Of a stretch of DNA of 38,955 nt, positions 1 to 38,955 are shown piece after piece. The notes under the pieces were generated by a model. The model was given only the letters and a program-made list of their open reading frames with translations, searched no databases and was not told the origin of the DNA. The first letter of the stretch is position 1. Every line of letters begins with the position of its first letter. Source of the DNA: Singulisphaera sp. (lineage in GTDB: Bacteria > Planctomycetota > Planctomycetia > Isosphaerales > Isosphaeraceae); assembly GCA_027451445.1 (NCBI GenBank), contig DAIDJG010000564.1, forward strand, positions 1 through 38,955, read 5' to 3'. A program made the translations under genes and the position numbers.

Positions 1-4
1 GGAG

Positions 5-1222
5 ATGAACAGCGCAATGGGGACGTTTGCCTGGCGGAACTTGATGACACGTCCCTTGCGCACTGCGTTGGCCCTCATCGGATTATCGATCCCGATTCTG
101 GGAGTGATCGGGCTTTTCAGTGTTTCGGGCGGCGTGCGAAACATGGTTGGCGACACGCTGAGCCGTGTCGAAGGGGTCATGGTCGTACGTGAGAACGCAC
201 CGAGCCCGGTCCTGAGCGACCTCCCCGCGGACATCGCGAGTAAGATCCGCGCGCTGCCGGGCATTCGCGATGTGGCGCCGGAGATCTGGAAAATTGCCCC
301 CGCAGTCGAGGGTAAGAGCCTGATCACGGGCTTTGCCTCGAAAGGGATGGCCTCGATCTTCGACCAGCCCGTGATCCAGGGCCAAGACATCGCAGCCCAT
401 CGGGCGTTGCGCAGCGCCGTTTATCCGAGGGCTGTGAAAGACAAGGGGGAAGGGCGCTTCCTCATTCCCGACGATCGCGGCAAGCGAAACGTCGTCATCA
501 GCCGTAAGCTCGCGAAGGACTTCGCCAACGCGGACGGCACACCCAAAAAGGTCGGCGAGACTTTGAACATCGGCGGCCAGAAGTTTACGATCGTCGGGCT
601 CTACGAAACGGGTTCCATTCTCCTCGATGTGGTCATCGTGATGGACATCGAGACGGCCCGGAAGCTCCTGGGGTTCCCGGCCGGCATGGTTTCGAGTTTC
701 TACGTGGAAACGAAGGACCCCTCGAAGAACGAGGAAACTTCGAAGGCGATCGAACGCACGATCGCGAACGTCGATTCCCGCAGCATGAACGAGTTCATGT
801 CGAATTTCGGCGCCTTGATGGGCCAGTTGGACAAGTTTTTGCTCATGACCGTAAGCCTGGCGCTTCTTGTGGGCGTGGTCGGGATCATCAACACAATGCT
901 CATGAGCACGACCGAACGCTTCGTCGAATTCGGCGTCCTGCGCACGAATGGCTGGTCGCAAGGAAACGTCCTCACGCTCGTGACGCTCGAGAGCGCGTAT
1001 CTTGGCATGCTCTCGGGAGTGGTGGGATCTGTTCTGGCGGTCGTATCCGTTGCCCTGGCGAACCAGTTTCTCTCGGGGGGTATCCGGCTCACCCTTCCCC
1101 CCTGGCTGTTTGCGCTGGGGATTGGTCTGTCGATGGTCACAGGGACGCTCGGCGGACTCTATCCCGCCTGGCGTGCCGCTCGCCTCGTGCCGATGGACGC
1201 CATTCGGCTCGGTTCTCACTGA
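5..1222 (+). CDS. FtsX/MacB-type ABC transporter permease
   Basis: This 405-residue inner-membrane permease probably works with the ATPase encoded 12 bases downstream. It has the FtsX/MacB layout: a first membrane helix at about residues 18-42, a large periplasmic domain to about residue 275, then three helices. One of these contains VVGIINTMLMSTTERFVEFG, and the C-terminus has GGLYPAWRAARLVPMDAIR, both typical of the FtsX domain. In the family such pairs move lipoproteins or lipids, or export small molecules by a mechanotransmission cycle; the substrate cannot be told here. The gene starts 4 bases into the window, and the visible bases before the ATG are GGAG. A second ATG (codon 5) is possible. 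A membrane-fusion partner, if any, lies outside the window. Confidence 0.9.
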   Translation: MNSAMGTFAWRNLMTRPLRTALALIGLSIPILGVIGLFSVSGGVRNMVGDTLSRVEGVMVVRENAPSPVLSDLPADIASKIRALPGIRDVAPEIWKIAPAVEGKSLITGFASKGMASIFDQPVIQGQDIAAHRALRSAVYPRAVKDKGEGRFLIPDDRGKRNVVISRKLAKDFANADGTPKKVGETLNIGGQKFTIVGLYETGSILLDVVIVMDIETARKLLGFPAGMVSSFYVETKDPSKNEETSKAIERTIANVDSRSMNEFMSNFGALMGQLDKFLLMTVSLALLVGVVGIINTMLMSTTERFVEFGVLRTNGWSQGNVLTLVTLESAYLGMLSGVVGSVLAVVSVALANQFLSGGIRLTLPPWLFALGIGLSMVTGTLGGLYPAWRAARLVPMDAIRLGSH

Positions 1223-1234
1223 GGAAAACGGCTG

Positions 1235-2011
1235 ATGATCGAAGTCGTCAACGTAAGGAAGTCGTACCGGAGCGGAGATCGTCAGGTCGAGGCATTGCGC
1301 GGGATCGACTGCCGGATCGCCAAAGGGCGTTTCGCCTTCATCGTCGGACCGTCCGGATCGGGAAAAAGCACCCTCCTCTATCTGCTCGGCGGTCTCGACC
1401 GGCCATCCGAAGGGTCGATCCGGGTCGAAGATCAAGACCTGACGACGATGTCCGAATCGGACATGAACGTCTTCCGGCGCGACAAAATCGGGTTCATCTT
1501 TCAGGCTTTCAATCTCATCAGCAACCTCACGGCGATCGAGAACGTCCTCGTCCCCTTTTTGCCCCGCGGCCTGACACCCGAACTGAAGCAGAGGGCGTCC
1601 GAACTGCTGACGCAAGTTGGGCTGGGCGACCGCCTCGACCACCGCCCCTACCAGCTCTCCGGCGGCGAGCAACAACGCGTCGCGATCGCGCGGGCCCTGA
1701 TCAAGGATCCCATCCTCGTGTTGGCCGACGAACCGACCGGAGAACTCGATTCTCGCACGGGCGACGAGATCTACCGGATCCTCCGGCGCATGCAAAACGT
1801 CCGTCAGACCACTTTGGTTGTCGTCACGCACGACCGGCGCTTTATCACGCCGGACGACCTCGTGCTGGAAATCCAGGATGGCCAGCTCAAGTCCGACGGA
1901 CTAGTCGAAGCGCAGGACGATCTTGCCGAAGCCGAGATTGGATTCGAGCCGCGCCTGAGCCGCTCGAACCTCCTGGAAGGGAAAGACTTCATCGACGACG
2001 GGCCGAACTAG
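1235..2011 (+). CDS. ABC transporter ATP-binding protein, LolD/MacB class
   Basis: This 258-residue ATPase energises the upstream FtsX-type permease. Visible motifs are Walker [10 protein letters not shown] (residues 38-46), the Q-loop near FQAFN, signature [14 protein letters not shown] (about 141-154), Walker [14 protein letters not shown] (about 160-172) and the switch histidine in VVVTHD. This is the LolD/MacB/FtsE-like class with EPTGELD. GAGGAAAA lies a few bases before the ATG. The standard domain ends near residue 222. The last 36 codons (1901-2011) form an acidic tail that overlaps, in antisense, the 3' end of the convergent quinone oxidoreductase gene. The tail may exist only because that overlap lacks stops, so its function is doubtful. 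Confidence 0.92.
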
Positions 2012-2887
2012 TCCTCGCGCCAGCCAGGGAACGACCCGCGCGGCGAACCGTTGGGTGACGGCGATCTTTTCCTCGATTGGTCGCGCACGCAGCGTCGTGC
2101 CGATGATCGTCAGCCGCTTGCGCAGGATGGTCGTCAAGTCGACCATCGCCGTCCCGCCACCGAGCAGACCGACGACCACCAGCCGCCCGCAAGGCGAGAG
2201 TGCCGCGAGGTTCGACGACAGCGCAGCAGCACCCAGGAAGTCGATGACGACGTTAACCCCGGCACCGTTCGTGATTTGACGAACGGACTCCTCGAAATCG
2301 TCGCGGATCGTATCAATGGCCACATCGAGCCCGAGTTCGCGCGCCCGTTCGAGCTTCTCGGTCGTCCGCGAAGTTCCCAATACGAAGCACCCCATGGCGT
2401 GCGCAAGCTGAACCGCGGCCGTTCCCACGCCGCTGCCGACGGCGTGGATCAGGATTCGTTCGCCGGGCAGGACGCGTGCCTGTGACTCGAGCACATCGTG
2501 CGCTGTGTAGAAGGCCTCCGGCACCGCCGCGGCCTGGATGTCGTCCAGGTTATCGGGAACCCGCACGACCATCCGCTCGTGGACGGCGACGTACTCGGCC
2601 TGACCGCCGCCACCCACGATGCCGAAGACCCGGTCACCTGGACGGAGCGATCCAGTCACGTTCGGACCGAGCTTGTCGACGTCGCCGGCGAACTCCAGGC
2701 CGGGGATGTCGGGCGGTGAGCCCGGCGGCGCAGGGTAACTCCCACGGCACTGCATCAAATCGGCCCGATTCAGCCCCGCGGCCCGCACACGGATCCGCAC
2801 CTGCTCTCCCTGCGGATCGGGAACCGGAACATCGCGGATCTCCAGGACCTCCGGTCCCCCGCTACGGCTGATCACAATCGCTTTCAT
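1901..2887 (-). CDS. Zinc-free NADPH:quinone oxidoreductase-like MDR protein
   Basis: This is a 328-residue medium-chain dehydrogenase/reductase of the zinc-independent quinone oxidoreductase branch. The N-terminal GroES-like fold has the pattern RAAGLNRADLMQCRGSYP and PGLEFAGDV. The Rossmann part has HAVGSGVGTAAVQLAHAMG, and the C-terminus FGKIVLRF is the usual family ending, so the true stop is 1901. Catalytic zinc ligands are not apparent. Expected activity is NAD(P)H-dependent reduction of quinones or enones in the cytosol; the exact substrate is unknown. The gene converges on the ABC ATPase and overlaps it by 111 bases. A candidate promoter lies about 80 bases upstream. The Shine-Dalgarno sequence is weak. 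Confidence 0.9.
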   Translation of the reverse strand: MKAIVISRSGGPEVLEIRDVPVPDPQGEQVRIRVRAAGLNRADLMQCRGSYPAPPGSPPDIPGLEFAGDVDKLGPNVTGSLRPGDRVFGIVGGGGQAEYVAVHERMVVRVPDNLDDIQAAAVPEAFYTAHDVLESQARVLPGERILIHAVGSGVGTAAVQLAHAMGCFVLGTSRTTEKLERARELGLDVAIDTIRDDFEESVRQITNGAGVNVVIDFLGAAALSSNLAALSPCGRLVVVGLLGGGTAMVDLTTILRKRLTIIGTTLRARPIEEKIAVTQRFAARVVPWLARGLVRPVVDEVFPFQEVRAAQARLESNLGFGKIVLRFD

Positions 2888-2967
2888 CCGAGACCGCCTT
2901 CTCTCGAACTCGAGCCGGTCGACGCGTTCCTGGGCATTCGAGCGGCCAGGTGCTGTCCGATACTATA

Positions 2968-2996
2968 AATATATAGATTCGGCGGCTTGGAGCCAA
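2968..2996 (-). promoter_or_regulatory. Candidate sigma-70-type promoter for the quinone oxidoreductase
   Basis: On the minus strand TTGGCT (2996-2991) and TATATT (2973-2968) are separated by exactly 17 bases. This is 4/6 and 5/6 agreement with the -35 and -10 consensus. The AT-rich patch stands out from the GC-rich surroundings and would leave a leader of about 75 bases before the ATG at 2887. This is pattern matching only. Confidence 0.4.
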
Positions 2997-3022
2997 CCCG
3001 TCAGATGCGGAGGGAGGCGACT

Positions 3023-4243
3023 CTAGTTCGCCTTCCGGTTCCAGTAGATCCGGACGTTATGCGTCGACCGTCCGCACGCCACGATGTCCGGACGCCCGTC
3101 GGCATCGAGATCCGCGGAGATCGCGTCCTCGCAGCCAACGCCGCCATCTTCGATCACGTGACGCGTAAACGCGAGCGGCGTGCTCCTGGGCTTGGGATCG
3201 TAGACGAAGACGCCCGGGCCTTGCGGAGTGCGCTTGGGATCGTTGCTCTTGTCGCGTTGTCCGATGATCAATTCCTCGTCGCCGTCGCCGTCCAGGTCTG
3301 AGCACCACACCGCGTGTCCCCACTGCACCGGCTCATCGATCACGCGACGATCCCACAGCCCTTGGCCCGTCTTCGGCGGGGTGTACACGACGACCTGGAA
3401 GCCGTGCCAGGGCTCGATCGTCGCAATGTACCGGCGACCGTCGGCGAGCCGCCCGACTTTCACCTCACTGGAGCCCTTGTTCGGTTTCGCGTCCTGGTTT
3501 CCGGTCCCGAGTTGGGTCTTGGTCCAGTGTCCGTCCGACCCACGATCGAGCACGAACACGCCCTCCCACGCGGCAAGCACGATCTCGTCGAGGCCGTCGT
3601 TGTCAAAGTCGACCGCCTGGAGATTGTGAATCGTATGGAGCGAGTCGGCGGCCACTTCCGACGTCCACGGCGACTTCTCCGGATTCTCGGGCACGCTGTA
3701 GACGAGGACCCGTACACCGTTCCCTTCGCCCCAGTTCGGTCCTTTGGTCTCGCGACCCTGGAGCGGCGCGACGACAAGTTGCTTCTTGCCGTCACCTCGC
3801 ACGTTGGCCCAGCGGATTCGATGCAACGTCGGCTCGGCACCGATCGGCATCACCTTCCAGGGGGCATTCGTATCCTCCTGACGTTTGAGCCACTGGAGCG
3901 TGCCTCCCGACTTGGTGTTGCTCGGCTGCCAGGCGGCGCCGAGCGCAAAGTCGACCTGGCCGTCGCCGTCGATGTCGTGCGCCTGAATGCAGACGTTGTC
4001 GCGCTCGGTGGCATTCTTGATGATCGTATGTTTTTCCCACTTCGGGTTGGCAAACCAGAGCACGGCATCTTCGGTCACCACCACAACGTCGAGCTTGCCG
4101 TCGCCATTCACGTCCGCGGACGTGACTGCGTAGCAGACGTTGCCGGCGTGCGGATCGATCTCCTGCGTCTTAAAGGTTGGAAACTCCGCGGCAACGGAGA
4201 CGGCGCAGGAAAGCAGCATGGCAAGGCAGAACGAAAAACGCAT
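3023..4243 (-). CDS. Secreted FG-GAP/VCBS-repeat beta-propeller protein
   Basis: This 406-residue secreted protein has a signal peptide (MRFSFCLAM..., cleavage near SVAA/EF). Six or so calcium-binding FG-GAP/VCBS repeats follow, seen as DVNGDGKLDVVVV, DIDGDGQVDFALG, DFDNDGLDEIVLA, DLDGDGDEELIIG and DLDADGRPDIVAC. The repeats are spread over the whole chain, as expected for an integrin-like beta-propeller with no extra domain. Such proteins are abundant and poorly characterised in planctomycetes; binding or structural roles at the cell surface are likely, and no enzymatic motif is seen. An in-frame GTG lies one codon earlier, but the ATG at 4243, with GGAG six bases upstream, is the better start. 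Confidence 0.85.
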   Translation of the reverse strand: MRFSFCLAMLLSCAVSVAAEFPTFKTQEIDPHAGNVCYAVTSADVNGDGKLDVVVVTEDAVLWFANPKWEKHTIIKNATERDNVCIQAHDIDGDGQVDFALGAAWQPSNTKSGGTLQWLKRQEDTNAPWKVMPIGAEPTLHRIRWANVRGDGKKQLVVAPLQGRETKGPNWGEGNGVRVLVYSVPENPEKSPWTSEVAADSLHTIHNLQAVDFDNDGLDEIVLAAWEGVFVLDRGSDGHWTKTQLGTGNQDAKPNKGSSEVKVGRLADGRRYIATIEPWHGFQVVVYTPPKTGQGLWDRRVIDEPVQWGHAVWCSDLDGDGDEELIIGQRDKSNDPKRTPQGPGVFVYDPKPRSTPLAFTRHVIEDGGVGCEDAISADLDADGRPDIVACGRSTHNVRIYWNRKAN

Positions 4244-4360
4244 CACAGGCTCCGAAGGCAGGTCGTCGCGTCAAGGTACTCAGGCCGCTTTCAGAATGCC
4301 CGGTGGGACGAGCCAATGCCAGAGAAAAAGCCCAGAGTCGTACGGGAGGGTGCTGGCCGT

Positions 4361-4487
4361 TAGCCAAAGACCTGCTTCACCAGCCACACAAGGTGGCTGG
4401 GGTCGGGGAGGGATGATGCGGGCGCTTCGACGATGCTAGCCAGAGACCTGCTTCACCAGACGCCTTGCGTGACTGGTGAAGGAGGTC
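4361..4487. repeat. Palindromic intergenic repeat pair
   Basis: A 23-base sequence at 4361-4383 (TAGCCAAAGACCTGCTTCAC...) recurs at 4437-4459 with one mismatch. The first copy runs into a hairpin, CCAGCCAC (4380-4387) with GTGGCTGG (4393-4400). The second copy forms a longer palindrome: GACCTGCTTCACCAG (4445-4459) pairs with CTGGTGAAGGAGGTC (4473-4487) except for one G-G mismatch. The element lies just beyond the stop of the minus-strand gene ending at 4503. It could act as a terminator-like stem, though no T-run follows. It fills most of the gap 4244-4502. Confidence 0.75.
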
Positions 4488-4502
4488 AATGGATAGACGA
4501 TT

Positions 4503-5918
4503 TCAAAGATCCCAAACGCGCACCCCATTCAAATAACACGAGACGACCCCATCCTCGCTCACTTTCAGGACGGGACCGAATTTGCTCGCCACAATCGCCG
4601 CGGTCGTGCGTGCGCCTTCGACGGCGATCAAGGGAGGGAACGACGTCGCATCGTGCCTGAGGATCGCGCCAAAGGCGAGCAAGCGCCCGGCGCGGTCGGT
4701 CGCCAGCGCGCCGTCGAGGCCGGCGAACGACTCCAGAATGGACGGATCCATGACCGTGACGTCGCGGTTTCTGGCGAGGTAATGCAAGGCGCGCTTGGCC
4801 AAGGGGTCGCCGGGCGTCAATTCGGGGGGCGGGCCGTATGGGGGTTCGGCGGCGAGGAGATCGTGAGGGGCGATCAAGCGACCGATCGCTTCGCGAGGAT
4901 CGGACACAACCACGAACAGCCCCCCCTCGCGGTTTTCCGCCAGGTCGAGAGCCGCCTGGAAGAGCACACGCGCGAGCTGGACGTTCTGTACCGCATTGCG
5001 CCAGATCGTGAACTTCGATTGCGGATCAAGAATGCGCCAACGGCCGTGCGCGAAGGCGAACGCTTGGGCTCCCGCGGCGAAGAGCTTGATTTCCTGATTC
5101 GGGCTCAGCACGAGGCAGACGTGCCCGCTACCACGTGTCGCACGAGCGTGCGCCGTGTAGGGACGTGCGCACGGCGTTTCGTCCGACTCTTCGCCCTCTT
5201 CGGCCGCCCAGCGTTTCACATCGATGATGTCGACGAGCTTGCCTTGCTGATCGACCAGGAAGAGGGTTCGTTTACCATCGCACAGCCGGTGAATGCTCTT
5301 CAGGCTCGTGAGGTCAACACCGTACGCCATTGCGTCGGGTGCGGCAGCGCGATGGAAGTAGTCGTGGTCGTCGTGCGGCCCGAGGAGCAACGCGCCGGTC
5401 GAGACGCGCCGGTTCTCGTAGGTCGAAAGCGCGGTGGTTCGGAGCGTTTGAATCGTGGAAGCAATCCGGCTGGGCGAAGTGCTCGTATGGGCGTAGGCGC
5501 CGGGATCCACGAACGCCGCGATGTAGTGGTCTTCGGAACCGCCGCGGAACAGCTCGAGCCGCGACGCGTCGGGGGACTGGAAGACGTGATAGCACCGCAG
5601 GCTCAAGACAGCACCGACGGCCCGAACCATGCGGCGATCGTGTGAAGTGAACAGCGTGCCGGAATGCGAAGTCAGACGGTAGCGGCCGCCGAACAGCTCG
5701 ATGAGGAGGGTATCGCCGGTTTCTGTCGGCTCGTCGATGAGCCGGAAGGTCGACGCGGATTTGAGGCTGGGCAGTCCCCCCGTTCGGGACTCAACCTCGA
5801 AGCGGCATTGGGGGTAGAAGGAGAGGACGTCGCGGCGAAACCCACCAATGAAGAGTTCGACCAACCCCTGACTTTCACGAAGACTCGGCTGCGGTGCTGG
5901 GCGCGCGGTGATCGTCAT
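4503..5918 (-). CDS. Protein with degenerate diadenylate-cyclase (DAC)-like C-terminal domain
   Basis: This is a 471-residue protein of unknown function. Residues about 329-471 resemble the DisA_N/DAC fold. GGLFVVVSDPREAIG matches the first strand region of DisA. GLDGALATDRAGRLLAFGAI matches the DGA motif (residues 402-404). GARTTAAIVASKFGPVLKVS aligns with the GMRHRTAERVAK segment, but RHR is replaced by RTT (about 437-439). The family makes c-di-AMP from two ATP; loss of the RHR motif suggests an inactive or altered nucleotide-binding domain. The N-terminal 320 residues are unrecognised and may be a sensor. The start at 5918 has GGGAGGAG four bases upstream. The open frame continues upstream to 6029, but that would place the ribosome-binding site inside the gene. 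No membrane helix was seen. Confidence 0.7.
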   Translation of the reverse strand: MTITARPAPQPSLRESQGLVELFIGGFRRDVLSFYPQCRFEVESRTGGLPSLKSASTFRLIDEPTETGDTLLIELFGGRYRLTSHSGTLFTSHDRRMVRAVGAVLSLRCYHVFQSPDASRLELFRGGSEDHYIAAFVDPGAYAHTSTSPSRIASTIQTLRTTALSTYENRRVSTGALLLGPHDDHDYFHRAAAPDAMAYGVDLTSLKSIHRLCDGKRTLFLVDQQGKLVDIIDVKRWAAEEGEESDETPCARPYTAHARATRGSGHVCLVLSPNQEIKLFAAGAQAFAFAHGRWRILDPQSKFTIWRNAVQNVQLARVLFQAALDLAENREGGLFVVVSDPREAIGRLIAPHDLLAAEPPYGPPPELTPGDPLAKRALHYLARNRDVTVMDPSILESFAGLDGALATDRAGRLLAFGAILRHDATSFPPLIAVEGARTTAAIVASKFGPVLKVSEDGVVSCYLNGVRVWDL

Positions 5919-6112
5919 GGCTCCTCCCTGAGCGAAACGCTTCTCCACCTCGTCCACCGGATGATACCGGTCCTCTGCGCGCAGGGGAAGGTCGATCGGC
6001 GTCTCGAGCGGCTTTGGTCGGTCAAACAAACGCCAGCCCCCATTGAACAGCTCGCTGTCGTAGTACGAGGACTACGACAGAAAGCACTTCGTCATCTGCA
6101 CGGGAGGGCACA

Positions 6113-6679
6113 TCATCCCCCCTTGGGGCCGCGCCAGTACCAGGGGAACGGGAAGGGGCCGGGGCCGGGAACGACGGGGTCAAGGTCATACAGCGGGACG
6201 TGAACCCCCTGGTCGTAATAGAATCCCACCGGTTTGAACGGATGGAGGAACCCGTGCAGATACCGTAAGGTGCGTGGGGCCGGCTTGCAGTCAGGCGTGA
6301 TCGTGTTCCCACCAGGGGAGCCAAAGAAAAACGGGTAATACGCGGCCGTGCAGTTGCCCCGCCAGCGCATGCCGTACAGGCCGCCGTTCTTGATGGCATT
6401 GGGAATCAGCCGGACGTTCGGCGGATCGCCGTACCGCGAGTCGAAGAACTCGTCGCGATCGGGGTCCGGCGGTAAGTTCGGCATCCTGGGCTGAAACCGC
6501 GTGAGCAGGCCGCTCCGTTCCTCAATATTGGGAATCGTGGGCTCAGGAACCCCCAGTATGGCACCCGGGGGTGCGACCGCTTGACCATGTGCGGACTCGA
6601 TCCTGCCCACGAACCCCAAGACGACCCCGAGCGCGGCCCAGACCACCCTTGTGCCGTGCCTCGTATGGACGCGTCGCAT
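6113..6679 (-). CDS. Small secreted proline/aromatic-rich protein, unknown function
   Basis: This 188-residue protein has a long signal peptide (residues 1 to about 34, ending SAHGQA). The mature part is rich in Pro, Gly, Tyr, Phe and Trp, including YYPFFFGSPGGN and a C-terminus of GPGPFPFPWYWRGPKGG, with only two cysteines. I recognise no domain. The composition suits a small extracytoplasmic or cell-wall protein, and short secreted proteins of this style are common in planctomycetes. The start at 6679 is chosen because AGGAGGT lies four bases upstream. The open frame extends 59 codons further upstream, but that part looks non-coding and precedes the ribosome-binding site. Confidence 0.7.
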   Translation of the reverse strand: MRRVHTRHGTRVVWAALGVVLGFVGRIESAHGQAVAPPGAILGVPEPTIPNIEERSGLLTRFQPRMPNLPPDPDRDEFFDSRYGDPPNVRLIPNAIKNGGLYGMRWRGNCTAAYYPFFFGSPGGNTITPDCKPAPRTLRYLHGFLHPFKPVGFYYDQGVHVPLYDLDPVVPGPGPFPFPWYWRGPKGG

Positions 6680-7281
6680 CGTCACCTCCTGTTCGGATGC
6701 CGAGAATTCTCGGCCCTCTAGCGCGAAGACGCTGAGCTTGCGGATGATTCCGAATATCCGCAGCCCCGTCCCGAGGACGCGGCTGAAGCGCATTGGGCCA
6801 CGTGGAAACGATCGGCACGACGTGCGAGACCGAAATAGAAAAACCGCGCCCAACACTTCGCAACTCCTCCGCGCGATGCCCTCGAGCTCCAGGCCATCAC
6901 AGAATCATCAAGTCGCAGCCACGTTCTTGATCCCGTCGATCTCCCGCAATCGTCGCAATCGGCAAGTTGGCCATTCTCGACCAGCATGCCTCGCGATCGT
7001 CACGCCACGACTGCCTGAAGTTCTCGCGCAGGACGAAAACCTCGGTACAAACCCTACAAACTGCATATCCCGCCGATCGATCCCGTGACGCATAAGAGAT
7101 GTTCGCAAGACAATATGAGTCCGAATTTCGATAGGGCAGGCTTTTTCGTTCTATCGTTACTTTAGGGAGAATTGCGCCTTCCCAACCGGCAAATTGCGAA
7201 GTAAGATAGCGATGAGTCAAGTTGGGCAAAATAACATCGATGACGTGGTTCTCGGGCTTTGCAGAGAAGAGGAGAGGCGAG
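6680..7281. other. Divergent intergenic region with leader inverted repeat
   Basis: This 602-base region separates the small secreted-protein gene (minus) from the giant beta-helix gene (plus), so it must hold both promoters. No convincing gene was found; short open frames here lack ribosome-binding sites and protein character. The last 200 bases are clearly AT-richer. They contain an interrupted inverted repeat: CTATCGTTACTT at 7151-7162 pairs with AAGTAAGATAG at 7199-7209 apart from one bulged G, about 70 bases before the start codon. I could not assign a -35/-10 pair with confidence. Confidence 0.45.
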
Positions 7282-10200
7282 ATGAGACGCATCGTCGTTC
7301 CAGCACAACCGAGTCCGCGACTCCGTCGTCGGCTGGCCCTTGCACCATGGGTCGAGGGTTTGGAAGTACGCAGCCTGTTGACGGCGTTCCAGGTGATTTC
7401 CGCTGGTGATTCGGGGCCGGGAACGCTGCGCGATGCGATCGCCCAGGTGAACGCCGATGCCAACGATTCACCCTCCGCGCCGGATCAGATCACCTTCGAT
7501 CTACCGGCGGGACAAACGATCGCGCTCGCCTCACCGCTGGTCCTGACGAATCCGGTGGTCATCGATGGGTACACCCAGCCCGGCTCGTCGGAGAACCAGA
7601 CGACGGCAGGTATCAACGAGTTCGAGACCGACGTGGCCGTGATCGCGGTGCACATCGACGGCTCGGGCGCTGCACCGACGGGCGCAGCGCCTGGTCTGAT
7701 CACCATCGCCGCGCCCAACTGCACGATTGACGGACTCAGCATTACCGGCTTTAGCGGTGCCGGTATGGCGCTCCTGCCTCCGCCGAACTCGCCGAACGGT
7801 GCCGTGGGCTCCTTTATCTGGGGCAACTTCATCGGCGTGTCCACATTCGATCCCACGTCCAACGCCCCCTTGCCCATCGTTTCGGCCTCTTCGACTTCGT
7901 ATACCCACCTGAACGCCGAGGGGAACAGCACGGGCATCCTGATCCAGAGTTCCAACAATCGGATCGGCGGAACGGGCCCGATTTTCCGGAACGTGATTCA
8001 GGGCAACCACGGCGACGGGGTTCAAATCACAGGGGCGCCGGGAACCGGGAACGTCGTGGAGGGCGATTTCATCCTCGACAACGACACCAACGGCATCGGC
8101 ATCACAACGTCCAACAACCTGATTGGCGAAGCGATTGGCGCCGGGCCCGGGGGGGGCGGAAACGTCATCTCGGGGAACAATTACGGCGTGGCGATCCTGG
8201 GATCCGTCGCGAGCGGTAACATTCTCGTCAACAATGAAATCGGCACCAACGTCGGGACAGAGGGCGGGATCCTCCGCGGAACCACCCCGCGGCCCAATCA
8301 GTTTGACGGCGTGCTGATTCAAGACGCTCCTGGAAACATCATCGGCGGACTGTCCAATCAGTCGCACAACGTCATCGGCGCCAACGGCCGGGATGGTCTG
8401 ACCATCGAGAACGGCCCGAACCAATCCGCGACAAACAACCTCGTCGAGCAGAACTGGTTCGGCTTCAACAACCGGAGCGGCATCTTCATTTTGCCGAACC
8501 GTGACGGCATCAATATTTCGTCGGCCGACAACACGATCGGCGGGACATCGGCCAAGGCGCGCAACCTGATCACCGACGACGCGCGCAACGGCATCACGAT
8601 TTCGAGCATGACGCTCGATCGGTCGAACCTGAACCCCGTGCCGATCCCGTACGCGAACCCGACGGGTAACCTGGTCGAAGGCAACTTCATCGGGACCATC
8701 GGCGGCGCGGATCACTTCGGTAACGTGCTCGATGGCATCCTGATCGAGGACGCGAGCGGCAACACGGTCGGCGGAACGACGTCGGCCACGGTGAACGTCA
8801 TCTCCGCGAACAACGAGGGCGTCGTCGTCAACGATGACACCGCGGGTCACACCACATCCACGAATAACGTCATCGAGGGGAACTTCATCGGCTTGATGTC
8901 CGATGGTGCCACTCCGCTGCCCAACGCACTCGACGGCGTCCTCCTGGACAACGCGTCCTTCAACACCGTCGGCGGTGCGACGACGGGGACGGCAAACGAG
9001 ATTTCGGGTAACAACAACGGCCTTCACATCACCGGCCCGGGCGCGGTTGACAACCTCGCGGAAGGGAACTTCATCGGGACCGACCTTACGGGCATGATCG
9101 GTGCGCGCAATGCCCAGGCGGGCGTCCTGATCGATGCGGGCGCCTCGAACAACACGATCGGCGGTACGTCCACCGCGACGCGCAACGTCATTTCGGGCAA
9201 CAAATTCGGCGTATCCATCATCGACGCCACATCGACGGGCAACCTCGTCGAAGGAAACTACATCGGTGTGGCGGCCGACGGCGCGACGGGTCTGCCCAAC
9301 TCCGCGGAAGGCATCCTCGTCGACAACGCGGCGAACAACACCATCGGTGGCACGGTCGCTGGCGCGGCAGACGTGCTTTCCGCGAATGGCATCGGCATTC
9401 ATATCACGGGTGCGACCGCATCGGGCAACGTCGTCGAAGGGAACTTCATCGGTACCGACGCAAAGGGTGTCAAGCCGGTTCCCAACTCCGGTGATGGCGT
9501 CTTGATCGACGGGGGCGCGAACAATAACACGATCGGCGGCACCGTGACCGTGGCCGGCAATGTGATCGAGTTCAACGCAGCCAACGGGGTCGATGTGGTT
9601 TTCGGACCGGGGAACGCGATCCTATCGAACCAAATTGACGACAACGCACTCCTGGGGATTGCGCTCTCCGGCTACACTGGTCCGCTGACTGCCTTCACGC
9701 TCGCGAGTGTCGCGTCGGACGGCGTCACCAGCACAGTGATCCAGGGACAGATCACCACGTCGAACACCGGAACGTACCTGCTTCAGTTCTTCAGCAACCC
9801 GCCCAACCCATCACTCAACTACGACTACGAGGGTCAAACGCTGCTCGTTTCGCAGCAGGTCGTGGTGACCACTGCGGGCTCGACACCATTCAGCGTTACA
9901 GTCCCGCAAGCACTCACCGCGGGGCAGGTGGTCACGTTTACGGTTACCGACACCGCGAACTCGACTTCGCAGTTCTCCGCCGGTCAGGCCGTCGTCTCGG
10001 CCACCCAGCCCTCCGTCTACACAGTCACGAATACGAACGACTCGGGTCCTGGCTCACTCCGCCAGGCAATCCTGGACGTCGACCAGCCCCAGAACTTGCT
10101 CCCGACGTTCAACGACAAGATCGTGTTCGCGATCCCGGGGTCGGGTCAGCAGACCATCGAGTTGCTTTCCCCGCTGCCGGCCATCACGAACCCCGTGGCG

Positions 10201-13200
10201 ATCCAGGGGTACACACAATCTGGCTCGTCTCCAAACGCGCCAGTGACGACGATTGTGAATAACGTCCAGCCTGGTGGTGGGATCACGACAACGAACGGGT
10301 CGGGACTGTTCGGCCAGACCACCACCAACACATTTACGGGTCAAACCACTTTCACGTCGGAAAGCACGTTCAACGCGACGATCAATGTTCGCATCGACGG
10401 ACGGCAGGCCGGCACGGGCTCCGTCGGCATGACCCAAGGTCTTCTGACCATCGCCGCGCTGAATTGCCAGGTCAGTGGGCTGAGCATCACCGGCTACAGC
10501 GGCGGGGCGGCGATCCTCATCGCACCGGGCGCGAGCCCCGACAACGGCGGCATCGGCGATGTCATCTTCGGCAACCTGATCGGCGAGGCGTCCTTCAGCG
10601 CGACCAACAACTCGAGCACTCCCATCACCAATCCGTTGGGCAACGCGGAAGGGATCGTGGTCGAGAGTTCGAACAACGTCATCGGCGGCGAGATCCTCAA
10701 CATTGGCGTTCCCCTGCCGACCCAGTTGGCGAGCCAGGGCACACTCGATGTCGTGTCGTCCACAAATGCGATTCAGGGCAACAACGGGCCTGGGCTGGTC
10801 TTCCAGGGCGTGCACGGCACGGGCAACATCGTCGCTGCCAATTTCATTCTCGACAACAAGACGGACGGGGTGCTCGTCAACACCTCCAACAACTTCATCG
10901 GGCAGGCCGGCGCCGGCGAAGGCAACATCATCTCGGGGAACGGGGCGAACGGCGTCCACATCCAGGGCTCGGCCGCCAAGACAAACTACGTCCTGGACGA
11001 CAACATCGGCACGAGTCTCGACGGCGCAAGCGCACGGCCGAACCTCCAAAACGGAGTATTCATCGACGATGCGCCCGGCAATGTGATCTCGGGCAACGTC
11101 ATCGGGTCCAGCGGATTCGATGGCGTGAGCATCCAAAACGGTGTCGCCCAGGACGCGGTCGATAACCTGGTGGAAGGCAACGAGATCGGTTTCAATTCCC
11201 ACCCGAACTCAACCACCCTTGGACAAGGCGGCACTGGCGGCGGCGCCGTGATTCTGCCCAATCGTGACGGTGTGAACATCTCGGCGGCCAACAATACGAT
11301 CGGCGGCTCCACTGCGGGCGCGGCGAATACGATCGTATTCAATTGGCGCAACGGGGTGACCATCTCGAGCACGACTCTCGACTCGCATAACAACGAAGTC
11401 ACGGCGATCGCTAACGCCCAGGCCACTGGGAACGTCGTCATCGGGAACTTTATCGGTAACAACGGCGGCGCTGACGAGGGCAACACGTTGGACGGCGTGC
11501 TCATCAACGCAGCCCCTGGCAATACGATCGGCGGCACGACCACAGGCGACGTCAACGTCATCTCCGGCAACAACGACGGCGTCGTGATCAACGACCCCGC
11601 TTCGATCGGCAATGTCGTGGAAGGCAATATCATCGGACCGATGCAGGACGGAAAGACGGTCCTGAACAACGCCGTCGACGGCATCCGGATCTCGAACGCG
11701 GTTGACAACACGATCGGTGGTACCTCGACAGCCGCCGCGAACGTCATCGCAGGTAACAACTGGGGTGTTCACCTCACGGGACCAGGTGCGCAAGGAAACG
11801 TGGTTGAGGGGAATTTCATCGGGACCGACCGTAGCGGAACCGTAGTGATCCGGAACGAGTTGGACGGCGTGCTGATTGACGGTGGCGCCTCGAATAACAC
11901 GATCGGCGGTGCCATCACTGCCGCCGCCAACATCATCGCGTACAACCTGGGCAACGGGATCAACCTTCAGAACGGCACGGCCGATTCCTTCCTGTCAAAC
12001 CAGATCTTCGCCAACGGCCTTCTCGGCATCGCGATTGCCACCACCCCACCGATTCCCAACGACAACCAGGCCCCGCCGTCTTTGGTCTCCGCCATCTCGG
12101 ATGGTTCGGGCAGTACCGTGATTAGCGGCAACGTGACGAGCGTGGCTCGATCGACGGTGCTACTCCAGTTCTTCAGCAATCCCGCGAATCCATCAAGCAA
12201 CTACAGCTACGAAGGTCAGACGTTACTCGGCTCGCAGACGATCACGACCAACGGATCGGGCACGGCAAACTTCTCCGTCACCGTCGCAACGCCGGTCCCG
12301 CTTGGCGATTACGTGACCGCCACCATCACGGCACCTGACGGCTCGACGTCGCAGTTCTCGGTCGGCCAGGTCGTGACCGCGACACCGCAGGTGGCGACGT
12401 TCACGGTCACGAACATCAACGACTCCGGACCGGGCTCGTTCCGCCAGGCTATTCTCGATGCCAACGCCCACCCGAACATCGCCCCATCGGTCCCCGACCT
12501 CATCAACTTTGCGATTCCGGGCCAAGGCCAGCAGACCATCACCCTGCTCTCACCCTTGCCGAACATCACGGACCCGGTGAACATCGACGGGTACACCCAA
12601 CCAGGCTCCTCGCTCAACAAGACGCCATTGGGATTGGACGAGAAAGAAACGGACGTCGCCGTGCTGAATGTTCAGATCAACGGTCTCAATGCACTGCCGC
12701 CACAGGGCTCCAGCGGACCGGTGAACGGCCTGGTGATCGACGCGCCCAACACCACGGTCTCAGGGCTGAGCATCACCGGCTTCACCGGCGCCGGCATTGT
12801 CCTCGAGCCGCCGCCGGGAACACCGACGGGAACGGTCGGCGACATCATCTTTGGCAACTTCATCGGCATCGCCTCGTTCGATTCGCACAGCTTCAATGAC
12901 CTACCATTGGGAACGACCACTCCAACCTCTTACACGCACATCAACACGCTCGGAAATGGCCAGGGCATCGTCGTCCTCAATTCAAACAATCGGATCGGCG
13001 GCACGCTCCCGCAAGAACGCAACGTGATCCAGGGCAACCATGGCGACGGCGTGTTCCTCTCCGGACCTCAAGGAACCGGTACGCTGGTCGAAGGGAACTT
13101 CATCCTGGATAACGACGCCAATGGCGTGCACGTCACGAACTCGAACAACCTGATCGGCGAGCCGATCGGCGCGGGTCCGGCCGGTGGCGGCAACGTCATT

Positions 13201-16200
13201 TCCGGGAACAATTACGGCGTCGCCATCATTGGACTCGCCGCAAAGGGAAATATCCTCACCAATAATGAGATTGGTACGGATATCGGGCTTGCCGGCCAGA
13301 CGATCCGAGGCCTGGATCCACGACCCAACCGATTCGACGGCGTTCTGATCCAGGATGCGCCGGGCAATGTTATCGGCGGCCTCCTCGACAACTCCAAGAA
13401 CGTCATCGCCGCGAATGGACTCGATGGCATTAACATCGAGAACGTCGCGGCCCAAACGGCCACCAACAACATCGTCCAGGGCGACTGGATCGGGTTCAAC
13501 ATCCGCAATAACGTCGTCTCGATCCTGCCGAACCGCGATGGTATCAACATCTCGTCGGCGAACAACACGATCGGCGGTACGACCGCCACGGCGCGCAACG
13601 TCATCATCAACAACTCGCGCAACGGCATCACGATCACCAGTCAGTCGCTTGACACGTCGAACCTGAACCCCGTGCCGATCCCGAACGCACAGCCGACGGG
13701 CAACGTCGTCGACGGGAACTACATCGGCACTCAGGGGGGTGCCGACCACTACGGCAATACGTTCGCGGGCGTCTTCATCGAAGACGCGACCGACAACACG
13801 ATCGGCGGCACCACCGCGGGCGCTCAGAACGTGATCTCGTCCAACAACGACGGTGTCGTCATCAACGATTCCGGCTCGGCCGGCAATGTCGTGGACGGGA
13901 ACCTGATCGGCACGATGTCGGACGGCGTGACGGCGTTGTCCAACGCCGTGGACGGCGTCCTCATCGCCAACGCACTCGACAACACCGTCGGCGGCACCAC
14001 CGGGGGCGCAGCGAACGTGATCTCCGGAAACAACGTCGGTGTCCACATCACCGGCGCCCTGGCGACGGGCAACGCGGTCGAGGGCAACTTCATCGGTTCC
14101 GACGCGACCGGCAAAATCCAGGTCCACAACTCGACCGACGGCGTGCTCTTCGATAGCAACGCGTCGAACAACACCGTGGGTGGCACCGTCAGCGGAGCCG
14201 GGAACACGATCGCCTTCAACGTGGCAAGCGGCGTTGCGGTCGCGTCGGGGACGGGCGACTCGATCCTGACGAACTCGATCTACTCGAACGACCGCATCGG
14301 CATCGACCTGATCGCGCCCGGCGACCCGCCGAACGGTGTCACCCCGAATCACACGGGCGTTGCCAACGGCCCGAACGACCTGGTGAACTACCCGACGTTG
14401 ACGTTCGCGACGTCCGATGGCACCAGCACCACGACCGTTCAAGGCACGTACAGCGGCATGCCGAACTCGACATTGCTCGTTCAGTTCTTCTCCAATGATG
14501 CCGCGGACCCCTCCGGCTTCGGACAGGGCCAGGCGTTTATTGGCTCGACGCAGATCACAACGGACGCCTCGGGTAACGCAACGTTCAACGCGAGCTTGAA
14601 ATCAGTGGTCCTGAACGGCCAGTTCATCAGCTCCACCGCCACGGCGCCCAACGGCTCGACCTCGGAATTCTCTAACTCCATCCCCACCGTCCCGGTCAAC
14701 ATCGGCTTCAGCGCTTCGTCGTATTCGGTCGATCAGACCGCCGGTTCGATTACGATCCTGGTCACGCGGGACCACGCCGGAGACGGTGGAACCGTGATGG
14801 TCAATTATGCGACTGGTGGCGGAACGGCCGTTGCCGGAATGAATTACACGTCCGTCTCGGGCACGCTGACATTCGACCCCGGCGTGGACAATCAGACGTT
14901 CGTGGTACCGATCCTCAATAACCCCGTTGTTGGGCCGTCGACGACCGTCAACTTGACCTTGAGCGATCCGACCGCCGGCGTGACCATCACGCCTCCGAAT
15001 CCCGTTGTTCTCACCATCCAGAACAACAACGTTCCTCAGGCCGAATTCAGCGCTGCCAGCTATGCGGTGAGCGAGAGCGGAGGGACGGTCACAGTAAGCG
15101 TCACGCGCAACACGCCGACCGGCAGCGCCTCCGTCGCCTACGCCACGAGCGACGGCACGGCTCAGGCGGGCGTGAACTACACCGCCGAGAGCGGTACGCT
15201 GACCTTCAACCCAGGTCAGACGGTCGAGTCGTTCAAAGTCCCGATCATCGACACGCACACGACCGGCGGCGGGATCGTGACCGTGAACCTGACCCTGAGC
15301 AACCCGTCAGGGCTCAGCCTCGGCACGCCGAGCACCGCCGTGGTGAACATCAAGCAGGACGACACGGCGGGTACGCTCCAGTTCAATTCCGTCTCCTACT
15401 CCGTCGTCGACACCGACCCCTCCGCACTGATCACGGTGCAACGCCTGGCCGGAATCGGAGGAACGGTGACGATCAACTACGCGACGGGCCTGGGGACGGC
15501 CGTACCGGGACAGGACTACGCCCCGGTCAGCGGCACGCTCACCTTCCTCGCCGGCCAGACGGTCCAGACTTTCTCCGTGCCGATCTTGAACCATAGCCTC
15601 ACGAACCTTGTCACCCTGCCGCTGACTCTCAGCAACCCGACGGGCGGGGCTGTTTTGGGAATGGCCAACCAGGCCACGCTCACGATCGCGCCGAACACCA
15701 CGCTGCCGGTCGTTCGCGCGGGCAACTTCCCCGGCCCGGTGGTGGAGAACCTCCAGCCCTTCACCAACGGTCAGGCGATCACCGGCGTGCTCCTGACGTT
15801 CAACGAGGCCCTGAACACCACCCGCGCTCAGACCTTGTCGAACTACGGCTCTTACTTCCTGACCGCCGGTCCCGATAGCATCTTTGGGACGGGCGACGAT
15901 GGCAGCGACCTGATCGCTTCCGCGCAGTACAACCCCTCGACGTTCCAGGTCTTGCTGACACCGAGGTTCCCGCTGCCGCTGAACACGATCGTCAAACTGG
16001 CCATCAACACCCAGGCCAGCGTCGCGCTCCAGACGGGCATCACGGATGCCAACGGGGTTCTCCTCGACGGTGTCAACAACGGGCAGTCCGGAACGCCCTA
16101 CGTGTCGGAGTTCGGCATCGGCGCGCGGCTTCAGTACATCGACGCGGCACTCAACCAGGTCACGCTCAACTTGAATAAAGGCGGGTTGATGTCGTTGAAC

Positions 16201-16434
16201 CTGGGCGCTAACGGCAATGCGCAGTCGGTGTCGTTCATCGGCCCGGTTCCGGGCAAGAGCACTCTGACCGGCCAGGTCCGTGCACCGGGACGCGTTCGTA
16301 GGAAGCCCACGACGCCCATCGGTCAGATCATCAATCCCGGCAACGCTGTGCACATCAGGCTGGGCAAGCAGTTCCGCGTGGGGGCGATCTCCCCAGCCGC
16401 CGTCGACGCCTTACTCGCGCGCCGGCACCGTTGA
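7282..16434 (+). CDS. Giant secreted parallel beta-helix / Calx-beta protein
   Basis: This ~3050-residue protein is probably extracellular. The N-terminus is basic and then carries LEVRSLLT (residues 27-34), a motif found at the start of many giant planctomycete proteins and thought to take part in export. Three large modules follow at about 7388-10015, 10018-12396 and 12400-14690. Each opens with a TNDSGPGSLRQAI-like block, continues with dozens of right-handed beta-helix turns (forms of NLVEGNFIGT, NTIGGT, NVISGNN) and closes with an LLQFFSNP beta-domain. Three Calx-beta-like domains follow (about 14700-15030, 15040-15365, 15373-15690), then an Ig-like domain with LLTFNEALN, then a basic tail. 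No PEP-CTERM signal is seen. Adhesion or polysaccharide binding is plausible but unproven. The start at 7282 has GGAGAGG upstream; earlier in-frame starts do not. Confidence 0.88.
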   Translation: MRRIVVPAQPSPRLRRRLALAPWVEGLEVRSLLTAFQVISAGDSGPGTLRDAIAQVNADANDSPSAPDQITFDLPAGQTIALASPLVLTNPVVIDGYTQPGSSENQTTAGINEFETDVAVIAVHIDGSGAAPTGAAPGLITIAAPNCTIDGLSITGFSGAGMALLPPPNSPNGAVGSFIWGNFIGVSTFDPTSNAPLPIVSASSTSYTHLNAEGNSTGILIQSSNNRIGGTGPIFRNVIQGNHGDGVQITGAPGTGNVVEGDFILDNDTNGIGITTSNNLIGEAIGAGPGGGGNVISGNNYGVAILGSVASGNILVNNEIGTNVGTEGGILRGTTPRPNQFDGVLIQDAPGNIIGGLSNQSHNVIGANGRDGLTIENGPNQSATNNLVEQNWFGFNNRSGIFILPNRDGINISSADNTIGGTSAKARNLITDDARNGITISSMTLDRSNLNPVPIPYANPTGNLVEGNFIGTIGGADHFGNVLDGILIEDASGNTVGGTTSATVNVISANNEGVVVNDDTAGHTTSTNNVIEGNFIGLMSDGATPLPNALDGVLLDNASFNTVGGATTGTANEISGNNNGLHITGPGAVDNLAEGNFIGTDLTGMIGARNAQAGVLIDAGASNNTIGGTSTATRNVISGNKFGVSIIDATSTGNLVEGNYIGVAADGATGLPNSAEGILVDNAANNTIGGTVAGAADVLSANGIGIHITGATASGNVVEGNFIGTDAKGVKPVPNSGDGVLIDGGANNNTIGGTVTVAGNVIEFNAANGVDVVFGPGNAILSNQIDDNALLGIALSGYTGPLTAFTLASVASDGVTSTVIQGQITTSNTGTYLLQFFSNPPNPSLNYDYEGQTLLVSQQVVVTTAGSTPFSVTVPQALTAGQVVTFTVTDTANSTSQFSAGQAVVSATQPSVYTVTNTNDSGPGSLRQAILDVDQPQNLLPTFNDKIVFAIPGSGQQTIELLSPLPAITNPVAIQGYTQSGSSPNAPVTTIVNNVQPGGGITTTNGSGLFGQTTTNTFTGQTTFTSESTFNATINVRIDGRQAGTGSVGMTQGLLTIAALNCQVSGLSITGYSGGAAILIAPGASPDNGGIGDVIFGNLIGEASFSATNNSSTPITNPLGNAEGIVVESSNNVIGGEILNIGVPLPTQLASQGTLDVVSSTNAIQGNNGPGLVFQGVHGTGNIVAANFILDNKTDGVLVNTSNNFIGQAGAGEGNIISGNGANGVHIQGSAAKTNYVLDDNIGTSLDGASARPNLQNGVFIDDAPGNVISGNVIGSSGFDGVSIQNGVAQDAVDNLVEGNEIGFNSHPNSTTLGQGGTGGGAVILPNRDGVNISAANNTIGGSTAGAANTIVFNWRNGVTISSTTLDSHNNEVTAIANAQATGNVVIGNFIGNNGGADEGNTLDGVLINAAPGNTIGGTTTGDVNVISGNNDGVVINDPASIGNVVEGNIIGPMQDGKTVLNNAVDGIRISNAVDNTIGGTSTAAANVIAGNNWGVHLTGPGAQGNVVEGNFIGTDRSGTVVIRNELDGVLIDGGASNNTIGGAITAAANIIAYNLGNGINLQNGTADSFLSNQIFANGLLGIAIATTPPIPNDNQAPPSLVSAISDGSGSTVISGNVTSVARSTVLLQFFSNPANPSSNYSYEGQTLLGSQTITTNGSGTANFSVTVATPVPLGDYVTATITAPDGSTSQFSVGQVVTATPQVATFTVTNINDSGPGSFRQAILDANAHPNIAPSVPDLINFAIPGQGQQTITLLSPLPNITDPVNIDGYTQPGSSLNKTPLGLDEKETDVAVLNVQINGLNALPPQGSSGPVNGLVIDAPNTTVSGLSITGFTGAGIVLEPPPGTPTGTVGDIIFGNFIGIASFDSHSFNDLPLGTTTPTSYTHINTLGNGQGIVVLNSNNRIGGTLPQERNVIQGNHGDGVFLSGPQGTGTLVEGNFILDNDANGVHVTNSNNLIGEPIGAGPAGGGNVISGNNYGVAIIGLAAKGNILTNNEIGTDIGLAGQTIRGLDPRPNRFDGVLIQDAPGNVIGGLLDNSKNVIAANGLDGINIENVAAQTATNNIVQGDWIGFNIRNNVVSILPNRDGINISSANNTIGGTTATARNVIINNSRNGITITSQSLDTSNLNPVPIPNAQPTGNVVDGNYIGTQGGADHYGNTFAGVFIEDATDNTIGGTTAGAQNVISSNNDGVVINDSGSAGNVVDGNLIGTMSDGVTALSNAVDGVLIANALDNTVGGTTGGAANVISGNNVGVHITGALATGNAVEGNFIGSDATGKIQVHNSTDGVLFDSNASNNTVGGTVSGAGNTIAFNVASGVAVASGTGDSILTNSIYSNDRIGIDLIAPGDPPNGVTPNHTGVANGPNDLVNYPTLTFATSDGTSTTTVQGTYSGMPNSTLLVQFFSNDAADPSGFGQGQAFIGSTQITTDASGNATFNASLKSVVLNGQFISSTATAPNGSTSEFSNSIPTVPVNIGFSASSYSVDQTAGSITILVTRDHAGDGGTVMVNYATGGGTAVAGMNYTSVSGTLTFDPGVDNQTFVVPILNNPVVGPSTTVNLTLSDPTAGVTITPPNPVVLTIQNNNVPQAEFSAASYAVSESGGTVTVSVTRNTPTGSASVAYATSDGTAQAGVNYTAESGTLTFNPGQTVESFKVPIIDTHTTGGGIVTVNLTLSNPSGLSLGTPSTAVVNIKQDDTAGTLQFNSVSYSVVDTDPSALITVQRLAGIGGTVTINYATGLGTAVPGQDYAPVSGTLTFLAGQTVQTFSVPILNHSLTNLVTLPLTLSNPTGGAVLGMANQATLTIAPNTTLPVVRAGNFPGPVVENLQPFTNGQAITGVLLTFNEALNTTRAQTLSNYGSYFLTAGPDSIFGTGDDGSDLIASAQYNPSTFQVLLTPRFPLPLNTIVKLAINTQASVALQTGITDANGVLLDGVNNGQSGTPYVSEFGIGARLQYIDAALNQVTLNLNKGGLMSLNLGANGNAQSVSFIGPVPGKSTLTGQVRAPGRVRRKPTTPIGQIINPGNAVHIRLGKQFRVGAISPAAVDALLARRHR
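7388..14690 (+). repeat. Three tandem ~2.3-2.6 kb intragenic modules
   Basis: The coding region contains three successive copies of a large unit starting near 7388, 10018 and 12400. Copies 1 and 3 share long collinear stretches, such as LIGEAIGAGPGGGGNVISGN versus LIGEPIGAGPAGGGNVISGN, and NLNPVPIP in both. Copy 2 keeps the order but has diverged and carries insertions. Within each unit shorter ~20-35-residue beta-helix repeats are present. Confidence 0.8.
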
Positions 16435-17742
16435 GACCGCAGATCTCGAGGCCAGGACGGAGCCCGAGGGAACGTTTTGGATGATGAGGCTCACGCGCTG
16501 CGCCAGCGCGTGAGCCCAAACGTCCGCCCCCGCCGGTGAGAAGTGTCCGTCACCGATGCGACGATTGTAGAGAGGACTCACCGACTGCGGTATGCCTTTG
16601 ACCTGACTCTCGTGCACGAGTCGCAGGTGTTCGTTCACGAAGTCGTCGAAGGGATAGCAATAGGTGAGGCTGTCGAGGTCGCAGGTATTGGCGACCTGCC
16701 CCGGGTAGTAACCTTCCTTGCGCTTGCCTTCGAGCTGGAAGTCGCAAGGAACTGCGGCGATGATGCACGCGATGCCTCGATCGTTGCAGTATTCCTGGAT
16801 TTCATCTAGCCAGTACTTTGCTTCCGCCCAGTCGCCCTGGCCGAGCACGACTTTCTGCGGGTCGCCAAAGTCGTTGGGACAGACACTGACGACGACGAAG
16901 TGAGGATTGAAGCGAGGTCCATACTCGACGAGCGTGTGGTAGTACTGCTCGGGCGAATAGCCGAAATGCCCGGTGTTCAAGATCGACACCGAGGTGTGGA
17001 GCGCACCCTCCAAGGTCCGCTCGAGGCGTGCCGGCGGCGTTTGGTCGTCGCCGATGAAGAGGCCCTGCATGAACGAATCGCCGAGGATCAAACCCCGGAC
17101 CGAAGCTTCGAGATCAGGCTCCGGGCCGCGCAAACCCCAGGAGTTGGTCGATTGCTCCGAGCCCGCGATCGGCGGTATCCCCGCGGCCTGGGCCAGCATG
17201 CGCACTCGCGGATTGTCCGGGACCAGAAGCATTCCGAAGGGGCTGCCCGCCAGACTCTTTTCTTTCAACCACACTGACCGCGTTTCCGGCCGAAGGCGGT
17301 AGGACCGGCCCCGCGAATCGGGCTCGAAGACGCACGATGAGAAGAGGAGCGTCCGGTCGTAATTCGCCCACCGCAGCAATCCCTGGTCGGGCGCCATGCC
17401 GGCAGCCCGAAGGAGTTCCTGCAGTGTCGGTTTACACTGTCCGAACACGCCTTCGAAGCGCTTTGCGGTATCGGCAATGCCGCGTTCCCGGCGCCATGCC
17501 CAGAGCCGATCGAGATCACCACGATCCGGCTCCTGCCCGATGGCGCGCACCACGAAGCTCTTCGAGCGGATCGCCGCCGAAAAGACCGCAAACCGGCCGA
17601 GCGGCGTCGCCCCGAGGCAGCCAACGAGCACCAACCCCGTGACGACCAGGATGGCCCGGCGCAGCCGCTGCTCTCGCCGCGCAAGTCGCTCGAGCGGCGG
17701 AATGAGCCGCTGCGTTGCCCGTTCAACCACGAATCGACGCAT
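16411..17742 (-). CDS. Membrane-anchored SGNH/GDSL hydrolase-like protein
   Basis: This 443-residue protein has one N-terminal membrane helix (about residues 28-48, AILVVTGLVLVGCLG) after a basic cytoplasmic stretch. The rest would be extracytoplasmic. SGNH signatures are present: GLILGDSF with the nucleophile Ser at 223, LNTGHFGYSP (about 255-264), VVVSVCPNDFGD (about 283-294) and GDGHFSPAG with Asp398 and His400 as the likely catalytic pair. SGNH enzymes act as esterases, lipases or O-acetyl transfer/esterase enzymes on carbohydrates; the substrate here is unknown. The NSWGLRGPE segment before the GDS block resembles planctomycete SGNH proteins of this layout. The gene is convergent with the giant beta-helix gene and overlaps its end by 24 bases. 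The Shine-Dalgarno sequence is weak. Confidence 0.82.
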   Translation of the reverse strand: MRRFVVERATQRLIPPLERLARREQRLRRAILVVTGLVLVGCLGATPLGRFAVFSAAIRSKSFVVRAIGQEPDRGDLDRLWAWRRERGIADTAKRFEGVFGQCKPTLQELLRAAGMAPDQGLLRWANYDRTLLFSSCVFEPDSRGRSYRLRPETRSVWLKEKSLAGSPFGMLLVPDNPRVRMLAQAAGIPPIAGSEQSTNSWGLRGPEPDLEASVRGLILGDSFMQGLFIGDDQTPPARLERTLEGALHTSVSILNTGHFGYSPEQYYHTLVEYGPRFNPHFVVVSVCPNDFGDPQKVVLGQGDWAEAKYWLDEIQEYCNDRGIACIIAAVPCDFQLEGKRKEGYYPGQVANTCDLDSLTYCYPFDDFVNEHLRLVHESQVKGIPQSVSPLYNRRIGDGHFSPAGADVWAHALAQRVSLIIQNVPSGSVLASRSAVSTVPARE

Positions 17743-18301
17743 AGTATTTCACCCATCCCTGACGCCGCCCCAAGAACTCGGGCAAGGCCTTACTCGGCGA
17801 ACGGGATGTCTCGCCCAGGTGGAGAAGACGCCGAACGGCCGCTCAGTCCTGACTCACATTGAGTGGAGCTTGGAATCTGCGCGTACGTCGAAGAACCGGG
17901 CAACCTGCGAGAAGGGGAGTCGGACGACTCAAAAACGTCGCGGGAGATTTACTCTTTTAGGGGAAGTGCGTCAATGTCGATCGAGAATTGACAATTGTCT
18001 TTGTCCCGTTAGGGACATTTGACAATAGCCCAGCGTTTTAACGCTGGGTCTGACCAAACGACCCCGACCCGCTTCTCTCTTGCCCCGCAGGGGCGATCAC
18101 ACGCGAATGCGCCGTCCCTCCGGGACGGGAGTTAATTTCGGTCCAATCGGATCCCAGCGTTAAAACGCTGGGCTATTGTCAAATGTCCCTACGGGACAAA
18201 GACCATCTGGCACGCACCGATCTTGCCGCGCATGGACGTTCAAAAACCACGGTTCAAGATCAATTCTTCGCCACGCGAGAGCGAGGCATCGCGCTGTCGG
18301 G
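17743..18301. other. Intergenic region dominated by a nested palindrome
   Basis: This 559-base gap lies between the start of the SGNH-type gene and the stop of the redoxin-heme gene, both on the minus strand. It contains the large inverted repeat at 17997-18203, described separately. The stretch 17743-17990 should hold the SGNH gene promoter, but I could not pick a convincing one. No protein-coding gene was found. Confidence 0.5.
17997..18203. repeat. 207-bp composite palindrome with 51-52 bp inverted arms
   Basis: The left arm (17997-18048) and right arm (18153-18203) are reverse complements apart from a single-base indel. Each arm contains two hairpins of its own: TGTCCC/GGGACA (18002-18017 and 18184-18198) and CCCAGCGTT/AACGCTGGG with a two-base loop (18029-18048, mirrored at 18153-18172). 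The spacer holds two more, GCCCC/GGGGC (18082-18094) and CCGTCCC/GGGACGG (18112-18128). The whole is a six-hairpin element of the kind scattered between planctomycete genes. There is no coding potential. Confidence 0.85.
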
Positions 18302-20185
18302 TCAGAAGTCTTCGCCGATCCGCAACCCCTCCTTGGGCCGAACGTCGATGTAATAGTCGATGTATCCGATCATCATCTCATCCCACGTATAATCACCCCA
18401 GCGAACGGTCGCCGTGGGATCGGGGTTGGCGGGATTATTGCGGGAGTTGTCGAAGTGCGCCACGCACTCGATCTGCGACCCCTGGGGCAGCCGACGCGGC
18501 TCGGTAAGTCGGTAGATGTCCTGCCAGGCAAAGTTGTAGGCGGGAACGGAGAGCAACACCTCCGAGCTCCCGTCCGGCAGCCGAAGCGTGTACTTGAAAT
18601 CCTTCCCGCGCAGGTGCATGTGGGGCATCAAGCCGACCAGGTGGGAGTCGTATCGGAACGTGAACGTCGCCCGAGACTCGTGATTCTCCGCGCCCGGCGG
18701 AATCACCAGGCGGCTTTCCAACGGCCCGAGCGGTCGGATGCCTTTTGTAATGGCCTCGAAACGTACCGGCTCTTTCGCAAACACCAGGCCCACGCTCGAC
18801 CGGTCGGTCCGCTCACGCCCGATGGGCGTGTAGTGAACCTCGAAGAGCAAGTCCGACCCCGCCGGAATCCGCTTCGCGACGCCCGGAGGATAGACGCCCG
18901 GGATGTCTCCCGGCGCATAGGTCACCAGGCACGGTCCCGTCCGATGCGTGTTCGTGAGGTCCGGGTTGTGCTCCTCGATAAAGATCGAGATGTGATGGAC
19001 GACGTTCCGATCCCCCGGCCGTCCCTCCACAGCCTGGACCCAACGATCCTCCGTAAACCCCGTCGGGATTCGGAACCGCTGGTACGGCACAACACCCTCC
19101 GCCTGCACCTCGTAAGGCTCGAGCATTTCGAGCACGACGTCGGGCGTTCCAATCTTCCACCCTGGCGAATACGACCTGGGAGCTGGCGTCTTCTTCGGAT
19201 CACCCTCCGGCTTACCCTGGTCGACCCAGGCGAGCAGGGTCGCGATCTCCCGAGCCGACAACGACCGGTCGTTATGGAAGTGTCCATAACGGGGATCCGC
19301 ATACCACGGCGGCATCCGGCGCTCTTCGACAGCCTCACGAAGGGTCGTCGCCCGGCGCTTCACTTGCGCATAAGTCAACAACGGGAACGGCCCGGCTTCC
19401 CCCGGACGGTGACACCCTACACATTTTTCCTGCACGATCGGGGCGACGTGCTCCGCATAGGTCACCGTTCCGATATCGGTCACCGAGACGGCCTCGGTCG
19501 GGGTGCCCGGATTTCCGCCGGGCATCGGCCGCTCGGGCTTCCTGGATTTCACCCGTTCGATCGGGCACCCAAAGACCTGCGACTCCGCGAGCGCGACTTT
19601 CCGGCCCGCGAGCACGGATTCGATGGCCGTCGCGAGGTAATGCTGCTCCGGTTCGCTCCGCCGCGCGCCGATCTGGTACTGGTCGTCGATCGCGCCTCGA
19701 TACCGCACGCGCCGCTGCTTGTCCAGCACCACGACCTCGCACATCCGTTCCGCCTTGAGACGGTCGGCGAGGACGTTCCCGTCGTCTCTCAGAACGGGAA
19801 ACGGAATCTTCAGTCGCTCGGAGTGCGCGGCGATCTCCTCGAGCGTGTCGTGCGCATTGGAGTTGATTCCGAGAAAGACGACGCCGCGCGAGGCCAGTGC
19901 CTGGCTCAGCGCCGAGATTCGGGGAACATAAAGCTCGGCGATCGGACAATCAATCCCGAGAAACATCAGCACGACGACCGGCCTGTCGGCGAAATCCGCG
20001 AGGCTCACGGTCCGCCCGCTGACCGCGTCGGGCAGGCTGAAACCGGTGACGCGCTGTTCGACACTATGGGGCCGCGGCGCGGCGGCCCGAAGCCGTTTTC
20101 GTATTGCCCGAGAGCTGCCCAGTCCGACAAGGAGCGCAATCAGCAACGCCAGCGCAATTCGACGCCTTCTGCGGACGGTCCACAT
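18302..20185 (-). CDS. Redoxin / CxxCH cytochrome / copper type II monooxygenase-like fusion
   Basis: This 627-residue protein starts with a membrane helix or uncleaved signal (residues 10-24). Residues about 45-195 form a thioredoxin-fold redoxin domain with GIDCPIAELY (Cys80); only one cysteine stands at the active site, as in peroxiredoxin-like members. A c-type heme site CVGCH (255-259) follows, with MPPW at 291-294 as a possible Met ligand region. The C-terminal third resembles PHM-type copper monooxygenases: VVHHISIF (His397-398), EVHYTP (His451) and PHMHLRGKDF (His522, His524). Such fusions are typical of planctomycetes and act outside the cytoplasm; the substrate is unknown. Start 20185 is chosen because the open frame further upstream (to 20434) reads through a palindromic repeat and is not protein-like. 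No strong ribosome-binding site was seen. Confidence 0.82.
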   Translation of the reverse strand: MWTVRRRRRIALALLIALLVGLGSSRAIRKRLRAAAPRPHSVEQRVTGFSLPDAVSGRTVSLADFADRPVVVLMFLGIDCPIAELYVPRISALSQALASRGVVFLGINSNAHDTLEEIAAHSERLKIPFPVLRDDGNVLADRLKAERMCEVVVLDKQRRVRYRGAIDDQYQIGARRSEPEQHYLATAIESVLAGRKVALAESQVFGCPIERVKSRKPERPMPGGNPGTPTEAVSVTDIGTVTYAEHVAPIVQEKCVGCHRPGEAGPFPLLTYAQVKRRATTLREAVEERRMPPWYADPRYGHFHNDRSLSAREIATLLAWVDQGKPEGDPKKTPAPRSYSPGWKIGTPDVVLEMLEPYEVQAEGVVPYQRFRIPTGFTEDRWVQAVEGRPGDRNVVHHISIFIEEHNPDLTNTHRTGPCLVTYAPGDIPGVYPPGVAKRIPAGSDLLFEVHYTPIGRERTDRSSVGLVFAKEPVRFEAITKGIRPLGPLESRLVIPPGAENHESRATFTFRYDSHLVGLMPHMHLRGKDFKYTLRLPDGSSEVLLSVPAYNFAWQDIYRLTEPRRLPQGSQIECVAHFDNSRNNPANPDPTATVRWGDYTWDEMMIGYIDYYIDVRPKEGLRIGEDF

Positions 20186-20276
20186 CGTGGTGATCCAGTC
20201 GATCCGTCTAGGGATCACTAAAACCGTAGCGGCAACAGCAGCAAAAACTCGACTTCTATTATCGATCGTAACGCTG

Positions 20277-20450
20277 AGAGTCTGTCCCAGAAGTCCCGGG
20301 AGCGTGGATATGGGGACTGGCTCCGGCCGTCTTCGGACGGTGCCTGTCCCCATATCCACGCCCGCTCCGCCGGAAAAGGGGGACAGGCACCTCGAAGACT
20401 TGGAGCCAGTCCCCCTTTTCCGGCTCCGCTCCACTTCCAGGACAGACTCT
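20277..20450. repeat. Inverted pair of REP-like hairpins (BIME-like)
   Basis: There are two perfect 15-bp stems. The first is CGTGGATATGGGGAC (20303-20317) with its complement at 20346-20360. The second is CCGGAAAAGGGGGAC (20370-20384) with its complement at 20409-20423. The loop edges of the first (TGGCTCC ... GGTGCCT) reappear reverse-complemented in the second (AGGCACC ... GGAGCCA), so the two hairpins are inverted copies of one family. An outer stem AGAGTCTGTCC (20277-20287) with GGACAGACTCT (20440-20450) encloses both. This is the organisation of bacterial interspersed mosaic elements built from REP sequences. Confidence 0.8.
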
Positions 20451-20568
20451 GAGTGTGTTTACTCCACGAGGCGGTCACAGGTCAACGGCGAATCCTCGCC
20501 GCGGTGCGGACTGCGCAGACTGGGCAAATCGGGGCCTCGGAGAGTCGCGGCATTCGCGTGGATCTACG

Positions 20569-20604
20569 GGTGGGCTGAAACCAGATTCTCCGGTTCAACC
20601 CACC
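20569..20604 (-). terminator. Terminator-like stem downstream of the TPR operon
   Basis: GGTGGGCTGAAACC (20569-20582) and GGTTCAACCCACC (20592-20604) pair over about 13 positions with one mismatch and one bulge around a 9-base loop. The stem begins 15 bases after the stop of the TPR gene on the minus strand. No T-run follows, so intrinsic termination would be weak. Confidence 0.4.
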
Positions 20605-20618
20605 TCTCGAAAGGCTAC

Positions 20619-21674
20619 TTATTTCGTCGACGCGTTATAGGGGCTCGAAGGATATTCCTGCTTGAGGCGTTGGGCGACCTCATCGGCCCGGACGTCCTGC
20701 TTCAGGAGCCGCCAAAGTTGGGCGATCTGGGCGAGGGCGCGGGGGTGTTGCTCCTTGTCCTTGCTGTAGAGGATATCGGTGTGGAGAAACGCCTTCAGGG
20801 CGTCCTTCGGCTTGCCGGCAGCACGGAGGCAGTCGCCCAGGGTGTTGTACGCGGCGGATTGGCCCTGGTAATCCTCAGCCGGCAGGGCCTTGATCACATC
20901 GCTGACCTCGGCCTCGGCTTTGGCGTAGTCCTTCATCGCGGCCAGGCTTTCGGCTTTCGCCAGACGCGATTCCCGCTGGCGCTGGGAGCCGTCGGGCGAA
21001 TTCTTGATCAGCGTGTCGAGCGCCGCGATCGCCTTGGCGTGGTCCCCCTTCTTGGCAAAGATCTTGGCCCGGATGACGGCGGCCCGATCCGCGTTCTGGG
21101 GCGACTTTTCCATTTCTGCGACGGTCTTTTCGACGCCCGCGTAATCACCCTTGTTGAGCTGGAGCCGGGCAAGGCTGTCGAGCGCGGAGACGATGTGCCG
21201 GCCCGAGCTGTAGTTCTTCACAAAGGCCTCGAGCAGGCTAATCGCCTCCCCCGCTTTGCTCGGATCGGCGAGCGCGAGCTCCGCCATGGCGTTCGCCTGG
21301 TGGAAGAGCGCGGTTTGGTGGACAAAGGGTTTGTCCGCCGACTCGGCCGCAGCTTTCTTGTAAAGTTCCGCGGCGTCGGCGAGCGCCCCGGCATTTTCGC
21401 GCGTTTCGCCGAGCGCGATGTTGGCGGACTGGCCCGTGTACTGGATCGAGGCGATCTGATCGACGGGCACCGCAACCGTGCTATTGCCCACCTTGACGCT
21501 GACTTCCTTGGCGTTCTCGCTCTGGATATCCCCGCGCACGCCGCCGCCGATCACAGCCGGGTTTTTGTAGGTCGTGTTCGAGATGAGCGTGATGACGTCC
21601 ACGGCCCTGGCCGGCACGGAGAACGCGAGTGTCAGTGCGACCGTTCCGAACGCGAGAATACGACGTTGCCGCAT
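20619..21674 (-). CDS. Secreted TPR-repeat protein (second gene of TPR operon)
   Basis: This 351-residue periplasmic or surface protein has a clear signal peptide (residues 1-24, ...AFSVPARA). A short domain of about 60 residues follows (VDVITLISNTTYKNPAVIGG ... VPVDQIASIQYTG). Tetratricopeptide-type helical hairpins then run from about residue 80 to the end, e.g. ALADAAELYKKAAAE, DRAAVIRAKIFAKKGDHAKA and AAYNTLGDCLRAAGKPKDAL. TPR arrays are protein-binding scaffolds. The gene lies 82 bases downstream of the larger TPR gene on the same strand, so the two are probably co-transcribed and may bind each other. A GAGGAAA sequence lies about 11 bases before the ATG. I recognise no enzymatic domain. 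Confidence 0.85.
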   Translation of the reverse strand: MRQRRILAFGTVALTLAFSVPARAVDVITLISNTTYKNPAVIGGGVRGDIQSENAKEVSVKVGNSTVAVPVDQIASIQYTGQSANIALGETRENAGALADAAELYKKAAAESADKPFVHQTALFHQANAMAELALADPSKAGEAISLLEAFVKNYSSGRHIVSALDSLARLQLNKGDYAGVEKTVAEMEKSPQNADRAAVIRAKIFAKKGDHAKAIAALDTLIKNSPDGSQRQRESRLAKAESLAAMKDYAKAEAEVSDVIKALPAEDYQGQSAAYNTLGDCLRAAGKPKDALKAFLHTDILYSKDKEQHPRALAQIAQLWRLLKQDVRADEVAQRLKQEYPSSPYNASTK

Positions 21675-21756
21675 TGTGAAGGTTTCCTCGTGAAGATCGG
21701 ACTGTGTCCGCTGTTGTCAATGTCTCGTGGGGTTTTGTCCGAACGGATCGCACCGC

Positions 21757-24531
21757 TTACTTGGCCGATTGGGTCACTTGCCGGGAGTCACGCTGAATCT
21801 GATCGATCAGCAACTGATACTTCTTCCTCATTTCGGGACCGCCCAGATCCCTGGACAACTTCATGACAACCTTCAAGGTCTGGAGGGCTTTTTCCTTGTC
21901 GCCTCCCTTGTAGAGGCAGTACGCCGCGTGATAGTTGGAATCGTAGTATTCGGGGGGTTTGACGCGCATCGACTGCATGAGCCTGCCGAGATGGATCCAC
22001 TGATTGCACGCCTCGGCCCACTTGATCTGATTGGCGGCCGCCTTCGCCTCCTTCAGCATGCCCAGCTCAAAAAGCACCTCGATCGACTTGGGCGACTGGG
22101 CTAGCAGCTTATCGAAGAGGGTGTCCGCCTCCTTCCACTCGCGTTGTTCGCGGTACGCCGCAACCATGCGGAGGTTGGTGCGAAAGAGCTTGTCGGCCGG
22201 TACATCCTTCAACTCGGTCAGAATCTTGTTGAAGATCTCGCCCGCTTGCTTGGGCTCGCCAAGCTTAAGCATATTTTCACCGGCCCACTCCAGTGACTCA
22301 TACGTCTGCCCGCCCTGTGCCGCAGCAACGGCGCGCAGGAACTTGAGGAACTTCTGCTGTGCTGCGCCGAGCCCGGCGGTGTCGCCCTTCGCCTTCTTCT
22401 CTTCCATCTCCTTTTCGATCAGCTTGCCCAAACCGTAGTAGAGCTGGACGAGGCCGGCGGACCCACCCACCTTCTCGAGCGCCGCCATGTCGGTCAGGGC
22501 CAGTTCGATCTGGTCCCCGGCGATGTGCCCGCGGAGCTGGCATTCCATCACGCGTTTGTACGGCTGGGTGTTTCCCGCGGTAACCGCCTTCACGCTCGGA
22601 GCAATGATGTCGAGGGCTTCCTTGGTGCGATTCGTGTTCAGATAGATATCGAACATATCGCAGGCGTTGTTGATGAGCGCTGCATCGGTCGCTGGCGTCC
22701 CGGCCTCCTGGCGTGCCGCCATCGCCTTCTTCAAATTGGCGAGTGCCTTCTCCACCTCGGCATCGGCCTCTTTGATGGACTCGGCCCCCCCCTTCTGGCG
22801 CAGCTCCTGGCTGTACGACCATCGGCTGCTGCCCACCTTGGTCTGGGCCTCGACCCACTTCGACCCCGCCTTGCTGCGCACGGCTTCATAGGCCCGGATC
22901 GCTTCCGGATAATTCCCCAGGCCATCGTTGATCTGGCCGAGGATCAAGCGCGCCTGGTCGCCCGATTCGGTGTCGGGGAAACGCTCCTCGGTAAACTTCG
23001 CCGTTGCGATCAGGCCATCGAGGTCGGCCTTGCGATCGAAATCAACGTAGGTGTTGTAGGCGTCCGCCATGCATGCCATCGCGATCTCAGCCGCCTTGGG
23101 CGACATGCTGTAATTCGGGTAGCGATGGGTGAGAAGATCGCAAATGGCAAACGCTTCGTAGAACTGTTTGTTCATGAAATAGCAGAAGGCGAGCTGATAG
23201 CGCGGCAGGTTGGCTTTGTCCGGTTCCTTGGCGGGGTTGGCCTTCTTGACCGCCTGTTTCAGCAGCGCAATCGCATTGTCCCATTCCTTGGCACCGATGG
23301 CCTGATCGGCTCCGGTCATCGCGTCGTCGAACGAGAGCCTTGAAACGTCCTCCACGCTGCTCGGCGACTTGGGACGATACTGCTTGAGGATTCCGAGCGC
23401 TTCCTTCTTCCAGGGCGAAGAATAGCGCACGACCTCACGAGCGGACTCCACAGCCGCGTCGATCATCTGTTTCTTTTCGGCTTCGTTGAGTGCGGTCTTC
23501 AACTGCGCCAGGATATTCTTGGACTTCTCGAGCAGCACGCCCAGCCCTTCGCGCGAGTGGCGTTCCGCCGGCGAATTGAAGCGCTGCAACCACCGATTGC
23601 AATCGTCGGCCGCAAGCGCGTATTGCTCGCGTTTGCGTTCCGTGATGATCTGGAAGAAGAGGACGAACCGTTGCAGGCCGCGAAGCCGCGGGTCGGTGTG
23701 TTCGAGCAGTTGCTTATAGATCCCCGCAGCCTTGTTCAGCTCGCCCATCTCTTCGTAGCACTTCGCCTGCCACATCTGAGCGGCGAGGCCCGACATCTGC
23801 GTACGATACTTCTTGTAGAGCTCTTCAAACTGGGCAAGGCTTTTCTTCAGCAGCTCCGTTCGTTCGGGCGATCCGAGCGGATAGGTTTCGCCCTGTTCAT
23901 AGTCGACAACCGCTTTCTGAAGTTGGGCATCCATGAGCGCGTTGTGCGCTTTGTCTCGTTCCTCGACGCGGGGATCTCCCGCGGGGATGAAGTTGGGGAA
24001 CGTCTTGAAGTTGGCTTCGAGTTGAACCTCGGCCTTGCTGTAGGCTTCGCGCGCCTCATCGAACGAGGTGCGGGCCTCCTTGAGCTTGGCTTCCTTCTCG
24101 GCCTTCTCCTTGTCGTCGATCTCTTCGGCGTTCAGCATCGCGAGGTGCCCGCGCTCGACGAGCAAGCGAGCAAGCTGCACCGCGGCCTCGGACGCCGCCT
24201 TGTGCTTCCCGTGCTGGGCGACGAACTGGGCAATTTTGCCGCGGGCCTGGTCGAGCAGTTCCTTTTTTCGCACCAGGTCGCCCGTCTTCGCCGCCTCCTC
24301 GAGTAAGAGGCGTCCTTGCTCGTAGTCGATGGTCGCCTTGATGTCACCAGGGGTCTCCTTGTTCGTGCGCAGCTCTTCGAGGAACTCCGACGCCAGGTCG
24401 AAGTACCCCCGTTCGCGCAGCCCTCGGAGGAACTCGTCCGCCGTCCGCATATCCTCGGCTCGGGCAGCCGTCGTGAGCCCCGCCAGCGTCACCGCCAGCA
24501 CGGCGCCCCAAAGGAAACCACGGCGCAACAT
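21757..24531 (-). CDS. Large secreted TPR-repeat protein
   Basis: This 924-residue protein has a signal peptide (residues 1-25, ...LTTAARA) and an almost entirely alpha-helical, charged body made of TPR-like repeats. Examples are LASEFLEELRTNKETPGDIK near the N-terminus, AAQMWQAKCYEEMGELNKAA in the middle, and AACNQWIHLGRLMQ and AYCLYKGGDKEKALQTLKVV near the C-terminus. It is probably a periplasmic scaffold. GGGGGAG lies about seven bases before the ATG at 24531, a strong start. The smaller TPR gene follows 82 bases downstream. In other planctomycetes similar TPR genes neighbour ExbB/TolQ-type energy-transduction genes, but none is present here. Confidence 0.87.
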   Translation of the reverse strand: MLRRGFLWGAVLAVTLAGLTTAARAEDMRTADEFLRGLRERGYFDLASEFLEELRTNKETPGDIKATIDYEQGRLLLEEAAKTGDLVRKKELLDQARGKIAQFVAQHGKHKAASEAAVQLARLLVERGHLAMLNAEEIDDKEKAEKEAKLKEARTSFDEAREAYSKAEVQLEANFKTFPNFIPAGDPRVEERDKAHNALMDAQLQKAVVDYEQGETYPLGSPERTELLKKSLAQFEELYKKYRTQMSGLAAQMWQAKCYEEMGELNKAAGIYKQLLEHTDPRLRGLQRFVLFFQIITERKREQYALAADDCNRWLQRFNSPAERHSREGLGVLLEKSKNILAQLKTALNEAEKKQMIDAAVESAREVVRYSSPWKKEALGILKQYRPKSPSSVEDVSRLSFDDAMTGADQAIGAKEWDNAIALLKQAVKKANPAKEPDKANLPRYQLAFCYFMNKQFYEAFAICDLLTHRYPNYSMSPKAAEIAMACMADAYNTYVDFDRKADLDGLIATAKFTEERFPDTESGDQARLILGQINDGLGNYPEAIRAYEAVRSKAGSKWVEAQTKVGSSRWSYSQELRQKGGAESIKEADAEVEKALANLKKAMAARQEAGTPATDAALINNACDMFDIYLNTNRTKEALDIIAPSVKAVTAGNTQPYKRVMECQLRGHIAGDQIELALTDMAALEKVGGSAGLVQLYYGLGKLIEKEMEEKKAKGDTAGLGAAQQKFLKFLRAVAAAQGGQTYESLEWAGENMLKLGEPKQAGEIFNKILTELKDVPADKLFRTNLRMVAAYREQREWKEADTLFDKLLAQSPKSIEVLFELGMLKEAKAAANQIKWAEACNQWIHLGRLMQSMRVKPPEYYDSNYHAAYCLYKGGDKEKALQTLKVVMKLSRDLGGPEMRKKYQLLIDQIQRDSRQVTQSAK

Positions 24532-25217
24532 AGTTCGGCTCCCCCAATAACATTGTCAAACGCCGGTCCGAACCCGCGGAAACCAGCGGAAGCGAGCGAT
24601 TCGCATCGAGCATTGATGCATTACAGTCTACTTTACGCCGATCCGAAAGGGGGCGTCAAGCGGGTCGGTACACTCGTATGTTCCGCGTTTTTTGCGATCG
24701 GGATGGCTTCTGGCCGGCACAAACACCCTTGCGGAAACCGTGGTCGTTTGAGGACACCCCTCGCTCATCACCATCAGGGCCTTGTGGACGAGTGGACCAG
24801 GCGGCCGGGGAAAAGCCCGCGCAGCGGGCGGGCCTCAGAGGCGCGAAGGACCTCCGTGGCACGCTCGCCCTGCGGGCTCGCTTTGCCCCGGCCGCCCCGG
24901 GTCGCAATCCATCAACCCGACGTGGTGTTCCGCGAGAAGTCTCATCCTGTGGGTGGCCGGGGCAGAGGAGGCCGACAGGCCGACGTGCCCCGGAAGCGCC
25001 GGGCCGCGCACTGGCCGCCCCTGCCTCCTGTTTGGGCGTACTCACTGGCGAGCGCTCAGAGACAATGGCCGATCTGGGTGGCTGCCGGACGCGCTCTCAG
25101 CGAGGAAAGATGCACTGACATGCTGGCCCTGAGCCCAAACCGCGTGTAACCTCAACACGAAGGCTGGCCGGAGCCATATCTTGAATCTCCCGCGCGACGA
25201 TTCCGGGTTGTCCTTTC
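24532..25217. other. Intergenic region with GC-rich repeat units
   Basis: This 686-base region lies between the TPR gene (minus) and the RAYT pseudogene (plus). The first ~150 bases are AT-richer and should carry the TPR operon promoter, but no clear -35/-10 pair was found. From about 24800 the sequence is built of GC-rich repeats. One unit (24803-24840, GGCCGGGGAAAAGC...) resembles, in opposite orientation, the outer part of the left arm of the inverted repeat that starts at 24848. Open frames across this stretch follow the repeat on both strands and look spurious. Confidence 0.5.
24848..24997. repeat. Left arm of ~150-bp inverted repeat flanking the RAYT pseudogene
   Basis: The arm begins GGACCTCCGTGGC and ends TGCCCCGGAAGC. 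It matches the reverse complement of 25926-26073 with about six substitutions and a two-base gap by eye, and weaker similarity continues a further ~15 bases inward. The arm contains two different GC-rich palindromic subunits separated by a less structured ~50-base stretch. Confidence 0.88.
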
Positions 25218-25793
25218 ATGAGTTCAAAGCGTCCCAGGCGCCGGACTTACAACGAGCCGGGTCACGCGCACGAGTTGACCTTCAGTTGCTATCACAGGTA
25301 CAAGTTCCTCGTCGCGGAATGGACTTGCCTCTGGCTGGCGGAGGCAATCGAGACGGCAAGAGTGAAATCGGATGTTGCCTTATAGGCGTACGTGTTTATG
25401 CCCGAGCACGTCCACCTGATCATCTGGCCTCGTCAGCCGGTTTACGAGATGGAATTGATCCTGCGTGCAATCAAGGAGCCCGTCGGGCGTCGCGCGTCGT
25501 CGTATCTCGCTCGGCATGCTCCGGAGTGGCTTCCGCGCATCACTCAGCGTCGCGGAGGCCGGACCGAGCGGCACTTCTGGCAGCCCGGCCCCGGTTGCGA
25601 TCGCAATATCATCGAACCGAGAACCTTGTCGGCGATGATCGACTACATTCACCTCAACCCGGTGCGTCGTGGGTTGGTGGAGCGGGCACGCGATTGGCGT
25701 TGGTCGAGCGCGGCATGGTTCGAGGGTCAGGAGGGCAGCGTAATTGTTCCAGACGCGATTCCCCCTGAGTGGACAGCATGGCAGGACCGGTAA
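25218..25793 (+). pseudogene. REP-associated tyrosine transposase (RAYT, Y1/HUH) broken by an amber codon
   Basis: Reading from ATG 25218 gives 55 codons of RAYT N-terminus (NEPGHAHELTFSCYHRYKFL ...), an in-frame TAG at 25383-25385, and then the rest of the family in the same frame: AYVFMPEHVHLIIWP with the HxH metal site of the HUH motif, and MIDYIHLNPVRRGLVERARD with the candidate catalytic Tyr. The stop is TAA at 25791-25793. The usual residue at the interruption is Trp (as in LWAYV), so a single TGG-to-TAG change explains the break. No frameshift is needed. RAYT proteins are single-strand endonuclease/transposase-like enzymes linked to the spread of REP palindromes. GTG 25392 or ATG 25398 could restart translation and keep the HUH and Tyr parts. 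The gene is enclosed by a ~150-bp inverted repeat. Confidence 0.85.
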
Positions 25794-26222
25794 GCCAACC
25801 TCGATCCCGAGGTGCCGGGGTACGAAAACCTCGTAAGCGCTCACAAGTTCGTGCATCAAAACAGCGAGCTGGGGTGGCCGGTGCAGACGGAAGCGCATCG
25901 TTACGGTCCCGGTACGCGACTCGGGGCTTCCGGGGCACGTCGGCCTGTCGGCCTCCTCTGCCCCGGCCACCCACATGATGAGACGTCTCGCCGAACAACC
26001 TCGGGTTGATGGATTGCGACCCGGGGTGGCCGGGGCAAAGCGAGCCCGCAGGGCGAGCGGGCCACGGAGGTCCCGATGATCGCTGTTTCGCTGCCGAGCG
26101 CGCGAGTAGAATGCGTGAAGAGCGCGGCGAGGAGCGGCGCCGGCGAAACACGATCATAGCATGTCATCAACGAATCCGCGTAACGGCCAGGAGATCGGCC
26201 CAAGACCGGGAGGTCGGAGATC
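25794..26222. other. Intergenic region holding the right repeat arm and a second stem
   Basis: This 429-base gap lies between the RAYT pseudogene and the PIG-L gene. It contains the right arm of the inverted repeat (25926-26073) and, directly outside it, an imperfect stem: ATGATCGCTGTTTCGC (26076-26091) with GCGAAACACGATCAT (26143-26157), one base bulged, loop about 50 bases. The PIG-L promoter must lie in or after this. No gene is seen. Confidence 0.5.
25926..26073. repeat. Right arm of ~150-bp inverted repeat flanking the RAYT pseudogene
   Basis: This is the reverse complement of 24848-24997 at roughly 95% identity by eye. It contains a two-level palindrome: an outer stem CCGGGGCA (25930-25937) with TGCCCCGG (25959-25966) and an inner stem GGCC (25942-25945) with GGCC (25950-25953). 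A second GC-rich unit lies at its outer end (AAGCGAGCCCGCAGGGCGAG). The arms are 928 bases apart and the RAYT pseudogene is the only gene between them. Confidence 0.88.
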
Positions 26223-26948
26223 ATGACGACGGGCCTTTCCCTGCCTCGACGGATCCTCACGCTGGGGGCGCATCCGGACGACATCGAGATTCTGTGCGCG
26301 GGGACCCTCGCACGCTACTTGGCGGCGGGGAGTGAAGTCCATCTCGGAGTGGCCTGCCGAGGGGACCGCGGTGGGGAGTCGTCCGGTCCGGATCCCGAGT
26401 TGGCCGCGCGCCGGCATCAGGAAGCACGCAGCGCCGCGGAAATCCTCGGCGCCCCGATTCATTTTCTCGACTTCGGAGACGCCGATGTCTGGGATTCGCC
26501 CGAAGTCCGGCTCGTCTTCGTCCAACTCTTCCGCGAGGTTCGGCCGGACCTCGTTCTGACCCACGGTCCGACCGACTATCACACCGACCACGTTCGCGTC
26601 GGCGAGCTCGCCGCCAAGTGCGCATGGTTCGCCGCGTCCGCCGGCCACGCGTCGGGACAGGCGCCGCTCGACGCACCGCCGACTGTTTTTTACATGGACA
26701 ATATCGCCGCGATTGGTTTCGAGCCCACGCACTTCGTCGACATCACGGCCACCATTGCAATCAAACGTCGGATGCTCGCCTGCCATGTCAGCCAGCTCTC
26801 GCGTCCAGACGGCGCGATCGCGGGGCTGGACGAGCTCGCCGAAACGCAATCACGTCTGCGCGGATTCCAGGCGGGAGTTCTCCACGCCGAAGGATTCCGT
26901 CCCGCCCCGCTCTGGGGCCGTCGGCGTCCCGAGCCGATTTTCCCTTGA
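26223..26948 (+). CDS. PIG-L/LmbE family N-acetylglucosaminyl deacetylase-like protein
   Basis: This is a 241-residue zinc-dependent deacetylase of the PIG-L/LmbE superfamily. The N-terminal metal motif GAHPDDIE (His17, Asp20) and the second motif HGPTDYHTDH (His120, His123) supply the expected ligands and catalytic Asp. CRGDRGGESS and the ILGAPIHFLDFGDADVWDS segment are also typical. Family members remove the N-acetyl group from GlcNAc conjugates (GlcNAc-PI, bacillithiol or mycothiol precursors) or other sugars. The substrate cannot be fixed from sequence, and no thiol-biosynthesis partner is nearby. GGGAGG lies about ten bases before the ATG. The gene appears to be transcribed alone. Confidence 0.9.
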   Translation: MTTGLSLPRRILTLGAHPDDIEILCAGTLARYLAAGSEVHLGVACRGDRGGESSGPDPELAARRHQEARSAAEILGAPIHFLDFGDADVWDSPEVRLVFVQLFREVRPDLVLTHGPTDYHTDHVRVGELAAKCAWFAASAGHASGQAPLDAPPTVFYMDNIAAIGFEPTHFVDITATIAIKRRMLACHVSQLSRPDGAIAGLDELAETQSRLRGFQAGVLHAEGFRPAPLWGRRRPEPIFP

Positions 26949-27297
26949 CCGAGAAGCAAAAGGGCTGGAACACGGTAGGCGACCGCCCAAAGGCGCACCC
27001 ACACGTGAAATCCATGCGCTCCCCGTCTTGTGATGCCGGAATGCGCTCTCTGCGCCCAGGAATTCGGAACCAAAAAACCGAAATACGCCTTCTCCATGCC
27101 GGCGCATGGACTAGACTAAGCCTTCTCTGGCTGTGTGTGGTTTTTTTGCAACCTAATATTTCCGACACTTAGGAGTTTTCCTTATTATTCTCCACGCTGT
27201 CGTCACAAAAAGGCTTTCGCTTGGCGGCTTCTCCCAGAAAAACGTGTTTCTAGGTCACCAAACTCAGTCTTAAAAGAAAATTGGAAAGGCACATGGC
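26949..27297. other. Intergenic region, AT-rich leader of the PEP-CTERM gene
   Basis: This 349-base gap separates the PIG-L and PEP-CTERM genes. From about 27110 the sequence is markedly AT-richer than its surroundings (T-run at 27141-27147, CTAATATTT, TTATTATT), as expected for a promoter and leader. TATTAT at 27183-27188 is a possible -10 box, but no good -35 box lies 16-18 bases upstream, so no promoter is called. No gene was found. Confidence 0.4.
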
Positions 27298-28041
27298 ATG
27301 AAAGTCAGCCTAACTCAACGCCGACTCGCCCTGTTCGCTTTGGCCCTGTTCCTGGCGGCGAAGTCCAGCGTCGCGGGGACGATCTCGTTTGCTACGCCGT
27401 CCCCGAGCTCCACCAGTGGGCTCCCCGTCGCGGCTGAGGCCGACTTCACCACGGGCAACGGAACGGTGACGGTCACCCTGCAGAATTTCGAAGTGAACCC
27501 TACCAGCGCGGTGCAGGCCATCAGCGGGCTGACGTTCTCGATCGACGGAAACCAGACCACCGCGACGCTCGCCTCCAGCTCGGGCGTCGAGCGACTGATC
27601 GCCGGCGATGGGTCTTACACGGACGCATCGTCACCGAGTTCCACGGGTTGGGGGCTGGCAACGAGCGGGTCTGCCCTGAATCTCGACGTCCTTTTGCCCG
27701 GTGCCGCGGGCCCCTCGAACCTGATCATTGGTGCCCCCGCCTCGGACGGCCTCTACGATGCAGCCAATGGTTCGATCGCCGGCAATGGACCACATAACCC
27801 GTTCCTTGCCCTTTTGGCGACATTCACGCTGAATGTTCAGGGCGTCACGGCGCAAGACACGATCACGAGCGCGTCGTTCCAGTTCGGCACGACCGATGGG
27901 TCGAACATCGTCAATGGTGTTCCCATTACAGCGACGCCCGAGCCTGCAACCGCTTTGCTCGCCGGCTTCGGAGCGCTCGGCTTCGGCATTCGCCGCGTGT
28001 TCACCCGACGCCGCGAGAAACGCGACTCGTCGAATGCTTGA
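27298..28041 (+). CDS. PEP-CTERM sorting-domain secreted protein
   Basis: This 247-residue exported protein has an N-terminal signal peptide (residues 1 to about 26, ...LAAKSSVA) and a C-terminal PEP-CTERM tail. The tail consists of TPEPATALLAGFGALGFG (from residue 213), the PEP motif at 214-216, a hydrophobic helix and a basic end RRVFTRRREKR. The tail is the signal for exosortase/EpsH processing and surface display, usually tied to exopolysaccharide. No exosortase is in the window, so it must be elsewhere. The central ~180 residues are Ser/Thr/Gly-rich beta-type sequence without a domain I recognise. GGAAAGG lies ten or so bases before the ATG. Confidence 0.85.
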   Translation: MKVSLTQRRLALFALALFLAAKSSVAGTISFATPSPSSTSGLPVAAEADFTTGNGTVTVTLQNFEVNPTSAVQAISGLTFSIDGNQTTATLASSSGVERLIAGDGSYTDASSPSSTGWGLATSGSALNLDVLLPGAAGPSNLIIGAPASDGLYDAANGSIAGNGPHNPFLALLATFTLNVQGVTAQDTITSASFQFGTTDGSNIVNGVPITATPEPATALLAGFGALGFGIRRVFTRRREKRDSSNA

Positions 28042-28122
28042 CTCGGTCGGGTTCCGCTCTAAAATCGCGGGCTGAACCAACCCGCCGCTCCGCGACCGGA
28101 GTGCCCCGGACTCGATCCCGCT

Positions 28123-28893
28123 GTGTCGTCGTCTGTCCCCGTGTCCCCCCGGATCGCCGTCGCCATCCCTTGTTACAACGAGGCGGCGGCGATCGCCAGC
28201 GTCATTGCGGACTGGCGTGCTGCGCTTCCGGAAGCGGAGATTGTCGTCTTCGACAATAACTCCAGCGACGGCACCGGCTCCCTGGCGCGCGAGCACGGTG
28301 CGCGCGTCGTGGAGGTTCCAGCACAAGGGAAAGGGCACGCCGTCCAGGCGATCTTTGCGACATTGCGCGACCGCTCCGCCGTCATCCTCGTCGACGGTGA
28401 CGGCACCTATCCCGCGGAGTTCATCCCCGGCCTGCTTCAGCCCGTCCTCGACGGCCACGCTGACATGACTCTCGGTGCGCGCCGGCCCGTCGCCGAGGAG
28501 GGGGCCATGACCCCCGTGCGGCGCCTGGGCAACTTCTTGATCCGTGCGGCGTTTCGCGTGCTCATTGGACGAGGCGCTGGCGACCTCCTCTCCGGCTATC
28601 GCGTGTTCGGGCCGCGGTTCCTCACGGCGGTGACGCTCCGTTCGAGCGGCTTCGAGATCGAAACGGAGCTGACGACGGAAGCAGTCGCCAGGCACCTCAG
28701 GGTCGTCGAGATCCCCGTCGACTATCGTCCTCGCGTCGCAGGCACGGCGAGCAAGCTCCAGCCCCTGCGCGACGGCGTCCGCATCCTCCGGACGATCATC
28801 GTCCAGAGCCTGCGCCTACGGCCGTGGCGGCCGCTGTTGCTCGCGGTCGGTGTCATCATTGGAGTATTCCTGGCGTACCAGGTAATGCGTTAA
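28123..28893 (+). CDS. Family 2 glycosyltransferase (dolichyl-phosphate mannosyltransferase-like)
   Basis: This 256-residue GT-A fold enzyme starts with a GTG codon. The N-terminus has IAVAIPCYNEAAAI and VVFDNNSSDGT (nucleotide-sugar binding). LVDGDGTYP at about 90-97 carries the DxD metal motif, and LLSGYRVFGPRF is a common acceptor-side segment in GT2 enzymes. One membrane helix ends the protein (about 236-252, LLLAVGVIIGVFLAYQV), suggesting action on a lipid-linked acceptor at the inner membrane. It is likely a polyprenyl-phosphate glycosyltransferase or cell-surface glycan enzyme. A second in-frame GTG six codons later is an alternative start. It follows the PEP-CTERM gene by 81 bases, and a functional link through surface glycans is only a guess. 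Confidence 0.88.
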   Translation: MSSSVPVSPRIAVAIPCYNEAAAIASVIADWRAALPEAEIVVFDNNSSDGTGSLAREHGARVVEVPAQGKGHAVQAIFATLRDRSAVILVDGDGTYPAEFIPGLLQPVLDGHADMTLGARRPVAEEGAMTPVRRLGNFLIRAAFRVLIGRGAGDLLSGYRVFGPRFLTAVTLRSSGFEIETELTTEAVARHLRVVEIPVDYRPRVAGTASKLQPLRDGVRILRTIIVQSLRLRPWRPLLLAVGVIIGVFLAYQVMR

Positions 28894-29035
28894 CGGCCTC
28901 GCACCTCGCGTTGAACGATTCGTGAAGTTTCGGGTAGAATGCCGGTCACAACTAAGCTTTCTACAACCGTCGGCTCCGCCCGGCGCCTTGCCTGACCCAC
29001 CCCAAGCTCCGCTTGACCTCCACGGAAGCCCAATC

Positions 29036-32000
29036 ATGCCTCGTGCCCGCCTCCGGCGCAAGCTCTCCGCACTTGTGTTCGCCGTCGTCACCTGCGGAGT
29101 CGTCAGTCAGACAACGGCTGCCTTGCCCAAGGTACCCGAAGGCTTTGAAGTGCGGTTGGTGGCAACCGTTCCCGCCGTCCTTTACCCGTGCCAGGTGGCG
29201 ACCGCCCCTGACGGCTCGCTCTTCGTCGCCGAAGACCCCATGGATCAGGTCGGCCCTTACGAGGCCAAGCACGGGCGCATCCTCCGCTTCCGCGATGGCC
29301 AGGACCCCATCCTTTTCGCCGACGGGTTTCGGGCGGTCCAGGGTATGGCGTGGCACGATGGCACTCTTTACGTGTCTCACATGCCTTTCCTCACCGTCGT
29401 GAAAGACACGGACGGCGATGGCAAGGCCGACGAGCGGAAAGACCTGTTCAAGGACCTCGGCCCGACCGATAACCGCGGCCTGAACGACCACATCGTCTCC
29501 GGCATTCAGTTCGGGATGGACGGCTATCTGTACATCTCTGTGGGCGATAAGGGCATCCCGAAAGCAACCGGTCCCGACGGCAAGACGATCCAGCTCAAAG
29601 GCGGCGGCACGGTGCGCTGCCGGCCGGACGGCACGGAAATCGAGGTGTACTCGTCGGGGACGCGGAATCATCTCGAAGCGAACCTCGACGATCGCGATAA
29701 CCTGTTCACCTATGACAATACGGACGACGGCGATGGCTGGTGGACCCGAGTCACACACCACGTCAACGGCGGCTACTATGGCTATGCGTACGACTATCAC
29801 AGCCACACCGACCGTATGCTGCCGAGGATGGCCGAGTTCGGCGGGGGCTCGCCCTGTGGCGCCGTGGTCTACAAGGAAGACGTCTGGCCCGAAAAGTATC
29901 GTAACGCCGGCTTCTGGGCCGAGTGGGGCAAGGGGAAGGTGCACGCGTTCCGCTTCGCGCCCGACGGGTCGACCTTCAAGGTGGCGGAAGCGATCGATTT
30001 TGCGCTGCCGAGTGAAGTGACCAGTTTCCGACCGATCGACCTGGCCGTGTCGTACGACGGCCGCACGATGTTCGTCGCCGACTGGGGCATGGGCGGCTGG
30101 GGCAAGAAGGACGAGAAGGTCGGCCGGATTTTCGCGATCACTTACAAGGGCGAAGTCGAGACCCGGCCCCGGGGCAAGGATTCCGACTCCATCGCGGAGC
30201 AGATCAAGCAGCTCGACCACCCCTCGTTCAACGAGCGGATGCGGGCGCAAGCGGCCTTGATCAAGCAAGGCCGTGCCGCGATGACGGCTGTGAAGGCTGC
30301 GCTTGCGAATCCGAAGACGGATCCCGTCGCTCTGCGACACCTGATCTGGACCGTCGACGGAATCGCCGGTGGCACCCCCGAAGGGGCCGCAGTGCTGACT
30401 TCCGCGTTCCACTCGCCTCACGCCGACGTGCGTGCCCAGGCCGCGCGGGCCTTTGGCGAACGTCGGGTGAAGACCGAACTCGCGGCCCTGGTCGCGTTGT
30501 TGATGGACAAGGAGCCCGAGGTCCGGCTCCAGGCGGTCATTGCGCTCGGCCGGATCGGCGAGCCCGAGTCGATCAACGCGCTGCTGCCTCACCTGGCCGA
30601 GCCGGATGTGTTCATCGCATTCAGCACAAGGCAAGCCCTGCGCCGAATCAACGATTGGAAGGAGGCGGCCCGGGGGCTCGATGACATCAACGCCAAGGTC
30701 CGATTGGGAACCCTCGCAACCCTGGAGCTCGTCTACGAGAAAGACGCCGTCGAGGACCTCGCCGGGTTTGTCGCCGACAGCAAGCGCGACTCGGACGAAC
30801 GCGCCAAGGCGCTAACGTATTTGTCGCAGGTCCACCGCCGGGCGAAGCCGTGGGACGGCCGCTGGTGGGGTACCCGTCCCACGCAAGGAAAGCCCCCCGA
30901 AAAGGTCGACGAGTGGGCGGGCACGAACACAGTGTTGACGACGATCCGTCAGGGTCTGGCCGACCCCCAGGTTGCCATCCGGCTCGCCTCGGTTGATGCG
31001 GTGAAGGAGATCGGCGACAAAGCGTCCCTGCCGGTCCTTCGCGAGCGCTTCGCCAAGGAGCGCGAGCGCACCGTGAAAGTCGCGATTGCCAAGACGCTCG
31101 GTACGCTCAATGATACGGACGCCCTGCCCCTCTTGATCGCGGCGATGCGCGACGCGAACACGTCGGAGGAGGTCCGCGACGCTGCGCTGGCGAGCGTCGA
31201 AACGATCGGCACCGAGGTGGCGGTCAAGGCGCTGCTGGAAACTCTGGAGTCCGGCCTACCGGTCGATCGCCAGCCGCGCGTCATCGGCGCGCTCGGCCGT
31301 TTCAAGGCGAAGAGTGCCGTGGCTTTGCTCGTCACTCTGCTCAAGAGCCCGGCACCCCCCGTTCGCGTCGCGTCAGCCGAGGCCCTGGGCAAGATTGGCG
31401 AGCTCAATGGCGTCGCTCCGGCGCTTCGCGGTCTGCTCGACGACAAGACCCTGGAAGTGCGGAAAAGCGCGATCGCGGCTCTCGGGGCGCTGAAGGACAG
31501 GGAAGCACTCCCCGGTCTCTTGAAGGCTGCGCAGTCCGAAGACACGCGTTTCGAGGCGAGCATGGCCCTGACCGAGTTGCCGGATCTTTCGGCATTGCAG
31601 GTCTACCTGCGCGGGCTCTCGGACAAGAACCAGGACCTGCGCAAGGCATCGGCTACGGCGCTCGCGCAGATCCGGCTCGAAGCGGCTCCCGTCCTCGATC
31701 AGCTTGCCAACCGCCACGAGCTTTCGCCATCGGTCGTGTCCGAGTTGCACAAGGTCTACACGGCCGTGCAGCCGATTACGACCTGGCACGTCATCGGTCC
31801 GTTCGCGATGAAGGAGACGCTCCACACCCCCCCCGACGGCTCGGTTGACCTCGACGCGACGCTCACGGGACTGGAAGGGAAGACGGTAAAGTGGAAGCGA
31901 ACGAAACCCGTTGACAAGGAGGGCCAGATTGACTTCGGGCGTATCTACTCCAATGGCGACGGTGTCGCCGCGTTTGCCTTCACGGAGATCGAGGCCGACA

Positions 32001-32755
32001 CCGATCGCGCGGCGCAGATGATCGTCGGGTCGGACGACACCCTCACGGTCTGGCTCAACGGAAAACAGGTTTACGACTTCCAGGATCACCGGGGCTTCGC
32101 CCACGATCAGGGCCACGTGGACGTGTCGCTCGTCAAAGGCAAGAACCGGGTGCTCGTCAAGTGCGGCAACTTTGGCGGCGGCTGGCAATTCGCCGTGGGG
32201 CTTTCCAGCCCGTCGACTTATGCCTTCTTGAAGGCTCCGTCAGCGGGGGCGTTCAATCCCGAGACGTTCCGCGCGCAGGCCCTCAAACATAAGGGCAAAC
32301 CGGCACACGGCCGCGAACTCTTCCTCGACCTGAAGGGACTGGCCTGCGTCAAGTGTCACACGGTCGGCGGACAAGGCGGCACGGTCGGCCCCGAGCTTTC
32401 AAGCGTCGGTGCCAAGTACCCCAAGGACGAGATTATCAACTCGGTGCTCTTCCCCTCGGCCCGGATCTTTTCGGGCTACGAGCCCATCGTTGTCGCCACT
32501 GCGGACGGCCGCGTCTTGACGGGGATCATCAAGAATGAAACGCCCGATGCGCTCGAAATCGAAGACGCCGAATCGAAGCGTGTGCGCATTCCCAAGGCCG
32601 AGATTGACGAGCGTAAGAAGAGCGACGTCTCCTTGATGCCCAACGGCCTGGCCGAAGGCCTGGCCCCTCAAGACTTCGCCGACCTGATCTCGTACCTGGA
32701 GACCCTGAAGGAGCCGCCGGCGCAGGCCCCGGCCAAGCCCGGCGCGAGTCGATGA
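29036..32755 (+). CDS. PVC-type membrane-bound dehydrogenase/HEAT/heme-binding protein
   Basis: This 1239-residue exported protein has a signal peptide (about 1-30, ...SQTTAA). A beta-propeller of the TIGR02604 'membrane-bound dehydrogenase' type follows (PDGSLFVAEDPMDQVGPYE, VVKDTDGDGKADERKDLF, GLNDHIVSGIQFGMDGYLY). A long series of HEAT-like repeats (VRLQAVIALGRIGEPESINA, VRKSAIAALGALKDREALPG) fills the middle. A beta-sandwich region begins WHVIGPFAMKETL and includes DDTLTVWLNGKQVYDF. The C-terminal TIGR02603 heme domain has CVKCH at 1104-1108. These proteins are hallmark planctomycete/verrucomicrobial extracytoplasmic redox proteins linked to sugar or polysaccharide oxidation, with unproven substrates. 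The start at 29036 begins the signal peptide; the open frame continues upstream to 28922 without signal-peptide character. The next gene overlaps its stop by 4 bases. Confidence 0.9.
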   Translation: MPRARLRRKLSALVFAVVTCGVVSQTTAALPKVPEGFEVRLVATVPAVLYPCQVATAPDGSLFVAEDPMDQVGPYEAKHGRILRFRDGQDPILFADGFRAVQGMAWHDGTLYVSHMPFLTVVKDTDGDGKADERKDLFKDLGPTDNRGLNDHIVSGIQFGMDGYLYISVGDKGIPKATGPDGKTIQLKGGGTVRCRPDGTEIEVYSSGTRNHLEANLDDRDNLFTYDNTDDGDGWWTRVTHHVNGGYYGYAYDYHSHTDRMLPRMAEFGGGSPCGAVVYKEDVWPEKYRNAGFWAEWGKGKVHAFRFAPDGSTFKVAEAIDFALPSEVTSFRPIDLAVSYDGRTMFVADWGMGGWGKKDEKVGRIFAITYKGEVETRPRGKDSDSIAEQIKQLDHPSFNERMRAQAALIKQGRAAMTAVKAALANPKTDPVALRHLIWTVDGIAGGTPEGAAVLTSAFHSPHADVRAQAARAFGERRVKTELAALVALLMDKEPEVRLQAVIALGRIGEPESINALLPHLAEPDVFIAFSTRQALRRINDWKEAARGLDDINAKVRLGTLATLELVYEKDAVEDLAGFVADSKRDSDERAKALTYLSQVHRRAKPWDGRWWGTRPTQGKPPEKVDEWAGTNTVLTTIRQGLADPQVAIRLASVDAVKEIGDKASLPVLRERFAKERERTVKVAIAKTLGTLNDTDALPLLIAAMRDANTSEEVRDAALASVETIGTEVAVKALLETLESGLPVDRQPRVIGALGRFKAKSAVALLVTLLKSPAPPVRVASAEALGKIGELNGVAPALRGLLDDKTLEVRKSAIAALGALKDREALPGLLKAAQSEDTRFEASMALTELPDLSALQVYLRGLSDKNQDLRKASATALAQIRLEAAPVLDQLANRHELSPSVVSELHKVYTAVQPITTWHVIGPFAMKETLHTPPDGSVDLDATLTGLEGKTVKWKRTKPVDKEGQIDFGRIYSNGDGVAAFAFTEIEADTDRAAQMIVGSDDTLTVWLNGKQVYDFQDHRGFAHDQGHVDVSLVKGKNRVLVKCGNFGGGWQFAVGLSSPSTYAFLKAPSAGAFNPETFRAQALKHKGKPAHGRELFLDLKGLACVKCHTVGGQGGTVGPELSSVGAKYPKDEIINSVLFPSARIFSGYEPIVVATADGRVLTGIIKNETPDALEIEDAESKRVRIPKAEIDERKKSDVSLMPNGLAEGLAPQDFADLISYLETLKEPPAQAPAKPGASR

Positions 32756-33531
32756 GCCAGTCCGAACCGTCGCCGCGCTCAGATCACCGCCGCCGAGAGC
32801 GGAGCGCACGCTATCCGGGTGCGAGCCTGGAGGAGGCCATTGCGCTCTGCCAATCGGTAGGCGAGCTTGGGCTCAACGGACTCTCCGCGGCGGCGATTGC
32901 ATCGGCCCTCGGCTACTCGAGCATCAAGACCAACACGTTCTCGGCTCGCCTGAGCGCCGCGCGTCAGTTTGGGCTGTTGAACCTCACCGGCGAGGGCTAC
33001 GCACTCACCCCCCTGGCCCGCTCGATCCTCCACCCGAGCGACCCGGCGGAAATTCCGCGACTGCGCCGGGAGGCGTGGCTCAAGCCGCCGCTCTACGCCG
33101 ACCTCGCCGAGCGCCTCGGCGAAAAACGAGTGCCGGACCTGGCAATCGTCGGAAACATTCTCTATCATCATCACCAGATTACGAGCCGAGCCAAGCAGGC
33201 CGCCGCGGAGGTGTTCCTGGAGTCGGCTCGCTTCGTCGGCGCTCTGGGCGAAGACCAGATCCTGCGCCCGAAGGGCACGCCTGAAGCGACACCCGAACCC
33301 AAGTCCGCACCCACCGCGCGCGCCAAACGGACCAGCGCAGGTCGCGCGCGACTCGACCTCCAGCTCTGGGACGAGGACGAGGGCAAGGTCATTCGTGTTC
33401 GTGCACCGGAACGAATCTCTGCGGCGAGCTTCGAGCGGTTTTTGCAGGCGTTTCGCCTCATTGTCAAGATTGACGACTCGCGCCGACCCCATCGCGGACA
33501 TGGCACGGAATCGGCGGAGTCCGGAGAGTGA
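32752..33531 (+). CDS. Winged-helix-like DNA-binding protein, function unknown
   Basis: This 259-residue protein has a basic N-terminus, then RYPGASLEEAIALCQSVGEL and a helix-turn-helix-like segment (SAAAIASALGYSSIKTNTF ... ARQFGLLNLTGEGYALTPLA), which looks like a winged helix. A helical region follows, then an Ala/Pro/Lys-rich linker (about 175-205), then a small C-terminal domain (RLDLQLWDEDEGKVIRVRAP ... FLQAFRLIVKI). I know this arrangement from conserved hypothetical proteins but not a specific function. ATGA links its start to the stop of the heme-protein gene, so it is translated by coupling. The next gene begins four bases after its stop. A regulator or a toxin-antitoxin-like role are both possible; neither is demonstrated. 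Confidence 0.72.
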   Translation: MSQSEPSPRSDHRRRERSARYPGASLEEAIALCQSVGELGLNGLSAAAIASALGYSSIKTNTFSARLSAARQFGLLNLTGEGYALTPLARSILHPSDPAEIPRLRREAWLKPPLYADLAERLGEKRVPDLAIVGNILYHHHQITSRAKQAAAEVFLESARFVGALGEDQILRPKGTPEATPEPKSAPTARAKRTSAGRARLDLQLWDEDEGKVIRVRAPERISAASFERFLQAFRLIVKIDDSRRPHRGHGTESAESGE

Positions 33532-33535
33532 GATC

Positions 33536-34051
33536 ATGTATGGAGTTTTCTTCCGGTCCGAAGGCCTATTCTTTGTCGACCCGGATGAATTCGACGTGGC
33601 GGCGCTCAAATCCTGGAAGACTCCCTACGACGCGACGACCGAGCTCGCCGCCCTCGGCAGCCAGGTCGCGCCGGGGAAGGCCCCGCTCGCTTCGTGGGTG
33701 TTGGGCCGATTCGCGGCGATGACCGAGAGCACGCTCTTTCCGGCACAGTTCGTCCGCCGAGACAGCGAGATCGGTGGCTTTCGGCTTCGTTTCCTGGTGA
33801 CGAAGGGCGCTGACCCGATCGCCAAGATCCGGCTGGCCGCTGAATGGGGCGAATTGAAATTGGTCGCCACGGCTTCGAATTTGGAGAACGCGACGCTGGC
33901 AGCCCGAGGGCTGATCCAGGCCCTTGCTGCGGATCCCACCGCCCTGGGAACGTACCAAATCGAAGCAAAAGCCCTGGAACTCGGTGGCCATCGCAACGTT
34001 TATGGTTATGATGGAGTCGCGCTTCTGGGACAATTGAACGTCTATGAATGA
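33536..34051 (+). CDS. Hypothetical protein coupled to the winged-helix gene
   Basis: This 171-residue soluble protein starts at ATG 33536 (MYGVFFRSEGLFFVDPDEFD) with GGAGAG about nine bases upstream, overlapping the previous stop region. Longer in-frame versions start inside the upstream gene and look spurious. The sequence has no signal peptide and no membrane helix. It looks alpha/beta, with AALGSQVAPGKAPLASWVLG, FRLRFLVTKGADPIAKIRLA and a C-terminus ending NVYGYDGVALLGQLNVYE. I do not recognise the family. It lies four bases from the winged-helix gene, so the two products probably act together. A 265-base gap without a recognised gene follows before the MFS gene. Confidence 0.72.
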   Translation: MYGVFFRSEGLFFVDPDEFDVAALKSWKTPYDATTELAALGSQVAPGKAPLASWVLGRFAAMTESTLFPAQFVRRDSEIGGFRLRFLVTKGADPIAKIRLAAEWGELKLVATASNLENATLAARGLIQALAADPTALGTYQIEAKALELGGHRNVYGYDGVALLGQLNVYE

Positions 34052-34316
34052 TCTCGAATCCTGCGAGTCCCGCATTTGAGATCGAGCACACTCGGCTTCG
34101 ACGGCGTTCCTGGGCAACGCTGCGGGGTGATCCACGTTACGCCTTGTCCCGAATCTTCATCGGATGCCGGCTCGTATCCTGTACTTAAAGGCTACGGACT
34201 ACGGCAACGACGGTGGGCCGCAGGCGCCCCTGGACGGATTGAGGGCGTTCCCGTAGCATTTGGGGCATTCGCAAGCCAGGCGATCGCCTTCCCCCCGCCC
34301 CGAGAGGTGTCTCGAA

Positions 34317-35738
34317 GTGTTGCCAGTCGACTCGGAGAACGGTCCCACTCAACCGGTAGTTGCCACGCGCCTCGCCATGGGGACCTTCGTCGTGCTGTTC
34401 GCAATGAACATGCTCGACTATCTCGACCGCAACGTTCTGATGGCGATGAAGCCGCAGATCACCAAGCAAATCCCGATGAAAGCCGCCGAGTGGGGGGCGC
34501 TTGCGAGTTTTTTCCTCGTCAGTTACTCGCTCGTCAGCCCCGTCATGGGTTGGCTCGGCGATCGCTATCGCCGCAACCGGCTGCTTGCATTCGGCGTCGG
34601 GCTCTGGAGCGTGGCGACCATCGGCAGCGGCCTGGCGCAGAGCTACGGTCAGCTCGCGCTGGCGCGGTCGTTGCTCGGCGTGGGCGAAGCGACTTACGGC
34701 GTCATCGCGCCGACGATTTTGATCGACCTCTTCGCGCGAGAGCAGCGCGCGCGCTTGATGTCCGCATTCTATCTTGCCATGCCGATCGGCAGTGCGCTCG
34801 GCATGGGGGTGGGCTCGTATGTCGCCACGACCTATAACTGGCACGTTGCGTTCTTCCTCGTCGGTGTGCCGGGATTCCTGGCGGCCCTGATCGCGCTGGT
34901 CATGCCCGAGCCCGTCCGCGGCGCGAGCGAAGGCGTCGACGTCAAAAAGCTCAAGGCACACGAGCGTGCCGGAGCGTCGCGCGAAGACTACCTCGACATG
35001 GCCGTTAACTCCTCGTACACCTACTCGGTCTTCGGGATGGCCGCCTACACGTTTGCAATCGGCGGCATGCTCGTCTGGGTGCCGAACTATCTGTTCGAAA
35101 CGCGCGGGATCAACCAGGTTCGTGCCGCCACGCTGCTCGGGCTTGTCACACTGATTGCTGCGGTCGTGGGAATGTCCGTGGGGGGCTGGGTCGCCGACAA
35201 GATGGCGATGAAGAAACCGCAGGCCCTGTTCCTCGTGCCGGGCGTTGCGATGCTGGCCTCGATCCCGTTCGTCCTGGTCGGCCTGCTCTCAACATCCGAG
35301 TCGGTGATCTTCGCCGCCATCCTCGTGGCTGAAACCTTGATGTTTATCAACACCGGGCCTTGCAACGCGATCATCGCCAACGTCGTCCAGCCCAACATGC
35401 GAGCGGCCGCCTACGCAATCGCGATTTTCGCGGTCCATTTTCTGGGCGATATCTGGTCACCCTATTTGATCGGCCTGGCCGCCGACTCCTTCGGCGACGC
35501 CAACACGATGCGCACGATGATCGGCCAGGCGTTGGCGTCAATCGGCGCGACCCCCACCCAGATCACCGGCCACTCGCCCCAGAACATCGTTGCCGGACTC
35601 CTGTGCGTTGTCCCTGCCCTCTTGCTGTCGAGCATTGTGCTCCTTGCCGGCATCCGTCACCTCCCGCGCGAGATGGCCTTGATGCGCGCCAAGCTCAAGG
35701 CCGCTCCCTCGCAGACTGTCGCCGACCTTGCCGACTAA
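34317..35738 (+). CDS. MFS transporter, spinster-like
   Basis: This 473-residue integral membrane protein of the major facilitator superfamily has about twelve helices. The first helix holds MNMLDYLDRNVLMAMKPQI. The loop GWLGDRYRRNRLL between helices 2 and 3 is the MFS signature A (G-x-x-x-D-R-x-x-R-R). ARSLLGVGEATYGVIAPTIL is characteristic of the spinster-like branch. The substrate is unknown; candidates are organic anions, sugars or lipids. I chose GTG 34317 because GAGAGG lies nine bases upstream. TTG 34260 gives a longer form without support, and ATG 34377 a shorter one right at the first helix. The malate dehydrogenase gene follows 39 bases downstream, so co-transcription is likely. Confidence 0.88.
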   Translation: MLPVDSENGPTQPVVATRLAMGTFVVLFAMNMLDYLDRNVLMAMKPQITKQIPMKAAEWGALASFFLVSYSLVSPVMGWLGDRYRRNRLLAFGVGLWSVATIGSGLAQSYGQLALARSLLGVGEATYGVIAPTILIDLFAREQRARLMSAFYLAMPIGSALGMGVGSYVATTYNWHVAFFLVGVPGFLAALIALVMPEPVRGASEGVDVKKLKAHERAGASREDYLDMAVNSSYTYSVFGMAAYTFAIGGMLVWVPNYLFETRGINQVRAATLLGLVTLIAAVVGMSVGGWVADKMAMKKPQALFLVPGVAMLASIPFVLVGLLSTSESVIFAAILVAETLMFINTGPCNAIIANVVQPNMRAAAYAIAIFAVHFLGDIWSPYLIGLAADSFGDANTMRTMIGQALASIGATPTQITGHSPQNIVAGLLCVVPALLLSSIVLLAGIRHLPREMALMRAKLKAAPSQTVADLAD

Positions 35739-35777
35739 CCGATTCCTCCTTGCCACTCACTGACCGAGGTAACTTTC

Positions 35778-36770
35778 ATGACCACGCCCATTCGCATTGC
35801 CGTGACCGGAGCCGGCGGCCAGATCGGTTACGCCCTGATTTTCCGGATCGCTTCCGGAGCGGTGTTCGGACCGAACCAACCGGTCGCGCTCAGCTTGCTC
35901 GAAATCACGCCGGCACTCCCCGCGCTCAAAGGGACGCTGATGGAGCTCGAAGACTGCGCCTTCCCGCTCCTGACCGACGTCGTCGCCACGGACCAGACCA
36001 CGGTCGCCTTCGAAGGCGCCGACTGGGTCGTTCTTGTTGGCGGCCTGCCGCGTAAGGATGGGATGAGCCGGGCCGATCTGATCCGTGCGAATGGGCCGAT
36101 CTTTACCGGCCAGGGCCGGGCGATCAACGATGTGGCCTCGCCTAACGTGCGGATCCTGACAGTCGCCAACCCGTGCAATACCAACTGCCTCATCGCCCGA
36201 TCGCACGCCCCCAAGATCCCGCCCGATCGCTGGTTTGCGATGACGCGGCTCGATCAGAACCGCGCCGCCGCGCAGCTCGCACTGAAGGCCAATGTGCCCG
36301 TGTCTCAGATCAGCCGGATGACGATCTGGGGGAATCACAGCGACACACAGTACCCCGACTACAAGAATGCGCGGATCGGTGATCACAAAGCGACGGACGT
36401 CATCACGGATTCCGCATGGTTCACGGAAACCTTCATCCCCACGGTCGCGAAGCGCGGTGGTGCCGTGATCAAGGCGCGGGGAGCGTCCTCGGCTGCGTCG
36501 GCCGCGAACGCGGCGATTGATAGTATCCGCTCCTGCGTGACGCCCAAGACCGAAGACTGGTTCAGCGCCGGGGTCGTCTCGGACGGCAGCTACGGCATTC
36601 CCGAAGGCCTGATCTACAGCTTCCCGCTGCGCACGATCGACGGCACGGGCTGGTCAATCGTCGAGGGGGCGCATATCGACGAGGACGACCGCAAGCGTCT
36701 CGATGCCTCCGCGGCGGAACTCATCGCGGAACGTGACGCGGTGAAGGATCTGCTGGGGTCGGCGGTCTAA
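35778..36770 (+). CDS. mdh: Malate dehydrogenase
   Basis: This 330-residue cytosolic NAD-dependent malate dehydrogenase interconverts malate and oxaloacetate in the TCA cycle. The Rossmann motif is GAGGQIG (residues 11-17). Substrate-binding arginines are in [14 protein letters not shown] (Arg92, Arg98) and LDQNRA (Asp159, Arg162). The catalytic His187 is in [13 protein letters not shown], and NPCNTN (131-136) is as expected. Length and motifs match the type 2 family (cytosolic/Thermus-like) rather than the LDH-like class. GAGGT lies eight bases before the ATG. The gene follows the MFS gene closely, and its stop is only four bases from the convergent secreted-protein gene. Confidence 0.96.
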
Positions 36771-36774
36771 CCGC

Positions 36775-38394
36775 TCACCGGAACGTCCGCCCGTTCGCCC
36801 CGGCCCCGTTGCGGGCCGCAGGCACGTCGACACCCATGATTCGGCTGCGGGGGCGGGTCCGATCGACGATGACCGCCCCGCTTGCCGTCGTGTCGGCGCT
36901 CCCGACGTTCCCCATCGTATCGACGGCCTCGACGCGGATGTGGAACTTCGGAGGAAAATTCGGAGGCACGGTCCAGACGTAGCGGTCGACACCTTCGAGG
37001 GATTCGGCCACGGTTTGCCACTGCGCCCCGTCTTGATCGGGGCGCCATTGGATCGTTACGGGGTGGGGCGTCAGGTGAAGGTCGCTGGCGCGCCAGGAGA
37101 TTGCGACCTTGCCCAGGTATTTCCCGCTGCCAACAACGGGTGGATCGAGCTGCACGCTGGGCGGAACGTTGTCGACCTCAACCCAGTACTGCGGCGTATC
37201 TCCCGGTGCCGGGGGCTGATCACCAAGCCCCGAGGCGGCCCGGGCGACGAGTGCGAGTCCAAACGTTCCCTCACTTCCAAGGTCGACCGGGAAAGGAGAA
37301 ACCCGGTCCGGATCCTCGCCGAGACGGATCCACGATTGACCGCCGTTTCGCGTGATCCAGAGCTCAACGACGGCTGGACCATTGGGGCCAGCTTCGTCAA
37401 CTTGGTACTGAAGTGAAAACTTCGGGCTCGGGACCAGGAGCGTGCGGCTCGGACTTGACCCCGGCGCCTGGGACGCGGTATTCGGCGTCTCGCCACCACC
37501 GCTGGGCGACCCGCTGAACGCGTCGGTGCCGTGGGCGAAGGCGTCATTCCCGGTGTGACTTTGTGGTGCCGCCGATTCAGCCTCGAAGCGACCTGAGGCG
37601 GAAGGGGGAGTCTCCATCACCGGAGGAAAGTCGGGGGCTCGCGCAATGCGGGGGCCGGACGGACCGCTCAGCGCGGAAATCTCCGGTTCGTCAAATGCCG
37701 GATTTTGCGGCGTCCCCGCGGGAAGGTTGATCACGACCTCGGTCACATTGTGCGCCTTGTCTTCAACCGTGCCTCGCACGCGAAGCGGCTCTGCCGTCCC
37801 GGCGTCCCACGACCGGCTGCCGATCAGCGCCGGTTGCCGAGGCGGTACCCTCCGCCACTCGCGGGCTCCCTCGGCCTGGTATTCGAAGTACAGGGTCTTC
37901 AGGTCGAGATTCTCGTCGCGGACCTCCCAGCGCACACTCGCGACACTTCCCCGCCGCCCATTCGGCTCGAGCAAGAGCGACGGCGGGTTCGTATCCACGA
38001 TCACGATCATGCTCGGGGTCGGTGTGGCATCGGATTGACCGGTGTCGGTCCCATCCTTGGCGATCGAGCGCACTGCGAACCAGTATTCGCCGTCACGCGT
38101 GCCCTTGAACGTGAAGTACGGTCGATCCGGCGTGGTGCGGCTCCTGGGATGCCACGTGTATCCCGAGTCGTCTGAAACGAAGAGCTGGACCTCCTGGAGG
38201 CGAGCCCGCTCTGCGGGGTCAATCGTCAGCGGGATCCGGAAGGAGCGACTCTTGTGGTAGAGGCGTTTCGGCTGCGGCGTTCGTCCTTCACTGGAGTCGG
38301 GGGCGGCGGCTGCGAAGGGCGCGGCGGTTCCGAACCCGAGCGCCAGGCCCAGGCTGAGAACCAACACACGCGCTTGCCCCGTCTTCCGCCTCAC
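36775..38394 (-). CDS. Secreted Ig-like / fibronectin-type protein
   Basis: This 539-residue exported protein starts with a GTG codon backed by GGAGG seven bases upstream. Its signal peptide covers residues 1 to about 31 (...AAPFAAAA). The mature chain has repeated beta-sandwich segments with the pattern 'visible signs of stress on tensors of speech': DSGYTWHPRSRTTPDRPYF, DGEYWFAVRSIAKDGTDTG, VDTNPPSLLLEPNGRRGSVA in the first half and GGQSWIRLGEDPDRVSPFPV, VDNVPPSVQLDPPVVGSGK and PPKFHIRVEAVDTMGNVG in the second. A Pro/Ser-rich linker lies between. The two halves appear to be duplicated Ig-like units. No enzymatic motif is visible. It is likely a cell-surface structural or binding protein. 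Its 3' end faces mdh; cobU lies upstream on the same strand, 58 bases away. Confidence 0.8.
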   Translation of the reverse strand: MRRKTGQARVLVLSLGLALGFGTAAPFAAAAPDSSEGRTPQPKRLYHKSRSFRIPLTIDPAERARLQEVQLFVSDDSGYTWHPRSRTTPDRPYFTFKGTRDGEYWFAVRSIAKDGTDTGQSDATPTPSMIVIVDTNPPSLLLEPNGRRGSVASVRWEVRDENLDLKTLYFEYQAEGAREWRRVPPRQPALIGSRSWDAGTAEPLRVRGTVEDKAHNVTEVVINLPAGTPQNPAFDEPEISALSGPSGPRIARAPDFPPVMETPPSASGRFEAESAAPQSHTGNDAFAHGTDAFSGSPSGGGETPNTASQAPGSSPSRTLLVPSPKFSLQYQVDEAGPNGPAVVELWITRNGGQSWIRLGEDPDRVSPFPVDLGSEGTFGLALVARAASGLGDQPPAPGDTPQYWVEVDNVPPSVQLDPPVVGSGKYLGKVAISWRASDLHLTPHPVTIQWRPDQDGAQWQTVAESLEGVDRYVWTVPPNFPPKFHIRVEAVDTMGNVGSADTTASGAVIVDRTRPRSRIMGVDVPAARNGAGANGRTFR

Positions 38395-38452
38395 GCGTTT
38401 GCCTCCGTGTCCCTCGCCACCGCATCCGGCAGCCGCGACTTTCCTGCCCCGA

Positions 38453-38955
38453 TCACTTCAGTCGAATCGACAGTCCCGCGGCGCAAAAATGCACCTGGTC
38501 ACACTCACTCCCGAGTCGCTGGTTGCTGAGCCCTTGCAGATCCCCGAATCGCCTCGCCAACGCGTTCATGGGCACGCCCCCCAGGCCAACCTCGTTCGAG
38601 ACCCAAATCACGCGTGCCGCGCCGTGACAGAGGCGAGCCGCTTGCTCGACCGCCGCGAGCGAGTCGGCATCGTCGAGCGCGGGTCCTCCGCCAAGTCCGA
38701 GCATCAGATTGGTGATCCAGAGTGTCGCACAATCGATAATGACGGCTCCGTCCTGCGCGACCAGACCTGGAAGGACCGCCGCCAGGTCGCGCGGCACCTC
38801 CAGAACGGTCCACCCGCTGGGCCGGTCGGCCTGGTGTCGGGCAATACGGGCCGACATTTCGGGATCGTTCGGGTCGACCGTCGCCGTCGCCAGGTAGGTC
38901 ACGCTCGAGCACTCCCGAGCCAGGCGTTCCGCCAGTCGGCTCTTGCCCGATCGAG
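38453..38955 (-). CDS. cobU: CobU adenosylcobinamide kinase / guanylyltransferase, 5' end cut by window edge
   Basis: This is the C-terminal 166 or so residues of CobU/CobP, the bifunctional enzyme that phosphorylates adenosylcobinamide and transfers GMP to it in the nucleotide-loop assembly of cobalamin. In the frame running off the window the P-loop end RSGKSRLAERLA is visible at the very edge. It is followed by SVTYLATATVDPNDPEMSAR and RHQADRP (containing the His that takes the GMP in this family), then IIDCATLWITNL and VSNEVGLGGVPMNALARRFG, all standard CobU blocks. Only the first few residues are missing. The GTG at 38902 is internal and not the start. The gene precedes the secreted Ig-like gene; the rest of any cobalamin cluster is outside the window. 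Confidence 0.93.
   Translation of the reverse strand, partial: RSGKSRLAERLARECSSVTYLATATVDPNDPEMSARIARHQADRPSGWTVLEVPRDLAAVLPGLVAQDGAVIIDCATLWITNLMLGLGGGPALDDADSLAAVEQAARLCHGAARVIWVSNEVGLGGVPMNALARRFGDLQGLSNQRLGSECDQVHFCAAGLSIRLK

Follow-up and report, generated by a model that had tools for sequence, protein, structure and literature searches.

Interrupted RAYT gene between composite inverted REP arms, and REP pairs within MITE-like elements, in a planctomycete genome

RAYT gene and its inverted arms

The window, by which we mean the whole stretch of 38,955 nucleotides analyzed here, lies on contig C564 of a draft genome of 10.88 Mb (622 contigs, 4.8% contamination), whose host is an Isosphaeraceae-type planctomycete. 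On its forward strand, positions 25218-25793 hold a frame of 191 codons for a RAYT (TnpA-REP), identified by its match to a family profile and by aligned homologues. The frame is open except for a single in-frame TAG at codon 56 (25383-25385, forward strand), as a first-pass annotation of the same DNA had read it. With the stop entered as X, the frame scores 88.6 bits against the NCBIfam model NF047646, REP-associated tyrosine transposase (cut-off 80), and the fragment of 133 residues that begins at 25392 scores 60.2 bits, under the cut-off. The Pfam Y1_Tnp score of the frame, 20.8 bits, is also under its cut-off of 23, and a profile of the RAYT relatives matches the solved structure of E. coli TnpA-REP, 4er8, with an E value of 1.1e-7.

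The motifs of the family are all present on the forward strand. The HUH motif, here His-Val-His, occupies codons 64-66 (25407-25415), so that the amber codon precedes it by eight codons; WQ lies at codon 121, and the predicted catalytic Tyr is codon 143 (25644-25646) within DYIHLNP, aligned with the Tyr of DYIYINP in the E. coli enzyme, whose catalytic residue is Y115 (PMC8266576). HUH, WQ, and YIHxNP are conserved across the aligned homologues. At codon 56, all seven homologues of alignment A1 have Trp, the residue that had been expected at the amber site of intact relatives.

The nearest homologues are approximately 57 to 66% identical, and the relatives of this RAYT are mainly planctomycete. 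We found no second close RAYT elsewhere in the host genome; the gene is thus single copy, unlike IS200/IS605 transposases. Contig C28 (L032, 283-1290) encodes an intact but distant Y1-type protein of 335 residues with NHLH and YIHLNP motifs and a long C-terminal extension. Assigned by eye on motif and length, it resembles subclass 2.1, which is listed without associated REPs (PMC6006769), and it could in principle act on REPs. Among the homologues, one (L033, genome G011) has Asp at the position of the conserved catalytic Tyr (IDDVHQNP) in a frame that is otherwise open.

The gene is enclosed by inverted arms. Two pairs, 24926-25014 with 25909-25997 (89 nt, 91%) and 24848-24926 with 25995-26073 (79 nt, 95%), form one continuous inverted pair of approximately 165 bp around the RAYT, which bears out the earlier description of a long inverted repeat. 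The left arm (24848-25014, forward strand) consists of a hairpin, h2, a spacer, and a second hairpin, h3, and is 91 to 95% complementary to the right arm (25909-26073, reverse strand), defined by inverted-repeat alignment. Two palindromic subunits per arm had been recognized before, and they correspond to h2 and h3. Folded as DNA, the arm at 24848-24997 gives -48.9 kcal/mol (z = -5.0 against dinucleotide shuffles).

Hairpin h3 reads GGGTGG followed by CCGGGGCA...TGCCCCGG. Its left copy is at 24951-24993 (forward strand, fold z = -3.44) and its right copy at 25930-25972 (reverse strand, z = -3.21). The two hairpins are identical, with GTGG directly at the foot of the stem, so that the RAYT indeed lies between inverted REP-type palindromes with a foot of the GT[AG]G type, as in a REPtron. 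Inverted-repeat pairing also revealed a degenerate REP head, GGGTGGCCGGTGCAGA, at 25872-25887 (forward strand).

Outside h3, the arms are composite. On the left lies a complete element of a type that we call A (24753-24943), which aligns with eight dispersed copies of approximately 187 bp. It consists, in order, of an outer terminal repeat, (G)ACACCCCTCGCTCATCACCA, hairpin h1 (24800-24833, forward strand), hairpin h2 (24854-24898, reverse strand), and an inner terminal repeat, ...GTTCCGCGAGAAGTCTC. Both hairpins are REP-like; h1 is degenerate here, its dispersed copies reading GGGTGGCCGGGGAAAAGCCCGCGCAGCGGGCGTGCCCCGG. On the right, a truncated type A element (25980-26075, forward strand) retains the inner terminal repeat GAGACGTCTCGCCGAACA, the spacer, and a degenerate REP-like h2 (26024-26067, forward strand, from inverted-repeat and fold analysis), without h1 or the outer end. 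Only the left arm therefore extends outward, to about 24753, and so includes one more hairpin and a terminal inverted repeat; the right lacks both. The stem of h2 carries CCGTGGC in both arms versus CCGGGGC in the dispersed copies. This shared mutation is better explained by duplication or conversion in place than by separate arrival of the two arms. A local inverted duplication or gene conversion is also in keeping with how nearly identical the arms are. Of the two origins offered for this by the first-pass annotation, gene conversion fits; movement as a mobile unit is not supported.

Dispersed arm parts and the 181-bp elements

The complete 150-bp arm was not found elsewhere in the host genome; it is full length only at the two local copies, and we rejected the whole arm as a dispersed repeat. 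Its parts are dispersed, with eight copies of approximately positions 1-96, two of 78-149, and at least 29 of 99-150. Because contigs of this fragmented assembly break inside repeats, these copy numbers are approximate. No arm copies were found in seven genomes of relatives. Since the complete arm occurs nowhere else, and only one close RAYT is present, the mobile cassette that had been proposed is not supported. The dispersed copies that would have spoken for mobilization exist only as parts, and these lie mostly in 181-bp elements with terminal repeats and target duplications of their own, and hence give no sign of movement driven by the RAYT.

Type A elements hold the h2 half at eight sites; full ones measure approximately 187 bp, and the terminal repeats are imperfect and approximately 23 bp long. 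One of them (L006) shows a target duplication, of 8 to 9 bp; it is the only one to do so. Two of these sites, on contigs C160 (L212) and C368 (L213), also have h3 next to the type A element; relative to the left arm of the window, the order is circularly permuted, and GAGACTTCTCGCCGAACA stands at both ends as a direct repeat. The REP pattern GGGTGGCCGGGGN{8,34}CCCCGG has 115 matches in the host genome, compared to 0 to 4 in eight relatives and none in the reversed control of the host genome. The dispersal of REPs is species-specific, and, as in REPtrons, related REPs are spread over the genome, here mostly within MITE-like elements.

These elements carry the h3 half. Many of them are 181 bp long with ends CCTGGCGCCYAACAG, and their terminal inverted repeat, CCTGGCGCCYAACAGWTYGTGCG, has 109 matches at up to 3 mismatches in the genome and 0 in the control; such ends are a feature of MITEs. 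The 32 distinct 181-bp elements that we examined have a mean pairwise identity of 93.7%. Exact 8-bp target duplications flank 21 of the 32, and 5 more agree at 7 of 8 positions; the duplicated sequences are 75% A+T, and a control with shifted flanks had no match at 7 or more of the 8 positions. Each element is nearly palindromic and contains two inverted REP-like hairpins, the second being an inverted relative of the first. The h3 that flanks the RAYT matches the consensus h3 of the MITEs at 41 of 43 positions. Conservation within the set is 0.99 for the hairpins versus 0.945 for the ends, a comparison to be read with the fact that the set was selected in part on hairpin similarity. Three further elements (L233, L236, and L238) keep the CCTGGCGCC ends around different internal GTGG hairpins, the element in L233 measuring 194 bp. 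Except for weak partial matches in G026, a search of the other 44 genomes of the family did not reveal the 181-bp element.

Terminal repeats together with 8-bp duplications are a mark of DDE-type transposition, and IS200/IS605-type enzymes move single-stranded DNA without target duplications. By analogy, REPs moved by the RAYT of the locus should travel in single-stranded form and leave no such duplications. The terminal repeats and duplications thus suggest that a DDE-type transposase, and not the RAYT, probably carried most of this genome's REP pairs to their sites as cargo. The type of the mover is judged from the structure of the ends, because ten other repeat-bearing regions, where contigs often break inside elements, yielded no recognizable autonomous transposase with CCTGGCGCC as its terminal repeat.

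Origin of the REPs and of the interrupted gene

Hairpins accompany related RAYTs as well. At 102 homologue loci, 316 hairpin ends lie within 500 bp of the gene compared to 53 further out, an excess of approximately six times. The commonest tetranucleotides at the foot are GTGC (21 loci), GTGG (16 loci), and GGTG (12 loci), the last of which is probably the same motif shifted by one base. This suggests that GTGG and GTGC serve as guide tetranucleotides of this planctomycete RAYT group. The canonical guide is GT[AG]G (PMC6006769); the GTGC foot was found at none of the distal control flanks and may be a guide variant outside that consensus. In genome G024, whose RAYT is intact, the REPs form dimers without evident terminal repeats, as judged by eye at a few loci. 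Because relatives that lack the MITE have comparable hairpins beside their RAYTs, an origin of the REPs before the MITE is favored.

Taken as a whole, the following account is in our view the likely one. The locus would be a planctomycete REPtron, since inverted hairpins with a GTGG foot flank the gene and related RAYTs have comparable hairpins: inverted REP hairpins with a 5'-GTGG guide at the foot enclose a single RAYT, which is a single-strand DNA transposase of the HUH/Tyr type. By analogy with the TnpA-REP proteins of E. coli, Stenotrophomonas, and Marinomonas, the intact enzyme would bind single-stranded DNA at the folded, GTGG-tagged hairpin and introduce a nick next to it. A GTGG guide is reported to direct cleavage at CC (PMC8266576), and a GTGG foot would accordingly predict a cut at CC. 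One amber codon would have disabled the gene, probably recently. The long arms would have arisen when REP h3 was joined to a type A paired-hairpin element, and the composite would then have been duplicated in inverted orientation, with conversion maintaining the likeness of the copies. In other parts of the genome, REP hairpins would persist mostly as inverted pairs inside 181-bp elements, as DDE-moved cargo.

The gene itself is probably a recent pseudogene, in line with the newly inactivated unit that the first-pass annotation had offered as one possibility. One nonsense codon interrupts it and the catalytic residues are kept, and the amber is presumably recent because it is the sole defect. 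The same features would fit an error of assembly or base calling in an intact, working RAYT whose REPs spread in the manner of REPINs: one substitution separates the sequence from an open frame, all catalytic motifs are kept, and the assembly is a draft of 622 contigs with 4.8% contamination. We consider such an error unlikely. In approximately 180 homologue loci in which stops were mapped, from sets that overlap in part, stops are spread along the whole gene in 16 loci besides the window, and several more loci carry frameshifts. Disruption is thus common in this gene family, and a genuine stop would come as no surprise. Moreover, were the RAYT intact, most REP pairs would still be enclosed by terminal repeats and 8-bp target duplications unlike the products of an IS200/IS605-type enzyme.

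Type A ends in inverted orientation face each other across the h3-RAYT-h3 segment, which raises the possibility that two such elements flank and move it as a composite mobile unit. In the same-genus genome G001, upstream similarity stops at 24665, approximately 90 bp before the left element, which speaks for it. However, the segment has one copy, with no second REP-RAYT-REP arrangement; part of the right element is missing, and the outer ends show no target duplication. G001 also lacks the right-hand neighbor gene and so offers no clean empty site for comparison. We regard this composite unit as quite improbable. We hold it to be highly improbable that the hairpins belonged originally to the 181-bp MITE family and that the RAYT came to lie between two of them by accident. 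MITE-borne copies are far more numerous than those flanking the RAYT, but many related planctomycete RAYTs are flanked by hairpins with a GTGG or GTGC foot, and the family genomes that were searched lack the MITEs.

In two Aquisphaera-type genomes, the second RAYT copies, those of Aquisphaera insulae (G033, L054) and of G024 (L055), are broken at or just after the codon-56 Trp, the former by TGA at codon 56 and the latter by a 1-nt deletion a few codons later, and the first copies of both genomes are intact. At codon 56, 3 stops were seen compared to 0.85 expected when codons are weighted by their proneness to nonsense mutation (nominal P of approximately 0.05), and three stops at some single codon arose by chance in 39% of simulations. 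The test counted one contig of 10,702 bp twice (L126 is L173); with the correction the nominal P is approximately 0.04 and the conclusion is unchanged. Since the stops are scattered and their clustering is not significant once any codon is allowed for, the amber looks like ordinary decay, and programmed recoding at codon 56 was dropped as unneeded. A functional amber, whether by programmed readthrough or in a split gene whose HUH/Tyr part restarts at GTG 25392 or ATG 25398, is scarcely credible: it could cite the TGA at the same codon in L054 and L191 (G211) and the nearby deletion in L055, but such clustering is within chance, L191 is also frameshifted, and most homologues are open at codon 56. 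The working 3' fragment that had been suggested from these two starts is unlikely because it would miss the first 55 residues of an otherwise conserved domain.

Comparison with known REP systems

As in described REPtrons (PMC3733652, PMC6006769), there is one RAYT per genome with HUH and Tyr motifs, inverted hairpins with a GT[AG]G foot lie on both sides, and species-specific REPs are dispersed. Unlike them, the gene here is interrupted, the arms are longer and composite, and the dispersed REPs lie mainly in MITEs with terminal repeats. TIRtrons, with their TIRYTs and composite TIRs (PMC3733652), are similar in having long inverted repeats around a RAYT and a REP joined to another palindromic element, as in P. 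putida ppf 607 and P. fluorescens pfs 4255, where degenerated REPs are joined to unrelated stem-loops (PMC3733652). The repeats of a typical TIRYT are unrelated to REPs, however, whereas both arm components here are GTGG-type REP hairpins, and in this the locus departs from a TIRtron. RAYTs with long inverted repeats, including degenerate REPs and stem-loops, and REP dimers nested in palindromes were described in 2013 (PMC3733652), and the locus therefore belongs to a known kind. It is an unremarkable REPtron whose gene is interrupted, and the MITE-borne REPs are the interesting part.

REPINs likewise consist of two inverted REPs dispersed over a genome (PMC3116915), whereas terminal repeats and 8-bp target duplications enclose the pairs here. 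In their terminal inverted repeats, A+T-rich 8-bp duplications, and multiple copies, the 181-bp elements resemble MITEs, the nonautonomous DDE-type elements (PMC6382973, PMC10969869), from which they differ in carrying two inverted GTGG-tagged REP hairpins. The GTAG-15 REP dimers of A. variabilis (PMC3733652) are also nested inside a longer inverted repeat; the elements here differ in that target duplications were tested for and found. Among the open-access articles covered by a brief literature search, we met none that describes REP pairs as part of elements whose target duplications can be demonstrated.

Strains of E. coli without a RAYT keep REPINs, though fewer (PMC8049555). Because most REP pairs of this genome lie in elements whose target duplications are clear, one concrete route by which REPs could persist without a working RAYT is transport by an unrelated transposase. 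Tentatively, and with somewhat more doubt than conviction, we propose that the REP family has changed its vehicle: the RAYT may be dead or dispensable, and REP pairs may now multiply as cargo of a DDE-type miniature transposon. If so, REP populations could outlive the loss of their own transposase and even grow after it.

Other repeats occur in the window. At 18010-18191, a perfect 39-bp inverted repeat (TAGGGACATTTGACAATAGCCCAGCG...) with 104 bp between its halves resembles a further small element, and a cluster of inverted repeats of 25 to 28 bp surrounds GGAGCGTGGATATGGGGACTGGCTCC at 20299-20427. From 7700 to 14240, a degenerate repeated motif, translated roughly as NNTIGGT..ANVI, probably encodes a repetitive surface-type protein.
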